A stretch of 64,000 bases of DNA from Sphingomonadaceae bacterium OTU29LAMAA1. GTDB lineage: Bacteria > Pseudomonadota > Alphaproteobacteria > Sphingomonadales > Sphingomonadaceae. The notes below the pieces were generated by a model. That model saw only the letters and a list, made by a program, of their open reading frames with translations. It was not told where the DNA came from and did not search any database. The position numbers and the translations under genes are program-made. The number at the start of each line of letters is the position of its first letter. Position 1 is the stretch's first letter. This document shows positions 1-64,000 of this stretch, in pieces. The stretch covers positions 167,001 through 231,000 of the forward strand of contig CP099617.1 in NCBI GenBank assembly GCA_024072375.1. The letters run 5' to 3'.

Positions 1-120
1 CGATCAGTCGGCCGACGTCGGCCGTCCGCAACTGGAGCGGGGTGTCCGCGGTCGGTTGAACAGGCGCCGTAGCGACCGCCCCGATGGTCATGAGCAGGGC
101 CGCGGCGATCGATCCGGACA
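1..120 (-). CDS. Secreted protein of unknown function, N-terminal fragment
   Basis: The first 40 codons of a gene that runs off the left edge. The product begins MSGSIAAALLMTIGAVATAP, which reads as a Sec signal peptide: a short N-terminus, a hydrophobic core, and Ala-rich residues suitable for signal peptidase cleavage. The mature start is Pro/Thr/Gln-rich. A GGAG ribosome site lies about 8 bases before the ATG, which supports this start. The gene is divergent from merC-zur, and candidate Zur boxes lie in the shared upstream region, so zinc-responsive control is possible. Too little is present to assign a family. Confidence 0.6.
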
Positions 121-151
121 TGTCGACTCTCCAAAAGAAATCAGCGTTGCC

Positions 152-164
152 AATGTATTGCATT
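152..164. promoter_or_regulatory. Candidate Zur/Fur-family operator
   Basis: AATGTATTGCATT is an inverted repeat of AATG/CATT arms around a 5-base AT-rich centre. It resembles the AATGTTATAACATT style of Zur box. It lies 32 bases upstream of the minus-strand secreted protein and in the same intergenic region as merC-zur. The match is by eye only. Confidence 0.3.
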
Positions 165-273
165 CCGGGTCGTTGCCGACAACCGCCGATACCAGCGGTC
201 GGTGAACGACGCTTCGAACGCAACGGAGGTTCGGATGGCGCAGCGGCAGGAATAAATGCCCGATGGCGATCAT

Positions 274-286
274 GTGATGTTGTAAC
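274..286. promoter_or_regulatory. Second candidate Zur-like box upstream of merC
   Basis: GTGATGTTGTAAC agrees with a GTTATATTATAAC-type alphaproteobacterial Zur consensus at 10 of 13 positions, although its own dyad symmetry is imperfect. It lies 32 bases before the merC start. It would give autoregulation of the merC-zur operon. The consensus is recalled from general knowledge and was not computed. Confidence 0.25.
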
Positions 287-318
287 CTGCCTCGGGCGGG
301 CCTAGATGGTGGCGACGG

Positions 319-711
319 ATGAACGACACGACTCGCCTTATCGGCCGCTTCGGCGGTGCCGGACTCGATCGCGCAGCGATCGCGTTGTCGGGGTTGTGCG
401 TCGTCCATTGTCTCGCGAGTGCGGTATTGCTGGCGATGCTGTCAGCGGCGGGCGGTTTGCTGCTCAATCCGATCTTCCATGAAGTGGGGCTGACGATCGC
501 GATCGTGCTGGGCGCCATCGCGCTCGGGCGTGGCGTGATGGAGCATGGCTATGTCATGCCGGCCGCAATGGGTGCGTTCGGTCTCGGGATCATGGCGGGG
601 GCGATGTCGCTGCCGCACGAGGGCGGGCATGGCGCGGAGACCTTGTGGACGGTGATCGGCGTCGGCCTGCTGGCATTCGGCCATGACCTGAATCGGCGCG
701 CTGTGATCTGA
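319..711 (+). CDS. MerC-family membrane protein
   Basis: A 130-residue integral membrane protein with about four hydrophobic segments, the size expected for the MerC domain family. The signature is SGLCVVHCLASAVLL near residues 24-38, where Cys and His-Cys lie in the first membrane helix, as in MerC mercury transporters. A His-rich stretch (HEGGHG) precedes the last helix. Many chromosomal MerC-domain proteins are not in mer operons. Here the next gene, 43 bases downstream, is a Zur-like repressor, so a role in zinc or other divalent metal handling is at least as likely as mercury transport. No merR, merA or merP is nearby. Confidence 0.8.
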   Translation: MNDTTRLIGRFGGAGLDRAAIALSGLCVVHCLASAVLLAMLSAAGGLLLNPIFHEVGLTIAIVLGAIALGRGVMEHGYVMPAAMGAFGLGIMAGAMSLPHEGGHGAETLWTVIGVGLLAFGHDLNRRAVI

Positions 712-754
712 CATGCGGCTTGTCGTCGAAGGCGCTGCATCCTAAATCAAGATC

Positions 755-1219
755 ATGGCCCATGCGCATCACGATCATAACGAACCGCAGGGTGACGACC
801 TGACCAAAGCCGCCCAGGCGACGCTGGAGAAATCGGGTGAACAATGGACGCAGATGCGGGCCAACGTGTTCGCCGCGCTGGCCGGCTTCGCCAAGCCCGC
901 GAGCGCCTATGACATTGCAGAGGCGCTGTCCAAGAGTGAGGGGCGCCGTGTCGCTGCCAACAGCGTGTACCGGATCCTGGATGTGTTCGTCGCGTCTAAC
1001 CTTGCCCGCAAGGTTGAGAGCTCGAATGCCTATGTCGCCAACGCGCACCCCGATTGCCTGCACGATTGCATCTTTCTGGTGTGCGATTCCTGTGGGCAGA
1101 CGGTGCACCTCGACGATGACGTCGTGACGAATGGTGTACGGAATGCCGCGCAAGCCGCTGGTTTCTCACCTGTTCGTCCTGTCATTGAAGTGCGGGGCAA
1201 GTGCGCCGACTGCGATTGA
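755..1219 (+). CDS. zur: Fur-family transcriptional repressor, probably zinc-responsive Zur
   Basis: 154 residues. A winged-helix DNA-binding half (about residues 25-85; RVAANSVYRILDVF is the recognition-helix region) is followed by a Fur dimerisation/metal domain. Two cysteine pairs, CDSC and CADC near the C-terminus, form the structural zinc site typical of Zur and other Fur proteins. HPDCLHDC supplies further metal ligands. The N-terminus is His-rich (MAHAHHDH), a feature of several alphaproteobacterial Zur proteins. It is co-directional with merC, and candidate Zur boxes lie before merC, which suggests autoregulation. Fur, Mur and PerR are less likely given this His/Cys pattern and context, but sequence alone cannot exclude them. 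Confidence 0.8.
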   Translation: MAHAHHDHNEPQGDDLTKAAQATLEKSGEQWTQMRANVFAALAGFAKPASAYDIAEALSKSEGRRVAANSVYRILDVFVASNLARKVESSNAYVANAHPDCLHDCIFLVCDSCGQTVHLDDDVVTNGVRNAAQAAGFSPVRPVIEVRGKCADCD

Positions 1220-1272
1220 TCGAACGCATGCCGGCAATCGACAGTCTGTCGCGAAGGGCGTAGACGCGGCGG

Positions 1273-3198
1273 ATGTCCGAACTACCCGACACGCCGTTGC
1301 TCGATACCGTCAAGACGCCGGAAGAGCTACGAAAACTCAAGCCCGAACAGCTCCGGCAGCTCGCGGATGAACTGCGGCAGGAAACCATCTCGGCGGTCGG
1401 CACCACCGGCGGGCATCTCGGTTCGGGGCTGGGCGTCGTCGAACTGACCACCGCGATCCACTATGTATTTGATACCCCGCGCGACCGGCTGGTCTGGGAC
1501 GTCGGCCATCAATGCTATCCCCACAAGATCCTCACCGGCCGTCGCGATCGTATCCGTACCCTCAGGCAGGGCGGTGGCCTCAGCGGCTTCACCAAGCGTA
1601 GCGAGAGCGAATACGACCCGTTCGGCGCCGCGCACAGCTCGACCTCGATCTCGGCGGCGCTGGGCTTCGCGGTGGCGAACAAGCTGGCGGGGACACCGGG
1701 GCGCGGCATCGCGGTGATCGGCGACGGATCGATGTCGGCTGGCATGGCCTATGAGGCGATGAACAATGCCGAACAGGCGGGCAACCGGCTGGTCGTGATC
1801 CTCAACGACAACGACATGTCGATCGCCCCGCCCGTCGGTGGCCTGTCCGCCTACCTCTCGCGCATGGTGTCGAGCCGCGAATTCCTCGGGGTGCGCGAAA
1901 TCCTCAAGAAATTCGCCCGGCGCCTGCCGCGTCCCTTCCATCAGGCGGCGCGCAAGACCGACGAATTCGCCCGCGGCATGACGATGGGCGGCACCCTGTT
2001 CGAGGAGCTCGGCTTCTATTACGTCGGCCCGATCGACGGCCACAATCTCGACCATCTGATCCCGGTGCTGGAGAACGTCCGCGACGCCGAGGAAGGCCCG
2101 ATTCTCGTCCATGTCGTCACCAAGAAGGGCAAGGGCTATGCCCCGGCCGAGGCGGCTGCGGACAAGTATCACGGCGTCCAGAAGTTCGATGTCATCACCG
2201 GCACGCAGGCCAAGGCGCCTCCGGGGCCGCCGCAATATCAGAACGTCTTCGGTGACCAACTGGTCAAGGAAGGCCAGCGCGACCCGACGATTGTGGCGAT
2301 CACCGCGGCGATGCCGTCCGGCACCGGCGTCGATCGCTTCGCCAAGGCGTTTCCCGATCGTGCGTTCGACGTCGGCATCGCCGAACAGCACGGCGTCACC
2401 TTCGCCGCGGGTCTGGCAGCACAGGGCATGCGACCGTTCTGCGCGATCTATTCGACCTTCCTCCAGCGCGCCTACGACCAGGTCGTCCATGACGTCGCGA
2501 TCCAGAACCTGCCGGTCCGCTTTGCGATCGACCGTGCCGGACTCGTCGGCGCCGATGGCGCGACCCATGCCGGCTCGTTCGACGTCACCTATCTGGCGAC
2601 GCTGCCGAATTTCGTCGTAATGGCGGCGGCGGACGAGGCAGAGCTGGTCCACATGACCCACACCTGCGCGGTTCACGACAGCGGCCCGATCGCGGTGCGC
2701 TACCCCCGCGGCAACGGCGTCGGCGTCCCGCTGCCCGAGGTCGCGCAACGGCTGGAGATCGGCAAGGGCCGCATCGTCCGCGAAGGCAAGACGGTGGCGA
2801 TCCTGTCGCTCGGCACGCGTCTGGAAGAGGCGCTGAAGGCGGCCGAAGTCCTCGAAGCAAAGGGCCTGTCGACCACCGTCGCCGACCTGCGCTTCGCCAA
2901 GCCGCTCGACGAGGCGATGATCCGCCGCCTGCTGACCACGCACGAGGTCGCGGTGACGATCGAGGAGGGCGCGGTCGGCGGCTTCGGCGCGCACGTGCTG
3001 ACGCTGGCGAGCGACGAGGGGCTGATCGACGGCGGGCTGAAGCTCCGCACGATGCGCCTGCCCGACACGTTCCAGGATCAGGACAAGCCCGAAAAGCAAT
3101 ATGCCGAGGCGGGGCTGGATGCCGAGCACATCGTGCAGACCGTGCTGACGACGCTGCGCCACAATAGCGCCGGAGTGAGCGAGGGCGCCCGCGCGTGA
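1273..3198 (+). CDS. dxs: 1-deoxy-D-xylulose-5-phosphate synthase
   Basis: 641 residues, the normal length for DXS. The enzyme condenses pyruvate with glyceraldehyde-3-phosphate to start the MEP isoprenoid pathway. The thiamine diphosphate motif [18 protein letters not shown] (about residues 151-168) runs on to NDNDMS. The early GGHLGSGLG and [10 protein letters not shown] blocks and the C-terminal transketolase-type domain ([24 protein letters not shown]) are all present and in order. It starts 53 bases after zur. Its stop codon overlaps the GTG of a 42-codon membrane ORF, so the two are probably translationally coupled. No lesion was seen. Confidence 0.97.
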
Positions 3199-3323
3199 GC
3201 GGGCCGGTCAAGGCGGCGATCATCATCGGCCTCGCCGTGGTGGTGCTCGTCGCGCTGAACATCCGGATGTACCGGGCGATGAAGGCGGCGACGGCGAAGG
3301 GGCGGGAGAACGGGGACAGTTGA
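3195..3323 (+). CDS. Small single-pass membrane protein coupled to dxs
   Basis: A 42-codon frame starting with GTG inside the dxs stop (GTGA overlap) and ending in TGA. The product begins [18 protein letters not shown]. One hydrophobic helix (about residues 7-23) is followed by a basic tail rich in Arg, Lys and Met, giving a typical single-spanning topology with the tail probably cytoplasmic. The 4-base overlap indicates translational coupling to dxs. No family is recognised. It could be a chance frame in GC-rich DNA, but the clean hydrophobic/basic layout and the exact stop-start overlap argue for a gene. Confidence 0.55.
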
Positions 3324-3367
3324 CGTCCACTTTCGCCCGAGTAGCGGCGACGTGGTATGCTTGCGTC

Positions 3368-3595
3368 ATGAAGCTGACCAGGACCCCCGACGGTTATGTG
3401 GTGCAGGTGCCCGACGATGTCGTTGCGGCGCTGGGGCTGAGTGACGGTGATGTCGTGCGGGTCTCGAAGCCGAACATCATCGAATTGGTGGTTTCTCAGT
3501 ACGATCGCGATAACGCGATCGCAGAAAAGAAGCGTCTCGCACGACCTCTACCCGCGGATTACAAGTTCGATCGCGAAGAAGCCAACGCCCGGTGA
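3368..3595 (+). CDS. AbrB/MazE-type antitoxin
   Basis: 75 residues. The N-terminal half (residues 1-45: GYVVQVPDDVVAALGLSDGDVVRVS) fits the swapped-hairpin AbrB/MazE DNA-binding fold. The C-terminal tail is charged and probably unstructured, as in antitoxins that wrap around their toxin. The ATG at 3368 is preferred over an upstream in-frame TTG because the protein then begins at the fold. Its TGA overlaps the GTG of the PIN gene (GTGA), which is the usual toxin-antitoxin layout. The antitoxin frame looks intact although the toxin downstream is frameshifted. Confidence 0.8.
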   Translation: MKLTRTPDGYVVQVPDDVVAALGLSDGDVVRVSKPNIIELVVSQYDRDNAIAEKKRLARPLPADYKFDREEANAR

Positions 3596-4004
3596 GCCGG
3601 GCTTTCTTCGATTCGAACATTCTCGTCTATGCATTTTCCTCCGACGCGCGCAGCCCGGTTGCTTATGCATTGCTCGAGCGGGGCGGCGTGGTCAGTACGC
3701 AGTCGCTCAACGAACTGACCACCGTCCTTCGGCGCAAGCAGAAGATGAGTTGGCCTGAAACACGGCGGCCGTCGATCTCGTTCTTAAGCAATGCCCTTCG
3801 ATCGTCGTGCTCGACCTCGACCTCGACCTTCATCGGCTGGGTGTTCGCATCGCGGAACGCCAGAAACTCTCGGTCTACGATGGCATGATCGTCGCCGCTG
3901 CGCTGATCGCAGAATGCGACATCCTCTATTCTGAGGGCATGCACGACGGCCTGATCGTCGACGGGCGCTTGCGGATCGTCAATCCGTTCGCGCCCGCGAC
4001 GTGA
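3592..4004 (+). pseudogene. PIN-domain toxin, broken by a frameshift
   Basis: Read across two frames this is a full PIN-domain ribonuclease of about 137 residues. Frame 1 gives the N-terminus MSRAFFDSNILVYAF, with the first catalytic Asp, and LNELT, with a conserved Glu. It loses the family pattern after WPETRR near 3766. The +2 frame then carries on with AVDLVLKQCPSIVVLDLDL and VYDGMIVAAALIAECDILY, which holds the remaining acidic residue. Restoring one G in the CGGCGGCC run at 3764-3770 rejoins the frames. Either the toxin is inactivated or the assembly has a one-base error. An internal hexamer repeat encodes LDLDLD. Confidence 0.8.
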
Positions 4005-4008
4005 GCGG

Positions 4009-4680
4009 TCACCGCCCCATGTAATGCGTCTGTGCGGCTTCGGTCGCGTTGATCGCCAGGATCGATCGGGCGTCGCCGGGTGGGCGCGGATGGCCGTGGC
4101 CGTCGGTGCCGGCGCTGATGACGCGGCCGAGCAGTTCCTGCCCCTCGTGCCACCATCCGATCCCGCTCGCCGCGTTCAGATGCCCCTGCGGTCCGGCATC
4201 GACGAAATGGCTGCCCCACTGCGCGGCGAGGCTGTGCGCGCGGTCGATGCCGATCCAGGGGTCGTCGCTGGATGCCACGACGATCGATGGGAAGGGCAGC
4301 GGTGTCTTCGGCGTTGGCGCGAACGCGCGCAATTCGTCCGGCGCGCCGGGCCGATCGACGTCCGCCGGCGCGACCAGCAGCGCGCCGGCGACCGGCCAGC
4401 CATAGGGTTGCGGGCTGAGTTCCGCCCACCACGCCACCGCGAGGCAGCCAAGGCTGTGCGCGGCGAGGATCACCGGCGCCTCGGCGCGGGCGATCGATTG
4501 ATCGAGCTTGGTCACCCATGCGTTGCGGTGCGGGGTATTCCACATGCCGAGTTCGACGCGTACGGTATCGGGCCGCGCATCTTCCCACAGCGTCTGCCAA
4601 TGCGACGGGCCGGACCCGCCGAGGCCCGGCACGGTCAGGATGGTCGGTTGCGCGGCGTCGAAACTGGAAAATCCGGTCAT
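4009..4680 (-). CDS. RBBP9/YdeN-type alpha/beta serine hydrolase
   Basis: 223 residues, compact for an alpha/beta hydrolase and typical of the RBBP9/YdeN family. It begins TILTVPGLGGSGPSHWQTLW, the family-typical strand followed by GxHWQ. The nucleophile elbow is AHSLGC, the acid lies in SSDDPW, and the catalytic His is in GPQGHLN, so the triad is complete. A GGAGGGAGA ribosome site upstream of ATG 4680 fixes the start over an upstream in-frame Met. It has no signal peptide and is probably cytoplasmic. The substrate is unknown. It is convergent with the toxin gene. Confidence 0.85.
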   Translation of the reverse strand: MTGFSSFDAAQPTILTVPGLGGSGPSHWQTLWEDARPDTVRVELGMWNTPHRNAWVTKLDQSIARAEAPVILAAHSLGCLAVAWWAELSPQPYGWPVAGALLVAPADVDRPGAPDELRAFAPTPKTPLPFPSIVVASSDDPWIGIDRAHSLAAQWGSHFVDAGPQGHLNAASGIGWWHEGQELLGRVISAGTDGHGHPRPPGDARSILAINATEAAQTHYMGR

Positions 4681-4863
4681 GGCTGCATCTCCCTCCAGGA
4701 AAGGCGGAACGACCGGTGCTTCAGGCACACCGTTCGATACGCCCCCATGCCCATCGAGATAATCCTACCAACATGATGGGCAATAGCGATGCGGCCAAGC
4801 GATGATCGCAGGCGGCGGAGCGAACGGGGTGACGCGGAGCCCGGATTGGGGGTAGGGAGCGGC

Positions 4864-5616
4864 ATGGCCAAGATCCGTGCTGACCAGATGCTCGTCGACC
4901 GTGGCCTCGCCGAATCGAGGACGCGGGCGCAGGCACTGATCATGGCAGGGCTGGTCTTCGCCGGCACGAAAAAGGTCGACAAGCCCGGGCAGGCGCTGGC
5001 CGATGATGTCGTGCTCGACGTGCGGGGTCGCGATCACCCCTGGGTGTCGCGTGGCGGCATCAAGCTGGCGCATGGCCTCGACCATTTCGGCTGGGATGTG
5101 ACCGGCGCGGTGGCGATCGACGTGGGATCGTCGACCGGCGGCTTCACCGACGTATTGCTGACGCGCGGCGCGACGCGGGTCTATGCGGTCGACAGCGGCA
5201 CTAACCAGCTTGCGTGGAAGCTGCGGCAGGACCCGCGCGTCATCGTCCACGAACAGACCAGCGCGCGCATATTGACCGCGGCGCACATCACGCAACCGGT
5301 CGATGTGATCGTCTGCGATGCCAGCTTCATCGGACTGTCCAAGGTGCTGGAGCGGCCGATCACCTTTGCCGGCCCCGGCGCTCGGCTGATGGCGCTCATC
5401 AAGCCGCAATTCGAGGCGGGGCGCGAAGAGGTCGGGAAAGGGGGCGTCGTCCGCGATTCCGCTATCCGCCAACGGGTCTGCGATGCGACGGTAGCGTGGC
5501 TGGTTGAAGCCGGCTGGATCGTCGCCGGCGTTGTCGAGAGCCCGATCACTGGGCCGGAAGGCAATGTGGAATATCTTGTCGCGGCGTCCCGAACCGGACC
5601 GCATACGGAACGATAA
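4864..5616 (+). CDS. tlyA: TlyA-family rRNA 2'-O-methyltransferase
   Basis: 250 residues. An N-terminal S4 RNA-binding domain (about residues 1-60: RADQMLVDRGLAESRTRAQ) precedes an FtsJ-type methyltransferase domain. The SAM motif is VAIDVGSSTGGFTDVLL, and the Lys-Asp elements of an RrmJ-like active site follow (VIVCDASFI, LIKPQFE). TlyA proteins methylate cytidine 2'-OH in 16S and/or 23S rRNA. The older name haemolysin is misleading. ATG 4864 was chosen because the S4 domain begins immediately after it. It may share a transcript with tspO, 70 bases downstream. Confidence 0.92.
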   Translation: MAKIRADQMLVDRGLAESRTRAQALIMAGLVFAGTKKVDKPGQALADDVVLDVRGRDHPWVSRGGIKLAHGLDHFGWDVTGAVAIDVGSSTGGFTDVLLTRGATRVYAVDSGTNQLAWKLRQDPRVIVHEQTSARILTAAHITQPVDVIVCDASFIGLSKVLERPITFAGPGARLMALIKPQFEAGREEVGKGGVVRDSAIRQRVCDATVAWLVEAGWIVAGVVESPITGPEGNVEYLVAASRTGPHTER

Positions 5617-5686
5617 CCATTGCGGATGCTTTACGAAGGCTGCGTGGCGCGGCAATGCAGCATCATGAGCAGTCGAGGAGCATAGG

Positions 5687-6238
5687 GTGAGCGGCATCGC
5701 GTCGAAAAGCCAGTTGCGCATGTCGTTCCTGCGGTGGGCGGTGGTGACCGTGCCGTTGATCCTGTTGCTGGGCTTCGCGTCTGGGCGTGCGGTGCCTTCG
5801 GGTAGCGAGAACGGCTGGTACATGGCGCTGCAGAAGCCCGCTGTGACGCCGCCGGGTATCGTGTTCCCGATCGCGTGGACGACGCTTTACATCCTGCTGG
5901 GCCTTGCCGTCGCCGTCATCCTGCATGCGCGCGGGGCGAGGGGGCGGGGGCCGGCACTGGGTCTGTTTGCGATCCAGTTCGCCCTCAATCTTGCCTGGAC
6001 GCCACTGTTCTTCGGGATGCATCAGGTCGGAAGCGCTTTGCTCGTCATCGTCGCGATGCTGGTGCTGTCGATCGTCACGACGGTCCTGTTCGGCCGGATC
6101 CGTCCGCTCGCGGCGTGGCTCATGGTCCCGTATCTGGTGTGGATCAGTTTTGCCGGCGTGCTGACATGGCGGATCGGGCAACTGAACCCCGATGCGGAAA
6201 CCCTTGTGCCCGCGGCGCACACGTCCCAGATGCTCTGA
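5687..6238 (+). CDS. tspO: TspO/MBR-family tryptophan-rich sensory membrane protein
   Basis: 183 residues with five predicted membrane segments. The family hallmark WYMALQKPAVTPPGIVFPI and WTTLYILLG is present near residues 45-70, followed by NLAWTPLFF and LVPYLVWISFAGVLTWRI. TspO binds porphyrins and cholesterol-like ligands, and in alphaproteobacteria it affects tetrapyrrole and stress responses. The GTG start has a good GAGGAG site before it. An N-terminal extension of about 20 residues precedes the first helix. This is the free-standing TspO of the window. A second copy is fused to a flavin monooxygenase at 21224-22966. Confidence 0.93.
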   Translation: MSGIASKSQLRMSFLRWAVVTVPLILLLGFASGRAVPSGSENGWYMALQKPAVTPPGIVFPIAWTTLYILLGLAVAVILHARGARGRGPALGLFAIQFALNLAWTPLFFGMHQVGSALLVIVAMLVLSIVTTVLFGRIRPLAAWLMVPYLVWISFAGVLTWRIGQLNPDAETLVPAAHTSQML

Positions 6239-6265
6239 CGCACCTCCACGCCGGGAATAGTTTTT

Positions 6266-6559
6266 ATGCAGTCCGACAATCGCATGTTCGACGATATCGT
6301 GAAGCTCGTGAACGGCGCCGCCGGCACGCTTGCCGGGGTCGGCCGCGAAGCCGAGGCCGGCGCCCGGTCGCGTGCACGCGAATGGATCGGTGGCCTCGAC
6401 TTCGTCAGCCGCGACGAGTTCGAAGTGGTGAAGGCGATGGCGGTCGCCGCCCGCGACGAGAATGATGCCCTCAGGGCGCGCCTCGACGCACTCGAAGCCC
6501 GGTCGGCTACGTCGGCCCCCGCGCCGACTCCCGTCGGCGACCCGGTTCCTACCGCCTGA
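6266..6559 (+). CDS. ubiK: UbiK-family ubiquinone biosynthesis accessory factor
   Basis: 97 residues. It matches the UbiK/BMFP (formerly YqiC) layout: an N-terminal amphipathic region (MFDDIVKLVNGAAGTLAGVG), the DFVSRDEFEVVKAMAVAARDEN block, then a coiled coil (ALRARLDALEAR) and a Pro/Ala-rich tail. UbiK helps assemble the aerobic ubiquinone hydroxylation complex on lipid. It is a short helical protein without a catalytic site. It lies in the tspO-ubiK-ybjN-proC gene row, all on the plus strand. Confidence 0.85.
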   Translation: MQSDNRMFDDIVKLVNGAAGTLAGVGREAEAGARSRAREWIGGLDFVSRDEFEVVKAMAVAARDENDALRARLDALEARSATSAPAPTPVGDPVPTA

Positions 6560-6656
6560 CACAGTTTTCCACAGGTTTATCGACAGCCTTGTCCACGACG
6601 GGGTTGCCGACGGCTTTTTGCCCCGGCAGCCTTGTCGTGCGATAAGAGGCGTAACG

Positions 6657-7160
6657 ATGCTCGACCACGCTGAACACGATCAGGAACCCGCCGCCCCCAT
6701 CGACATGCTCGAGGCTTATTACGCCGCGCATGGCTGGGAATTCGAACGCCATGACGATGAGATCGTCGCGACGGTCAAGGGCAGCTGGACGACCTACGAA
6801 TTGCGCGCATTGTGGCGCGAGGACGACAGCGTCCTCCAGTTCCTGGCGTTTCCGGATATCAAGGTCACCGACGATCGTCGCGGCGGCGTTTACGAAGCGA
6901 TCGGGCTGGTTAACGAGCAACTGTGGATTGGCCATTTCGAACTCTGGTCGTCGTCAGGCGTGCTGCTGTACCGCCACGCGGCGATGATCGATGGCGAGGA
7001 TGAGGGCACGATGTCGCTCGGCGCGACCGAATTGCTCGTCGAATCGGCGATCGAGGAATGCGAACGCTTCTACCCCGTATTCCAGTTCGTGCTCTGGGGC
7101 GGCAAGTCGCCACGCGAAGCACTTGCCGCGGCGCTGATCGAGACGCAGGGCGAGGCTTGA
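6657..7160 (+). CDS. YbjN-domain protein
   Basis: 167 residues of the YbjN family (type III secretion chaperone-like fold, often a sensory or chaperone role). Typical features are an N-terminal helix followed by GWEFERHDDEIVATVKGSWTTYEL, the LQFLAFPDIKV strand, and NEQLWIGHFELW. The C-terminus contains CERFYPVFQFVLWGGKSP. There is no signal peptide, so it is cytoplasmic. It ends 4 bases before proC, so the two are probably co-transcribed and coupled. The same ybjN-proC pairing is common in sphingomonads. Its biochemical role is not established. Confidence 0.85.
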   Translation: MLDHAEHDQEPAAPIDMLEAYYAAHGWEFERHDDEIVATVKGSWTTYELRALWREDDSVLQFLAFPDIKVTDDRRGGVYEAIGLVNEQLWIGHFELWSSSGVLLYRHAAMIDGEDEGTMSLGATELLVESAIEECERFYPVFQFVLWGGKSPREALAAALIETQGEA

Positions 7161-7164
7161 TTCG

Positions 7165-7962
7165 ATGCGATTGCTGATGATCGGCGCCGGCAATATGGGC
7201 GGCGCGATGCTGCGTCGCTGGCTGGAAGCCGGACTTGCACCGGCCGATGTGACGGTGGTCAGTCCCAGCGGACGCACGATGCCTGAGGGCGTTCGTGTCG
7301 TTTCGTCGGTGCCGGACGCGGGTGAGGCGACATACGACGCCATCCTCCTGGGATTGAAGCCGCAGCAGCTGTCCGCTTTGCGGGGTGGTCCGCTGGCCGG
7401 CCACGCGCCGCGTTTGCTCGTATCGATTCTCGCCGGAGTGGAGGTGGCGACGCTTGCCTCGCTGTGCGACGCTGCCGTGGTCGTGCGGGCGATGCCCAAC
7501 CTGCCGGTCGCGATCGGCAAGGGAGTGGTGGCGCTGCATGCCTCGGCGACCGACGATGCGACGCGCGACGAACTGGACCGCTGGATGGCCCCCCTTGGTC
7601 TGGTCGAATGGATCGCCGACGAGGCGCAGTTCGACGATGTGACCGCATTGGCCGGATGTGGCCCCGGCTTCGTGTTCCGGTTCGCGGATGCGCTGGCGCA
7701 GGCTGGGGCGGCGCTGGGGTTGCGATCAGATCAGGCGGCGCGGCTTGCACTGGCGACGCTGGAAGGGGCGGCGATCATGGCGTCGGATGCGGCAGTCACT
7801 CCGTCTGTGCTCGCCGATCGCGTCGCAAGTCCGGGCGGATCGACGCGGCAGGGCCTTGACGTGCTCGACGCCGACGATGCGCTCGTTCGCCTGTTGACCG
7901 AAACGCTTGCGGCCTCGGCTGCCCGCAACCGGGAAATGGCTGCTGCCGCCCGGATCGTCTGA
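7165..7962 (+). CDS. proC: Pyrroline-5-carboxylate reductase
   Basis: 265 residues. It reduces 1-pyrroline-5-carboxylate to L-proline with NAD(P)H, the last step of proline synthesis. The N-terminal Rossmann motif GAGNMGGAMLRRWLEAG starts at about residue 5. VVRAMPNLPVAIGKGV and the C-terminal dimerisation domain signature SPGGSTRQGLDVLD, with DVTALAGCGPGFVF, are all intact. It follows ybjN by 4 bases. A small hairpin overlaps its stop codon and may act as a terminator towards the convergent MarR gene. Confidence 0.95.
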   Translation: MRLLMIGAGNMGGAMLRRWLEAGLAPADVTVVSPSGRTMPEGVRVVSSVPDAGEATYDAILLGLKPQQLSALRGGPLAGHAPRLLVSILAGVEVATLASLCDAAVVVRAMPNLPVAIGKGVVALHASATDDATRDELDRWMAPLGLVEWIADEAQFDDVTALAGCGPGFVFRFADALAQAGAALGLRSDQAARLALATLEGAAIMASDAAVTPSVLADRVASPGGSTRQGLDVLDADDALVRLLTETLAASAARNREMAAAARIV

Positions 7963-7971
7963 GGACGATCC
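7952..7971 (+). terminator. Hairpin overlapping the proC stop codon
   Basis: GGATCGTC and GACGATCC form a perfect 8-bp stem with a TGAG loop that includes the proC stop. No T-run follows. It lies between convergent proC and the MarR gene, so it may stop transcription from either side. Confidence 0.35.
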
Positions 7972-8008
7972 CCGCAGCCGATATCGCTTGATCAAACGGG
8001 GCCGGTCC

Positions 8009-8497
8009 CTACGACCGCAGCCCCTCGACCTGCGCGCGGTCGACCTCGGGGATCATGCCCTCCAGCACCGCCCAATAGCCTGATACCGCATCCTGGCCGG
8101 CGGCTTGGTACGCCTGCGACATCTTGACCCGGACCGATTCGAACAGATCGTTTTCCATCGCCATGCCATCTTCGGTCAGCCGGAGCAGACGCTGGCGGCG
8201 GTCGCGCTCACCGGGACGGGTGTCCACCAGCTTGCGGTCGGTCAGTTCGTTGAGTACGCGCCCAAGCGACTGTTTGGTGATCGCCAGCAACGCCAGCAAC
8301 TCGCTGACCGTCAGGTCGGGTTTGCGGGCGATGAAATACAGTGCACGATGGTGTGCGCGGCCCAATCCCTGTGCCGCGAGCCCCTGATCGACGGAGCGGG
8401 TGAGATGGCTATGGCCAAAATACAAAAGCTCCATGCCGCGACGGAGTTCGGGCTCGCGGAGGAACTGGGCGGAAGCGGTGGGAGCTGTGGCAGCCAT
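8009..8497 (-). CDS. MarR-family transcriptional regulator
   Basis: 162 residues with a MarR winged helix-turn-helix. The helical dimerisation part (GMELLYFGHSHLTRSVDQ) precedes LTVSELLALLAITKQSLGRV (recognition region) and the wing DTRPGERDRRQRLLRLTEDG. ATG 8497 is chosen, although a GTG 15 bases upstream is in frame. It is divergent from ilvE with about 60 bases between the starts, so it is well placed to control ilvE and itself. The ligand is unknown. A branched-chain 2-oxo acid or amino acid would fit the neighbour, but that is inference. Confidence 0.88.
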   Translation of the reverse strand: MAATAPTASAQFLREPELRRGMELLYFGHSHLTRSVDQGLAAQGLGRAHHRALYFIARKPDLTVSELLALLAITKQSLGRVLNELTDRKLVDTRPGERDRRQRLLRLTEDGMAMENDLFESVRVKMSQAYQAAGQDAVSGYWAVLEGMIPEVDRAQVEGLRS

Positions 8498-8557
8498 GTT
8501 GACCGGTTTAGACACCCACCGTACGCGTCCGCAACCCCTGAAGCCTGAGAGAATGCG

Positions 8558-9676
8558 ATGAACCCCGCTTTGACGCCCGGCGAAACCACCGGCCCGGCCG
8601 CTTTTCGCTTCGACCCCAGCGCGACCCCGGTCGACGCCAACGAGCGGGCCGCACGGCTCGTCGATCCGGGTTTCGGACGTGTCTTCACGGATCATATGGC
8701 CGTCGTTCGCTATAACGAGCAGCAGGGTTGGCACGATGCGGTGATCACCGCCCGGGCGCCGATCACGGTCGACCCATCGACCGCCGTTCTGCATTACGCG
8801 CAGGAGATATTCGAAGGGCTGAAGGCCTATCGTCTCGACGACGGCGCGATGGCGCTGTTCCGTCCCGACGCCAACGCGCGCCGCTTCAACAACAGCGCAC
8901 GCCGACTGGCGATGCCGGAACTGCCAGAGGCACTGTTCCTCGAATCGTGCCGCCAGCTCGTCCGCACCGAACGCGACTGGTTCCCCGATGTCGACGGCGG
9001 TGCGCTGTACCTGCGCCCCTTCATGTTCGCGAGCGAGGCGTTCCTTGGGGTCAAGCCCTCGTCAGAATACCTCTACATGGTAATCGCATCATCCGTCGGC
9101 GCCTATTGGAAGGGCGGTGCGCGCGCGGTGTCCATCTGGGTCAGCCAGGATTACACCCGCGCCGCACCCGGCGGCACCGGCGAGGCGAAATGCGGCGGCA
9201 ATTATGCCGCGAGCCTGCTCGCCCAGTCCGAGGCGATCCGACAGGGTTGCGACCAGGTCGTCTTCCTCGACGCGGTCGAGCGTCGTTGGGTCGAGGAACT
9301 CGGCGGCATGAACGTCTTCTTCGTCTTCGAGGACGGATCGATGGTCACCCCGCCGCTCACCGGCACGATCCTGCCCGGCATCACTCGCGATTCGATCATC
9401 CGCATCGCGCGCGATCAGGGGATCGAGGTCCGCGAGGAACTCTACGGCATCGACCAGTGGCGCGCCGACGCCGCCAGCGGCCACCTGACCGAGGCCTTCG
9501 CCTGCGGTACCGCCGCCGTAGTGACGCCCATCGGCGAAGTGGCCAGCCCGACAGGCCGCTTCACCATCGGCAGCGGCGGCACCGGCCAGCTCACCCAACG
9601 CATGCTCGATGCGCTGTCGGCGATCCAGCGCGGGCGGGCCGCCGATGCGCACGGTTGGGTCCAGCGTCTAGGCTGA
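8558..9676 (+). CDS. ilvE: Branched-chain amino acid aminotransferase
   Basis: 372 residues, class IV PLP transaminase of the longer ilvE_II type. It interconverts leucine, isoleucine and valine with their 2-oxo acids using glutamate/2-oxoglutarate. Landmarks are VLHYAQEIFEGLKAY (about 68-82), the PLP-lysine region GTGEAKCGGNYAASLLAQ (Lys near residue 211) and GMNVFFVFEDG. The C-terminal phosphate-binding part is SGHLTEAFACGTAAVVTPIG. Length and motif order are normal. It is divergent from the MarR gene and followed by tRNA-Gln. Confidence 0.94.
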   Translation: MNPALTPGETTGPAAFRFDPSATPVDANERAARLVDPGFGRVFTDHMAVVRYNEQQGWHDAVITARAPITVDPSTAVLHYAQEIFEGLKAYRLDDGAMALFRPDANARRFNNSARRLAMPELPEALFLESCRQLVRTERDWFPDVDGGALYLRPFMFASEAFLGVKPSSEYLYMVIASSVGAYWKGGARAVSIWVSQDYTRAAPGGTGEAKCGGNYAASLLAQSEAIRQGCDQVVFLDAVERRWVEELGGMNVFFVFEDGSMVTPPLTGTILPGITRDSIIRIARDQGIEVREELYGIDQWRADAASGHLTEAFACGTAAVVTPIGEVASPTGRFTIGSGGTGQLTQRMLDALSAIQRGRAADAHGWVQRLG

Positions 9677-9755
9677 CATTTTGCGGCGGCCTTCGCGAAA
9701 CTGGCGACGGCAGGGCTTTTCACGCCCGCCGACCCGGCTATAAGGCCGCCTCCGT

Positions 9756-9830
9756 TGGGGCGTCGCCAAGTGGTAAGGCAGCGGCTTTTGGTGCCGCCAT
9801 TCGCAGGTTCGAATCCTGCCGCCCCAGCCA
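9756..9830 (+). tRNA. tRNA-Gln, anticodon TTG
   Basis: A 75-base cloverleaf with acceptor arms TGGGGCG and CGCCCCA, an encoded CCA end, a TTCGAAT T-loop with GCAGG/CCTGC stem, and anticodon stem GCGGC/GCCGC around loop TTTTGGT. The anticodon TTG reads CAA/CAG glutamine codons. The sequence downstream is visibly poorer in GC than the rest of the window. Confidence 0.96.
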
Positions 9831-10314
9831 ATAAATTAGCTAACACGCTGATTTGTATTCATATATCATATCCCCTTGCGCTGTATTGGACATGGCGGGT
9901 GTGACGGCTCCACCTCGTATCAGCCATCGGACGACGATCCAGTCGGTGGCATAACGGACGGGCTGCGCCATGACGGCGCAGAACAGGACGCTGAAGGTGA
10001 TCCTTGGCAAAGTCGGCCGATCCGCAACTCTCAGCACGATCCAGAAGGCAAATCTCTATCGCAAGCCGATTGAGGAAATGCGGGATTACCTCGAGCCAAC
10101 ACGATCGGCGGCGAGTGATCGCAACCTGCGACATTAGGGATTTGCCGTGGTATGGCTCGTCCCGACATTATGGTGGTTTGAAAGTATTATCGTTGCGGAG
10201 GTCAGTATGTTCATCCGGCTACGAAAAGACGCTGACGCAATTGTCGGTGGGATCCCGATGCCAATTGCTATGCACCGGTGGTTGCCACTTGCCAGCCTGT
10301 TGAACCGCGAGCCG
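9831..10314. other. Lower-GC region downstream of tRNA-Gln with no recognisable gene
   Basis: About 480 bases with more A/T than the surrounding DNA. Short open frames exist on both strands, but none has a recognisable family, good codon bias or a clear ribosome site. No second copy of the tRNA 3' end and no integrase was seen. It may be the eroded remnant of DNA once inserted at the tRNA, but this is inference. Confidence 0.4.
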
Positions 10315-10479
10315 CTACATCGATCCCAAAAATACCGGTCGCGTAAAGGGGTCGAGCGTCATCGGCACATGGTCGACATCCATCGCCGCGTCGGGCGATA
10401 ATGTCGGGCGACGATTCCACACCAACGTGCCGAGCGTCGCGCTCGCCAGCATCAGTACAAAAAATAGTCCTACGCGCAT
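10315..10479 (-). CDS. Small membrane or exported protein of unknown function
   Basis: A 54-codon frame beginning MRVGLFFVLMLASATLG, a clean hydrophobic segment (residues 3-20) ending before WNRRP. It looks like a membrane anchor or uncleaved signal, followed by an acidic/Pro-containing tail ending FLGSM. A GAGGTGATGG ribosome site lies directly before the ATG. That site overlaps, on the opposite strand, the codons of a conserved N-terminal block of the decayed metallo-beta-lactamase gene, so it could be accidental. No family is recognised. Confidence 0.45.
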   Translation of the reverse strand: MRVGLFFVLMLASATLGTLVWNRRPTLSPDAAMDVDHVPMTLDPFTRPVFLGSM

Positions 10480-11342
10480 CCATCACCTCAATTGCGGGAC
10501 CGATTGTCCGCTGGGCGGCGCGCTGTTCGACGGGCGCAGCGTCGGGCCGCTCGGCCGGATCGTCTGATGCGCATGGCCTAGTGCTCGTCGACACCGGCTA
10601 TGGCCTGCGCGACGTGGCGCATCCGCACCGTCGGCCCGATCCGCGGATCACGCTGCCGTGGCGTGCGATGCTCAACATCCGGTTGCACGAACGCGAAACG
10701 GCGATCCGCCAGGTCGAGGCGCTCGGCTATCGCGCAGACGACGTCCGCCATATCGTCGCGACGCACCTCGACTTCGACCATGCCGGCGGACTGGAGGATT
10801 TCCCGAACGCGACGATCCACGTCATGGTGCGCGAATATGACGATGCGACCGGACCGCGCGCCGGCATCGTCGCGCGCAATCGCTGGCGACCGCGGCAATT
10901 CGACGCGGTGCGGCATTGGCGGCGCTATGGCGCGAGCGGCGAGGCCTGGTTCGGCTTCGACGCGGTGCGCGATCTGGAGAGATTACCGCCCGAGATCCTG
11001 ATGGTCCCGCTGCCCGGCCATACCTGGGGGCATACCGGCGTCGCGGTCCGGAAAAGCGACGAGCGCTGGCTGCTCCATGCCGGCGATGCGTATTTTTACC
11101 GGGGCGAGATGCGGCAGGCGCGGCGGCGCTCTACGCCGGGGGTGCGTGCGTATCAGCGCTTGATGGAGGTGGATGCGACGGCGCGGCTGCGTGCGCTGTC
11201 GATCGAGCGGCGCGATCCGGTCGGGCTGGAACGCTGTCAGGCGGTACGGCGGGGCGGCGCTGACCTAGCGGAAGTAACTGAATCTATGTGGCCGCCGACG
11301 CCGCGCTTTCAAACGACCGCCGCGCCGAACATAGGAGGATAA
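10472..11342 (+). pseudogene. Metallo-beta-lactamase-fold hydrolase (lactonase-like), decayed
   Basis: The longest open frame has a divergent N-terminus, but the family N-terminal block is present in another frame at 10478-10564 (IHHLNCGTDCPLGG, then GRIV and a stop). The main frame takes over at 10566 with AHGLVLVDTGYGLRDV. This fits a deletion of roughly 23 bases plus loss of the ATG, since the codon there is ACG. The centre is intact: THLDFDHAGG, GHTWGH and HAGDAYF supply most metal ligands. The C-terminal His/Asp block expected of AiiA-like lactonases (an AHD-type motif) is missing. The main frame ends in TAATG, overlapping the next gene. Confidence 0.6.
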
Positions 11343-11998
11343 TGGCCGACCACGTCCTCTACAGCTTCCGCCGTTGCCCCTATGCGATGCGCGCCCGATT
11401 GGCACTGGCTGTGAGCGGGGTGCGTTACCAGCATCGCGAGGTCCGTCTCTCCGACAAGCCTGACGAGATGCTCGCGATCTCGCCAAAGGGCACCGTGCCG
11501 GTACTTCAGACGGCCGATGGGAGAACGATCGACGAAAGCCTCTCGATCATGCGTTGGGCGCTCGACATGCGGGACCCGGAAGACTGGCTTGCGCGCGACG
11601 ACCCGGCGCTGGTCGCGAGCAACGATGGCATGTTCAAGCACCACCTCGACCGATACAAATATCCCGATCGTCATGGCGCCGAGCCGGCCGTGCATCGCGA
11701 CCTCGGCCTCTCGTTTCTGGAAGAACTCGAGGGCCGGATAGCTACTGCCGGGCAGATCAGCGGTAGCAGGGCGGGCCTGGCCGATGCCGCAATAATGCCG
11801 TTCGTGAGGCAGTTCGCCGCCGTCGATCGCGAATGGTTCGACGCGCGGCCGCTTCCACATCTGAAGGCGTGGCTTGTCGATCATCTCGCCTCGGACCTGT
11901 TTCAGCAGATCATGCACAGGTTTTCCCCCTGGTCTCCCGGCGAGAGGTTCGTCGTCCCTGCGGAGCATGATGCCAGCCGATCTGCGGACCGATCCTGA
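11342..11998 (+). CDS. Glutathione S-transferase family protein
   Basis: 218 residues. The N-terminal thioredoxin-like domain (about 1-75) begins VLYSFRRCPYAMRARLALAV, a glutaredoxin-like CPY motif. The glutathione-contact elements GTVPVLQ (cis-Pro) and DESLSIMRWALD follow. The C-terminal helical domain includes LADAAIMPFVRQFA, the usual N-capping/Asp motif. An AGGAGGA ribosome site precedes the ATG, which overlaps the preceding frame's stop (TAATG). It may therefore once have been coupled to the now-decayed metallo-beta-lactamase gene. The substrate is unknown. Confidence 0.88.
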   Translation: MADHVLYSFRRCPYAMRARLALAVSGVRYQHREVRLSDKPDEMLAISPKGTVPVLQTADGRTIDESLSIMRWALDMRDPEDWLARDDPALVASNDGMFKHHLDRYKYPDRHGAEPAVHRDLGLSFLEELEGRIATAGQISGSRAGLADAAIMPFVRQFAAVDREWFDARPLPHLKAWLVDHLASDLFQQIMHRFSPWSPGERFVVPAEHDASRSADRS

Positions 11999-12245
11999 CC
12001 GACGGATGGGCGGGGAGGCCGCGACGAACGAGCGCTTGTTTCCTACGGCTGCGAAGTGACCCGCGAACGTCGGCTTCCAGGTCGTCTGCAGGTGTTCGAC
12101 GTCGGCTACGCGATCAAAGCGGACCGTCGGTAGGCGCAGCCGTCGAAGCCGATTGTGCGAGGTGCAATCCGACAGGCGCGCAACGCGCTTGTGTTTTGGG
12201 CGTCGCGCGGGCGAGAGAAGCGTTCTGCAATGTCTGGAGCCGTTT

Positions 12246-13991
12246 ATGTCGAAGAGCATTATCGCCGACCTGTTTGCCGAGACGCTCCACCTTGCCGGTG
12301 TCGAACGGATCTATGGCGTGGTGGGCGACAGCCTGAACGGCCTGACGGACAGCTTGCGACGGCAGGGCAAGATCGAATGGGTCCACATGCGCAACGAGGA
12401 GGCGGCTGCCTTTGCGGCGGGGGCAGAGGCGCAACTGACCGGGCGGCTCGCGGTGTGCGCCGGGTCGTGCGGGCCCGGCAACATGCACCTCATCAACGGG
12501 CTGTACGATTGCAACCGGACGCGCGTGCCGGTGCTTGCGATCGCCGCGCAGGTGCCGAGCGGCGAGATCGGATCGAACTATTTTCAGGAAACGCGGCCCG
12601 AGGCGCTGTTTCGCGAATGCAGCGTCTATTGCGAGACGATCGCCGACGCCGACCAGATGCCGCGCACACTGGAAACCGCGATCCGCGCGGCGGTCGGGCG
12701 GCGCGGCGTCTCCGTCGTCGCAATGCCCGGCGATGTCGCGTTACGTTCGACCACGGGCACGCTGGCCCGATCCGCCGGCGCGTTGCTGCCGCCGCCATCG
12801 ACGACGGTTCCTGCGGACGCGGACGTGGCAGCGCTGGCGGCGCTGCTGAACGGCGCGAAGGTCACGATCCTGGCGGGGCGCGGATGCCGGACGGCGCATG
12901 CCGAACTGGTGAAGGTCGCGGAGCTGCTTCAGGCGCCGGTCGTCCATGCGCTGGGCGGCAAGGAATTCGTCGAATACGACAATCCCTATGATGTGGGCAT
13001 GACGGGGCTGATCGGGTTCTCGAGCGGCTACGATGCGATGATGGCGTGCGACGTGCTACTCATGCTCGGCACCGATTTTCCCTATCGGCAATTCTATCCG
13101 ACGGGGGCGAAAGTCGCACAAATCGATCTGATACCGGAGAATCTCGGGCGGCGGACGGCGATCGATATCGGGTTGGTCGGCGATGTCGGGGCGACGCTGA
13201 AGGCGCTGATCCCGCGACTCACGGCGAACGGCGACGGTGCGTTTTTGCGATCCGCGCGCGAGAATTACGCCGAGGCCCGCAAAGGACTCGACGAACTGGC
13301 GGACGGCACGCCGGGGAGCGGCGTGATCCACCCGCAGCATGTCGCGCACGTCGTCAGTACGCTGGCGGACGACGACGCGGTCTTCGCCTGTGATGTCGGC
13401 ACGCCGACGATCTGGGCGGCGCGCTATCTCAAGATGAACGGACGGCGGCGGCTGATCGGATCGTTCAACCATGGGTCGATGGCCAATGCGCTGCCGCAGG
13501 CGATCGGCGTGCAATCGGCCTTTCCCCAGCGGCAGGTCGTCACCTTGTCCGGCGACGGTGGGCTGGCGATGCTGATGGGCGAGCTGTTGACGCTGCGACA
13601 ACTCGGGTTGCCGGTGAAGATCGTCGTCTTCAACAATGGCACGCTGGGCTTCGTCGAAATGGAGATGAAGGCCGCGGGCCTGATCGAGACGGGAGTCACG
13701 TTGGACAATCCCGATTTCGCAGCGATGGCGCGTGCGATCGGGCTGCACGGCGTGCGGATCACCGATCCGGGCGAGGTCGAGGCGGGCGTGCGCGAAGTGC
13801 TCGCGCATCCAGGGCCGGCACTGCTCGATGCGGTGACCGCGCGAACCGAATTGTCCATGCCGCCCAAGATCACGCTCGAGCAAATGAAGGGCTTCACGCT
13901 TTATATGGCGAAAGCGATCATCTCCGGTCGCGGCGATTCGGTGGTCGAACTCGGCAAGACCAACGCCGGTCTTCTCAAGCGTCTGTTCTAG
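12246..13991 (+). CDS. poxB: PoxB-type thiamine-pyrophosphate pyruvate dehydrogenase (quinone)
   Basis: 581 residues, the length of E. coli PoxB, in the acetolactate synthase/pyruvate oxidase family. The N-terminal TPP-Pyr domain has VERIYGVVGDSLNGL and the catalytic Glu in RNEEAAAFAAGAEA. The middle FAD-type domain contains MTGLIGFSSGYDAM and LGTDFPYRQFYP. The C-terminal TPP-binding motif is GDGGLAMLMGELLTLRQ to VVFNNGTLGFVEME. PoxB decarboxylates pyruvate to acetate and passes electrons to ubiquinone at the membrane. A related oxidase or decarboxylase is possible, since specificity cannot be read from motifs. It appears monocistronic. Confidence 0.85.
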   Translation: MSKSIIADLFAETLHLAGVERIYGVVGDSLNGLTDSLRRQGKIEWVHMRNEEAAAFAAGAEAQLTGRLAVCAGSCGPGNMHLINGLYDCNRTRVPVLAIAAQVPSGEIGSNYFQETRPEALFRECSVYCETIADADQMPRTLETAIRAAVGRRGVSVVAMPGDVALRSTTGTLARSAGALLPPPSTTVPADADVAALAALLNGAKVTILAGRGCRTAHAELVKVAELLQAPVVHALGGKEFVEYDNPYDVGMTGLIGFSSGYDAMMACDVLLMLGTDFPYRQFYPTGAKVAQIDLIPENLGRRTAIDIGLVGDVGATLKALIPRLTANGDGAFLRSARENYAEARKGLDELADGTPGSGVIHPQHVAHVVSTLADDDAVFACDVGTPTIWAARYLKMNGRRRLIGSFNHGSMANALPQAIGVQSAFPQRQVVTLSGDGGLAMLMGELLTLRQLGLPVKIVVFNNGTLGFVEMEMKAAGLIETGVTLDNPDFAAMARAIGLHGVRITDPGEVEAGVREVLAHPGPALLDAVTARTELSMPPKITLEQMKGFTLYMAKAIISGRGDSVVELGKTNAGLLKRLF

Positions 13992-14134
13992 GGCGAGGTC
14001 GTTGGGCCAGCATGTCGGCAATGCGGTGGATCGATCGGCCATGAGCAGTCATCTCGCGGATTGATCGGTCTCCTGCAGGTGGATCGGGATCGTCTCGCTG
14101 CCTGATGCTTGACGCCGCTTGCTCGCGTCGCGCG

Positions 14135-14159
14135 GGAACTTCGATCGGTGCAGACTGTT
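14135..14159 (+). promoter_or_regulatory. Candidate EcfG (general stress sigma) promoter
   Basis: GGAAC, a 16-base spacer, then TGTT. The alphaproteobacterial EcfG consensus is GGAAC-N16/17-CGTT, so one base differs. It lies about 35 bases upstream of the orphan response regulator at 14194, a class of gene often in the general stress regulon. Confidence 0.4.
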
Positions 14160-14193
14160 CAAACTGCTACCTCCCCGGAAACTAATCCAGGTT

Positions 14194-14538
14194 ATGTGCC
14201 ACGTCCTGATCATAGAAGACGAGCCGCTCATCGCGTTGCTGATCGAGACATTGGTGGAGGATGCCGGGGCTACATCATGGGACATCGCCGCCACCCAGGA
14301 GGCGGCCGTAGCGGCAGCGATGGCCCGTCCGCCCGACCTGATAACCTCGGACGTTCAATTGCTCGAGGGAACAGGGCCTGAGGCCGTCGCGTCGATCCAT
14401 GCCGCTTTGGGGATCGGGCCAGTGATCTACGTCACCGCAACCCCGGATGCCTGCAAACCACTTTCGGCATCCAGCATCATCCTGAGGAAGCCGATGCAGA
14501 CGGCGGCATTTACCGAGGCCTTTCGCGAGATGTGCTGA
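14194..14538 (+). CDS. Single-domain response regulator
   Basis: 114 residues consisting only of a receiver domain. The acidic pair is in HVLIIEDEPLIALLIETLVE, the phospho-acceptor Asp in ITSDVQL, the conserved Thr in VIYVTATP, and the Lys in ILRKPMQ. With no output domain it probably works as a phosphate shuttle or protein-interaction regulator. ATG 14194 puts the first beta strand at residue 3. A possible EcfG promoter lies upstream. The kinase/regulator pair 110 bases beyond is convergent and could be its partner, but no cognate kinase is adjacent. Confidence 0.88.
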   Translation: MCHVLIIEDEPLIALLIETLVEDAGATSWDIAATQEAAVAAAMARPPDLITSDVQLLEGTGPEAVASIHAALGIGPVIYVTATPDACKPLSASSIILRKPMQTAAFTEAFREMC

Positions 14539-14649
14539 GGGGATGCGCGACAGTCGTGAACCATGACTAACCGCCGATACGCGCAGAGCATTCTAGAGGT
14601 GGGATGTCGTTGCCGGTAAGCCGCTTCCGGATGGCACGGATGATCCAGC

Positions 14650-15063
14650 TCACATCGCTGTGTCATTCTGGTCTGGCGTCGGCAGGTCGTGACCTACCGC
14701 CGCAAGCGCTCGCAACACGCGGGCGCGGTCGAGCGGCTTGATGCATCGGCAAGCATTCTCGTAGCGGGCCGGGATCAGCGCGGCATCGTAGCCGGTGACG
14801 AACACGAACGGCACCCTGGCTGCCTGCAACGCGTCTGCGACCGGGAAGACCGGTTCGGTGCCCAAAGTGACATCAAGCACTGCGACATCGGGCAGCGGAC
14901 CGGCGTCGATCAGCGCAAGGGCTTCAGCGACACCCGGCACCGGTCCCAGTACCTCCGCACCCTGTTCCTCCAGCCATTCGGCGAGGTCGGAGGCAATCAG
15001 ATACTCATCTTCCACCACGAGGACCCGGCGTCCCGTGACGCCCGCAACCGCTTCATTCGTCAT
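14650..15063 (-). CDS. Response regulator coupled to an HWE kinase
   Basis: 137 residues, a receiver domain with a short Ala/Thr-rich N-terminal leader. RVLVVEDEYLIASDLAEWLE carries the acidic pair. DVAVLDVTLG holds the phospho-acceptor Asp, FVFVTGYD the Thr position and CIKPLDRARV the Lys. There is no DNA-binding domain. Its ATG overlaps the stop of the histidine kinase upstream (ATGA), so the pair is translationally coupled and is almost certainly a cognate two-component system. The RR output must be through protein contacts. Confidence 0.9.
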   Translation of the reverse strand: MTNEAVAGVTGRRVLVVEDEYLIASDLAEWLEEQGAEVLGPVPGVAEALALIDAGPLPDVAVLDVTLGTEPVFPVADALQAARVPFVFVTGYDAALIPARYENACRCIKPLDRARVLRALAAVGHDLPTPDQNDTAM

Positions 15064-16499
15064 TCCGGCCTGCCTTTGATCGGTACTGCAATCGTGCAAT
15101 GCACTCCATCCGAGCCGAAGCTCAGCTCGGTCCTGGCCTTGAGCTGGTAGGGCAGGGCACGGGTGATCAGCTCCGTTCCATAGCCTCTGCGGCTGTCCGG
15201 CGCATGTTCGGGCATCGCCACGCCGCTCTCCCGCCAGTCGATGACGGCAACGTCATCACGACCCTGCGCCGAGACGGAGCAGGTCACCGCAAGCTTGCCA
15301 TCGGCTTGTGCCAGCGCGCCATATTTGACGGCATTGGTGGCAAGCTCATGGATGCCGAGCGCGAGAGCCTGCGCGGCTGTCGGCGGCAGCGTCACGTCAG
15401 GTCCGTCGATGCTGATCTTGTCGGTATGGGTCGCGCCATCGCCGTGCGCGACCAACTCGGCATCGATGAGTGCACGCAGGGAGACGTCGCGGTAATTCAG
15501 CTCCGCCAACACACTTTGAACCCGGCTCAATGCACCGAGACGCTCCTCGAAGGCGTCCCTGAACGCCGTCAGCGAACCATCACTCTTCTTGATCGTCTGT
15601 CGAGCCAGTGCCTGTACGACGCCGAGCAGATTGCGGGTGCGATGCTGCAGTTCAGCAAGCAGCACCTCCTGCCGATCCTTCAACGTGCGCAGGTCGTGGA
15701 TATCGGTCATCGTACCGATCCACTCCGCAGGACTGGACGGGCTGTTCAGGGGCTGAGCGCGGGTCTGGTGCCAGCGATACTCTTCGCCACCGGCGTGCCA
15801 GACACGATGTTCGACGTAATATTCGCCTGCCGCGGTCGCTGCATCCCATGCGGCGCGGGTGTGGGGCCGATCATCGGGATGGATCGCTTCGAGCCAGCCT
15901 TGTCCCAGACTGTCTTCGAAACCCACACCGGTGAATTCGATCCACTGCGGACTGGGCCAGGTTCGTTCACCATCGGGGAAGGTCGTGAACACCAGCTGGG
16001 GGACGCTGGTCGCCAGCAGCCTGAAACGTTCGTCCTGCTCGCGCTCACGTCGCTCGGCCTCGTACTGCTCCGTACGATCGCGGGCGATCTTCACGTAACC
16101 GGTGCCGTCACGTAGCGGCATCAACAGTCCCGACGCCCAGAAACGGCTGCCATCCCGGCGCTGATGCCATCGTTCGTCGAGCGCCCGTCCATGATCGTCG
16201 ACGTTTCGCCGCTCGTCATCCGGTATGCCGCGCGCCCTGTCTTCGGGCGTGAAGATGGCATCGCCGCTATGGCCGACGATTTCGGCGGCGGTGAACCCGA
16301 AGAGCCGCTCTGCGCCGGCGTTCCAGCTCGTGGCGATGCCGCGCAGATCGGTGGTGTAGATCGCGAAATCGGTCGCGCTGTCGATGATCAGCTCGAGCAG
16401 CTCGTCGCGGCGGATCCGGCCTCTTGCAGCCTCATTCTCTTCGTCCAAGACACGATCTCCAGCGGAGCGATCGCCGGTAGCCGCCTGTCGACCGCGCAT
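15060..16499 (-). CDS. PAS-PAS HWE-family sensor histidine kinase
   Basis: 479 residues from ATG 16499 (a GTG one codon upstream is also in frame). Two PAS domains (about 25-150 and 160-285; DFAIYTTDLRGIATSWNAGA and QLVFTTFPDGERTWPSP) precede the kinase. The H-box is LLAELQHRTRNLLGVVQALA, the N-box is ELATNAVKYGAL, and a WRES element gives the WxE signature of HWE kinases. There is no membrane segment, so it is a soluble sensor. Several alphaproteobacterial HWE kinases with PAS or LOV domains sense light, redox or stress. No conserved LOV cysteine motif was seen. It ends in a 4-base overlap with its response regulator. Confidence 0.92.
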   Translation of the reverse strand: MRGRQAATGDRSAGDRVLDEENEAARGRIRRDELLELIIDSATDFAIYTTDLRGIATSWNAGAERLFGFTAAEIVGHSGDAIFTPEDRARGIPDDERRNVDDHGRALDERWHQRRDGSRFWASGLLMPLRDGTGYVKIARDRTEQYEAERREREQDERFRLLATSVPQLVFTTFPDGERTWPSPQWIEFTGVGFEDSLGQGWLEAIHPDDRPHTRAAWDAATAAGEYYVEHRVWHAGGEEYRWHQTRAQPLNSPSSPAEWIGTMTDIHDLRTLKDRQEVLLAELQHRTRNLLGVVQALARQTIKKSDGSLTAFRDAFEERLGALSRVQSVLAELNYRDVSLRALIDAELVAHGDGATHTDKISIDGPDVTLPPTAAQALALGIHELATNAVKYGALAQADGKLAVTCSVSAQGRDDVAVIDWRESGVAMPEHAPDSRRGYGTELITRALPYQLKARTELSFGSDGVHCTIAVPIKGRPE

Positions 16500-16705
16500 C
16501 ACTAGACTGGATTATGGATGTTCGCCTTTGTCGGCATTGCTTGGCGAGAACGGATGACCGTTCGAAGTTTCGAGCGCGGCGGGGGCGCGAATGTCCGGGA
16601 TCGTGTCTCGCCCGCGTCGTGGCCATTGGGCGGCGCGCAAAACGGCGTCGCCTGTCTCCGTTCGAGCCGACCGGTACCGTCGACGGTGCGCAGCACTCCG
16701 GCTAC

Positions 16706-17668
16706 ATGCGTTCGATGTTCTGCCGCTCCCGCGTTCCAATGTTGCTTATCGGTGCGGGCCTTCTGTCCGGCACCGCGCAGGCACAGCGGGCCGGCGTGTG
16801 GGCGAGTCGCGTGGAGGTGGCCGGACAGGCTCCGGTGGCGGGCGGCGAGGAATGTATGGCCGCCGATCTGCCGCATGGCGTCATGTCTCGATGGCCTGCC
16901 GATTGCCGGGTCGCCGACAGGGCCAGGACGGCGTCGGGGGCGTTCGTTGAAGCTGCGTGTCGCCGCGGGGGCGGCATGACGCTGACGATCCGGCGCGAAC
17001 TGATCGAGAGAGGCGATCGCGATTATACCATCGTCACGACCAGCCGGATCGATGGCGCCGGGGTCGCCCCGCACATCCTGCCCGCGACGTCGCTCCACGC
17101 GCATTATGTCGGCCCCTGTTCCGATCCCGCGGGTCGTGCGGGCGTGGGCGAGGTCGGGAGGACTGCCGGTGCTCCGACGCGGCGCGCTACGATATCGTGG
17201 ATCGTTCAGATGCTGGCGTTCGTCGGCTTCGTCTATGCGTCGATCAGGGGATGGCGCTGGCTGATCCATCGTCCGGCACGCAGCCGTTACGAGCGCGCCG
17301 CCGTCGCGAACATCACGATAGACCAGACGGGTGCGGCCGACGTTCCGGTCCTCGCGACCTTCTCGGGCGTGCGTGGACTGCCCTGGTGGTATGCGGTGGC
17401 GACGAACAATGCCAGGCCGTCGCTGGTCGTCACGCCGGGCGGTCTCGACTTTCGGGTGGTTCGCCGTCACCGGCGGTCGTGGGGCGAGATCGAGTGCATC
17501 GACGTCCGACAGGCCCCGGGTACGGTAAATCTCGACGTGACCTTTCGCGGGGCGTTGCTGACGTTCAGCGCCAATCTGGGGTCGGTGCCGCTCGCCGGTC
17601 ATGTCCTGTCGCTGATCCCGGCTTCCGTGCCGCTGTCGGATCGGGCGGTGGCGGTGAGGGCGGGATGA
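16706..17668 (+). CDS. Periplasmic DUF3617-like domain plus membrane helix and PH-like domain
   Basis: 320 residues. A signal peptide (RVPMLLIGAGLLSGTAQA, cleaved near residue 26) precedes a Cys-containing domain that resembles DUF3617 (GVWASRVEVAG, paired Cys, GDRDYTIVTTSRIDG, to about residue 140). A membrane helix follows (ISWIVQMLAFVGFVYASI, about 163-180). The C-terminal part (about 200-310) looks like a bacterial PH-like domain: SLVVTPGGLDFRVVRRHRRS, then alternating strands. ATG 16706 is chosen because it starts the signal peptide, although an upstream frame is open. Both domain assignments are by pattern only. The role is unknown. Confidence 0.55.
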   Translation: MRSMFCRSRVPMLLIGAGLLSGTAQAQRAGVWASRVEVAGQAPVAGGEECMAADLPHGVMSRWPADCRVADRARTASGAFVEAACRRGGGMTLTIRRELIERGDRDYTIVTTSRIDGAGVAPHILPATSLHAHYVGPCSDPAGRAGVGEVGRTAGAPTRRATISWIVQMLAFVGFVYASIRGWRWLIHRPARSRYERAAVANITIDQTGAADVPVLATFSGVRGLPWWYAVATNNARPSLVVTPGGLDFRVVRRHRRSWGEIECIDVRQAPGTVNLDVTFRGALLTFSANLGSVPLAGHVLSLIPASVPLSDRAVAVRAG

Positions 17669-17803
17669 CCGTGCTCGTTCTGACCGGCGGGTTTCCCATC
17701 GCGCGGTAGCGGTATGGGCGACCGGAACAGTGCCTGCCGGGACGAACACCTTACGGGCTTCGATCCTGTGCTTCGGCCGGCGCGGCATGCTAGGACCGCC
17801 GGT

Positions 17804-18124
17804 ATGTCAAAGACCCAAAGCAACGGCGGCACCGTCACTGTCGATGGCGCCATATACGATTGGCACCTCCAGCATGAACCGCGTCAGTCGGATGACGATG
17901 GCTGGAAGGGGATGACGATCGCCCTTTTCCAGCGCGATGCGAAACGGCAGGCGTGGGTGGAATTCCCGCCGCCCAAGCGGCTATTGAAGGGCCTGCCGCG
18001 CGGTCGTCTTCAACTCGACGACGCCACGATTTCGCGGTGCGTGCGCGCTGCTATGGCGGCGGGCTGGGAGCCGATGCAGCGGGGCAAGCCGGTGGTGTTC
18101 ACGGTCGATGCCGAAGGCAATTGA
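17804..18124 (+). CDS. Conserved small protein of unknown function
   Basis: 106 residues from ATG 17804. It is hydrophilic with a GTVTVDGAIYDWHLQHEP strand-rich start, a DGWKGMTIALF block, and a C-terminal helix (ISRCVRAAMAAGWEPMQRGK). It has no signal, membrane segment or known catalytic motif. It resembles small conserved hypothetical proteins of sphingomonads, but I cannot name a family. It stands alone between the DUF3617-like gene and the convergent potassium channel gene. Confidence 0.6.
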   Translation: MSKTQSNGGTVTVDGAIYDWHLQHEPRQSDDDGWKGMTIALFQRDAKRQAWVEFPPPKRLLKGLPRGRLQLDDATISRCVRAAMAAGWEPMQRGKPVVFTVDAEGN

Positions 18125-18184
18125 CGTGGGCGATGCGGACAACAGCCGCCCCGGGGGCGGGCACGCGGCAATCGTGAGCTGAAC

Positions 18185-19213
18185 CTATGGCCGCTTTTCG
18201 ATCAACTCGATAACCCAGTCACCTGCAAGCATGCGCTGGTCACCGGTCCGGGCCACCTCGATCGCCTGGTCGCCGCGGTATATCCGCACGATCTGGCTGC
18301 CTGTGACATCCCGCGGCGATCGACCTTCCTCTTCTGCGCGTACGGCACGTTCCCGCAGTTCGATCCGACCGGCCCGCGTGACGAGGTCGGTGACGTAGTC
18401 AGCCACATGCGGACCTGTGGTGCACTGGGCCAGCAACTGCCCGCCGAAGCTGACCGGATTGACGATGATGCTGGCGCCCGCATCGCGGGCAAGCAGTTCG
18501 TTCTCGATCGCGGCGATCGACACCGCGATGCCGGCATCGGGTGCGAGCCTGCGACAGGTGAGGATGATCAGGACCGCGGTATCGTCGCGACCGGGACAGA
18601 CGATGACGTTGCTGGCTGCATCGACCTTGGCAATTTCGAGTACCTTGTTGTGGGTCGCATCGCCTTCGACCGTCGCGACCCCCAATTCTTCCGCCAGGCG
18701 TAGCCGGCCGGCGTCCTCGTCCACCACGACGATCCGGTCGCACGCATGGCCACGCTCCAGCAGTTCTCCGACCGCGGCCGAGCCCGATCGGCCGTACCCG
18801 CAGACGATGACATGATCCTTCAACCCATGCCTGACGAGGCCCATGCGCCACCGCTCCCATCCTTGCCTCAGCATGAAACTGTAGGCGCTACCCAAAAAGA
18901 TCAGGAACACAAATATCCGGATCGGCGTGACGACGAAGGTGTCGAACATGCGCGCCGAATCACTCACCGGCACGATGTCGCCATACCCTACCGTCGTCAC
19001 GGTGATCACGGTAAAATAGACGATGTCGAGGAAGCTTACCGCGCCATCGGTGTTGTCCCGGAGCCCGGCACGATCGATCCAGTGTCCGCCCAGCGCGATA
19101 CCGACCAGCACCAGCACGGCGACACCGCGGATCGCGAGCGTCGTCAGGGGGCTGAGCCGCCCCGGACGATAGAAGCGCGGGCGTATGGTGAGGACGGTGG
19201 ATCGCGCCGCCAT
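18185..19213 (-). CDS. Ion channel with TrkA-N (RCK) domain, putative K+ channel
   Basis: 342 residues. There are two membrane segments (about 25-45 and 90-115) around a pore loop with the K+ selectivity filter TVTTVGYGDIVPVS. A cytoplasmic RCK/TrkA-N domain then starts HVIVCGYGRSGSAAVGELLE, with the Gly-rich nucleotide motif followed by VVVDED. A TrkA-C-like tail (about 265-340, IVRIYRGD, GDWVIELIE) completes the usual 2TM-RCK layout. It would be a ligand-gated potassium channel in the inner membrane. ATG 19213 was chosen as the first start before the basic leader. Confidence 0.88.
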   Translation of the reverse strand: MAARSTVLTIRPRFYRPGRLSPLTTLAIRGVAVLVLVGIALGGHWIDRAGLRDNTDGAVSFLDIVYFTVITVTTVGYGDIVPVSDSARMFDTFVVTPIRIFVFLIFLGSAYSFMLRQGWERWRMGLVRHGLKDHVIVCGYGRSGSAAVGELLERGHACDRIVVVDEDAGRLRLAEELGVATVEGDATHNKVLEIAKVDAASNVIVCPGRDDTAVLIILTCRRLAPDAGIAVSIAAIENELLARDAGASIIVNPVSFGGQLLAQCTTGPHVADYVTDLVTRAGRIELRERAVRAEEEGRSPRDVTGSQIVRIYRGDQAIEVARTGDQRMLAGDWVIELIEKRP

Positions 19214-19387
19214 GCGACCGGGCGTCAATGCGGGCTGTCCCGACCGGCGATGTCTCACGGACGAATGACAGGGGCGACAGGGTTCATTGCTGCATCCTCC
19301 GCGACGGGCTCGCCGCGGGCAAGGCTTTCCTCGTCGCGTGCAAGGCCTGTACGATCCGGACGCACGGTTCCCGTTCTTCATCCGGCG

Positions 19388-20284
19388 CTATAGCGCCATG
19401 CCTGCGGCCGGGACGGTGTGCAGCCGTGCGATATCCTGTCGCGGCGGAGCACCGAACAGCCGGCGATATTCGCGGCTGAACTGGGACGGGCTTTCGTAGC
19501 CGACCGCGAAGCCCGCAGTTCCGGCGCTCGCCCCGCCGACCAGCATCAGTCGGCGCGCCTCCTGCAACCGCAACTGCTTTTGATATTCGAGCGGCGTCAT
19601 ATGGGTGATCGCCTTGAAATGCGCGTGCAGCGAGGACGGGCTCATGCCGGCTTCGGCCGCGACCTCCTCGATCCGGATCTGTCCATCGAAGCGCCGGCGG
19701 ATCGCCGCGATGGCGCGGCTCACCTGATTCAGATGGCTGCCGGCGGTCGCGACGTGGCGCAGCATCGGTCCGTGTGGCCCGGTGAGCAGCCGGTAGAGGA
19801 TCTCGCGCTCGATCAGCGGCGCGAGTGCGTCGATCGTTTCGGGACGATCCAGCAGCCGGACGAGGCGGCAGGCGGCGTCGATCAGGTCGGGGTCGCCGGG
19901 ATAGACGGCCAGTACCGGCAGATCGGTGCTGGACACGTCGCCGCCCTCGCTGACCATCAGATCGGCGAGCATCGCGGGATCGAGGTCGATCTTGCAGCAG
20001 AGATACGGCCTGTCGGGACTCGCATCGAGGACGTGGCCGACCAGCGGCAGATCGACCGAGACGAGCAGGTAATGCGCGGCGTCGTAGACCACGCTGCGAT
20101 CGCCGATCGAGACCCGCTTGGACCCTTGCGCGATCAGGCAAAGCGACGCCTCGTACACAGCGGGGGTCGGCGTGCTCGGCTGATCGGCGCGGATCAGCGA
20201 CAGGCGCGGCATGACGGTGGTGCAGATGCCCGTTCCATTGACGTGACGGTCGATCACGTCGGCGAGCTGGATGATCCTCTCCAT
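19388..20284 (-). CDS. AraC-family transcriptional regulator
   Basis: 298 residues. An N-terminal AraC_N-type effector domain (about 20-160: PTPAVYEASLCLIAQGSKRV) is followed by a double helix-turn-helix. The two helices are RIEEVAAEAGMSPSSLHAHF, and AVGYESPSQFSREYRRLFG near the end. This N-terminal type often sits next to oxidoreductase genes. It is divergent from the SDR gene at 20435, about 150 bases apart, and so is the obvious candidate regulator of the SDR/monooxygenase-TspO/DCC/DUF427 operon. The inducer is unknown. Confidence 0.9.
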   Translation of the reverse strand: MERIIQLADVIDRHVNGTGICTTVMPRLSLIRADQPSTPTPAVYEASLCLIAQGSKRVSIGDRSVVYDAAHYLLVSVDLPLVGHVLDASPDRPYLCCKIDLDPAMLADLMVSEGGDVSSTDLPVLAVYPGDPDLIDAACRLVRLLDRPETIDALAPLIEREILYRLLTGPHGPMLRHVATAGSHLNQVSRAIAAIRRRFDGQIRIEEVAAEAGMSPSSLHAHFKAITHMTPLEYQKQLRLQEARRLMLVGGASAGTAGFAVGYESPSQFSREYRRLFGAPPRQDIARLHTVPAAGMAL

Positions 20285-20434
20285 GCCCGCCCTGATCGGA
20301 CAGGCCGGCCCTTCCCGCAAGCGTCCGCCTCTCGTTCTGGAGGATCGGGCAAGGAGTGCGGACGATCGCTCTACCGCTCCCGCCCGTGCCGGCGCCATCT
20401 GGATGGCACCACATTTCAACGGAAAGGAAGCATC

Positions 20435-21160
20435 ATGACGCAGAACATCGACAAGGTCGTGCTGGTCACCGGCGCATCGAGCGGCATCGGCGAGGCGACG
20501 GTACGCGAACTGGCGGCGGCGGGCGCCCGGGTGTTCATCGGTGCGCGTCGCGGCGACCGGCTCCAGGCGCTGGCTGAGGAACTGGGCGACATGGTCGCGT
20601 GGCGCGAGCTGGACGTTACCGACGGCAGCGACTTCGATGCCTTTGCCGCGGCGGCGGTGGAACGGTTCGGGCGCGTCGACGTGCTGGTCAACAATGCCGG
20701 CGTGATGCCGCTGTCTCCGCTCGCCGCGCTGAAGCGGGACGAATGGAAGCGGATGATCGACGTCAACGTGCACGGCGTGCTCAACGGCATCGCCGCGGTG
20801 CTGCCGCGCTTCATCGCACAGGGCAGCGGCCATGTCGTCAACGTCGCCTCGGTCGCCGCGTACATGGTGATGCCGACTGCGGCGGTCTATTGCGCGACCA
20901 AACATGCGGTGCGGGCGATCACCGAAGGGCTGCGGCAGGAGCATGACGAAATCCGTTCCACGCTCGTCTCGCCCGGCGTGGTCGCGACCGAACTCGGCCA
21001 CGACATCACCGATCCTGCGGTCGCTGCGGCATTGAAGGGGTGGCGGCAGAAGTCGTTGACGCCGGATGCGATCGCGCGGGCGATCCGTTACGCGCTCGAA
21101 CAGCCGGAGGGCGTCGACATCAACGAGGTGATCGTGCGCCCGACTGCCGCCGACATGTAG
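20435..21160 (+). CDS. Short-chain dehydrogenase/reductase
   Basis: 241 residues, a classical SDR. The cofactor motif is VLVTGASSGIGEATVRELAA (about 9-28), NNAG follows, and the catalytic Ser and YxxxK are in VVNVASVAAYMVMPTAAVYCATKHA. GARRGDRLQ after the second strand suggests NADP preference. A GGAAAGGA ribosome site precedes ATG 20435. It is the first gene of a co-directional group with the flavin monooxygenase-TspO fusion 63 bases downstream, and is divergent from the AraC regulator. Substrate unknown. Confidence 0.9.
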   Translation: MTQNIDKVVLVTGASSGIGEATVRELAAAGARVFIGARRGDRLQALAEELGDMVAWRELDVTDGSDFDAFAAAAVERFGRVDVLVNNAGVMPLSPLAALKRDEWKRMIDVNVHGVLNGIAAVLPRFIAQGSGHVVNVASVAAYMVMPTAAVYCATKHAVRAITEGLRQEHDEIRSTLVSPGVVATELGHDITDPAVAAALKGWRQKSLTPDAIARAIRYALEQPEGVDINEVIVRPTAADM

Positions 21161-21223
21161 GCCTGAAGGCAGGCGACCTTCCGCCGCGTCGATCGTTGGG
21201 CGGGGCAGAGGAGAGCGTTTTCC

Positions 21224-22966
21224 ATGTCCCGCCGTATTCTGATCACCGGCGCCAGCGTCGCCGGCAACACCGCGGCATGGTGGCTGGGCCGCGCCGGGTT
21301 CGACGTAACGGTCGTGGAACGTACACCCGCCTTTCGCGACGGTGGTCAGAACGTCGACGTGCGCGGTGTCGGCCGCGATGTCATGCGGCGCATGGGGCTG
21401 GAGCAGGCGGCGCTGGATCGGGGAACCGGCGAGGAGGGGACGGCATGGGTCGAGGATGACGGCAGCGTGGCCGCACGGTTCCTGACGGCGGATCAGAAGA
21501 CGGACGGACCGACCGCAGAGATGGAGATCCTGCGCGGCGATCTCGCCCGTCTGCTCTACGAACCTGCTGCCGACCAGGCGACCTATCGTTTCGGCGACAG
21601 CATCGCGGCGATCACTGAGGATGGCGAGGCGGCGCGTGTGACGTTCGCCAGTGGCAGGACCGACCGTTATGATGCGGTGATCATCGCCGAAGGGGTCGGT
21701 TCTGCGACACGCGATCTGATCTTTCCGGGCGAGAATGCGCCGCGCTGGATGGATTTGACGATCGCCTATTTCACGATCCCGCATGCGGCGACCGATGATC
21801 GGCTGTGGCGATGGTACAATGCACCAGGCGGGCGCAGCGTCTCGCTTCGCCCCGATCGTCATGGCACGACGCGGGCGATGCTGTCCGTGCAGCACCCCGC
21901 CGGCGGCGAACAGGATTGGGATGTCGACCGCCAGAAGGCGTGGCTGCGCGAACGGTTCGCCGATGCCGGCTGGCAGTCCGCGCGCGTGCTGGATGGCATG
22001 GATGCGACCGACGATTTCTATTTCGACGTGCTGCGGCAGGTGCGGATGCCGCACTGGTCGAAGGGCAGGGTGGTGCTGACCGGCGACGCGGCATGGTGCG
22101 CGACGCCGATCGCGGGCATCGGCACGACGCTGGCGATCACCGGCGCCTATGTGTTGGCGGCCGAACTGGCGCGGTGCGACGCTATCGCTGACGGGGTTGC
22201 TGCATACGAACGCGCGATGCGGCCGATGGTCGAGGAGGCGCAGGGTGTGCCGAAGATCGCGCCGCGGTTGATGAACCCGCAGAGCCGGACGGGCATTCGC
22301 CTGCTGCACACGGCGCTCGCGGTGTCCAGCCGGCCGGCGTTCCGGAGTGTCGCGGGCAAGGTGTTCGGCGGCAACTCAGCGGAGCCCGACCTGTCCCGTT
22401 ATGACGGGGCAGGCGGCCCGGATCGCGCGCTCGTCGCGACGAGACAGGGCGCGCCGTCCTTGCCGGGCGGGCTGTCCCCGTTGCTGGCGGCGGGCGCGGT
22501 CGGCCTCGTGCTGGGTGCGAGCGCCATCGTCGGACGACGCAATGCGCCGGATCCGTCGCATCCTGATATCCGACGCTGGTATCGCCGCCTCGACAAGCCC
22601 GGGTTTACCCCACCCGATGCGGTGTTCGGGGCCGTGTGGCCGGTGTTGGAGGCCGGTCTGGCGGCCGGCGGTTATCGCCTGTTGCGACGGCCCTCCGGTA
22701 CGGCGCGCAATGCCGCGGTAGGGCTATGGTTGCTGAACACCGCGATGGTGGGCGGCTGGACGCAATTGTTCTTCCGCGAGCAGCGACTGGGATCGAGTGC
22801 CGCGGCGTCGGGCGCGATGGTCGCGTCCAGTGCCGCCTATGTCGCGACCGCCGCGTGGGTGGATCGACCGGCGGCGGCGGCAGGGGTGCCGTTCTTCGCC
22901 TGGCTCGGCTTCGCGACACTGCTTGCGACCAAGATCTGGCACGACAATCCGGCGAAGCGGCGATGA
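21224..22966 (+). CDS. FAD-dependent monooxygenase fused to a TspO domain
   Basis: 580 residues in two parts. Residues 1-385 are a PHBH-type flavoprotein: FAD motif ITGASVAGNTAAWWLGRAG, acidic VVER at the strand end, and the second FAD motif VVLTGDAAWCATPIAGIGT. Residues about 420-580 are a full TspO domain. One helix (LLAAGAVGLVLGASAIVG) leads into WYRRLDKPGFTPPDAVFGAV and then four more hydrophobic segments, ending KIWHDNPAKRR. The frame is continuous with no stop or shift at the join. TspO binds tetrapyrroles, so a membrane-anchored oxygenase acting on a porphyrin-like or isoprenoid ligand is a reasonable guess. It overlaps the DCC gene (ATGA). Confidence 0.88.
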   Translation: MSRRILITGASVAGNTAAWWLGRAGFDVTVVERTPAFRDGGQNVDVRGVGRDVMRRMGLEQAALDRGTGEEGTAWVEDDGSVAARFLTADQKTDGPTAEMEILRGDLARLLYEPAADQATYRFGDSIAAITEDGEAARVTFASGRTDRYDAVIIAEGVGSATRDLIFPGENAPRWMDLTIAYFTIPHAATDDRLWRWYNAPGGRSVSLRPDRHGTTRAMLSVQHPAGGEQDWDVDRQKAWLRERFADAGWQSARVLDGMDATDDFYFDVLRQVRMPHWSKGRVVLTGDAAWCATPIAGIGTTLAITGAYVLAAELARCDAIADGVAAYERAMRPMVEEAQGVPKIAPRLMNPQSRTGIRLLHTALAVSSRPAFRSVAGKVFGGNSAEPDLSRYDGAGGPDRALVATRQGAPSLPGGLSPLLAAGAVGLVLGASAIVGRRNAPDPSHPDIRRWYRRLDKPGFTPPDAVFGAVWPVLEAGLAAGGYRLLRRPSGTARNAAVGLWLLNTAMVGGWTQLFFREQRLGSSAAASGAMVASSAAYVATAAWVDRPAAAAGVPFFAWLGFATLLATKIWHDNPAKRR

Positions 22967-23322
22967 GCGGCGTGACCGTCTGGCACGACGGAAATTGTCC
23001 GCTTTGCCGGCGCGAGATCGCGCTGATGCGGCGGCTCGACCGGGGCGGCAGGATCACGTTCGTCGATGCGACCGGGCCGGAGGTCTGCCCATCCGATCGC
23101 GCCGCATTGCTCGCACGGTTCCACGCGATGGAGGACGGCAGAATGCTGTCCGGCGCCGCAGCATTCGCGGCGATGTGGCGCGCCATTCCGTTGCTACGGC
23201 CGATCGGTCTGCTCGCGCGGTACAGGCCGGTGCTTCGTCTGCTGGAGCGCGCCTATTCCCGGTTTCTGATCGTCCGCCCGCGTCTGCAACGCTGGCTGCT
23301 CCGGCGCGAGGCACGCGCGTGA
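22963..23322 (+). CDS. DCC-family (DUF393) thiol-disulfide oxidoreductase-like protein
   Basis: 119 residues. The DUF393 signature DGNCPLCRREI starts near residue 8, giving a thioredoxin-like Cys pair. It is followed by RITFVDATGPE and SGAAAFAAMWRAIPLLRPIG, both usual for the family. The C-terminus is hydrophobic and basic (LLARYRPVLRLLERAYSRFL), which suggests membrane association. Its ATG overlaps the stop of the monooxygenase-TspO gene and its stop overlaps the GTG of the DUF427 gene. This tight coupling implies that the three proteins act together. The function of DUF393 proteins is poorly known. Confidence 0.88.
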   Translation: MSGVTVWHDGNCPLCRREIALMRRLDRGGRITFVDATGPEVCPSDRAALLARFHAMEDGRMLSGAAAFAAMWRAIPLLRPIGLLARYRPVLRLLERAYSRFLIVRPRLQRWLLRREARA

Positions 23323-23813
23323 GGCCAAGACCCGATCCCGTCGCCCCCGGACAGGAGAGCGTCTGGCGTTATCCGCGTCCCGCTATCGCCCAGCCGGGTG
23401 GCCGGCATATCCGTATCGAGCATGGCGGGATCGTCGTGGCCGATACCAACGCCGCCGTGCGTACCATCGAGACGAGCCATCCGCCAAGCTGGTACATCCC
23501 GCCGGATGCGATCACGGCGGGCCTGCTCCGCGCGTCCTCGCGGCGATCGTTCTGCGAATGGAAAGGCGAGGCGCGCTACTGGCATCTGGATATCGACGGG
23601 CAGACGCTCCGCGATGTCGGGTGGAGCTATGCCGACCCGACGCCTCCCTTCGCCATCCTGCGCGATCACGTGGCATTCTATGCGGGTCCGTTCGACAGCT
23701 GCACCGTGGACGGCGAACGGGTTCGGCCGCAGCCCGGCGGCTTTTATGGCGGATGGATCACGTCCGATCTCGCCGGTCCGTTCAAGGGGGTAACCGGCAG
23801 CATGGGCTGGTGA
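23319..23813 (+). CDS. DUF427-family protein
   Basis: 164 residues from a GTG that overlaps the DCC stop (GTGA). The DUF427 core runs from HIRIEHGGIVVADTNAAVRT through PPSWYIPPDAI, FCEWKGEARYWHL and GWSYADPTPPF to DHVAFYAGPFD. A C-terminal extension carries GGFYGGWITSDLAGPFKG. The family is beta-rich and cytoplasmic, with no known reaction. The FCEWKGEA block matches the conserved CPWKG segment in which a Cys is usual. Its place as last gene of the SDR/monooxygenase-TspO/DCC operon is the best clue to its role. Confidence 0.9.
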   Translation: MRPRPDPVAPGQESVWRYPRPAIAQPGGRHIRIEHGGIVVADTNAAVRTIETSHPPSWYIPPDAITAGLLRASSRRSFCEWKGEARYWHLDIDGQTLRDVGWSYADPTPPFAILRDHVAFYAGPFDSCTVDGERVRPQPGGFYGGWITSDLAGPFKGVTGSMGW

Positions 23814-23828
23814 TCGCCCCGAACAGCC

Positions 23829-25016
23829 TTACTCCGTCGTATCGAATGGACGATCGATCGTTCGCTGTGGCTCGGTGAACCAGGCAGCGCCGGTTTCCGT
23901 GACGTGGAAATGGTCTTCGAGGCGAACGCCGTAGCGATCGGGAACGACGATCATCGGTTCGTTCGAGAAGCACATGCCGGGGCGCAGGACGGTTTTGTCG
24001 CCGCGCACCAGATAGGCGGGCTCGTGGATGGCCAGCCCGATACCATGGCCGGTGCGATGCGGCAGGCCGGGAAGCCGGTATCCCGGCCCCAGCCCCGCCC
24101 TTTCGAGCACCTGTCGGGCCGCGGCATCGATCCGTTCGCAGGTTTCGCCCGGGCGGACCGCCGCGAATGCTGCGGCCTGCGCCTCGTGCTCGAGGTTCCA
24201 GGTGGCGCGGATGGAGTCGTCGACCCGCCCGAAGGCGTAGGTGCGGGTAATATCGGAATGATAGCCGTCGACGAGGCAGCCCGTGTCGACCAGAACGAGC
24301 TGATCCTCCTCGAGCGACTGATCGCCGGGCAGCCCATGGGGGAAGGCGGTCGCGCGACCGAACTGCACCGCGCAGAACGTCGATCCGGCGGCGCCGAGCG
24401 CGCGGTGGGCATCGTCGATGAAACGCCGGACGGTACTGGCGCGGATGCCGGGCGTCAGGATGCGCGCGGCGCGGCGCTGCACCTCGATCGTCATCGCCTT
24501 GGCTTGCTGCATCAGCGCCAGTTCGGCGGGCGATTTGATCATGCGCAGTCCGTCGATCACCGGACCCCCATCGACGACGTTGCGGTTCATGCGCAGTCGC
24601 TCGGCCATCGCGAACGGCAGCAGCGGATCGAGGGCCAGTGTCGCACCGGGCGCCGTGGCATCGCGCACCAATGCGGCGGGATCGTCATCCTCCTGCCACA
24701 AGCGGATGTCGGCTGCGATGACCAGTTCGGCCTCCAGCGAGCCGATCTCGAACGCGGGGCAGATCATGATCGGTTCGCCGGACACGGGCAGCAGCAGGGC
24801 GACCAGCCGTTCGGTCGGCGACCATGTGATGCCGGTGAAATAGCGCAGGCTGGGACCCGCGCTCACCAGCAGCGCGTCGATGCCGATCGCCGCCATCGCC
24901 TGGCGCGCCGATGCCAGCCGGGCCTGCCGTTCGGCGGCACCGACAGGCTGCGCGCGATGCGGCCAGTGCGCGAGCGAGGCGAGTTCACGTTCGATGGTCG
25001 ATCCGCCGACGGTCAT
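23829..25016 (-). CDS. M24 metallopeptidase, Xaa-Pro dipeptidase/aminopeptidase type
   Basis: 395 residues. A creatinase-like N-terminal domain (to about 155) is followed by a pita-bread M24 domain. The dinuclear metal ligands are visible: LVDTGCLVDGYHSDITRTY (two Asp), RTGHGIG (His), SNEPMIV (Glu) and RLEDHFHVTE (Glu). Such enzymes cleave X-Pro bonds. It has an AAGGAG site before ATG 25016. It is divergent from the hydroxyproline genes across a 130-base region that holds a perfect palindrome, so it may release Pro/Hyp from peptides for that pathway. A different imidodipeptide substrate is possible. Confidence 0.88.
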   Translation of the reverse strand: MTVGGSTIERELASLAHWPHRAQPVGAAERQARLASARQAMAAIGIDALLVSAGPSLRYFTGITWSPTERLVALLLPVSGEPIMICPAFEIGSLEAELVIAADIRLWQEDDDPAALVRDATAPGATLALDPLLPFAMAERLRMNRNVVDGGPVIDGLRMIKSPAELALMQQAKAMTIEVQRRAARILTPGIRASTVRRFIDDAHRALGAAGSTFCAVQFGRATAFPHGLPGDQSLEEDQLVLVDTGCLVDGYHSDITRTYAFGRVDDSIRATWNLEHEAQAAAFAAVRPGETCERIDAAARQVLERAGLGPGYRLPGLPHRTGHGIGLAIHEPAYLVRGDKTVLRPGMCFSNEPMIVVPDRYGVRLEDHFHVTETGAAWFTEPQRTIDRPFDTTE

Positions 25017-25088
25017 GACATTGCTCCTTTGCGTGTCGATCGTTCAGGCACGAGTATTTGCGCGATCCATACGTCGTCCTCCCGATCC

Positions 25089-25122
25089 TTGTATGACGAG
25101 GTACAATATCGTATACGATATT
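25089..25122 (+). promoter_or_regulatory. Promoter with perfect palindromic operator before the hydroxyproline genes
   Basis: TTGTAT (25089-25094), a 17-base spacer and TATACG (25112-25117) fit a sigma-70-type promoter. The perfect 18-bp palindrome AATATCGTATACGATATT (25105-25122) covers the -10 element. GTATAC-centred palindromes are typical of GntR/FCD-family operators, and a gene of that family lies at 27134. Binding here would block the deaminase-epimerase-regulator operon and perhaps the divergent peptidase. Confidence 0.55.
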
Positions 25123-25149
25123 ACAGCGGCAATGACAGGATATGACGAT

Positions 25150-26076
25150 ATGGCGATCGACTGGAACGGTGTATTTCCCGCGGTGACCACGCAGATCCGC
25201 GAGGATATGTCGATCGATCTGGCCGATACGCAGCGTGTCGTGGACGATCTGGTGCGCGACGGCGTCACCGGCGTGATCGCGCTCGGAACCGTCGGCGAGA
25301 ACAACTCGATGGAGCGCGACGAGAAGATCGCAGTGCTGACGGCGATCGTCGAGGTGGTGGATGGCCGCGTGCCGGTCATCACCGGCGTATCCGAATTCGA
25401 TACCCGCCGCGCCGTCCGTTACGCGCAGGCGGCGGAGAAGGCGGGCGCCGATGGCCTGATGCTGTTGCCACCGATGGTCTACGTTCCCAAGGCGCAGGAA
25501 CTCGTCGCGCATTTCAAGGGCGTCGCGAACGGCGTCGGCCTGCCGATCATGCTCTACAACAATCCGCCCGCCTATCGAACCGTGATCGATCGGGAGGTGC
25601 TGGAGGCGCTGATCGAGGTCGATAACATCGTCGCGGTGAAGGAGTCCGCGCCGGACACCCGTCGCTTCACCGATATTCGCAATGCGTTCGGTGATCGCTA
25701 CGTGCTGTTCGCCGGCCTCGACGATGTCGCGCTGGAAGGATTGTATCTCGGCGCGAAGGGTTGGGTGTCGGGGCTGACCAACGCATTTCCGCGGGAGTCG
25801 GTCGAACTCGTCGCAGCCTTCCAGCGCGGCGATCATGCCAAAGCCATGGACATCTATCGCTGGTTCATGCCGCTGCTTCACCTCGATGCGGAACACGATC
25901 TGGTCCAGTCGATCAAGCTGGCCGAGCAGGTGATGGGTCGCGGGTCCGAACGGGTCCTGCCGCCGCGTTATCCGCTGACGGGCGCGCGCCGGGCGGAAGT
26001 GATCGCCATGGTGGAACAGGCGGCGGCGACGCGACCGAAGCTCGGCGATACCGGCGCGCAAGACAAAGCGGCGTAG
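25150..26076 (+). CDS. DHDPS-family enzyme, probable 1-pyrroline-4-hydroxy-2-carboxylate deaminase
   Basis: 308 residues, a (beta/alpha)8 class I lyase of the DapA family. GVIALGTVGENNSM replaces the usual GTTGE loop, VPVITGVSEFDTRRAV follows, the Tyr is in PIMLYNNPPAYRT, and the Schiff-base Lys is in IVAVKESAPDTRR. The neighbouring hydroxyproline epimerase makes Pyr4H2C deaminase (third step of trans-4-hydroxyproline catabolism, giving 2-oxoglutarate semialdehyde) the best call. Without the context, a generic DapA-like aldolase would be the alternative. ATG 25150 follows an AGGA site, and an ATG 18 bases upstream is in frame. Confidence 0.75.
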   Translation: MAIDWNGVFPAVTTQIREDMSIDLADTQRVVDDLVRDGVTGVIALGTVGENNSMERDEKIAVLTAIVEVVDGRVPVITGVSEFDTRRAVRYAQAAEKAGADGLMLLPPMVYVPKAQELVAHFKGVANGVGLPIMLYNNPPAYRTVIDREVLEALIEVDNIVAVKESAPDTRRFTDIRNAFGDRYVLFAGLDDVALEGLYLGAKGWVSGLTNAFPRESVELVAAFQRGDHAKAMDIYRWFMPLLHLDAEHDLVQSIKLAEQVMGRGSERVLPPRYPLTGARRAEVIAMVEQAAATRPKLGDTGAQDKAA

Positions 26077-26082
26077 CACGCC

Positions 26083-27081
26083 ATGCGGCACACCTTCTTC
26101 TGCATCGATGGCCATACCGCCGGCAACCCGGTCCGGCTGGTCGCTGGCGGCGCGCCGCTGCTGAAGGGCGCATCCATGTCGGAGCGGCGGCAGGACTTCC
26201 TCGCCCGCTTCGACTGGATCAGGACCGGATTGTGCTTCGAACCGCGCGGCCACGACATGATGTCGGGCGGGTTCCTCTATCCGCCCACCCGGGCCGACAC
26301 CGATTGCGGCATCCTGTTCATCGAGACGAGCGGGTGCCTGCCGATGTGCGGTCACGGTACGATCGGCATGGTGACGTTCGGGCTGGAGCATGGGCTGATC
26401 CAGCCGGCGACGCCCGGCCGCCTGCGGATCGAGGTTCCTGCGGGTGTGATCGATATCGCGTATGACAGCGATGGCGGCCGGGTTACCGCGGTGCGGATCA
26501 CCAACGTGCCGGCCTATGTCGCGGCCACGGGGATCGCGATCGATGTCGAAGGGATCGGCCCGCTGACGATCGATGTCGCCTATGGCGGCAACTACTATGC
26601 GATCGTCGAACCGCAGGGCGGCTACGTCGGCCTCGACATGCTGGGTGCCGCGCGGATCGTGGAGCTCAGCGGCCGCATCCGCGCCGCCGTCCGTGCCGTC
26701 TTCGAACCGGTGCACCCGCTCGATCCGACGATCCGCGGCGTCAGTCACGTTCTGTGGGCCGATCGCCCGGCAAGCGATGGGGCGGACGGCCGCAATGCCG
26801 TATTCTACGGCGACAAGGCGATCGATCGCAGCCCGTGCGGCACCGGTACTTCGGCCCGGCTCGCGCATCTCGCGGCGCAAGGACGATTGCGGATCGGCGA
26901 CCGCTTCGTCCATGAAAGCTATATCGGCAGCCGCTTCATCGGCCGGGTCGAGGCTGCCACCACGGTCGGCGAGCACCTAGCGATCATCCCGTCGATCGAG
27001 GGTACGGCGATCGCGACCGGTTTCAACACGATCTGGATTGATCGCGGCGACCCGTTCTGGGAAGGCTTTCAGGTCAAGTGA
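26083..27081 (+). CDS. 4-hydroxyproline 2-epimerase (proline racemase family)
   Basis: 332 residues of the proline racemase fold. Both catalytic cysteines are present, in CLPMCGHGTIG and RSPCGTGTSA, so it is a racemase or epimerase rather than the Thr-containing dehydratase. HTFFCIDGHTAGNPVRLV at the N-terminus and the SHESYIGSRF-like C-terminal block (HESYIGSRFIGRVE) are normal for the family. It would convert trans-4-hydroxy-L-proline to cis-4-hydroxy-D-proline. It begins 6 bases after the deaminase stop, so they share an operon. No D-hydroxyproline dehydrogenase or semialdehyde dehydrogenase gene is in the window. Confidence 0.87.
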   Translation: MRHTFFCIDGHTAGNPVRLVAGGAPLLKGASMSERRQDFLARFDWIRTGLCFEPRGHDMMSGGFLYPPTRADTDCGILFIETSGCLPMCGHGTIGMVTFGLEHGLIQPATPGRLRIEVPAGVIDIAYDSDGGRVTAVRITNVPAYVAATGIAIDVEGIGPLTIDVAYGGNYYAIVEPQGGYVGLDMLGAARIVELSGRIRAAVRAVFEPVHPLDPTIRGVSHVLWADRPASDGADGRNAVFYGDKAIDRSPCGTGTSARLAHLAAQGRLRIGDRFVHESYIGSRFIGRVEAATTVGEHLAIIPSIEGTAIATGFNTIWIDRGDPFWEGFQVK

Positions 27082-27133
27082 TCCGTTCGCCGGCGCTGGT
27101 CGGGCAGCAACGGGATTGCAGGAGAGCCAGCGC

Positions 27134-27826
27134 GTGAGCAGCATCGTCGTACGCACATTGTCGGAACAGGTGTTCGAGGTGGTGCGCGAGCAGATCGTGA
27201 TCGGTCGGTTGGCGACGAACACGCCGATCCGGCAGGATGCGCTTGCCGCACAGCTGGGCGTCAGCAAGATCCCGCTGCGCGAGGCGCTGGCCCGCCTGGA
27301 GCAGGAGGGATTGCTCGTCAGCCATGCCAATCGCGGCTATTTCGTCCGGCCGATGTCGGCCGGGGAGGCGGACGAAATCTATGCGCTGCGGCTGAATATA
27401 GAGCCGGCCGCGGCGGCCCATGCCGCGCGCGTCGCAGACGAGGGCGCGCGGGCCGAGGCTCTTCATGCATTCGAGCGGCTGGATGAGGCGGCAGGTACCA
27501 ATCTGGCCGAAGTGGCCAAGCGGAACCGCGATTTCCACACCGCGCTGGTGCGACCGGGGGGCAGGTTGCTGACGACGCATATGGTCGAGCGGCTATCGAT
27601 CCTCGCCGAACGGTACGTCGTCGCGCACCTGCAGCCCGCGGGTCGGGAATCGCGGGCGCATCAGGAACATCGCGCGCTGCTGGACGGATGGCTTGCCCGG
27701 GACGAGGCGGCGCTGGAAAGCCTGCTGGCGCAGCATATCCAGGCGACTCGTGACGATTTGAAGGAGCAATTCGCCGCGGGTGACGTGACGGGCGCCGAAA
27801 ACGGAGGCGCGGCCACGTCTGCTTAA
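27134..27826 (+). CDS. GntR-family regulator with FCD ligand domain
   Basis: 230 residues from a GTG with an AGGAG site. The N-terminal winged helix (residues 8-75) contains IRQDALAAQLGVSKIPLREA and LEQEGLLVSHANRGYFV. The FCD domain (about 80-215) has metal-ligand-like His and Asp positions in RNRDFHTALV, HQEHRALLDGW and LLAQHI. It is the third gene of the deaminase-epimerase group, so it is the likely hydroxyproline-responsive repressor acting at the GTATAC-centred palindrome at 25105-25122. The assignment of that site is inference. Confidence 0.9.
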   Translation: MSSIVVRTLSEQVFEVVREQIVIGRLATNTPIRQDALAAQLGVSKIPLREALARLEQEGLLVSHANRGYFVRPMSAGEADEIYALRLNIEPAAAAHAARVADEGARAEALHAFERLDEAAGTNLAEVAKRNRDFHTALVRPGGRLLTTHMVERLSILAERYVVAHLQPAGRESRAHQEHRALLDGWLARDEAALESLLAQHIQATRDDLKEQFAAGDVTGAENGGAATSA

Positions 27827-27902
27827 CCGGGCAGTGCGATATGCCGCACCGTCGAACTGATGCGGGCGGACATCCCGCAGTATCGCGATCGAAGGAGTGC
27901 GG

Positions 27903-28904
27903 ATGCCGAAGACGTTGGTGACTGGTGCGGCAGGCTTCATCGGCATGCATGTCGCGGAGGCGTTGCTGGCGCGGGGCGGCGAAGTGGTCGGGATCGATTC
28001 GCTCAATGCGTATTACGACGTTGCGCTGAAGCACGACCGGCTGGCCGGCCTGCACGCTCGTCATGGCGACCGGTTCGTCTTTCATCACGTCGATTTCGCC
28101 GACGCCGAAGCGCTGAAGACGACCCTCGCCGTGCACGACTTCGACCGGATCATACATCTCGGCGCACAGGCGGGGGTGCGGTATTCGATCGAGCATCCCG
28201 AGGTCTACGGACAGTCGAACCTGATCGGCCACCTCAACATCCTCGAACTCGCCCGTCATCGCGCGGTGAAGCACTGCGTCTATGCCTCGTCCTCCTCGGT
28301 GTACGGCGGCAACACGTCGGTTCCGTTCCGCGTCGAGGATCGCGTCGACCGGCCCGTGTCGCTGTATGCCGCGACGAAGCGTGCGAACGAGATCATGAGC
28401 GAAAGCTATGCGCACCTTTATCGCATCCCATTGACCGGCCTGCGGTTCTTCACGGTTTACGGTCCGTGGGGACGGCCCGATATGATGATCTGGATCTTCA
28501 CCAAGGCGATGTTCGCGGGTGAATCGATCCCGGTGTTCAACGACGGCAGGATGGAGCGCGACTTCACCTTCATCGACGACATCGTCGCAGGCGTTCTCGC
28601 CGTGCATGACAATCCGCCGCCCGACGACGGGCGGGAGAAAGCGGGCGGCAGTATGGCGACCCACCGGCTCTACAATATCGGTAACAACCGGTCGGAACCG
28701 CTGGGACGGATGATCGAGTTGCTGGAGGCGGCGACCGGTCGGTCGGCGATACGCCGCAACCTGCCGATCCAGCCGGGTGACGTGGTGCGGACGGCGGCGG
28801 ATATCGATGCCATCGCCGGAGATCTGGGCTATCGACCGACGACCTCGATCGATGTGGGCGTGCCGAAGTTCGTCGACTGGTACCGGGGATATCACGGGGT
28901 TTGA
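27903..28904 (+). CDS. NAD-dependent nucleotide-sugar epimerase, UDP-glucuronate 4-epimerase-like
   Basis: 333 residues, extended SDR. The NAD motif TGAAGFIGMHVAEALL begins at residue 7. SLNAYYDVALKHDRL and HLGAQAGVRYSIEHPE are the blocks typical of GalE/CapI-type UDP-glucuronate 4-epimerases. The catalytic Ser-Tyr-Lys are in SSSSVYGGN and LYAATKRANE. YGPWGRPDM and GRMERDFTFIDDIV follow. AAGGAG five bases before ATG 27903 decides the start. It has no polysaccharide gene neighbours in the window. It ends at a strong hairpin. Confidence 0.85.
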   Translation: MPKTLVTGAAGFIGMHVAEALLARGGEVVGIDSLNAYYDVALKHDRLAGLHARHGDRFVFHHVDFADAEALKTTLAVHDFDRIIHLGAQAGVRYSIEHPEVYGQSNLIGHLNILELARHRAVKHCVYASSSSVYGGNTSVPFRVEDRVDRPVSLYAATKRANEIMSESYAHLYRIPLTGLRFFTVYGPWGRPDMMIWIFTKAMFAGESIPVFNDGRMERDFTFIDDIVAGVLAVHDNPPPDDGREKAGGSMATHRLYNIGNNRSEPLGRMIELLEAATGRSAIRRNLPIQPGDVVRTAADIDAIAGDLGYRPTTSIDVGVPKFVDWYRGYHGV

Positions 28905-28911
28905 TTACCCG

Positions 28912-28934
28912 GGGGCGGAGCGCTTCCGCCCCCA
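28912..28934. terminator. Bidirectional hairpin terminator
   Basis: GGGGGCGGA and TCCGCCCCC form a perfect 9-bp stem with a GCGCT loop between the convergent epimerase and S9 peptidase genes. No T-run follows, as is often the case in high-GC genomes. Confidence 0.55.
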
Positions 28935-29010
28935 GGCGCAACCTTGAGGACGCGTCGCCGCCCGAGCGATGACGCGTCTCCTCATCCCCTGAAAGGATGA
29001 AGGGCAGGGC

Positions 29011-31437
29011 CTATTTCTCCGCCGTTACCGTCGCCTTCGGCTTGACGTACCGGTCCAGCCAGTCCGTCATCTGCCACAACGTTTCTTCGGTCGATTCCAG
29101 TGCGCGATAGCCATGCGGTTCGTTGGGGAGCACCACGTACCGAACGGTTGCGCCATTGCCCTTCAGCGCCGCGTACATTCGTTCCGACTGGATCGGGAAC
29201 GTGCCGCTATTGTCGTCTGCGCCGCCGTGGATCAGCAGGATCGGTGCCTTGATCCGGTCGGCGTAGGTGAAGGGGCTCATCTCGGTATAGGTCGGCGTCG
29301 CCTGCCAATAGGTGCGCTGTTCCGCCTGGAAGCCGAACGGCGTCAGCGTGCGGTTATAGGCGCCCGATCGCGCGATGCCGGCGCGGAACAGGTTGGTGTG
29401 GGCGAGCAGGTTTGCGGTCATGAAGGCGCCGTAGCTGTGACCGCCGACCGCCATCCGGCCCTTGTCCCCGACGCCGAGCTTCACCACCGCATCGACCGCG
29501 GCCTGCGCATCCTGCTGAAGCTGCTTGACGTAGGTGTCGTTCGCCTCCGCACCGCCTTCGCCGATGATCGGCATCGCCGGATTGTCGAGGACCGCATAGC
29601 CCTGCGTCAGCAGGAACAGGTGGCTGATGCCCCGCGGACGGACGAAGCGGTTGCCCTGATCCACCGTCTGCCCGGCGACCTTCGCATCGGTGAATTCGGC
29701 GGGATAGGCCCAGAGCAGCGTTGGCAGCGGCCCATCGCGCTTCACGTCATATCCGGCGGGGGTGTAGAGCGATGCGGACAGCGGCAGGCCGTCGGCACGA
29801 TTGTAGGTGATCGTCCGCTGGGTGACGCCCGCGAACACCGGTGCGGGATCGGCGAAGGCGGTAACGGCCCTGGCGCTGCCGCCCTTCACCGTGCGGATCA
29901 TGTAATTGGGTGCGAGCTTCGCGCTTTCCCGGCGCGTCAGGATACGCTGCGCCTTGTCGTCGAGCAGGGCGACGACCGTCTCGTAATACGGCGCCTTGGC
30001 GGTCCACAGTCGCTTTGCCTCCCCGCCCGCGAGCGGCATCGTCGCCAGAAACGGAAAGGCGCCCGCCTTGGTCGCGCCGTCGCCGGTCATGTAGACGCCA
30101 TCATGCGCAGGGGTGAAGCGCATGACGGGCTTGCCCGCCGCATTGTCTTCCAGCATCGGGAAGCCCGGATCGCCGTATTGATCCTGATAATTGCGGGTGA
30201 GCAGCGGGCGTGTCTGGCCCGGCTTCGCAGGCGAGACCGCGAGGCGATGCTCGGTCCGGCTGCGCCATTCACGGTCGATCACCAGGGCGAAGCCGTCGTC
30301 GCCCCACATCGTCGTCCCATAGCGGGCAGGCGTCATCGCGAGTTCGACGGGTTCGGCGGTGAAGGGCGCTGCCTGCATCATCACCTTGTCGTGGAAGGCG
30401 ATCTTCGCACGCGGATTGCCGCCGTCGAGCGCCTCCGCCCAGACGAGCGTCGCAGGCGCGTCGGACCGCCATTCCGCTTCGCGTGGTCCTTTCACGGTCG
30501 CATCGAAATCGACCGGCAGATCGTCGGCGACCGGGCGATCGACCAGGGTCTTCACCGGCTGTCCGTCGATGGTGGCGACGGCGATCTCGGTCGGGAAATA
30601 GCTGGCCGGCAGCAGATAGGAATAGGGGCGTTTCAGCCGCTCCGTCAGCAGATAGCGGCCATCGGGCGACACGCTGAAGTCGGTAATGAGACCCGGCGTC
30701 CCGATCGGTGTCGCGGTACCGTCGATGGCGATGCGGGTGAGCTGCCCGGTGAAATAATGGTCGAACAGGGCCTCGTCATGCGCATCGCCCAGCAGGTCTT
30801 CATAGGTGCGTGCGGCGGACGTGCGGCCGGCACTTTCCTGAACGACCGGACCGGTCGGCGTACTGCTGGCGGCGGGCGCCGCTCCGCGGTTGGCGGGCAC
30901 GGTATAGGCGATCAGCGCCTTGCTGTCGGGTGTCCATTCGAACGGCGTTCCGAACGTGCCGTTCAGCCGGCCGGCGATCTTGCGGGCGTTGCCGTCGCGG
31001 GTGGCGATCCACAGCGACAGGCCGTCCGCCTCCTGCGCGTAAAACGCGATATGGCTGCCGTCGGGCGACCAGTCCGGCGCAGCGAAGCGCAATGCGGCGG
31101 GCAGGGAGACGGCGACCGTCTTGCCGCTCGCGACATCCTTGAAGCTCAACGCATTCAGCCATTGCACGCGCACCTCGGCCTGACCGTTGGTGGCGGGGTC
31201 GATGCGATAGCCGCCGAGGCGCAGGATCGGTTTCGACAGGTTCGCGATCGACGGCAGGTTCTCGCGACCGAGGATCGCAAGGGTCTTGTGATCGGGGCTG
31301 ACCGCAACCCCCGGGGTCGGCGGCGTTTCCAATGTCCGGGCGATCGCATCGGGCGCACGGTGATAGGCGGGGCCTGGCGTCTGCGCCGCAGCGGTCGTGG
31401 TGAAGAGGAGAGCGATCAGACAGGTACCGGCGCGCAT
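29011..31437 (-). CDS. Secreted S9-family prolyl oligopeptidase-like peptidase
   Basis: 808 residues. A signal peptide (CLIALLFTTTAAAQ) starts at MRAG, and an AAGGGG site supports ATG 31437 over an upstream Met. The N-terminal two thirds is a beta-propeller with repeated strand motifs (DWSPDGSHIAFYAQ, SVSPDGRYLLTE). The C-terminal alpha/beta hydrolase domain holds the nucleophile GGHSYGAF, the Asp in HGGADDNSG, and the His in NEPHGYR. It resembles the acylaminoacyl/glutamyl-type S9 peptidases found in quantity in sphingomonads. It acts in the periplasm or outside on peptides. The exact specificity is unknown. Confidence 0.9.
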   Translation of the reverse strand: MRAGTCLIALLFTTTAAAQTPGPAYHRAPDAIARTLETPPTPGVAVSPDHKTLAILGRENLPSIANLSKPILRLGGYRIDPATNGQAEVRVQWLNALSFKDVASGKTVAVSLPAALRFAAPDWSPDGSHIAFYAQEADGLSLWIATRDGNARKIAGRLNGTFGTPFEWTPDSKALIAYTVPANRGAAPAASSTPTGPVVQESAGRTSAARTYEDLLGDAHDEALFDHYFTGQLTRIAIDGTATPIGTPGLITDFSVSPDGRYLLTERLKRPYSYLLPASYFPTEIAVATIDGQPVKTLVDRPVADDLPVDFDATVKGPREAEWRSDAPATLVWAEALDGGNPRAKIAFHDKVMMQAAPFTAEPVELAMTPARYGTTMWGDDGFALVIDREWRSRTEHRLAVSPAKPGQTRPLLTRNYQDQYGDPGFPMLEDNAAGKPVMRFTPAHDGVYMTGDGATKAGAFPFLATMPLAGGEAKRLWTAKAPYYETVVALLDDKAQRILTRRESAKLAPNYMIRTVKGGSARAVTAFADPAPVFAGVTQRTITYNRADGLPLSASLYTPAGYDVKRDGPLPTLLWAYPAEFTDAKVAGQTVDQGNRFVRPRGISHLFLLTQGYAVLDNPAMPIIGEGGAEANDTYVKQLQQDAQAAVDAVVKLGVGDKGRMAVGGHSYGAFMTANLLAHTNLFRAGIARSGAYNRTLTPFGFQAEQRTYWQATPTYTEMSPFTYADRIKAPILLIHGGADDNSGTFPIQSERMYAALKGNGATVRYVVLPNEPHGYRALESTEETLWQMTDWLDRYVKPKATVTAEK

Positions 31438-31513
31438 TCGTAACCCCTTGTTCTGGTTTACGGTGGTGTGTGCCATGCAGCGGACGCGGGCGCTAGGCGG
31501 GTTTCCGGCGATC

Positions 31514-32437
31514 TCACTCCGCGCCGAGAGCCCAGGGCGCCTTGGCCAGCGTCTTTGCCAGATGATCGATCACCACCTGTACGCGTAAAGGGCGCAGCGG
31601 GCTGGGCGGGGTGATGAGGTGCAGGCCCAGCGCTGGCACGGTCCAGTCCGGCATCGCCACCTCCAGCCGCCGGTCGCGGATCTCGCGCCAGACGAGAAAT
31701 TCAGGCTGCAACGCCATGCCTTGCCCGGCCAGCAGCGCCGGATTGAGCATATCGGCGTTGTCGGTCCAGATGCGCACCGGCGGTTCAACCGTCTCCTCGC
31801 CGAACTGTGGATGATGAAACCGCCACAGTCCCCGCGTCGCGCCGCCGGTATAGGCCAGCGCATGATGATCGCGCAGTTGTGCCGGATGCGTCGGCCGGCC
31901 GTGGGCGTCGAGGTATCCGGGCGACGCGACCAGCAGGATGCGGACGGTACACAGCCGCCGCGCGAGCAACGAACTGTCCTCCAGCGCCGCGATCCGCAGC
32001 GCGAGGTCGAACCCCTCCGCAACCAGATCGACGCGCCTGTCGCTCAGGGCGAAGTCCAGCGTCACCTCGGGATATGCCGTCAGGAACGCCGGCAGGGTCG
32101 CACCGACATAGGCGGTGCCGAACGACAGCGGCGCGCTGATCCGCACCAGGCCGCGGGCGACATCGGACTGTTCGGCCGCAGCATCCTCCAGCGCCTCGCC
32201 TGCGTGCAATATGCCGGCCGCGCGCTGCAGCATGGTGCGACCCGCCTCGGTCAGCGACAGGCGTCGTGACGTGCGTGACAGCAGGGCGAGGCCCAGCCGC
32301 GCCTCCAGCCGGGCGATCGCTTTCGACACCGTCGGGTTGGACAAGCCGAGCGCCTGCGCCGCACCGGCGAAGGAGCCGCGTTCGGCGACCTTGGCGAAGA
32401 TCGCCCAGGCTTCGAGATCGGGGAGGCGACGTGTCAT
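31514..32437 (-). CDS. LysR-family transcriptional regulator
   Basis: 307 residues. The N-terminal winged HTH is typical: DLEAWAIFAKVAERGSFAGA and LSNPTVSKAIARLEARLG. The substrate-binding domain (about 90-300) starts GLVRISAPLSFG. It is of the type often found beside small redox enzymes. The start is ATG 32437. A TTG three codons upstream extends the frame but lacks support. It is divergent from the pirin gene with 87 bases between starts, and probably controls pirin and perhaps the FMN reductase. Confidence 0.9.
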   Translation of the reverse strand: MTRRLPDLEAWAIFAKVAERGSFAGAAQALGLSNPTVSKAIARLEARLGLALLSRTSRRLSLTEAGRTMLQRAAGILHAGEALEDAAAEQSDVARGLVRISAPLSFGTAYVGATLPAFLTAYPEVTLDFALSDRRVDLVAEGFDLALRIAALEDSSLLARRLCTVRILLVASPGYLDAHGRPTHPAQLRDHHALAYTGGATRGLWRFHHPQFGEETVEPPVRIWTDNADMLNPALLAGQGMALQPEFLVWREIRDRRLEVAMPDWTVPALGLHLITPPSPLRPLRVQVVIDHLAKTLAKAPWALGAE

Positions 32438-32524
32438 TTCCGGCAATGATGTGATGCCATCATTGCTATTTCGTCAAGTCGCGGTCGCGACCATCTTGTG
32501 GGCAACAGACAACGGAGACAGACC

Positions 32525-33223
32525 ATGATCGAACGTCGCCCCTTCGCCACCCTCGGCGGTGCCAACCACGGCTGGCTCGATGCCAAGCATCATTTCTCGT
32601 TCGCCAATTACTACGATCCCTCGCGGATGGGCTGGGGCCCGATCCGCGTGTGGAACGACGACCGGATCGCCGCCGGAACCGGCTTTCCGCCGCACCCGCA
32701 TGCCGACATGGAGATCATCACCTACGTCCGCACCGGCGCGATCACGCATCAGGACAGCCTTGGAAACATGGGCCGCACCGAGGCGGGGGACGTGCAGGTG
32801 ATGAGCGCCGGATCGGGCGTGCGTCACTCGGAATACAATCGCGAAACGGAGGAAACCACGATCTTCCAGATCTGGATCGAACCCAAGACGCGGGGCGCCG
32901 CACCTTCGTGGGGTGCCAAGCCTTTTCCCAAGGGCGAACGCTCGGGCAAGTTCGTGACGTTGGCGAGCGGGTTCGACGATGACGGCGATGCACTGCCGAT
33001 CCGTACCGACGCCCGTATCGTCGGCGCGACGATCAAGGCGGGGGAAACGGCGGAATATACGCTGGGCGCGGGGCATCACGCCTATCTGGTTCCCGCCACC
33101 GGCAAGATCGAGATCAACGGCGTCGCCATTGACGCCCGCGACGGTGCCGCGATCCGGGACGAGAGCGTCATCCGCGTTACCGCGACGGAAGATGCCGAGA
33201 TCGTCCTGGTCGACGCCGCCTGA
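32525..33223 (+). CDS. Pirin-family cupin protein (YhaK-like)
   Basis: 232 residues, a bicupin. The metal-binding His set is in FPPHPHADMEIITYV and GSGVRHSEYN (PHPH...E, then H), which matches the YhaK/pirin pattern. Such proteins are redox-sensitive, and some have quercetin 2,3-dioxygenase activity. ATG 32525 starts MIERRPFATLGGANHGWLDA, a block found at the N-terminus of many relatives. It is divergent from the LysR gene and followed by an FMN reductase after a hairpin, so it forms a small redox-response group. Confidence 0.9.
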   Translation: MIERRPFATLGGANHGWLDAKHHFSFANYYDPSRMGWGPIRVWNDDRIAAGTGFPPHPHADMEIITYVRTGAITHQDSLGNMGRTEAGDVQVMSAGSGVRHSEYNRETEETTIFQIWIEPKTRGAAPSWGAKPFPKGERSGKFVTLASGFDDDGDALPIRTDARIVGATIKAGETAEYTLGAGHHAYLVPATGKIEINGVAIDARDGAAIRDESVIRVTATEDAEIVLVDAA

Positions 33224-33246
33224 ACGATCGATAGGATAGCGGATCG

Positions 33247-33273
33247 TGCTCCTGCCCCCGCCGGGCAGGAGCA
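33247..33273 (+). terminator. Perfect hairpin between pirin and FMN reductase genes
   Basis: TGCTCCTGCCC and GGGCAGGAGCA form an 11-bp perfect stem around CCGCC. It may be a terminator or processing site after pirin. The arms resemble the TGCTCCTGCG repeats at 53491-53568 and 60269-60343, so it may be a relic of that repeat family. Confidence 0.5.
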
Positions 33274-33294
33274 GTGACGGCGAAAGGGCTTCGG

Positions 33295-33885
33295 ATGAGT
33301 GACAAGATCCTGATCTTCTACGGATCCTACCGGTCCGATCGTCAGGGTATCCGCTTGGCCGATTATCTCGTGCGACAGTTCACCGCGCGCGGTGCGCAGG
33401 CCGAACTGATCGATGCGAAGGCGCTCGACCTGCCGATGCTCGACAGGATGTATAAGGAATATCCGGAAGGAGCGGCGCCGCCCGCGCTGGAAGCGCTTGC
33501 CGACAAGATCAAGGCGGCCGATGCGTTCGTGTTCGTTGCGGGCGAATACAACTGGAGCGTTCAGCCCGGTCTCAAGAACCTGACCGACCATTTCCTCGAG
33601 GAATGGTATTGGCGGCCCGCCGCGATCGCCAGTTACTCCGCAGGTCGCTTCGCCGGTGCGCGGGCCGGGCTGGCATGGCACGGTATCCTGTCAGAGATGG
33701 GAATGGTCGTGGTGTCGAGCACGCTGGCGGTCGGCGGCATCGGCAAGACGCTATCCGTCGAGGGCGAACCCATAGGCGACGGCGGGGCGAGTCTGGCCAA
33801 GGCGTTTCCCCGCTTCGCCGACGATCTGGCGTGGTGGACGGAGGCGGCGCGAGCGCAACGCGAGCGCAAGGCGCCACCATATTGA
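33295..33885 (+). CDS. NADPH-dependent FMN reductase
   Basis: 196 residues of the flavodoxin-like NADPH-dependent FMN reductase family. It starts ILIFYGSYRSDRQGIRLADY, the phosphate-binding loop, and has the flavin loop VAGEYNWSVQPGLKNLTDHF. GLAWHGILSEMGMVVVSS follows. It would transfer electrons from NADPH to FMN or a quinone-like acceptor. It is close to the pirin gene and the divergent LysR gene, in a group that looks like a redox or electrophile response. Confidence 0.88.
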   Translation: MSDKILIFYGSYRSDRQGIRLADYLVRQFTARGAQAELIDAKALDLPMLDRMYKEYPEGAAPPALEALADKIKAADAFVFVAGEYNWSVQPGLKNLTDHFLEEWYWRPAAIASYSAGRFAGARAGLAWHGILSEMGMVVVSSTLAVGGIGKTLSVEGEPIGDGGASLAKAFPRFADDLAWWTEAARAQRERKAPPY

Positions 33886-34005
33886 CGATCGCGCTGCCGC
33901 GACGTTGCCGTCACTCCGGATGGGTTCCGGCGGGCACCCGCTGCTGAAGGACGCACTTTTCGGAGGGATCGCAGATTGCAGCCGGACGGGCCGGCGTATG
34001 GGACG

Positions 34006-36075
34006 CTATCGGGCAGCTTTCTGCATCTTGCGAAAGCGGTGAAGCAGCGGTTCGGTATAGCCGTTCGGCTGCGCTATCCCGTCGAACACCAGTGCACGGG
34101 CCGCCCGATAGGCGAGGCTATCGCCCACCCGCCCGCCCATCGGTCGATATTGCGGATCGCCGGCGTTCTGCGCATCGACCTTTATCGCCATGCGCGCGAA
34201 GGCGGCATCGACCTCCGCCTCCGTCGCGACGCCATGCAGCAGCCAGTTGGCGATATGTTGCGACGAGATACGCAGCGTCGCGCGATCTTCCATCAGGCCG
34301 ACGTCATGCATGTCCGGCACCTTCGAACAGCCGATCCCCTGGTCGATCCAGCGGACCACATAGCCGAGGATGCCCTGCGCATTATTATCGAGTTCCGCAC
34401 GCACCTCGTCCGTCGACCAGTTCCGTCCGGCCTCTGCAACGGGCATGGTCAGCAACGCGGCGAGCGGCGCAACCGGCTCCCTGCTCCGCTCGCGCTGGCG
34501 GTCGAACACATCGACGCGGTGATAATGCGTCGCGTGCAGCGTAGCGGCGGTGGGCGAGGGGACCCAGGCGGTGTTCGCGCCCATCTTCGGATGGCCGATC
34601 TTCTGGTCGAGCATATCCGCCATCCGGTCGGGTGCGGCCCACATGCCCTTGCCGATCTGCGCGCGCCCGGACAGGCCGCACGCGAGACCGATCTGGACGT
34701 TGCGGTTTTCATAGGCTGCGATCCAGCCGGACGTCTTCATCTCGCCCTTCGGGATCATCGGGCCGGCGTGCATCGATGTGTGCATCTCGTCGCCGGTACG
34801 GTCGAGAAAGCCGGTGTTGATGAACACCAGCCGGTGGCGGACGGCATGGATACAGGCGGCGAGGTTGGCCGAGGTGCGGCGTTCCTCGTCCATCAGCCCG
34901 ACCTTGATCGTGTAGCGCGGCAAGCCCAGCAGATCCTCGACTGCGTCGAACAGGCGGTCGGTGAAAGCGGCTTCGTCCGGCCCATGCATCTTGGGCTTGA
35001 CGATGTAGATCGATCCCGTCCGGCTGTTATGTCCGTCGTCGTGCAGCGCGATCAGCGACGTGACGATCGCGTCGAGGATACCCTCCGGCGCCTCGCTGCC
35101 ATCGGGCAGGCGGATCGCGGGGTTGGTCATCAGATGGCCGACGTTGCGTACGAACAAAAGGCTGCGACCCGGCAGCGTCAGCGTCGTTCCGTCGGGCGCA
35201 GTGTAGCGGCGATCCGCCGCCAGTGTCCGCGTCACGGTTTCGCCGCCTTTGGCGAAGCTGGCAGTCAGGTCGCCGCGCATCAGCCCCAGCCAATTGTCGT
35301 AGGCCGCAACCTTGTCCTGCGCATCCACCGCCGCGATCGAATCCTCCAGATCGCAGATCGCGGTCAGCGCGGATTCCAGCACGACGTCGGCGATGCCGGC
35401 GGGATCGGTGCGACCTATCGGATGACTGCGATCGATCACGAGCTCGATATGCAATCCGTTGTGGCGAAGGAGCAGCGTTTCGCCATCGCGGCCGACCAGT
35501 TGCGACGGATCGCCGAGGTCGGGCGTGCCGCCGGTCCAGTCGGTCCAGCTACCGTTCGACAGTGGCGCGACGTCGTCGAGAAACGCCTTGGCCCAGGCGA
35601 TCACCTGCGCCCCCCGCCCGGGATCGTATCCGCCTCGCGTCGCGCTACCGGGCAAGGCATCGGTGCCATACAGCGCGTCGTACAGGCTGCCCCAGCGCGC
35701 GTTGGCGGCGTTGAGCAGGAAGCGGGCGTTCAGGATCGGGACGACGAGCTGCGGCCCGGCCATCGTCGCGATTTCGGCGTCGACATTGGCGGGATCGACC
35801 GCAAAAGGCGCAGGATCGGGGACGAGGTAGCCGATCTGCGTGAGAAACGACTGGTAAGCGTCTGCTTCGAAAGGATTGTCTCGATGCCATGCATCGATCG
35901 CGGCCTGTAGCCGGTCGCGTTCGGCAAGCAGGCTGTGGTTGTCGGGCACGAACCGGTCGAGGATCGCCGCGACGCCGCACCAGAATGCGTCGGCATCGAT
36001 ACCGGTGCCGGGCAGGGCGCGCTCTTCGATGAAGGTGATGAATGCGGGAGCGATGTCGAGGCCGGCGCGGTCCAT
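34006..36075 (-). CDS. glcB: Malate synthase G
   Basis: 689 residues, typical of the monomeric G form (longer than the A form). It condenses glyoxylate with acetyl-CoA to malate. The TIM-barrel active site contains [11 protein letters not shown] (Glu/Asp for Mg) and the Arg in [46 protein letters not shown] and [16 protein letters not shown] are all present, the last near the C-terminal catalytic domain. ATG 36075 was chosen over an upstream frame lacking motif. It is divergent from a LysR gene. No isocitrate lyase gene is in the window. Confidence 0.95.
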
Positions 36076-36171
36076 GGGTCGATGTCCTTTGCGATCGCAT
36101 CGTTCATAGACGCCGCACCATCCCCGCTCTAGCGTCAAAGATGTTTAAGCAGCTTATCGCCGGAAGAACGA

Positions 36172-37065
36172 ATGATGTTCGATCCCGATTACTCCCTGTT
36201 CGTCGCGGTGGCCGATAGCGGCAGCCTGTCCGCCGCTGCGAGAACCTTGCGCATCTCGCCAGCAATGGTGTCCAAACGACTGCAAAGGCTGGAAGGTCGC
36301 CTCGGCGTAACGCTGATCCATCGCACCACGCGGCGACTGGCGCTGACGGAAGCGGGCGGGCGGCTGCGCGACGACCTCGATGGAATCTTGTCGGCGCTCA
36401 CCGCGGCGGAGGCACGGGTGACAGGCGCGCGTGGCGTACCGGCGGGACCGCTGCGGGTATCGGCGCCCACGTCGTTCGGGCGGCTCCACGTCGCGCCACA
36501 TCTGTCTGCGTTCCTCGCCGCACACCCGGCGGTGGAACTTGCGTTCGACCTTGGCGACGGCTTCGTCGATCTGCTCGGCGACCGGGTCGACTGCGCGATC
36601 CGTATCGCTTCGGAGGTGCCGTCCAACGTCGTGGCGCATCGGCTGGCCACGAGCCGCCGGGTGTTGTGCGCAGCGCCTTCCTATTTGGCGACACACGGGG
36701 AACCGGCGTCGGTTCCGGCGCTGGGCGATCACCGGTTGCTCGCGGCGGCGGGGCAGATGCCGTGGCGGCTGGTCGCGCAGGGCAAGGCCGTGCAGGTCGA
36801 ACGCGACAGCCACGTCCGCACCAATTCGAGCGAAATGGTGCGCGAACTGGCGCTTGGCGGCGTCGGCATCGCACTGCGATCCCTGTGGGATGTCGGCGAC
36901 GCATTGCGTAACGGCCGGCTGGTGCGCGTCCTGCCGGACTGGGAGGGAACGGCCGACGTCGGCATCTATGCCGTCCACCTGCGCAGCGGCGCCGTGCCGC
37001 CCGCGGTCCGCGCATTCGTCGCATTCCTGCAATCCGTGATCGATCCCGCCAGCTGGCAGGGATGA
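36172..37065 (+). CDS. LysR-family transcriptional regulator
   Basis: 297 residues. The N-terminal HTH is FVAVADSGSLSAAARTLRIS followed by PAMVSKRLQRLEGRLGVTL. The ligand domain begins GPLRVSAPTSFGRLHVAPHL. It is divergent from glcB with 96 bases between starts, so it may regulate malate synthase. A LysR regulator for glyoxylate or acetate would fit but is not established. It ends 3 bases from the end of the convergent exporter gene. Confidence 0.9.
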   Translation: MMFDPDYSLFVAVADSGSLSAAARTLRISPAMVSKRLQRLEGRLGVTLIHRTTRRLALTEAGGRLRDDLDGILSALTAAEARVTGARGVPAGPLRVSAPTSFGRLHVAPHLSAFLAAHPAVELAFDLGDGFVDLLGDRVDCAIRIASEVPSNVVAHRLATSRRVLCAAPSYLATHGEPASVPALGDHRLLAAAGQMPWRLVAQGKAVQVERDSHVRTNSSEMVRELALGGVGIALRSLWDVGDALRNGRLVRVLPDWEGTADVGIYAVHLRSGAVPPAVRAFVAFLQSVIDPASWQG

Positions 37066-37068
37066 TCG

Positions 37069-38607
37069 TCAGCTCTTCCGCCCGCTCAACTCCGCGCCGG
37101 CCTGAGGATCGAACCGCCAGTTGACGAACACTGCCAGCAGCGAGATCGCGGTGACGGTCCAGAAGGCGACGGTGAAATCAGTGAATGCCACCGCTTCGCC
37201 GCCGCGCGACAGCATCGACACGTGCAACGCGGTCGCGCCGACGCAGATGCCCAGCGACAGCATCAGTTGCTGAAACGTCGAATAGAAGCTGGTCGCTGCG
37301 CTCATCCGGTCCTTGCCGATCTCGTCGTATGCGATCGTGTTGTAGGCGGTGAACTGGAACGAGATCAGAAAGCCGGACAGGACCAGCACGGCGAACACCG
37401 CGGGCAGCGGCCAGTCCGGGCGGAACAGGCCGCAGATGGCATAGGCCCCGGTCCCGAGCACCCCCATCACGATCAGGCTGTTGCGGAATCCGAAGCGTTT
37501 CAGGATGCGACGCGCGACTCCCTTCATCCCGAACGATCCGATCGCGCCCGCGACCGTCATCGCCCCGCTCTGCGCCGCCGACAGGCCGAAGGCGAGCTGC
37601 ATCATCAGCGGCAGCAGAAACGGCTGCGCGCCCTGTGTGATGCGGGTCAGCGATCCGCCCAGCACCGACAGGCGGAACGTGGTGATCCGCATCAGCGAGA
37701 GGTCGAGGATCGGGTGTTCGGCGCGTCGCGCATGCCGCCAATAGGCAAGACCGAACAGCGCGCCGATGCCGACCAGCGCCGCCGCCACCGCCGCCTCGCC
37801 CGGGCGGCTTGCCATTTCAAACCCGAACAACAGACACCCCAGAGCCACGCCCGACAGAATAAAGCCGATTGCGTCGAAGGTGTGCGGTGCTTCCTCGCGA
37901 ATATCGGCGATGAAGCGTCCGACCAGCACGATGCCCAGCAACCCGATCGGCAGGTTGAGCCAGAAGATCCAGCGCCAGTCGAGATATGTGACGATGAACC
38001 CGCCCAGCGGCGGACCCAGGATCGGGCCGACCAGCGCTGGCATGATCAGCCACGACATCGCCGACACCATGTCGCGCTTGGCGACCGATCGCAGCAATAC
38101 CAGCCGCCCCACCGGCATCATCATCGCGCCGCCGATCCCCTGTACGAACCGCGCGACCACCATCCATTCGAGGCTTGGGGCCAGACCGCAGGCCAGACTG
38201 CCCGCAACGAACACGCCGATCGCTGCGCGAAACACCGGCCGCGCGCCGAAGCGGTCGGCCATCGTGCCGGAGGCGGGAATAAACATCGCCAGTGCCAGCA
38301 GGTACGATGTCAGCGCGATGCTCATCGCCGGTGCGGCGACACCGAAATCGCGTGCCATCGTCGGCAGCGCAGTGGCGAGCACCGTCGCGTCCAAATTCTC
38401 CATGAACATCGCCGTGGCGATGATCAGCGCGACGGTGCGATAGTTGCGGGTGGGTGCGGCGCCACCGTCGGCATCGGTCGTCTGTGCAATCCGATCGCCC
38501 GCCGGGACGATCCCGTCGCGCACTTCGGCATTGACCGATGCGATCCCGCGCCGCCGCGGCCGCAATAGCTGACGCGGATCCAGAGCGGCGGGGAGATGCA
38601 GATTCAT
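37069..38607 (-). CDS. DHA2-family MFS multidrug exporter (EmrB/QacA type)
   Basis: 512 residues with about 14 membrane segments, typical of DHA2 drug:H+ antiporters. Motif LDATVLATALPTMARDF in TM1, GTMADRFGARPVFR (motif A) after TM2, and LGPPLGGFIVTYLDWRWIFW (motif C) are clear. A hydrophilic N-terminal leader of about 55 residues precedes TM1. No periplasmic adaptor (EmrA) gene lies beside it. It is divergent from the PAS/winged-helix gene, a plausible regulator. The substrates are unknown. Confidence 0.9.
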   Translation of the reverse strand: MNLHLPAALDPRQLLRPRRRGIASVNAEVRDGIVPAGDRIAQTTDADGGAAPTRNYRTVALIIATAMFMENLDATVLATALPTMARDFGVAAPAMSIALTSYLLALAMFIPASGTMADRFGARPVFRAAIGVFVAGSLACGLAPSLEWMVVARFVQGIGGAMMMPVGRLVLLRSVAKRDMVSAMSWLIMPALVGPILGPPLGGFIVTYLDWRWIFWLNLPIGLLGIVLVGRFIADIREEAPHTFDAIGFILSGVALGCLLFGFEMASRPGEAAVAAALVGIGALFGLAYWRHARRAEHPILDLSLMRITTFRLSVLGGSLTRITQGAQPFLLPLMMQLAFGLSAAQSGAMTVAGAIGSFGMKGVARRILKRFGFRNSLIVMGVLGTGAYAICGLFRPDWPLPAVFAVLVLSGFLISFQFTAYNTIAYDEIGKDRMSAATSFYSTFQQLMLSLGICVGATALHVSMLSRGGEAVAFTDFTVAFWTVTAISLLAVFVNWRFDPQAGAELSGRKS

Positions 38608-38818
38608 GACGGGCGTAACGACCTTCGTGCGTGGATGGCCTCTCCGGTGGACGGGGGCCGATCGTTGTCATGGGGCCGTACCGCTGTCGTATCCTGATAT
38701 AGGTACGATCGCGCTCCGGGCGAGGGGATATGCCGGCACGATGTAGCCAACCTTAGATAAGCCATTGCAATTAAAACAGATTAATGCGACCCGCCGCACC
38801 GTTCTCAAGGGAGTGGCA

Positions 38819-39502
38819 ATGACGGTTCGATCTGCGCCGGTGGCGCAATGCATCACGGACGAGCGATGGCGGATCGTGTCGGCAGACGACGCCTATCTGG
38901 AATTGCTGGCGCGGCCACGGATCGAGGTGATTGGTCGTTCGCCGCTCGAATTCACGGCGCCGGGGGATCAGGTGGTCAACGACATGCTGCTGCACCGGCT
39001 GGTGCGTCACGGTCATGCATTCCAGATTACCAAGCGCTACGTTCGCGGTGACGGGCAGCTGCAGTGGGTGTGTAACCACGTCTCCGCCTTTGCCGATGGC
39101 TGCGGGGAAAAGCGCCTGATCGCAACCTGCGAGCCGCAGCCGGATCCGCCGGCCACGTGCGCGGAGGCGCGACTGCGGCAGCACGCCACGACGCTGCTGC
39201 AAACCATCGGCGCCGCGAAGCATGCATTCGGCGCGGACCTGATCGGATCGCCGGCGTTGGAGGCATTGCTCCATCTTTACCTCGCTGAAATGGAAGGGCG
39301 GTCGCTCACCCCGCGTTGCATCGCAGCGCTGATCCGCCATTCTGAGGCTGCAACGCTGCGCTGGATCAAGGTGCTGGAACAGCGTCGGCTTGCCGAAGTA
39401 GAGCGTAATACGCCGGTCGACATGGGCGCGCCGATGCGTATCTCCGGCATGGCGCAGCAGATGATGGAGGACGTCACCGGGCGGTTGCCCGTCGCGGGCT
39501 GA
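38819..39502 (+). CDS. PAS-domain protein with C-terminal winged-helix, putative one-component regulator
   Basis: 227 residues from ATG 38819, supported by AAGGGAG. Residues about 8-105 form a PAS domain (PVAQCITDERWRIVSADDAY and KRYVRGDGQLQWVCNHVSAF). A linker helix follows. The C-terminal region (about 145-215: LTPRCIAALIRHSEAATLRW, then LEQRRLAEVERN) looks like a MarR-like winged helix-turn-helix. Sensing by PAS and DNA binding in one chain is inferred. It is divergent from the DHA2 exporter, 211 bases apart. Homologues are found in sphingomonads but I know no characterised one. Confidence 0.7.
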   Translation: MTVRSAPVAQCITDERWRIVSADDAYLELLARPRIEVIGRSPLEFTAPGDQVVNDMLLHRLVRHGHAFQITKRYVRGDGQLQWVCNHVSAFADGCGEKRLIATCEPQPDPPATCAEARLRQHATTLLQTIGAAKHAFGADLIGSPALEALLHLYLAEMEGRSLTPRCIAALIRHSEAATLRWIKVLEQRRLAEVERNTPVDMGAPMRISGMAQQMMEDVTGRLPVAG

Positions 39503-39505
39503 GCG

Positions 39506-40870
39506 TCAGCGCAGTGTCGCCGCGGCTGCCAGCGCCCGCTCGCGCGCCTCGCGATGGCCGATCAGCTTGGCCGGATAGTCGTTCGGCCGGACACCGCTAT
39601 CGTCGGGATCGTGGATCGTCGCGTCCGTCAGATCGCGCAATTCCGGCACCCATTCGCGGATATAGTCCGCTGCATCGAACTTCTCCGACTGGCTGAGTGG
39701 CGCCATGATCCGCCCGAACATATTCGCATCCACGCCCGTACCGGCGATCCACTGCCAGTTGACGGCGTTGTTGCCGTAATCCGCATCGACCAGGCAGTCC
39801 CAATACCATCGCTCGCCTTCGCGCCAGTCGATCAGCAGATGCTTTACCAGAAAGCTCGCAGCGATCATGCGGACGCGATTGTGCATCCACCCGCTCGCCC
39901 ACAATTGCCGCATCCCGGCATCGACGATCGGGTAGCCGGTGCGTCCCTGCTGCCACGCCTGAAGATCGCGTTTCGCCTCGGCATCCTTTCGCCACGGCAG
40001 TGCATCGTATTTCGGGCGCCCGTTGACCTCGCCGTACTTCGGCAACGCGAGCAGCACGCCGGACGTGAAATCCCGCCATGCGAGTTCGCGCAGGAAGGCG
40101 CCGGCATCCCTGGTGTCGCCGAGCGCATGATAGATTGCCCGCGGCGAAATCTCCCCGTGATGGAGGTGCGGCGACAGGCGAGACGTACCCTCTTCCGATG
40201 GCAGGTTGCGGCGGCGGTCGTAGGCGGCGACATCGTCGGACCAGTCCTTAGCCTTGGCGAGCGCTTCCGTTTCGCCGGGCGTCCAGTCCTTGTCGAAGCC
40301 GGTTGACCAATCGAGTCTGGTCGGCAGCAGCGTCCATTCCGCAAGCTCGTCGCTCATCGGCCAATGCGCCGGTGCCGGGATCGTGTGCGGGACGGGAAAG
40401 GGATCGGCGGGCGGCAATTGCGACTGGAGCGCCTTCCAGAATGACGAGAACATCTTGAACGGGGTCCCGCTCCCGGTGGTCAAGTCCTCCAGCCGGACAA
40501 GGTGGTTGCCATCGTGCAGTTCCAGCCGATCGCCCAGTTTTTTCTCCGCATCGCGCCACCACGGCTCGTAATGACGGATCGCGTGAATGCGGGAAGCACC
40601 GGTTTCCTCCATCAGTGTCGTCAGGATCGACACTGCATCGCCGCGTCGCAGGATCAGCCGGCTGTGCTTCGCTCGCAAGGCTGCGTCCAGGGTGGACAGG
40701 CTGTGGTGCAGCCACCAGCGTTGCGCTCCGCCGATCCGCCATTCACCGGGCGCATCGTCGTCGAGGACATAGACCGGCACGACCGGTCCTTCGTGCGCGG
40801 CGGCGACGAGTGCAGGCTGATCGTGAAGGCGAAGGTCCTGGCGTAGCCACAGGATGCTTGGTTGTGTCAT
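39506..40870 (-). CDS. phrB: Deoxyribodipyrimidine photolyase (class I)
   Basis: 454 residues, normal for a class I CPD photolyase. The N-terminal alpha/beta antenna domain starts PSILWLRQDLRLHDQPAL. The FAD-binding domain includes GTSRLSPHLHHGEISPRAIY, WRDFTSGVLL, GMRQLWASGWMHNRVRMIAA and WDCLVDADYGNNAVNWQWIA, including the electron-transfer Trp region. It repairs UV-induced cyclobutane dimers with blue light. ATG 40870 gives the family's usual short N-terminus. It ends 3 bases from the convergent PAS gene. A cryptochrome with signalling role cannot be excluded. Confidence 0.93.
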   Translation of the reverse strand: MTQPSILWLRQDLRLHDQPALVAAAHEGPVVPVYVLDDDAPGEWRIGGAQRWWLHHSLSTLDAALRAKHSRLILRRGDAVSILTTLMEETGASRIHAIRHYEPWWRDAEKKLGDRLELHDGNHLVRLEDLTTGSGTPFKMFSSFWKALQSQLPPADPFPVPHTIPAPAHWPMSDELAEWTLLPTRLDWSTGFDKDWTPGETEALAKAKDWSDDVAAYDRRRNLPSEEGTSRLSPHLHHGEISPRAIYHALGDTRDAGAFLRELAWRDFTSGVLLALPKYGEVNGRPKYDALPWRKDAEAKRDLQAWQQGRTGYPIVDAGMRQLWASGWMHNRVRMIAASFLVKHLLIDWREGERWYWDCLVDADYGNNAVNWQWIAGTGVDANMFGRIMAPLSQSEKFDAADYIREWVPELRDLTDATIHDPDDSGVRPNDYPAKLIGHREARERALAAAATLR

Positions 40871-40988
40871 GCGCACGTCCAAGCGGATGGCCACCGGGGA
40901 AGTTCCTGCATCGGCGTCGCCGCGAACGCCGGACTTGTACGCGGGCCTGTCCTGCCGCAAACGACCGTGCCTCTGGGGCGGAGCGAAT

Positions 40989-41411
40989 ATGAAACGATCA
41001 TTGATCTGGCTGCCGCTGCTGCTGGCGGCCTGCTCCCCATCGGCACCCGATCCGGCACCGCCGCGGCTTCCGGTGCCGATCCGCGGTTCGGACGCCATGA
41101 CCCTGATACGGGGAGATGCCCTGGACAGACTGGTGCGAGGTAGCGTCCAGACCCGGGCAGGCGAGGGCGGCATACCGCCAGTCGAACGCTTCGCTGCGAC
41201 GGGCGACGGCTATACATTAAGCTACGACCGGCCCGATACCGTCGGACGTTACCGGGTGACGCCGGACCGGGTGTGCCTGCGCTTCGTCGATGAGCGCAGC
41301 ATCTTCTGCCGCTTCTACCTGACCGATGCGAGTGGGCAGGTGTGGATGGCCGAGGACGATCGTGACTATCCGCTGCATGTGGCAAAGGTGACGGTTGGGC
41401 GCGGGCGCTAG
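40989..41411 (+). CDS. Putative lipoprotein of unknown function
   Basis: 140 residues. Signal peptide with lipobox: KRSLIWLPLLLAACSPSAP, with Cys as the probable +1 residue. The mature part is Pro-rich, then has strand-like stretches (GRYRVTPDRVCLRFV and FCRFYLTDASGQVWM) with two Cys. No family is recognised. ATG 40989 is the first start before the signal. It is divergent from the photolyase and alone. Lipid attachment to the outer or inner membrane is expected. Confidence 0.7.
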   Translation: MKRSLIWLPLLLAACSPSAPDPAPPRLPVPIRGSDAMTLIRGDALDRLVRGSVQTRAGEGGIPPVERFAATGDGYTLSYDRPDTVGRYRVTPDRVCLRFVDERSIFCRFYLTDASGQVWMAEDDRDYPLHVAKVTVGRGR

Positions 41412-41510
41412 GACGGGATTGCTGCGAAGCAGGCGAAGCAGTTCGTAGCATATCTTGCCCGTTTACCGGCTTCGCTGCACCGGCCCGGCTCGCCGGTGGA
41501 ATGAGCCAGT

Positions 41511-41562
41511 CCTCCCTCGCTTGAGCAGGGGAGGGACCGCGGCGAAGCCGTGGTGGAGGGGG
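41511..41562. repeat. GC-rich intergenic inverted repeat
   Basis: Two small hairpins: CCTCCC paired with GGAGGG, then CCGCGGCGAAGCCGTGG. It resembles the CCTCCC/GGAGG elements at 47629-47780 and 63521-63654. It lies in the 212-base gap between the lipoprotein gene and the convergent paoC gene. No gene is seen in the rest of the gap. Confidence 0.6.
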
Positions 41563-41623
41563 CGTATCAGCGAGCGACCAAGCGCGCGGCTTAACGCTTC
41601 CGACCCACCGTGGCCGTTGGATA

Positions 41624-43843
41624 TCAGGCCACCATCGCTGCGCCGGCGATGATCTTGTCGAGCGTGATGGGGTATTCGCGGATGCGGACGCCGCTGGCGT
41701 TATAGATCGCGTTGGCGATCGCCGCGCCGACGCCGCACAGGCCGAGCTCGCCGACCCCCTTCGCCTTCATCGGCGACGACATCGGATCGACTTCGTCGAG
41801 GAAGATCACCTCCTGATGCGGAATGTCGGCGTGCACCGGCACTTCATAGCTGGCGAGATCGTGGTTGACGAAGAAGCCGAAGCGCTTGTCGACCGCGAGT
41901 TCCTCCATCAGCGCCGAGCCGACGCCCATCGTCATCGCGCCGATCACCTGACTGCGTGCCGACTTCGGGTTGAGGATGCGCCCCGCCGCACAGACCGCGA
42001 GCATGCGGCGTACGCGGATCTCGCCGGTATAGGCGTCGACGCCGACCTCGACGAAATGGCCGGCGAAGGTCGATTGCTGTTCCTTCTTGGCGAGATCGCC
42101 GAACTCGATCGTGTCCTCGGCGGACAAGCCTTTGTCGCCGGCAGCTTCGGACAGCGAGACGCTGCGGTTGCCGGCGCGAACCTTGCCGTCGGCGAATTCG
42201 ACGTCGGCGGAGTTGAAGCCCAGCTTCTGGGCGACGGCCTCGCGCAGCTTCATGCAGGCGGCATAGACGCCGGCGGTCGAGCTGTTCGCGCCCCATTGGC
42301 CACCCGAACCGGCGGCGGCGGGGAAGGAGCTGTCGCCGAGCAGTACGACGACCTTGTCGAGGGGGACGCCCATGACTTCGGCGGCGGTCTGCGCGATGAT
42401 CGTATAGCTGCCGGTTCCGATGTCGGTCATGTCGGTGGCGACGGTGACGACACCCTTCCTGTCGATGCCGACGCGAGCGGCGGACTTCATCGTGATGTTG
42501 TTGCGGAAGCCGGAGGCGACGCCCATGCCGACGAGCCAGCGACCGTCGCGCACCGTGCGCGGCTTTGCGTTACGCTGCGACCAGCCGAACTTGTCCGCAC
42601 CCATGCGCAGGCATTCGACGAGCTGACGCTGCGAGAACTTGCGCTCCGGCTTTTCCGGATCGACCTGCGTGTCGTTGACGATGCGGAACTGGACCGGGTC
42701 CATCCCCAGCTTCTCCGCCATCTCGTCCATCGCGACTTCGAGCGCCATCAGGCCCGGCGCCTCGCCGGGCGCGCGCATCGCGTTGCCCTCGGGCAGATCG
42801 AGCACCGCAAGCCGCATCGAGGTCAGGCGATTGGCACCCGCGTAGAGCAGCTTGGTCTGCGACACCGCCGTTTCTGGGCCGCCGCCGGGCAGATCGCCCG
42901 AACCGCTTTCGTGCGCGATCGCGGTGAGCTTGCCGTCCTTGCCTGCGGCCAGCCGGATGCGCTGGCGCGTCGCCGGGCGGTGCGTGGCGTTGTTGATCAT
43001 CAGCGGCCGCTGGAGCGTGACCTTGACCGGACGCCCCGCCTGCTTCGCGCCCAGTGCGGCGAGGATCGCGTCGGCGCGGACGAACAGCTTCCCGCCGAAG
43101 CCGCCGCCGATATAGGGCGAGATCAGGCGGACGTTGTCCTTGGGGATGCCGAGCGTCTTGGCGACGTCGCCCTTGCCCCAGGCGATCATCTGGTTGGACG
43201 TCCACAGCGTCAGCTTGTCGCCCGCCCACGATGCGGTGCTGGCATGCGGCTCCATCATCGCATGGCTCTGGTCGGGCGTTTCGTAGAGCGCGTCGAGCTT
43301 GACCGGCGCGGCCGCGAAGGCCTGTTCGAAATTGCCGACGCGATCGACCGCGGGGGCGGCGCTGCCCTCGCCGCTGCTGTCGCCCTTCAGCGGTGCGGTC
43401 TCGAGCGCCGTGTCGAGGTCGAAGCGACCTTTCTCGCGGGCATAATCGATGCGGATCAACGATGCCGCTGCGCGCGCCTGTTCGAACGTTTCGGCCACCA
43501 CCAGTGCGATCGCCTGATGATAGTGATCGATCGCCGGACCGCCGAGCAGCTTGGCGGTGTTGAAGTCGCCTTTGGTCAGCGGACCGGCGGTATCGGCGGT
43601 GACGATCGTCAGCACGCCCGGCGCAGCCTTCGCCGCGCCGAGGTCCATGCTCGCGATGCGTCCCTTGGCGATGCCGGCACCGACGACATAGCCATAGGCC
43701 GCATTGGGCGCGACGTCATGGCGTTCATAGGCGTAGGGTGCCGTGCCGGTGGTCTTGAACTTGCCGTCGATGCGGTCGGTCGGCTTGCCGATGACCTTCA
43801 GCTGGTCGATCGGGTTCTGGCCTGCGGGTGTGTCGAACTTCAT
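41624..43843 (-). CDS. paoC: Aldehyde oxidoreductase molybdopterin subunit (PaoC-like)
   Basis: 739 residues of the xanthine dehydrogenase molybdopterin-binding family. The N-terminal Ald_Xan_dh_C a/b hammerhead domain begins [20 protein letters not shown]. The MoCo domain includes [20 protein letters not shown] and [20 protein letters not shown], and the catalytic Glu region is [20 protein letters not shown]. Its length and motifs match PaoC/YagR. It oxidises aldehydes with transfer to the Fe-S/FAD subunits. Its ATG overlaps the stop of the FAD subunit (ATGA). No PaoD chaperone is nearby. Confidence 0.9.
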
Positions 43844-44796
43844 GCTGCGTCTTTCGCTTCGGCCATCACCGCGGCGAGCGTGCGCTCGACGAGGGGGACC
43901 TTGAAGGCATTGTCTTGGGTCGGTTTTGCGCCGGCGAGCATCCGGGCCGCGGTCGCCTTGGCACCCTGCGGCAGGGCGGCTTCCGCCGCCTCGACGCGCC
44001 ACGGCTTGGGCGCGATGCCGCCGATCGCGACATGGCCGGTGCCGTCGGGCTGGAGGATCGCCGCCACCGACACGAGTGCGTAGGCGTAAGAGGCGCGGTC
44101 GCGCACCTTATGGTAGATATGCGTGCCGCCGACCGGCTTCGGCAGGGTCACAGCGGTAATCAGCTCGCCCGGCTTCAGGTTCGTGTCGATGTGCGGCGTA
44201 TCGCCCCACAGCCGATGGAAGTCGGCGATCGGGATCTTCCGCGTCTGACCATTGGGCTGAACCGTCTCGACGGTCGCGTCGAGCACGCGCATGGCGACCG
44301 CCATGTCGCCGGGATAGGTGGCGATGCAGGCGTCGCTGGTGCCGATTATGCCGAGCTGCCGGCTATAGCCGCCGATCGCTGCGCATCCCGATCCGGGCTT
44401 GCGCTTGTTGCAAGGCTGGTTGGTGTCGTAGAAATACGGGCAGCGGGTGCGCTGGAGCAGGTTGCCCGCGGTGGTCGCCTTGTTGCGCAGCTGGCCCGAT
44501 GCGCCGGCGACGATCGCGCGGCTGAGCACGCCGTAGTCGCGGCGGACGCGGGCGTCGCTGGCGAGATCGGTGTTGCGGACCAGAGCGCCGATGCGCAGGC
44601 CGCCGTCCGACGTCGGCTCGATCGTGTCGAGCGCCAGACGGTTGACGTCGACGAGATGGACCGGCTCTTCGATCTGCAGCTTCATCAGGTCGAGCAGGTT
44701 CGTGCCGCCCGCGATGAACTTCGCGCCGGGCTTGGCCGCGACCGCAGCGGCTGCTGCCGCCGGCGTCGTCGCGCGTTCGTAGGTAAAGGCCTTCAT
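43840..44796 (-). CDS. paoB: Aldehyde oxidoreductase FAD subunit (PaoB-like, with [4Fe-4S] insert)
   Basis: 318 residues of the FAD-binding subunit family. The FAD segment is [20 protein letters not shown] (about 25-44), and [20 protein letters not shown] follows. [20 protein letters not shown] carries a run of cysteines (with C of GSGC) that in PaoB binds an extra [4Fe-4S] cluster absent from most xanthine dehydrogenases. The C-terminal CO_deh_flav_C domain has [11 protein letters not shown]. Its ATG overlaps the paoA stop, and its stop overlaps paoC. Confidence 0.9.
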
Positions 44797-45428
44797 GCTT
44801 TTGCCCCCGCGACTTCGCTCATCGCTTCGATGATGTTGGAATAGGCGCCGCAGCGACAGATGTTGCCGCTCATCCGCTCGCGCATCTCCATCGCGGTCGG
44901 TTGTGCAGCTCCGGTGATGTCGGCCTGGACGTGGCTGGGCACGCCGCGCTTGATCTCGTCGAGCACCGCCACCGCCGAGCAGATCTGGCCGGGGGTGCAA
45001 TAGCCGCACTGATAGCCGTCGTGCTTGATGAAGGCGGCCTGCATCGGGTGCAGGTCGTCGGGCTTGCCGAGGCCCTCGATCGTGGTGATCTCGTCGCCGT
45101 CGTGCATCACCGCGAGGGTGAGGCAGGAGTTGATCCGGCGGCCGTCGACGAGGACGGTACACGCGCCGCACTGGCCGTGATCGCAACCCTTCTTGGTGCC
45201 GGTCAGCTTCCAATGTTCGCGCAGCGCGTCAAGCAACGTCGTGCGGGTGTCGAGGTCGAGGCGATTGGTCTTGCCGTTGACCTTCAGCGTCACCGGCATC
45301 GTCGGCGGTGCTGTGCGATCCTGCAACGGCGGGGTCGCGGCCTCGGCGGGCAGCGCGGTCGCCGCCACGCCAACGGTCCCGCCCGCGATCACCCCGCGGC
45401 GGGACACCTGTAGTTCGTTCTGGCTCAT
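44793..45428 (-). CDS. paoA: Aldehyde oxidoreductase [2Fe-2S] subunit with Tat signal (PaoA-like)
   Basis: 211 residues. An N-terminal twin-arginine signal ([20 protein letters not shown]) targets the complex to the periplasm. The plant ferredoxin-type [2Fe-2S] motif is [16 protein letters not shown], and the second cluster comes from [15 protein letters not shown] and [13 protein letters not shown]. Two [2Fe-2S] clusters pass electrons from MoCo to FAD. ATG 45428 begins MSQNELQV just before the RR motif. First gene of paoABC, with 4-base overlaps throughout, so it is one operon. Confidence 0.92.
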
Positions 45429-45555
45429 GAGAGGCCCCCTGATGCTATTGAAAACGCCGCGACGATCGTCGCTGGCGTTCACCGGCTCTGGAGGTGCTCT
45501 AACGTGCGATATCCACCCAAAGCAAACGCTTGTTGGGGATACGCAGGACAATAGG

Positions 45556-45588
45556 TCCGGGTTCCACCTAACGCAGGCGGAACCCGGA
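45556..45588 (-). terminator. Hairpin downstream of the FadL gene
   Basis: TCCGGGTTCC and GGAACCCGGA form a perfect 10-bp stem with a 13-base loop. It lies just past the FadL stop and upstream of paoA, and probably ends the DUF2147-FadL transcript. No long T-run follows on the minus strand. Confidence 0.5.
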
Positions 45589-45598
45589 TTTCGGCCGA

Positions 45599-46897
45599 TC
45601 AGAAGCCGATGTGAGCGCCGGCGGAGATCACCACCGCGCTGGCGTCGCGCAGATAGCCGTTGGTGACGACCGGCGTCTGCACCGCGGTGCCGGCATAAGC
45701 CGCCGTCACGCGATCGATCGTGGTGTTCTTGAAGTCGACATAGTTCGCAGCGAGATCGATGCCGATCTTCGGCGTCAGCTGGAAGGTGCCGCCGGCGCCG
45801 TAGTTCCAGCGGTTGGCGTCGGGCACGCGCGCATCGCGCAAACCGTTCTGGGTCGGCGTGGTGGCGTGCTGGACGCCGGCGCGGAGCGTCAGCTGCGGCG
45901 AGATCGTATAGTCGATGCCGCCGGCGAGGCTGTAGCTGTCGCGATAGTTCTCGGGCAGCGCCTGATTGAGCGGCGCGCCGAGGCGGATCGCGTCGAACTT
46001 GCTCCAGTTATAGCGAACCGCCTGCCCGTTCAGCGTCAGCGCCGGGGTGGCGCGGATGCGGGCACCGACGATGACCTGTGCGGGCGTGTAAAAGCTCGCC
46101 TCGACGTCGTTGACCGTGCGGTTCTGCGCGGCGAGCGGGCCCTGGAGCCCCTCGACCAGCAGGTCGCCCTTCAGCGTGTGCTCGATGCGCGACTTGTAGC
46201 TGACGCCGACGGTCGCCCAGTCGTTGTGCATCTGGAAGCCGGCGGTCCAGCCGAGATCCCAGCCGTCGCCTTCCAGCTTCTGGCGGCCATCGGGCAGCGC
46301 CGCCGACAGGTTGGGCAGGTTGTTGCCAAGGCTGGCGTAGACGTGCTCGACATTGGCACCACCGCCGACGCGCAGCCAGTCGGTCAGCGCGATGGCGATC
46401 GAGGGCTGGATATCGATCGTCTGCAGCTTAGTGCGAGTCGCGCTGTAGCGGGTCCAGCTAGTCGAATCGTAATCGGTGGTGAAGCTGTAGGGCGACGTGA
46501 CCGCGAGGCCGATCGCGACCGGGCCGAACGGCATCGCGATCGCGCCCGAGGGCAGAATGCCGTTGTCGATCGGGTCCTTGGCCAGCTGGTCGCCACCGAC
46601 GGGGGCGAATTGGCCGCCCGGACGGCGGATCAACGTGCCGTTGTTGACGACCTTGCCCTTCGGACGGATCACCGAGGCGTTGATCGCGGCTTCGCCGTTC
46701 TGCATGCCGGCGATCGCGGCGGGGTTCCACCACAGCGACTGCGGGCCGGTGTCGGCGACTTCACCTGAAAATGCACGGCCTGCACCACGTGCCGACTGCT
46801 CTTGCAGGTAGAAGGCCTGCGCGTGCGCGACGGTAGCGAAACCGAACGAACCGAGAACGACGGTGGCGAGGAGGGGAGCCTTGAAACGCAACGACAT
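45599..46897 (-). CDS. fadL: FadL/OmpP1-family outer-membrane long-chain fatty acid transporter
   Basis: 432 residues. A signal peptide ending AHAQAFYLQEQSARGAGRAF leads into the FadL hatch region (SARGAGRAFSG, DTGPQSLWWNPAAIAG). The rest is a beta-barrel with amphipathic strands, and the C-terminal residue is Phe, as needed for BAM assembly. Its role is uptake of fatty acids or other hydrophobic compounds across the outer membrane. It sits 46 bases downstream of the DUF2147 gene and near the fatty-acid oxidation genes, with a hairpin after the stop. Confidence 0.9.
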   Translation of the reverse strand: MSLRFKAPLLATVVLGSFGFATVAHAQAFYLQEQSARGAGRAFSGEVADTGPQSLWWNPAAIAGMQNGEAAINASVIRPKGKVVNNGTLIRRPGGQFAPVGGDQLAKDPIDNGILPSGAIAMPFGPVAIGLAVTSPYSFTTDYDSTSWTRYSATRTKLQTIDIQPSIAIALTDWLRVGGGANVEHVYASLGNNLPNLSAALPDGRQKLEGDGWDLGWTAGFQMHNDWATVGVSYKSRIEHTLKGDLLVEGLQGPLAAQNRTVNDVEASFYTPAQVIVGARIRATPALTLNGQAVRYNWSKFDAIRLGAPLNQALPENYRDSYSLAGGIDYTISPQLTLRAGVQHATTPTQNGLRDARVPDANRWNYGAGGTFQLTPKIGIDLAANYVDFKNTTIDRVTAAYAGTAVQTPVVTNGYLRDASAVVISAGAHIGF

Positions 46898-46943
46898 AAT
46901 GGGTCTTCCTGAAGCTTACTGGTAGGTTTTGGGGAGGCAATCT

Positions 46944-47354
46944 TTAACGGACGCGGGTCCAGGTCTGGGTCTTGCAGAGTGGCACGAAGACACAGCCGCG
47001 GACCTTCAGCGTGTTGGCGTCGACCGGTGTAACTTTGGCTTTGTAGGTCTTGCCGTCGTCGGGATTGTAGATCTGGCCACCGGACCATGCGTCGGACTCG
47101 GCGGTAAAGCCGCTGATCAATAACAGACCCTTCAGCGGGCGATTACGCTGCGCCGCGTTCTGGTTGTTGCCGTCTTTCAGGTCGGGACGCTGGCGGAGCA
47201 GGTCGGAGGTGAGCAGGCGACCGCAGATCGATGCGCCGCAGCGCTGGATTTCGACGACGCCGTTCTTGGTCTCGGTCTTCCAGCGACCGATCGCGAGGTC
47301 GGCGGCGGGAGCGGGAGCGGCGGCAAGCAGCGCACCGAGCAGCAACAGGGACAT
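46944..47354 (-). CDS. DUF2147-family exported protein
   Basis: 136 residues. A signal peptide (MSLLLLGALLAAAPAPAADL) precedes a DUF2147 domain: IGRWKTETKNGVVEIQRCG, SICGRLL with paired Cys, WSGGQIYNPDDGKTYKAKV, and LKVRGCVFVPLCKTQTWTRV. DUF2147 proteins are small periplasmic beta-barrel-like proteins often found next to FadL or outer-membrane proteins, with no known reaction. It is upstream of FadL and probably co-transcribed. A possible operator lies upstream at 47437-47453. Confidence 0.88.
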   Translation of the reverse strand: MSLLLLGALLAAAPAPAADLAIGRWKTETKNGVVEIQRCGASICGRLLTSDLLRQRPDLKDGNNQNAAQRNRPLKGLLLISGFTAESDAWSGGQIYNPDDGKTYKAKVTPVDANTLKVRGCVFVPLCKTQTWTRVR

Positions 47355-47436
47355 GAGCGTAATCTCCTCTCCGTGACGCCCGCTAAAAGCCGCGGGCATC
47401 GGGTAAGCCGTGTCAGCTCCGCGCCGTAACTGTACG

Positions 47437-47453
47437 GTCACGTTGAACGTCAC
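47437..47453. promoter_or_regulatory. ACGTTGAACGT palindrome before the DUF2147-FadL operon
   Basis: GTCACGTTGAACGTCAC is a near-palindrome, equal to its reverse complement at 14 of 17 positions. It lies about 85 bases before the DUF2147 start. Its ACGT half-sites resemble the site at 54476-54491 upstream of the second MerR gene, which suggests a common regulator of the fatty-acid genes. Confidence 0.4.
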
Positions 47454-47628
47454 CTGTGGCAGCCGCTGGATGAACGGTGACCTAATGGCGAGCGCCCTGC
47501 CGTATACGGCAGTTGGCGGCTCGGTTAGGGGATTGGCAAGATGTGTCAAGTGTCATGTCGTTCATTGCGGCGGCATGAGGTGATGCGGGCGTAACGATCG
47601 TGGGGTGGATCGGTGCCAAGACGCCTAA

Positions 47629-47780
47629 TATTCTTCCCTCGCGAGGGGGAGGGGGACCGTTCGGCGCCAGCCGAATGGTGGAGGGGAGGTGGGCGATGCA
47701 CTCCAAGTTTAGAGTGCGTCGCTTACCTCCCCCTCCGTCACCGCTTTGCGGCGCCACCTCCCCCTTGCGGGGGAGGAATA
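47629..47780. repeat. Long GC-rich intergenic inverted repeat
   Basis: Outer arms of about 24 bases (47629-47652 and 47757-47780) are inverted copies with a few mismatches, containing CCTCCCCC/GGGGGAGG. Inside are smaller inverted pieces, including GCACTC/GAGTGC around CAAGTTTA. It lies between the DUF2147 gene and the convergent fadB end. It fills most of a 437-base gap with no gene. Similar units are at 41511-41562 and 63521-63654. Confidence 0.7.
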
Positions 47781-47791
47781 TGAAGGATGCG

Positions 47792-50110
47792 TCAGTTGCG
47801 CAGTGGTTTGCCCGTCGTCAGCATCTGCTGGACGCGCGCCTGGGTGCGGGGATCGCGTACCGCTTCCATGAACGCCTCGCGTTCCAGCGTCAGCAGGTCG
47901 TCCTCCTGCACGATGTCGACCAGATCGGCCTCGCCGCCGGTGAGGACATTCGCCAGACGCGCCGAGACGACCTCGTCATATTCCGTGGCCATGCCCTTTT
48001 TGCGGAAGCCATCGACGACGCCCGCAATGCCGACGCGGCCGCTTTCGCCGGGCAGGCGGAAGGTCGGCTTTTCGGGGGCCTTATAGCCGTCGACCAGCGA
48101 CAGCGCCTTGGCCTTGGCGTCCGCCAGCAACCGGTCGCGGTTCATCGTGATGCCGTCCGACGTGCGGAGGAACATCATCTCCTTCGCCAGCGCCGCCGAC
48201 TTGGATACCTGCGCGGTCGAGATCGTCTCGAACGCCTTGGCGACCGCGGGCATCGGGCCGCGCGGCATCATCGGCGACTTGGCCATGCGATCGAGCATCT
48301 CGCCGTTGCCGCCCCAGCCGGGGAGCAGGCCGACGCCGCATTCGACCAGCCCGACATAGGTTTCGGCATGCGCCTGCACCGCGTCGGAATGGAGCAGCAC
48401 CTCGCAACCACCGCCCACCGCCATGCCGGCGGGCGCGGCGATGACGGGGAAGGGGGCGTATTTCAGCGCCTTCAGCGCCTGTTGCCCGCCCGAGATCAGC
48501 TTCTCGATCTCGCCCCACATGCCTGCGGCGACTGCGAACATCGCCATGCCGAGGTTGGCGCCGGCGGAAAAGTTCGACCCTTCGTTGTAGATCACCAGCG
48601 CCTTGAAGCGTTCCTGCACCAGCGGGATCGCTTGCTGGATCAGGCCCATGATTTCGCCGTCGAGCGCGTTCATCTTGGTGGTGAACTCGAGCGCCGCGAC
48701 GCCATCGCCGACGTCCCAGAGCGCCGCGGAGGCGTTCTTGAGGCGCGGTTCCGAGGCGAGCTTGATATCCTCCAGCAACAGCACGCCGTCACCGCGGACG
48801 ACGTCCCGATAGTCGCCGGCGAGGGTGAGGAACTGGCGCTTGCCCTCGACCACGCGGTAGAAGCTGCGGTTGCCGGCCGTGTCGAGGATGGCGGGAACCT
48901 CGCGGCCCTCGTCGCGCAGGCGGGCGGCGAAGATGGCGGCACCGATCCGGTCGAGCAGCTCGAACGGACCGAACTTCCAGTTATAGCCGAGCTTCATCGC
49001 GTCATCGATCGCGACGATATCGTCTGCCGCTTCGCCGACCAGCATCGCCGCGTAGGACAAGGTCTTGCCGAGGATTTCCCAGGCATAGTCGCCGACCTTG
49101 CCGGGGGTGGCGATGAGGGCGGCGAGGTCCTTTTCCGCCTTGGGCAGCAGTGCGGCGGGCTTCTGCCCCTCGCGGTATTCGCCGGTGGCCAGGTCGAGCG
49201 CGAGTTTGGTCTTGGTCGCCTTGTCGAAGCGGTAAAAGCCGCCCTTACCCTTGCGCCCCGTAAAGCCCTCGGCGATCATCTTGTCGACCAGCGGCATGTC
49301 GCGCACCGTGTCGAAATAGGGGTCGCCCTGCGGCAGGGTGGACGACAGGCTTTTAGACAGCAGCGGCATCAGGTCGACGCCGACGAGATCGACGAGGCCG
49401 AAGATGCCGGTCTTGGGTACGCCCATCGGACGGCCGCCGATCTGGTCGGCCTCCTCGACGGTCAGTCCCTGATCCATCGCCGCGTTGATCGCGACGGCGA
49501 GCCAATAGGTGCCGATGCGGTTCGCGATGAAGCCGGGCGTGTCCTTGGCGCGGACGATGCGCTTGCCCATGAAGCGGTCGACGAAATCCTCGACCTTTTC
49601 GGCGACGGCGGAATTGGTGTGCTCGCCGCGCACGATTTCGATCAGCCGCATGTAGCGCGGCGGATTGAAGAAGTGGGTGATGAGGAAATCGGCCTTGAAC
49701 TGGTCCGAGCGGCCCTCGACGAGGTTGCCCAAGGGAATCGTCGAGGTGTTCGACGACACCGCGGTGCCGGGACGCTTGAGCGCTTCGAGCTTGGCGTAGA
49801 GCGCCTGCTTGATGTCGAGCCGTTCGACGATCGCCTCGACGATCCAGTCGCATTCGGCAACGCGGCCGAGATGGTCGTCGATGTTGCCGGTTTCGACCAG
49901 CTTCGCCGCGCCCTTCGACATGAAGGGGGCGGGTTCGGTCTTGAGCATCTTGGCGACCGCCCCCTTGGCGACGGCGTCGCGGTCGTCACCCTCGCGAGGG
50001 AGGATGTCGAGCAGCAGCACGGGAATACCGGCGTTGGCGACCTGAGCGGCGATGCCGGCGCCCATGACGCCCGCACCGATCACGCAGACTTTCTTGATCT
50101 GGTCAGCCAT
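47792..50110 (-). CDS. 3-hydroxyacyl-CoA dehydrogenase/enoyl-CoA hydratase fusion (FadN type)
   Basis: 772 residues. The order is dehydrogenase first: the NAD motif KVCVIGAGVMGAGIAAQVAN starts at residue 6, VSSNTSTIPLG and FFNPPRYMRLIEIV follow, and the dimerisation domains go to about 400. The enoyl-CoA hydratase domain comes second (ALVIYNEGSNFSAGANLGMA, FPVIAAPAGMAVGGGCEVLL). This reverses E. coli FadB order and matches the FadN/YusL type. It catalyses hydration and oxidation steps of beta-oxidation. Its ATG shares one base with the thiolase stop (TAATG), so the two are coupled. Confidence 0.9.
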   Translation of the reverse strand: MADQIKKVCVIGAGVMGAGIAAQVANAGIPVLLLDILPREGDDRDAVAKGAVAKMLKTEPAPFMSKGAAKLVETGNIDDHLGRVAECDWIVEAIVERLDIKQALYAKLEALKRPGTAVSSNTSTIPLGNLVEGRSDQFKADFLITHFFNPPRYMRLIEIVRGEHTNSAVAEKVEDFVDRFMGKRIVRAKDTPGFIANRIGTYWLAVAINAAMDQGLTVEEADQIGGRPMGVPKTGIFGLVDLVGVDLMPLLSKSLSSTLPQGDPYFDTVRDMPLVDKMIAEGFTGRKGKGGFYRFDKATKTKLALDLATGEYREGQKPAALLPKAEKDLAALIATPGKVGDYAWEILGKTLSYAAMLVGEAADDIVAIDDAMKLGYNWKFGPFELLDRIGAAIFAARLRDEGREVPAILDTAGNRSFYRVVEGKRQFLTLAGDYRDVVRGDGVLLLEDIKLASEPRLKNASAALWDVGDGVAALEFTTKMNALDGEIMGLIQQAIPLVQERFKALVIYNEGSNFSAGANLGMAMFAVAAGMWGEIEKLISGGQQALKALKYAPFPVIAAPAGMAVGGGCEVLLHSDAVQAHAETYVGLVECGVGLLPGWGGNGEMLDRMAKSPMMPRGPMPAVAKAFETISTAQVSKSAALAKEMMFLRTSDGITMNRDRLLADAKAKALSLVDGYKAPEKPTFRLPGESGRVGIAGVVDGFRKKGMATEYDEVVSARLANVLTGGEADLVDIVQEDDLLTLEREAFMEAVRDPRTQARVQQMLTTGKPLRN

Positions 50111-51246
50111 TATGCGCGCTCCAGCACCGTGGCGATGCCCTGACCGCCGCCGATGCACTGGGTCGCCAGTGCATAGCGGCCGCCCTCGCGCTCCAGCAGC
50201 GCTGCCGCCTTGCCGACGATGCGCGCGCCGGTCGCGCCGAGCGGATGGCCGATCGCGATCGCGCCGCCGTCGAGGTTGATCGTCTCTTCTTTCAGGCCGA
50301 GGTCGCGGATGCAGGCGATCGCCTGGCTGGCGAAGGCTTCGTTGATTTCGACCACGTCGAGGTCGCCGACCTTGATGCCCGCGCGCGACAGCGCCTTTTG
50401 CGAGGCGCTGATCGGGCCGAGGCCCATCGTCTCGGGCTCGATGCCCGAAACGCCGACCGCGACGATGCGGGCGAGGATCTTGAGACCGTGCTTCTGCGCG
50501 AACTCTTCCGAGGTCACCAGCACCGCAGACGCGCCATCGGTCAGCGGCGACGAGGTGCCGGCGGTCACCGACCCTTCCAGGCTGAACGCGGGCTTGAGTC
50601 CGCCGAGCGCTTCAACGGTGGTGTCGGAGCGGATCGTGCCGTCCTCGCTGACCGTGCCCGCCTTGGTAGTGATCGGCACGATCTCGTCGGTCAGGCGACC
50701 GTCGGCGCGCGCGGCCGCGGCCTTGTGCTGGCTCTTCACCGCAAAGGCGTCCTGCTCGCCGCGGGTGATCTGGTATTTGGTCGCGACGTTCTCCGCCGTG
50801 TCGCCCATCCCCATGTACGCGCCGGGGTTCGCCTTCGCGAGCACCGGGTTGGGGAGGGGATTGTAGCCGCCCATAGGGATGCGGCTCATCGATTCGAGGC
50901 CGGCGCAGATGAACGCCTCGCCCGCGCCGATCTGGATCTGGCCCATCGCGATGTGGATCGCGCTCATCGACGATCCGCAGAAGCGGTTGACCGTCATGCC
51001 ACCGACCGACAGCGGCAGGTCGGCGAGCACCCCGATCAGCCGCGCGACGTTAAGACCCTGTTCGCCCTCGGGGAAGGCGCAGCCGAGGATGATATCCTCG
51101 ATCTCCGCGGCATCGACGCCGGTCTTTGCGATCAGCCCGCGGATCGTCTGCGCGGCGAGATCGTCGGGACGGACGCGGGCGAGCGCGCCCTTGCCGGCGA
51201 GGTGGAACGGCGAGCGCGCGTAACCGGCGATGACGACGTTGGTCAT
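50110..51246 (-). CDS. fadA: Acetyl-CoA C-acyltransferase (beta-oxidation thiolase)
   Basis: 378 residues. The active-site Cys is in VNRFCGSSMSAIHIAMGQ, the conserved His in IGHPLGATGARIVGK and the second Cys in TQCIGGGQGIATV. Thiolases cleave 3-ketoacyl-CoA to acetyl-CoA and a shortened acyl-CoA. The ATG at 51246 was chosen over one 21 bases upstream because the family core starts at NVVIAGYARSP. First gene of a coupled pair with the FadN-type enzyme, divergent from fadD, with a promoter-like element between them. Confidence 0.92.
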   Translation of the reverse strand: MTNVVIAGYARSPFHLAGKGALARVRPDDLAAQTIRGLIAKTGVDAAEIEDIILGCAFPEGEQGLNVARLIGVLADLPLSVGGMTVNRFCGSSMSAIHIAMGQIQIGAGEAFICAGLESMSRIPMGGYNPLPNPVLAKANPGAYMGMGDTAENVATKYQITRGEQDAFAVKSQHKAAAARADGRLTDEIVPITTKAGTVSEDGTIRSDTTVEALGGLKPAFSLEGSVTAGTSSPLTDGASAVLVTSEEFAQKHGLKILARIVAVGVSGIEPETMGLGPISASQKALSRAGIKVGDLDVVEINEAFASQAIACIRDLGLKEETINLDGGAIAIGHPLGATGARIVGKAAALLEREGGRYALATQCIGGGQGIATVLERA

Positions 51247-51285
51247 GATATCCTCTCTGATTGGCATTCGAGCTTGCGGTATGCC

Positions 51286-51316
51286 GTATAGGTGCGATAC
51301 CTTCCCATTACGTCAA
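51286..51316 (-). promoter_or_regulatory. Candidate promoter for fadA with MerR-type spacing and shared TTGACGTAA site
   Basis: On the minus strand, TTGACG (51316-51311), a 19-base spacer and CTATAC (51291-51286). A 19-bp spacer is typical of MerR-activated promoters. The 9-mer TTACGTCAA at 51308-51316 is the reverse complement of TTGACGTAA found at 54480-54487 plus flank in the site upstream of the second MerR gene. It lies between divergent fadA and fadD. Confidence 0.4.
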
Positions 51317-51367
51317 GTGGCACGAGCGGACAATATGCTCGATGGTAGAGTTCGAGAGGAAGCATTG

Positions 51368-53050
51368 ATGAGCGAAACCGCCAACATCGAAGCGGCTGCG
51401 CCGCTGGCGATCAAGCAAGGCGTGCCGCTGCCAGCCAACCCGCGGCTGCTCGGCGATATGCTCGACCGGTCGGTGGCGCGCTTTCCGGATCGTGCGGCGA
51501 TCGACTTCATGGGGCGGATCACGACCTGGGGCGATCTGGGCGCGGCGGTTGATCGTGCGGCGGCGGGGTTGCAGGCGTTGGGGGTGGTGAAGGGGACGCG
51601 CGTCGCGCTGTGTCTGCCGAACACGCCGTATTATCCCATCCTGTTCTACGCGACGCTGAAGGCGGGCGGGATCGTCGTCAACGTCAATCCGCTCTACGTC
51701 GAGCGGGAGTTGACGCATCTGGTCGAGGATTCGGGGGCGGAGATCATCGTCACACCCGATGTCGCGGATATCCAGGCGCGCGTTTTGAAGGTGGCGGGCG
51801 AGACTGGCATCCGTCACGTCATCAGTTGTCCGATCGCGGACGTGCTGCCGACGTTCAAGAAGTTCGCCTACCGGATCGTCAAGCGGGGCGAGATCGGCCG
51901 GGCACCGCGTACGCCGCAGCATCTGTTCTTTGCCGACCTGATGGCGAAGGGTGGCAAGCCGACGTCGGTCCCCGTCGCTCCGGACGAGGTCGCGGTGCTG
52001 CAATATACCGGCGGCACCACCGGCGTGCCCAAGGCGGCGATGCTGTCCCATGCCAATATCGTCGCCAACACCGATGCGATGCTGGTCCATGTCGGTGGCG
52101 AGAACGCCGAACAGGATCGCGTGCTCGGTGTGCTGCCGTTGTTCCACGTCTTCGCGCTGACCAATGTGCTGACCTTCGGCACGTTGGTGGGGGCGGAGAT
52201 GATCCTGCTGCCGCGATTCGAATTGAAGCAATTGCTGTCGACGTTGAAGCGGACGCGGCCAACCTACTTCCCCGCCGTGCCGACGATCTACAACGTGCTC
52301 GCCAACCTGGGTGCGGACCAGCGGCCCGACCTGTCGTCGGTCAAGGTCTGTATCTCGGGCGGCGCGCCGCTGCCGATCGAGGTGCGGCATGCGTTCGAGG
52401 CGAATACCGGATCGAAGCTGGTCGAGGGCTATGGCCTGTCCGAAGCCTCGCCGATCATCACCTGCAACCCGTTCGAGGGAGTGAACAAGGAGGGATCGGC
52501 CGGCCTGCCGTTCCCCGGCACGACGATCGAGATCCGCGACCGCGAGAACCCGGCGCGGATCATGCCCGCGGGCGAGAAGGGCGAGATCTGCGCGCGCGGG
52601 CCGCAGGTAATGTCCGGCTATTGGCACAATCCGGCGGCGACCGAGGCGGTGTTCGCCGACGGTGCGCTGCGCACCGGCGATGTCGGCTATCTGGATGAGG
52701 ACGGCTATCTGTTCATCGTCGACCGGATCAAGGACCTGATCCTGTGCGGCGGCTACAACGTCTATCCGCGCGTGATCGAGGAAGCGCTGTACGAACATCC
52801 CGCGGTGGTCGAGGCGGTGGTGATCGGCGTGCCCGACACGCATCGTGGACAGGCACCCAAGGCCTTCGTCGTGCTCAACGAACCGGGCGTCGTCACCGGT
52901 GCCGCCCTGCGCGATTTCCTGCGCGACAAAATCAGCAAGATCGAGCTTCCCCGCGAGGTCGAAATCCGCGACACTCTGCCCAAGACGCTGATCGGCAAGC
53001 TTTCGAAGAAGGAGCTGGTCGAGGAGGAGTTGCAGAAAGCGGCGCGTTAG
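51368..53050 (+). CDS. fadD: Long-chain fatty acid-CoA ligase
   Basis: 560 residues of the ANL (AMP-binding) superfamily. The P-loop-like motif is LQYTGGTTGVPKAAML, the central motif VEGYGLSEASPIITCNP, and the hinge region GDVGYLDEDGYLFIVDRIKD. The catalytic Lys is in IGKLSKKELVEEEL. It activates fatty acids to acyl-CoA with ATP for beta-oxidation. ATG 51368 starts MSETANIEA, with GAGAGGA upstream. It is divergent from the fadA-FadN pair and followed by a MerR gene 22 bases after its stop. Chain-length preference cannot be read. Confidence 0.93.
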   Translation: MSETANIEAAAPLAIKQGVPLPANPRLLGDMLDRSVARFPDRAAIDFMGRITTWGDLGAAVDRAAAGLQALGVVKGTRVALCLPNTPYYPILFYATLKAGGIVVNVNPLYVERELTHLVEDSGAEIIVTPDVADIQARVLKVAGETGIRHVISCPIADVLPTFKKFAYRIVKRGEIGRAPRTPQHLFFADLMAKGGKPTSVPVAPDEVAVLQYTGGTTGVPKAAMLSHANIVANTDAMLVHVGGENAEQDRVLGVLPLFHVFALTNVLTFGTLVGAEMILLPRFELKQLLSTLKRTRPTYFPAVPTIYNVLANLGADQRPDLSSVKVCISGGAPLPIEVRHAFEANTGSKLVEGYGLSEASPIITCNPFEGVNKEGSAGLPFPGTTIEIRDRENPARIMPAGEKGEICARGPQVMSGYWHNPAATEAVFADGALRTGDVGYLDEDGYLFIVDRIKDLILCGGYNVYPRVIEEALYEHPAVVEAVVIGVPDTHRGQAPKAFVVLNEPGVVTGAALRDFLRDKISKIELPREVEIRDTLPKTLIGKLSKKELVEEELQKAAR

Positions 53051-53072
53051 ACCGCAGGATCGGGAGCGGGTG

Positions 53073-53483
53073 ATGGACGATAAGGGGGACCTGCAAGGGA
53101 TTCAGGAGGTGGCCGACATGCTCGGCATCACCCCCCGAACGTTGCGCTTCTATGAGGACAAGGGGCTGATCGAGCCCTGCCGGATCGGCACGACCCGCGT
53201 CTATCGCCGGCGCGAGATCGCGCGGATGCAGTTGATCCTGCGCGGCAAGCGGCTGGGGTTCTCGCTGACCGACATCGCAGAGTTCCTCGACCTGTACGAC
53301 GCCGACCCGCAGCATCTGGAACAAATGCGCGCGCTGGCCGAGCGGGTGCGGATGCGGATCGTCGAACTGGAGGCGCAGCGCGACGCGCTCGACCAGACGC
53401 TGGTGGAACTGGCGAAGCTGGAGGGCGAGGCGCTGGCGCGGGTGCATGCGCATGAACCGGAAGAGCTGCGGGCGGCGGGATAG
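53073..53483 (+). CDS. MerR-family regulator, copy 1 (next to fadD)
   Basis: 136 residues. The N-terminal winged HTH is GIQEVADMLGITPRTLRFYE, then RRREIARMQLILRGKRLGFS and a long coiled coil (RALAERVRMRIVELEAQRDA). There are no cysteines in the C-terminal half, so it is not a metal sensor. It resembles LiuR-type MerR proteins that control fatty- and branched-chain acid oxidation. GTG 53070 and ATG 53073 are both possible; ATG has the better spacing. It is similar across its length to the MerR at 54508. Confidence 0.87.
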   Translation: MDDKGDLQGIQEVADMLGITPRTLRFYEDKGLIEPCRIGTTRVYRRREIARMQLILRGKRLGFSLTDIAEFLDLYDADPQHLEQMRALAERVRMRIVELEAQRDALDQTLVELAKLEGEALARVHAHEPEELRAAG

Positions 53484-53490
53484 GTGTTGT

Positions 53491-53568
53491 GCTCCTGCGC
53501 CACGCAGGAGCCCAGGGTAAGAAGCTGCACCGTTCGTGGCTCTGGGCTCCTGCGTGGCGCAGGAGCAC
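53491..53568. repeat. TGCTCCTGCG-family paired inverted repeat
   Basis: A perfect 26-bp inverted repeat: 53491-53516 and 53543-53568, both containing CTCCTGCG/CGCAGGAG hairpins. The central spacer carries the reverse complement of a CCCAGAGCCACGA stretch that is also in the unit at 60269-60343. It fills the 136-base gap between the MerR gene and hisI. It may be an RNA-processing or transcription-ending element, or a mobile REP-like unit. Confidence 0.75.
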
Positions 53569-53619
53569 GGGGGCATGAGGTGCTTGGTCCTTGCCTCGCA
53601 GCCTTGTAGAGCCTTGCCC

Positions 53620-53979
53620 ATGTCCGACACCCGCGAAACCGAACTCGTCCTCGATCCCAAATACGACGCCGCCGGCCTCGTCACCGCCGTCGTCACCACA
53701 CGCGCCGGCGCGCTGCTGATGGTCGCGCACATGAACGCCGACGCGCTCGCCGCGACGCAGGCGAGCGGGGAGGCGACCTTCTGGTCGCGCAGTCGCCAGC
53801 GGCTGTGGAAGAAGGGCGAAACGTCGGGCAACGTGCTGCGCGTGGTCGAGATGCGGATCGATTGCGATCAGGACGCGATCTGGGTGATTGCCGATGCTGC
53901 CGGGCCAGCCTGCCACACCGGCGCGACCAGCTGTTTCTACCGCCGCATCGACGGCGACCGGTTGCAGACGATCGGATGA
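53620..53979 (+). CDS. hisI: Phosphoribosyl-AMP cyclohydrolase
   Basis: 119 residues, the monofunctional HisI. It opens the adenine ring of PR-AMP in histidine biosynthesis. The Mg/Zn-binding motif is [11 protein letters not shown], the catalytic block [13 protein letters not shown], and the conserved [16 protein letters not shown] segment lies in the middle. Length is normal. No other his genes are in the window. Its stop overlaps the ATG of the following lipoprotein gene (ATGA), so the two are coupled. Confidence 0.94.
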
Positions 53980-54470
53980 GGGTGTCGCCCGCACTCGCGC
54001 TGCTGCTGGCCGCGTGCGGATCGCAGCCGCAGCCGGCGCAGGACACGCCGGGCGCACGGCTGGAGGCGGCGGCGGTGCAGGCGGGGCTGGTGACCGATCC
54101 CGCCAGAGCGAGCCTCGCCGGTTCATGGGCGCGCGACACCGACCGCGTCTGCGTCGTGGAGCGGCAGGGGGATACGGCTCGGATCGGCGCGCTGATCGAC
54201 TACGGCGAAGGGCAGGGCTGTGCCGCGTCCGGCACCGCGCAACGGCGCGGCGACCGTATCGCCGTCACCTTCGGCGCGTGCCGGTTCACCGCCGATTTCG
54301 AGGGCGATCGCATCGTCTTTCCCGCCGAGGTGCCGGGCGTCTGCGATCGCTTGTGCACCGGCCGCGCCTCGCTCGCCGCGCTCACCGTCGACCATCTCAG
54401 CGCCTCCGCATCCGAAGCGGAGACGCTGCGCGCGCCATCGGGAAAGTTGCTCTGCCCCGCAGGTGAGTAG
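53976..54470 (+). CDS. Putative lipoprotein of unknown function
   Basis: 164 residues. It begins [20 protein letters not shown] with a lipobox (LLAAC). The mature domain has several Cys ([31 protein letters not shown]) and looks like a small secreted beta-rich domain. No family is recognised. It overlaps the hisI stop by 4 bases. It ends 37 bases before the second MerR gene. Confidence 0.65.
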
Positions 54471-54475
54471 ATTGA

Positions 54476-54491
54476 CGTTGACGTAAACGTG
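54476..54491. promoter_or_regulatory. Near-palindromic operator before the second MerR gene
   Basis: ACGTTGACGTAAACGT matches its reverse complement at 14 of 16 positions. It lies 17 bases before the MerR start, within a likely promoter (TTGACG at 54473-54478). The half-sites resemble those known for LiuR-type MerR regulators of fatty- and branched-chain acid oxidation. The core TTGACGTAA also occurs, inverted, between fadA and fadD. Confidence 0.5.
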
Positions 54492-54507
54492 ATGTAACTC
54501 GTCCGGC

Positions 54508-54933
54508 ATGGCCTCGTCACCCGCTTATGCCCTGATCGAGCATCGCCACGATCGCGACCATTTCACGATTTCCGACTTGTCCGACGAGTTCGGCGTCACC
54601 GCACGTGCGTTGCGCTTTTACGAGGACGAGGGGCTGATCGCGCCCGAGCGGCGGGGCACGCAGCGCATCTATTCGCACCGCGATCGCGCCCGGCTGGCGT
54701 GGATATTGCGCGGCAAGCGGGTCGGTTTCTCGCTCGGCGAAATCCGCGAGATGATCGACCTGTACGACGTCGGCGATGGCCGGCGCATCCAGCGGCAGGT
54801 GTCGATCGACCGCTGCCGCGCGCGGATCGCGCTGCTCGAACGGCAGAAGCAGGACATCGACGCCGCCATCGCCGAACTCAACGAATTCGTGACGGTCGTC
54901 GAGGCCGTCCACGTCAGCGACAAACAAGCCTAA
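54508..54933 (+). CDS. MerR-family regulator, copy 2 (next to acyl-CoA dehydrogenase)
   Basis: 141 residues. A leader of about 18 residues precedes the HTH (FTISDLSDEFGVTARALRFY), followed by RDRARLAWILRGKRVGFSLG and a coiled coil. It has no Cys metal site. It resembles the MerR at 53073 throughout, so the two are likely paralogues with related operators. It is 16 bases upstream of an acyl-CoA dehydrogenase gene and probably controls it. The palindrome at 54476-54491 lies in its own promoter, consistent with autoregulation. Confidence 0.88.
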   Translation: MASSPAYALIEHRHDRDHFTISDLSDEFGVTARALRFYEDEGLIAPERRGTQRIYSHRDRARLAWILRGKRVGFSLGEIREMIDLYDVGDGRRIQRQVSIDRCRARIALLERQKQDIDAAIAELNEFVTVVEAVHVSDKQA

Positions 54934-54949
54934 TTTTAGGGATAACCAG

Positions 54950-56752
<1,803 letters not shown>

Positions 56753-56769
56753 GCTGACCCGCTGATTCC

Positions 56770-56844
56770 GTCATTGCAAGTGTGGCGAAGCAATCCAGGG
56801 CGTCCTGATCCGACCTTGGATTGCTTCGCTACGCTCGCAATGAC
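56770..56844. repeat. GTCATTGC-type inverted repeat
   Basis: Arms of roughly 30 bases (GTCATTGCAAGTGTGGCGAA and its near reverse complement ending at 56844) around a short loop. GTCATTGC...GCGAAGCAATCCA-like units are a common intergenic repeat in alphaproteobacteria. It lies just after the acyl-CoA dehydrogenase gene. Confidence 0.7.
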
Positions 56845-56913
56845 TGGCAGTGACGTCGGCCGTCATCAACGAGGCGCACCCTAACCCAGCCGTTCAGCGA
56901 CACGCCGGACCCA

Positions 56914-57147
56914 TCAACCCAGCCGATCCGCCAATGTCCGGATCGCCTGCCCTGCCAATACGGTCACCCGTTCGCCGTCCAGCACCACCGGATGCTCGGG
57001 TCGCAGGATCGCGTCGTTCTGCAACGTGTTGTCGAGCGCCAGCCACGCACGGACGGCATTCTCCAGGCTCGTCACCTCCGGCACTTCGTTCCCGCCGCGC
57101 TCGACGTTGGCGAGCACCGCGCTCATGCGCCAGTCGACGCCGCTCAT
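56914..57147 (-). CDS. Small protein of unknown function coupled to an SDR
   Basis: 77 residues. Its ATG overlaps the SDR stop (ATGA), which supports translation. Begins MSGVDWRMSAVLANVERGG and has DNTLQNDAILRPEHPVVLDG. No signal, membrane segment or known motif. No family is recognised. Confidence 0.6.
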   Translation of the reverse strand: MSGVDWRMSAVLANVERGGNEVPEVTSLENAVRAWLALDNTLQNDAILRPEHPVVLDGERVTVLAGQAIRTLADRLG

Positions 57148-58193
57148 GCCCGATCACCTTGCCTGCCGATACGCGCCGGCCGGTCGGGATCACGCGATGG
57201 ATGGCCGTAAACGAACGCGCCGACGCCGGCCGCGATGGTCGCAGCGACGGCGGCGGTGATGCCGGGATGCTTGGCCGCGGCGGTGTAGAGGCTGGTTGTG
57301 CGCGCCGCGGGATGCTCGCCCGAACGCACGCGACCGGTCGCGGTGCTGGCGAACAGGTTGCCGGGGCCGGGCTGTTCCTTCGTCGGATCGACGAAGCTCG
57401 CCGCTGCCTTCGGCGCGAGGCGATCGAACAGATGCGGGAAATGCGCCGCGAACAGCGCCTGCGCGCGACCGGCGCCGCCCACGGTCAGGTCCCGCTTCGG
57501 ATGCGTCGCACAGAACAGGATCGCATCGGCAACCAGCTTCGGGTCATATACCGGGGGCGGCACCTGAGCCTCGCCGCCGGCGTGATTGATGGCATGCTGC
57601 GCGACCGGCGTATCGATACCCGATGGCTTCACGAGCGTGACGACGATCGGTACGCCTTCGGTCGCCAGTTCCATGCGCAGCGTGTCGACATAGGCCTTTG
57701 CAGCATGCTTCGTCGCGGCATAGGCGCCCATCAGCGGGCTCGGCATGTCCGACGCGATCGAGCCGATCGTGATCAGCGCGCCGCCGGCATCCCGCAGATG
57801 CGGCACCGCGGCGCGGCATCCGTGCACCATCCCGAAATAGTTGGTGCGAAACAGCTGGCGGTGCTCGTCGTCCGGAACGTCGAGCAGTTTGCCATAGATG
57901 GCGCTGCCCGCGTTGTTCACCCAGGTGTCGATCCGTCCGAAGCGCTGGACGGCGTGGCTGGCCGCCGCACGAACCGCCTCGGGGTCGCCGACATCGGCGG
58001 CATGGAAATCCGCGGTGCCGCCAGCGGCGGTGATTTCTGCCACGATGCTTTGCAGGGCTTCCCCGTCGCGTGCGACGAGCACCACCTTGGCCCCTTGGCG
58101 CGCGGCCGACTGCGCCGTTTCCAGCCCGATGCCGGAACTCGCCCCGGTAATGACGATCACTTGCTCGGACAGCGGCTTGAGCATTGATTTCAT
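57144..58193 (-). CDS. Short-chain dehydrogenase with C-terminal membrane segment
   Basis: 349 residues, longer than the usual 250. The SDR core occupies about residues 10-265: VIVITGASSGIGLETAQSAA, NNAG in TWVNNAGSAIYG, Ser in ITIGSIASDM and YxxxK in AYAATKHAAKAY. The C-terminal extension has a membrane helix (ITAAVAATIAAGVGAFVYG) followed by a basic tail. GGAGACG before ATG 58193 fixes the start. Such extended SDRs are common in alphaproteobacteria. Substrate unknown. It overlaps the 77-residue ORF downstream. Confidence 0.88.
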   Translation of the reverse strand: MKSMLKPLSEQVIVITGASSGIGLETAQSAARQGAKVVLVARDGEALQSIVAEITAAGGTADFHAADVGDPEAVRAAASHAVQRFGRIDTWVNNAGSAIYGKLLDVPDDEHRQLFRTNYFGMVHGCRAAVPHLRDAGGALITIGSIASDMPSPLMGAYAATKHAAKAYVDTLRMELATEGVPIVVTLVKPSGIDTPVAQHAINHAGGEAQVPPPVYDPKLVADAILFCATHPKRDLTVGGAGRAQALFAAHFPHLFDRLAPKAAASFVDPTKEQPGPGNLFASTATGRVRSGEHPAARTTSLYTAAAKHPGITAAVAATIAAGVGAFVYGHPSRDPDRPARIGRQGDRA

Positions 58194-58335
58194 GGGCGAT
58201 CGTCTCCGGCAGCGTGGAACTGGTCAAGCGCCTCAGCGGCGGCGCCGGTTCCCTGCGATGGCGCCGGCACGCGGACAATCCGTCAGCCATGCGTCCGCAT
58301 CGGAACATTGCTGCACCGCAGGGGTTCGCCGCGCC

Positions 58336-58917
58336 ATGACCGACAACAACTCCGCGAACACCGCCAGCAAATATCCCTTGCTCGCGTTCCCCCACATCCA
58401 GCTCCACGGCGTGGTCGACGACATGATGTACGCGCGCTTCAAGACGCAGCTGGCGGACGCGCCGCAGGACGGCCCGCTGGTCGTGTCGATCACCACGCTC
58501 GGCGGCGATCCCGAAATGGGCCGCGCGATGGGCGCCGATATCCGTCTGCTACGGGATTATTCCGGTCGCGAAATACTGTTTCTCGGCAAGGTTGCGGTCT
58601 ATTCTGCCGGTGCGACCTTCATGTCAGCGTTCCCGGTCGAAAAGCGGTTCCTGACCCGCGGCACCCGGCTGATGCTGCACGAACGTTCGATGACGAGCAC
58701 GATCAACCTGTCCGGCCCCCTGACGACACTGCCGGCAATGCTCAAGGCCAAGCTGCACGAGATCGAGGAATCGGTGAAGATTCAGGAAGAGGGCTTCCGC
58801 GACATCGTCCGCGGCTCTGGCGTCACCTTCGAGGAATTGCAGAGCAAGGCGCCATCCAACTGGTATATCGAGGCGGAAGAGGCGCGCGACCGTGGCCTCG
58901 TTCTTGATGTGATCTGA
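58336..58917 (+). CDS. ClpP-like serine peptidase-family protein
   Basis: 193 residues of the ClpP/crotonase-type fold. The nucleophile Ser lies in [15 protein letters not shown] (ClpP-like, but the position is YSAGAT rather than GxASMAA), and the His in [11 protein letters not shown]. The Asp position is less clear. A coiled helix ([16 protein letters not shown] region [16 protein letters not shown]) and a C-terminal VLDVI, as in ClpP tails, complete it. It is not the canonical housekeeping ClpP, which is usually next to clpX. Likely a ClpP paralogue or SppA-like. No chaperone neighbour was seen. Confidence 0.8.
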
Positions 58918-58999
58918 TCCCGGCCTTATCTCTCGGGGGTTGCGCCGCGCCCCCGAAAGGCATAGCCGCAACGCAGCATTCAATAGGAGCGTAGCGGCG

Positions 59000-59785
59000 A
59001 TGGCCGAGTTCACCCTGCCCAAGAACAGCAAGGTCAAGGCAAAGGGGAAGGTCCATAAAACGACCGGTGACGCCAAGCGCATCAAGACCTTCAAGGTTTA
59101 TCGCTACGACCCCGATACCGCCGAGAACCCGCGCTACGACACGTTCGAGATCAATCTCGACGATTGCGGCCCGATGGTGCTCGACGCGCTGATCAAGATG
59201 AAGGCCGAGCAGGATTCCTCGCTCACCTTCCGCCGGTCCTGCCGCGAGGGCATCTGCGGATCGTGCTCGATGAACATCGACGGTCGCAACGGGCTCGCCT
59301 GCACCACCGCGATCGAGGACGTGAAGGGCGAGGTGAAGATCACCCCGCTGCCGGCGATGGACGTCATCAAGGATCTCGTCCCCGACTTCACGCACTTCTA
59401 CGCGCAGTACAGCTCCATCAAGCCGTGGATGCAGACGGTATCGCCGCCGCCTTCGGGCAAGGAGCGGCTCCAGTCGCCCGAGGATCGCGCAAAGCTCGAC
59501 GGGCTGTACGAATGCATCCTGTGCGCCTGCTGCTCGACATCCTGCCCCAGCTATTGGTGGAACGCCGACAAGTTCCTCGGCCCCGCGATCCTGCTCCAGG
59601 CGTATCGCTGGCTCGCCGACAGCCGCGACGAGATGACCGGCGAGCGGCTCGACCAGCTCGAGGATCCGTTCCGCCTGTATCGCTGCCACACGATCATGAA
59701 CTGTGCGAACACCTGTCCCAAGGGCCTCAATCCGGCCAAGGCGATCGCCGAGGTCAAGAAGATGGAAGCCGAGCGCATCCTGTAA
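59000..59785 (+). CDS. sdhB: Succinate dehydrogenase iron-sulfur subunit
   Basis: 261 residues. The [2Fe-2S] site is [20 protein letters not shown], and the [4Fe-4S]/[3Fe-4S] sites are [18 protein letters not shown] and [20 protein letters not shown]. Electrons pass from SdhA FAD to quinone. N-terminal tail is Lys-rich. ATG 59000 begins MAEFTLPKN. No sdhC, sdhD or sdhA lies directly upstream; the neighbour is the ClpP-like gene 82 bases away. Confidence 0.96.
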
Positions 59786-59791
59786 TCGACG

Positions 59792-60262
59792 GTGACTGAC
59801 ACGCCTTCACCGGTCTTCAGTTACGAGGACGATCCGGAGCTGCCGGGCTGGAAACGCTGGCAGTTCCGCGACACCACGCGCTACAATGCGTTCATCGAAC
59901 CGCTGCACGTCCGCGTCGAGGGCGGCGTCGCCCGCGTCCGGATGCTGCCGCGGCACGAACATTCCAACATGCGGGGCCATGTCCACGGCGGCGCGCTGCT
60001 CGGCTTCATGGACGTGGCGCTGTTCGCGGCGTCGCGCGGCTTCGGCGTGCTCGGGGCAGGGGGTGCGGTGACGCTCGACCTGTCGGCCCAGTTCATCGGC
60101 GGCGGCACGATCGGCGTGCCGATGGAGGCGCGCATCGAACTGTTGCGCGAAACCAGCCGCATGCTCTTCCTCCGCGGTCTGGTCGTGCAGGACGACAGGC
60201 CGACGATCGCCAGCTTCACCGGCACCCTGCGCAAATCAACCCCGCCGCCCTCGCTGCAATAA
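59792..60262 (+). CDS. PaaI-type thioesterase (hotdog fold)
   Basis: 156 residues of the 4HBT/PaaI hotdog family. The active-site loop is MRGHVHGGALLGFMDVALFA, with a typical HGG. Strands follow (GGAVTLDLSAQFIGG, RMLFLRGLVVQDD). It hydrolyses acyl-CoA esters of unknown type. The GTG start is only 6 bases after the sdhB stop, so it is likely co-transcribed with sdhB. Confidence 0.88.
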   Translation: MTDTPSPVFSYEDDPELPGWKRWQFRDTTRYNAFIEPLHVRVEGGVARVRMLPRHEHSNMRGHVHGGALLGFMDVALFAASRGFGVLGAGGAVTLDLSAQFIGGGTIGVPMEARIELLRETSRMLFLRGLVVQDDRPTIASFTGTLRKSTPPPSLQ

Positions 60263-60268
60263 TTTCCG

Positions 60269-60343
60269 TGCTCCTGCGAACGCAGGAGCCCAGAGCCACG
60301 AGCGTCGAAGCCGATATCCCGGGCTCCTGCGCTCGCAGGAGCA
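60269..60343. repeat. TGCTCCTGCG-family paired hairpin repeat
   Basis: A TGCTCCTGCG/CGCAGGAGC hairpin at the left (60269-60289) and a second at the right (60321-60343), separated by a spacer that begins CCCAGAGCCACGAG. It is the same family as 53491-53568 but in the opposite orientation. It lies in the gap before zapE. Confidence 0.75.
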
Positions 60344-60348
60344 TTAGA

Positions 60349-61449
60349 ATGACCAAAGTCCTCAACGCCTATGACGCGCTCGTCGCCGCCGGCGAACTCC
60401 GCACCGACCCGGAACAGCGCGCCGCCGCCATCCGCCTCGACACGCTCGCCGCCGAACTGGAAGCACCGAAGAAAACGGGCTTCCTCGCCCGCCTGACCGG
60501 CCGCTCGGCGAAGGCGCCCTGCGGCGTCTACATGTTCGGTGATGTCGGTCGCGGCAAGTCGATGATGATGGACCTGTTCTTCGCCAACCTGGCCATCGAC
60601 CGCAAGCGCCGCGTCCACTTCTCGGAATTCATGATCGAGGTCCACGGCCGCATCGCGATCGAGCGCCGCAAGGAAGCCGGCGACCCGATCGCCCCCGTCG
60701 CCGCCGCGCTCGCTGAAGAAACCCGCCTGCTCGCGTTCGACGAGATGATGGTGACAAACTCGCCCGACGCGATGATCCTCAGCCGTCTGTTCACCGGCCT
60801 GCTGGAGGCGGGCGTCACCGTCGTCACCACCTCCAATCGCGCGCCCGCCGATCTCTACAAGAACGGCCTCAACCGCGAACACTTTCTGCCCTTCATCGCG
60901 CTCATCCAGAGCCGCCTCGACGTGGTGACGCTGAACGGCCCGATCGATTATCGCCGCGACAGGCTCGGCCAGCAGAATACCTGGCTCGTCCCCAACGGAC
61001 CGGAGGCGACAGCGAACCTCTCCGCCGCCTTCTTCCGCCTCACCGATCACGAGGTGACCGAGCCGATCCCGGCCGAGGATATCGTCGTTCAGGGCCGCAC
61101 GTTGCATGTCCCCAAGACGCTGAAAGGCGTCGCGGTCTTCTCGTTCAAGAAGCTGTGTGGCGAGGCGAGGGGCGCGGCAGATTACATCGCGCTCGCCCGC
61201 CGCTATCACACCGTCATCCTCGTCGGCATACCGCGGCTCGGCCCCGAAAACCGCAACGAGGCCGCCCGCTTCGTTGCCCTGATCGATGCTCTGTACGAGC
61301 ATAAGGTGAAGCTGCTCGCTGCTGCCGATGCCGAACCCGATGCGCTCTACCCGGAGGGCGACGGCCGCTTCGAATTCCAACGGACCGTCAGCCGGCTCGA
61401 GGAGATGCGCTCCGAAGATTACCTAGCGCAAGGACACGGCAGTGCCTAA
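60349..61449 (+). CDS. zapE: AFG1-like ATPase, cell division protein ZapE
   Basis: 366 residues, AFG1/ZapE AAA-type ATPase. Walker A is GVYMFGDVGRGKSMMMDLFF (about 61-80), Walker B LLAFDEMMV, and the sensor region VVTTSNRAP. ADLYKNGLNREHFLPFIALI is the family-typical block. ZapE affects Z-ring stability, and mitochondrial AFG1 is a mitochondrial quality-control ATPase. In many alphaproteobacteria it lies just upstream of mdh and sucCDAB, as here. ATG 60349 follows the repeat directly. Confidence 0.93.
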   Translation: MTKVLNAYDALVAAGELRTDPEQRAAAIRLDTLAAELEAPKKTGFLARLTGRSAKAPCGVYMFGDVGRGKSMMMDLFFANLAIDRKRRVHFSEFMIEVHGRIAIERRKEAGDPIAPVAAALAEETRLLAFDEMMVTNSPDAMILSRLFTGLLEAGVTVVTTSNRAPADLYKNGLNREHFLPFIALIQSRLDVVTLNGPIDYRRDRLGQQNTWLVPNGPEATANLSAAFFRLTDHEVTEPIPAEDIVVQGRTLHVPKTLKGVAVFSFKKLCGEARGAADYIALARRYHTVILVGIPRLGPENRNEAARFVALIDALYEHKVKLLAAADAEPDALYPEGDGRFEFQRTVSRLEEMRSEDYLAQGHGSA

Positions 61450-61498
61450 TTGCACCTGCGAACCATTATCAACCAAAGTCTTGGCCCGTCTCGATTAG

Positions 61499-62533
<1,035 letters not shown>

Positions 62534-62627
62534 TCGAAATCTTGCAGGGCGGGCGGTGATCGGTCGCCCTGCACCTTATCGCTCTACCTCCGCCGTGTCG
62601 GAGGTCGCGCCACATTCAGGAGCCTCC

Positions 62628-63512
62628 ATGAGCATCCTCGTCAACAAGAACACCAAGGTCATCACCCAGGGCATGACCGGCGAAACCGGCAGCTTCCATA
62701 CCAAGGCGGCGCTGGAATACGGCACGCAGATGGTCGGCGGCGTGACGCCGGGCAAGGGCGGCACCGAGCATCTCGGCCTGCCGGTCTACAACACCGTCGC
62801 GGAGGCGAAGTCGAAGACCGGCGCCGATGCGTCGGTGATCTACGTCCCGCCGCCCTTCGCCGCGGATTCGATCCTCGAGGCGATCGATGCCGAAATCCCG
62901 CTGATCGTCACGATTACCGAAGGCATCCCGGTGCTCGACATGGTCCGCGTCAAGCGCGCGCTGTCGGGCAGCAAGTCGCGCCTGATCGGCCCGAACTGCC
63001 CCGGCGTGCTGACGCCCGGCGAGTGCAAGATCGGCATCATGCCCGGCAGCATCTTCAAGCAGGGCTCGGTCGGCGTCGTTTCACGCTCCGGTACGCTGAC
63101 CTATGAGGCGGTGTTCCAGACCTCGAACGCCGGGCTCGGCCAGACCACCGCGGTCGGCATCGGCGGCGATCCGGTCAACGGCACCAACTTCATCGACGTG
63201 CTCGAACTGTTTCTCGCGGACGAAGCCACGCAGTCGATCATCATGATCGGCGAAATCGGCGGCGACGCCGAAGAGCAGGCCGCGCAGTTCCTGATCGACG
63301 AGGCCAAGCGTGGCCGCAAGAAGCCGATGGCCGGCTTCATCGCAGGCCGCACCGCACCTCCGGGCCGTCGCATGGGCCATGCCGGCGCGATCGTGTCGGG
63401 CGGCAAGGGTGATGCGGAAAGCAAGATCGCCGCGATGGAAGCCGCCGGGATCAAGGTCGCCGCCAGCCCCAGCGAGCTGGGTTCGACCCTGCTGGAAGTG
63501 TTGAACGGCTAA
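62628..63512 (+). CDS. sucD: Succinyl-CoA synthetase alpha subunit
   Basis: 294 residues. The CoA-binding domain begins [20 protein letters not shown]. The catalytic phospho-His is in [40 protein letters not shown] and [14 protein letters not shown] are typical. It converts succinyl-CoA to succinate with NTP formation, together with SucC. sucC is not next to it, unlike the common sucCD layout; mdh lies upstream and sucA downstream. Confidence 0.96.
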
Positions 63513-63520
63513 TACCAAAA

Positions 63521-63654
63521 TCCCTCTCCCATCGGGAGAGGGAGGGAGCGGCGCAGCCGCGGAAGGGTGAGGGCAGGTGGGCCTTCCCCTTCGACCCTCA
63601 CCCTCCCACCGCCCCGCGGGCGGCGGGCCCCTCCCTCTCCCGATGGGAGAGGGA
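63521..63654. repeat. Perfect long inverted repeat between sucD and sucA
   Basis: A perfect 26-bp inverted repeat (63521-63546 and 63629-63654). Each arm is itself a small hairpin (CCCTCTCCC/GGGAGAGGG). The region between carries further GC-rich inverted pieces. It lies between two TCA-cycle genes of one presumed operon, so it might reduce or process the downstream transcript. Related to the CCTCCC elements at 41511-41562 and 47629-47780. Confidence 0.75.
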
Positions 63655-63669
63655 AATAGGAAGAAGACC

Positions 63670-64000
63670 ATGGGCTACGAAGGTCAGGATTTCAGCGACA
63701 TCGCCGCCGGCGTGTCCCCAGCGTACATCGAAGCGCTCTACGCCAAGTATCAGGCAGACCAGTCGTCGGTCGACCTCGGCTGGCGCGGGTTCTTCGAAGG
63801 TCTGGAGCAGGGCAGCGGCGGTCCGAGCTGGACCAACAAACGCTGGCCGCTGACCACCACCGACGACCTGACCGCCGGCCTCGATCCCACCCAGATGGAG
63901 CCTGCGCCGAAGCCGGCGAAAGGCGGCAAGCCCGCCGCAGCCGCTGCGCCCGCGCCGTCGAAGGACGACATCATCAAGGCCGCCGGCGACGCGATCCGCG
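63670..64000 (+). CDS. sucA: 2-oxoglutarate dehydrogenase E1 component, N-terminal fragment
   Basis: 110 codons, open at the right edge. It begins MGYEGQDFSDIAAGVSPAYI, then EALYAKYQADQSSVDLGWRG and FFEGL, the conserved N-terminal block that contacts E2. A Lys/Ala/Pro-rich linker (PAPKPAKGGKPAAAAAPAPS) follows. The TPP-binding part lies outside the window. It would catalyse the first step of the 2-oxoglutarate dehydrogenase complex. Confidence 0.9.
   Translation, partial: MGYEGQDFSDIAAGVSPAYIEALYAKYQADQSSVDLGWRGFFEGLEQGSGGPSWTNKRWPLTTTDDLTAGLDPTQMEPAPKPAKGGKPAAAAAPAPSKDDIIKAAGDAIR

Follow-up and report, generated by a model that had tools for sequence, protein, structure and literature searches.

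The role of TspO proteins is an old question, and a natural fusion of TspO to an enzyme of the flavin hydroxylase type opens the way to a substrate test on a single protein. Such a fusion is encoded in the window analyzed here, a stretch of 64,000 nucleotides from a member of the Sphingomonadaceae. It raises the question whether the flavin monooxygenase (FMO) and the TspO domain act together, and which of the neighboring genes belong to them.

Organization of the Locus

The following features were identified:

19388..20284, minus strand: AraC-type regulator (AraC_N, 184.7 bits, Pfam cut-off 24.2)
20435..21160, plus strand: SDR gene (adh_short, 187.8 bits, Pfam cut-off 26.6)
21173..21197, plus strand: promoter-like element GCGAC-N16-CGTT, ending 26 bp 5′ of the fusion start
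21224..22966, plus strand: FMO-TspO fusion gene, 580 codons (580 aa) in one uninterrupted frame
21224..22393, plus strand: FMO domain, class A-like, residues 1-390 (FAD_binding_3, PF01494, 78.3 bits, cut-off 22)
22394..22471, plus strand: linker, residues 391-416 (pLDDT <50 at 397-413; dN/dS given below)
22472..22951, plus strand: TspO/MBR domain, residues 417-576 (TspO_MBR, PF03073, 92.8 bits, cut-off 24)
22963..23322, plus strand: DCC1-like (DUF393) protein (PF04134, 71.8 bits, cut-off 27.8), with the CxxC motif DGNCPLC
23319..23813, plus strand: DUF427 protein (PF04248, 111.5 bits, cut-off 22.1), start codon GTG

Gene coordinates and Pfam scores bear out the gene order of the first-pass annotation, which had listed consecutive genes for an SDR, the fusion, a DCC and a DUF427 protein next to a divergent AraC gene, as well as its claim that the fusion lies in a single frame. 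The overlaps that it had reported among the last three genes were also found, ATGA between the fusion and DCC and GTGA between DCC and DUF427, but the SDR gene ends 63 bp before the fusion without overlapping it, so that overlap coupling is confined to the fusion, DCC and DUF427.

The locus had been described as an AraC-flanked operon. In this reading, AraC would govern a single operon of SDR, FMO-TspO, DCC and DUF427, which together form a single pathway. Adjacency, the shared strand and the short gap between SDR and fusion agree with this, and co-transcription is possible in the window genome. However, the SDR gene adjoins only one of 24 fused loci and AraC likewise only one, namely the window alone. 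A relative of the SDR (E<=1e-60) was found in 115 of 295 genomes of the genus, and all 30 SDR loci examined, window included, have a divergent AraC gene; in the 29 others the pair stands as a locus of its own. In addition, a conserved 5′ element precedes the fusion irrespective of its upstream neighbor. A common AraC-governed pathway is therefore very improbable, and AraC and SDR were rejected as parts of the system.

Distribution of the Fusion

The fusion recurs. Full-length fusions are present in 24 of the 295 genomes, window included, and among the 120 top-ranked protein clusters TspO_MBR (PF03073) is annotated in 108. The fusion is thus neither due to chance nor to an assembly error, which rules out an artefact of a single genome. 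No FMO-TspO fusion was found among the papers listed on TspO with monooxygenase or flavin fusions, on DUF427 or on TspO together with photolyase, DUF393 or DCC, a literature that included few subscription papers, and the word "fused" does not occur in the accessible text of PMC4237140 and PMC8243069. Literature on TspO in Sphingomonas of the phyllosphere was not found either.

The Monooxygenase Domain

Strict class A flavin monooxygenases are characterized by a glycine-rich FAD motif, a GD motif and a DG motif. In the orthologue alignment the glycine-rich motif reads GASVAG, its first glycine being present in 93 of 93 sequences and its last in 92, with serine instead of glycine in the middle position. 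R47 is found in all 93 orthologues and the GD motif in 92 of them. The DG motif is Glu-Gly in 93/93, whereas both outgroup rows have Asp. Because this Asp is replaced by Glu, the FMO part is called class A-like, after its presumed mode of action, and is assigned to PF01494 only.

In both sequence and fold, the FMO part matches best with the type 1 tetracycline destructases Tet(50), Tet(51), Tet(55) and Tet(56), with 28-32% identity in the fold alignments. The top Foldseek match of the first structure model is Tet(50) (5tue, E 1.7e-29), and the solved chain 5tul is matched in sequence with E 1.3e-54. The window protein differs from these enzymes by the Glu in place of the DG Asp and by the C-terminally added TspO. 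An identity as tetracycline destructase was rejected, as the NCBIfam model NF033476 (tet_destruct) scores 206.3 bits with a cut-off of 550. The best NCBIfam models are the FAD-binding proteins PRK07588 and PRK05868 with 259 and 231 bits, which remain below their cut-offs of 454 and 536 and end ahead of the TspO part.

The TspO Domain

The structure model of the fusion contains five predicted membrane helices at residues 419-440, 465-487, 493-518, 522-546 and 548-574, with a predicted pLDDT of about 70-92 in blocks of ten residues. The ligand-pocket residues of BcTSPO named in the accessible text of PMC7956637 (Y32, P42, W51, N87, W138, A142, and L145) were transferred to the fusions via alignment. 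Equivalents of Y32, P42, W51, W138, A142, and L145 are present in 24 of 24 fusions, but N87 is replaced in every one, by valine in 16 and by isoleucine in 8. Of the ligand residues, whose lack had been named as an argument against the idea of a ligand-acting oxygenase, six of seven are kept and one is lost. With BcTSPO (4RYI) and RsTSPO (4UC1) the fusion shares TspO_MBR, the five predicted helices and six of the seven residues of this PK11195 pocket. It differs from both in the valine or isoleucine at N87 and in that its TspO sits behind a flavin monooxygenase. To the second, stand-alone TspO in the window it is 33% identical.

The K+R values of the TspO loops are 7.0, 3.0, and 3.1 for loop 1, loop 3 and the C-tail, and 3.7 and 2.0 for loops 2 and 4. 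By these charges, the N-terminus of TspO is predicted to face outward, at odds with an FMO that precedes it on the cytosolic side.

Neighboring Genes and the Resident Module

The part of the proposed neighborhood that concerns DCC and DUF427 held up across the 24 fused loci, unlike that concerning SDR and AraC. DCC lies 3′ of the fusion in 14 loci, DUF427 was found in 14, and a photolyase gene adjoins 4. At least one of the three is present at 20 loci and none at 4. Stand-alone TspO genes have a glutaredoxin gene upstream in 27 of 73 loci; DCC follows in 37 of the 73, and DUF427 and photolyase occur in 25 and 3, respectively. By gene order, the resident sphingomonad module is glutaredoxin-TspO-DCC-DUF427, sometimes with photolyase. 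The nearest solved chain to the DUF427 protein is 3djm (E 1.6e-7), and the top solved match of the photolyase is 8oet/2xry. The window genome contains no close photolyase homologue, just a partial match of 30%.

The pattern RAC-N15-17-CGTT, which was drawn up after the motif had been seen, occurs within the last 62 bp 5′ of 18 of the 24 fusions (0.26 expected), and the upstream motif carries 30.6 bits of information compared to 13.6-14.6 in six shuffles. Judged by this conservation, the fusion has its own promoter-like element. A different sequence, GGAAC-N16-CGCT, was found upstream of 23 of 27 glutaredoxin-TspO and 15 of 20 TspO-DCC loci, but of only 2 of 26 TspO loci with neither glutaredoxin nor DCC; its spacer is 16 in 40 of 40 cases.

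The promoter of EcfG, which belongs to the general stress response, is GGAAC-N16-CGTT (PMC7083833, PMC6599016). It was found upstream of none of the 24 fusions, 69 FMO, 46 TspO and 27 glutaredoxin-TspO loci. The two elements described above only resemble it, and the fusion and the module were rejected as EcfG targets. A regulon defined by GGAACGTC-N13-CGCT was also rejected, with 22 sites in 8 genomes (1 to 4 each) vs. 18 for the reversed control; with one mismatch, the window genome has 4 sites and the control 4.

Joining and Fission of the Two Domains

The median dN/dS is 0.25 for FMO, 0.71 for the linker and 0.19 for TspO, according to which both domains are under purifying selection, which is far weaker on the linker. 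The FMO tree groups the 24 fused rows with 9 unfused ones in a single clade with an SH-aLRT of 99, separate from all 31 MarR-FMO rows. To account for the fused label, the FMO tree needs 6 changes and the TspO tree 7; both trees are of a quick type with support by SH-aLRT alone, and the latter was rooted with the canonical window TspO on a very long branch (10), its deep order being unused. One joining followed by several later fissions fits these trees. A stand-alone FMO gene, of the kind that often lies behind MarR (31 of 69 unfused loci), would likely have landed in frame ahead of the TspO of the resident module. Fission was seen by eye at locus L138, where the 5′ element of the fusion and about 20 FMO codons are in frame with TspO and the remaining FMO is gone.

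As fission recurs, the two domains need not act jointly. Of 12 genomes whose unfused FMO is at least 68% identical, 9 have a separate TspO (E<=1e-50), compared to 70 of 259 without such an FMO (Fisher p 0.001, uncorrected for kinship); it is missing in 3 of the 12, and none of the 24 fused genomes has one. It is doubtful, though a serious option, that the fusion is a positional accident, in which FMO was inserted ahead of TspO with loss of a stop and a start, so that independent domains have a common promoter. Fission in both directions, the TspO found elsewhere in those 9 of 12 genomes and the weakly constrained linker would fit such an accident, whereas both domains being kept without an intervening stop in 24 genomes, each under purifying selection, argues against it.

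Predicted Membrane Anchoring

Further evidence comes from FMOs that lack TspO. A hydrophobic C-terminal helix was predicted at 5 of the 9 TspO-less FMO loci of the fusion clade, but at none of 60 FMO loci outside it, and membrane anchoring therefore looks to be under selection. Such a helix would be unexpected were the attachment irrelevant, which is a second point against a positional accident. It also occurs in 12 of 12 TspO-less clusters among the best 120 by score, which are unplaced in the tree. The membrane helix is absent in the FMO loci L106, L171, and L169, and none is clear in L166. The idea of a membrane-anchored oxygenase, which had been put forward from the window alone, thereby gains independent support from the predicted tail-anchored derivatives.

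These single-helix anchors also suggest that TspO could be an anchor and nothing else, FMO then being a detoxifying hydroxylase, related to the tetracycline destructases, that encounters lipophilic substances from microbes or plants at the membrane. Tet(50), Tet(55), and Tet(56) as closest solved relatives and the position of 31 of the 69 unfused FMOs behind a MarR gene agree with this, but the tet_destruct score (206 of 550 bits) does not. Moreover, six of seven ligand residues in all fusions exceed the needs of an anchor, as does the TspO dN/dS of 0.19. This role is unlikely.

Putative Function of the Fusion

The best explanation for these sequence data, to which we assign a rough probability of 0.45, is a membrane-tethered flavin hydroxylase for a hydrophobic, possibly tetrapyrrole, ligand, formed when FMO joined the resident TspO module. 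The FMO part, which would be cytosolic, is predicted to hydroxylate the ligand held by TspO with NAD(P)H and oxygen, the substrate presumably being passed from TspO to FMO. DCC and DUF427 may serve as redox accessories, and the role may lie in protection against photo-oxidative or toxic aromatic stress. In favor of this explanation are the recurrence of the fusion, the selection on both domains, the six kept ligand residues, the helix in TspO-less FMOs and the more frequent separate TspO in genomes with an unfused FMO. Against it are the repeated fission, the 3 genomes with an unfused FMO and no separate TspO, the FMO loci that lack a helix, the replaced N87, the Glu of the DG motif, the N-out prediction for TspO and the scarcity of photolyase beside the fusions. 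In general terms, the fusion is likely to oxidize greasy, perhaps light-sensitive molecules, as far as can be predicted. Natural deletions in both directions and the module recurring around the unfused form provide variants for comparison, namely the fusion, TspO alone and the tail-anchored FMO, and the TspO family would gain a testable enzyme partner.

Binding and breakdown of porphyrins by TSPO proteins, as described in the accessible parts of the literature, make tetrapyrroles the leading candidates for the putative substrate. In the absence of oxygen, BcTSPO is reported to keep porphyrin accumulation in check (PMC13185565). A more specific version, in which TspO in the inner membrane collects porphyrin-like pigments and passes them on to the tethered FMO, which degrades them with NAD(P)H independently of light, as a putative tetrapyrrole or photosensitizer monooxygenase, is quite improbable. 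If true, TspO in this genus would present its substrate to redox enzymes, i.e., FMO, DCC, and glutaredoxin. According to the accessible text of PMC4237140 and PMC8243069, GrxC and PhrB are predicted partners of TSPO in Pseudomonas, and glutaredoxin or photolyase genes likewise adjoin some resident sphingomonad TspO genes. The Pseudomonas association of TspO, GrxC and PhrB is, as far as the accessible part of PMC4237140 goes, a STRING prediction without a fusion, whereas in the sphingomonads the genes are arranged together with those for DCC and DUF427, and a fused FMO occurs in one clade.

The FMO-TspO fusion gene and its recurrence

The gene encodes a flavin monooxygenase (FMO) part joined by a linker to a TspO part in one frame. 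The relevant genes and sites of the window are as follows; for the five genes from araC to DUF427, Pfam matches exceed the cut-offs, including the defining matches of both parts of the fusion.

Features of the window around the fusion
about 5687-6238, plus strand: second, stand-alone TspO gene (PF03073, E 3.8e-44)
19388-20284, minus strand: AraC regulator gene, divergent from the SDR gene
20435-21160: SDR gene
21173-21177 and 21194-21197: GCGAC and CGTT, window copy of the fusion 5′ element
21224-22966, plus strand: FMO-TspO fusion, 580 codons
22963-23322: DCC gene, overlapping the fusion at ATGA
23319-23813: DUF427 gene, overlapping the DCC gene at GTGA

Some 15 kb separate the stand-alone TspO gene from the fusion downstream of it.

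A full-length fusion was identified in 24 of the 295 genomes searched in the genus of the window genome (window counted), with no internal stop. The fusion read in the first-pass annotation is thus real and neither limited to one genome nor an artefact. In an order-wide draw it was found in 3 of 396 genomes, all three of the same genus, and it was absent from all 24 searched genomes of other genera. The named genomes that lie closest to the window genome in the FMO tree belong to Sphingomonas. In the protein database, PF03073 was present in 108 of the best 120 protein clusters listed; records among these are also labeled, as deposited, Caulobacteraceae MAG and Janthinobacterium MAG. A record labeled Microvirga sp. 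SRT01 matches by coordinates a genome (G122) that falls in the window's genus.

Searches of open-licence PMC papers returned no report of the fusion. Both domains are known; within the reach of these searches, their combination, the FMOs with a tail anchor and the module are undescribed.

The AraC and SDR genes, initially counted as parts of the system, are separate from the fusion: genes of the window type adjoin only one of the 24 fusions, the window's own. SDR relatives (E<=1e-60) occur in 115/295 genus genomes, and each of the 30 SDR loci that were fetched, one of them in the window, has a divergent AraC gene. Elsewhere in the genus the pair (window 19388-21160; loci L214-L242) turns up apart from the fusion.

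Gene neighborhoods

In total, 181 loci including the window were fetched. Once 15 whose anchor duplicated one already counted were set aside, 166 remained: 24 fused, 69 with FMO only and 73 with TspO only (70 of the 82 such places found in the 295-genome search and three others). Because the loci were picked for likeness to the fusion, their neighbor rates are not unbiased. Downstream of the fusions, DCC was found in 14/24, DUF427 in 14/24 and photolyase in 4/24 loci, arranged as DCC and DUF427 (7), DCC (5), DUF427 (4), none (4), all three (2), photolyase (1), or DUF427 and photolyase (1). Neither glutaredoxin nor MarR stood beside a fused gene (0/24).

At TspO-only loci, glutaredoxin was found upstream in 27/73, with DCC (37/73), DUF427 (25/73) or photolyase (3/73) downstream; 26/73 had none of the four. 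A MarR gene was located immediately upstream in 31/69 FMO-only loci. MarR and glutaredoxin were Pfam-confirmed for one example protein each, and a photolyase example best matched 8oet and 2xry, which we take to be class II CPD photolyases. This gene company suggests that the fusion drew on two origins, an FMO found elsewhere alone, often behind MarR, and the TspO of a resident module. Genomes with an unfused FMO carried a separate TspO in 9/12 cases vs. 70/259 for genomes without such an FMO, counts that ignore kinship.

FMO-only hosts include Methylobacterium, Xanthomonas, Rhizobium, Agrobacterium, Aureimonas and Sphingomonas; going by titles, many records are leaf-derived, an impression without a base rate.

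5′ elements

A 36 bp motif upstream of the fusion is common to 20 fused loci, the search having left out four near-copies. Its information, 30.6 bits, exceeds the 13.6-14.6 bits obtained from six single-base shuffles run with fewer restarts. The core RAC-N15-17-CGTT, written after the motif had been seen, lies at most 62 bp upstream of 18/24 fusions (0.26 expected); the other groups have it in 3/69, 4/46 and 0/27 loci. This element is a putative promoter.

A different element, GGAAC-N16-CGCT, precedes 23/27 glutaredoxin-TspO loci and 15/20 TspO-DCC loci without glutaredoxin, against 2/26 loci with neither, 1/24 fusions and 0/69 FMO-only loci (post hoc pattern; chance about 0.1 per group). The spacer is exactly 16 in 40/40. 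The glutaredoxin-TspO-DCC-DUF427 module occurs with this element in part of loci L044-L050, L134-L152 and L173-L191, and in others. The element differs by one base from the EcfG consensus given for Sphingopyxis in PMC7083833, GGAAC-N16-CGTT, which itself precedes none of the compared groups of loci; for S. melonis, GGAAC-N17-20-GTT is given in PMC6599016. Elsewhere in eight genomes the commonest form of the element is at background (22 sites vs. 18 control).

Joining and fission

In the FMO tree, the 24 fused and nine unfused rows form one clade (SH-aLRT 99), outside which all 31 MarR-FMO rows fall. The fused label requires six changes on the FMO tree and seven on the TspO tree. For several loci the direction is readable from remnants, seen by eye: an FMO tail precedes TspO in L037, L140 and L144, and L138 (around 6000-6638) retains the element found upstream of the fusion and the first 20 or so codons of FMO, which run in frame into TspO, a natural internal deletion. 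DUF427 directly follows FMO in L106 and L171, as does photolyase in L074, and the protein cluster P0116 ends in TM1 and a DUF427 tail. One joining and several fissions are the simplest, though not proven, account. Repeated fission means that joint action of FMO and TspO is not obligatory.

Five of the nine TspO-less FMOs of the clade, four from one subclade, end in one strongly hydrophobic, membrane-type helix, as do 12/12 TspO-less clusters among the best 120 by score, clusters that the tree does not cover (helix-bearing FMOs: L035, L036, L068, L071, L074; P0108-P0114, P0116-P0120). It is missing from L106, L171 and L169, unclear in L166, and present in 0/60 FMOs outside the clade. This helix is apparently a leftover of TspO helix 1.

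Selection, conserved residues and putative function

Median pairwise dN/dS among the fused genes was 0.25 for FMO and 0.19 for TspO (180/276 pairs, those with FMO dS under 0.8; not independent), indicating selection on both parts; the short, noisy linker gave 0.71 (162 pairs). In the FMO part, R47, GD and a glycine-rich motif reading GASVAG are conserved; in the DG motif (residue 156 of the window protein) Asp is replaced by Glu in 93/93 orthologues, not in two outgroup rows. The structure model has a mean pLDDT of 84.2 with a low-confidence linker (397-413); a first model (71.8) was used for the Foldseek search.

An early idea was a tetrapyrrole or other hydrophobic ligand. Mapped by alignment to the seven BcTSPO pocket residues named in PMC7956637, six are kept in 24/24 fusions, and the seventh, N87, is V or I.

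The fusion is predicted to have five helices and to be tethered to the membrane, and its FMO part would catalyze FAD- and NAD(P)H-dependent hydroxylation. TspO may supply the substrate, and the purpose may be to guard the cell against photo-oxidative or toxic hydrophobic compounds. Both suggestions draw on the genes that accompany the resident TspO, on published TSPO work (PMC4237140, PMC4926414, PMC13185565) and on what is generally known of class A monooxygenases. Positive loop charges in the TspO part of the fusion (window 21224-22966) predict an N-out topology, similar in unfused relatives; a cytosolic FMO would require the reverse orientation, which counts against the mechanism. TSPO orientation is reported to vary (PMC8243069).

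Finally, DUF427, termed a domain of unknown function, has a beta-tent fold in common with MsrB and others, as described in PMC4287342.
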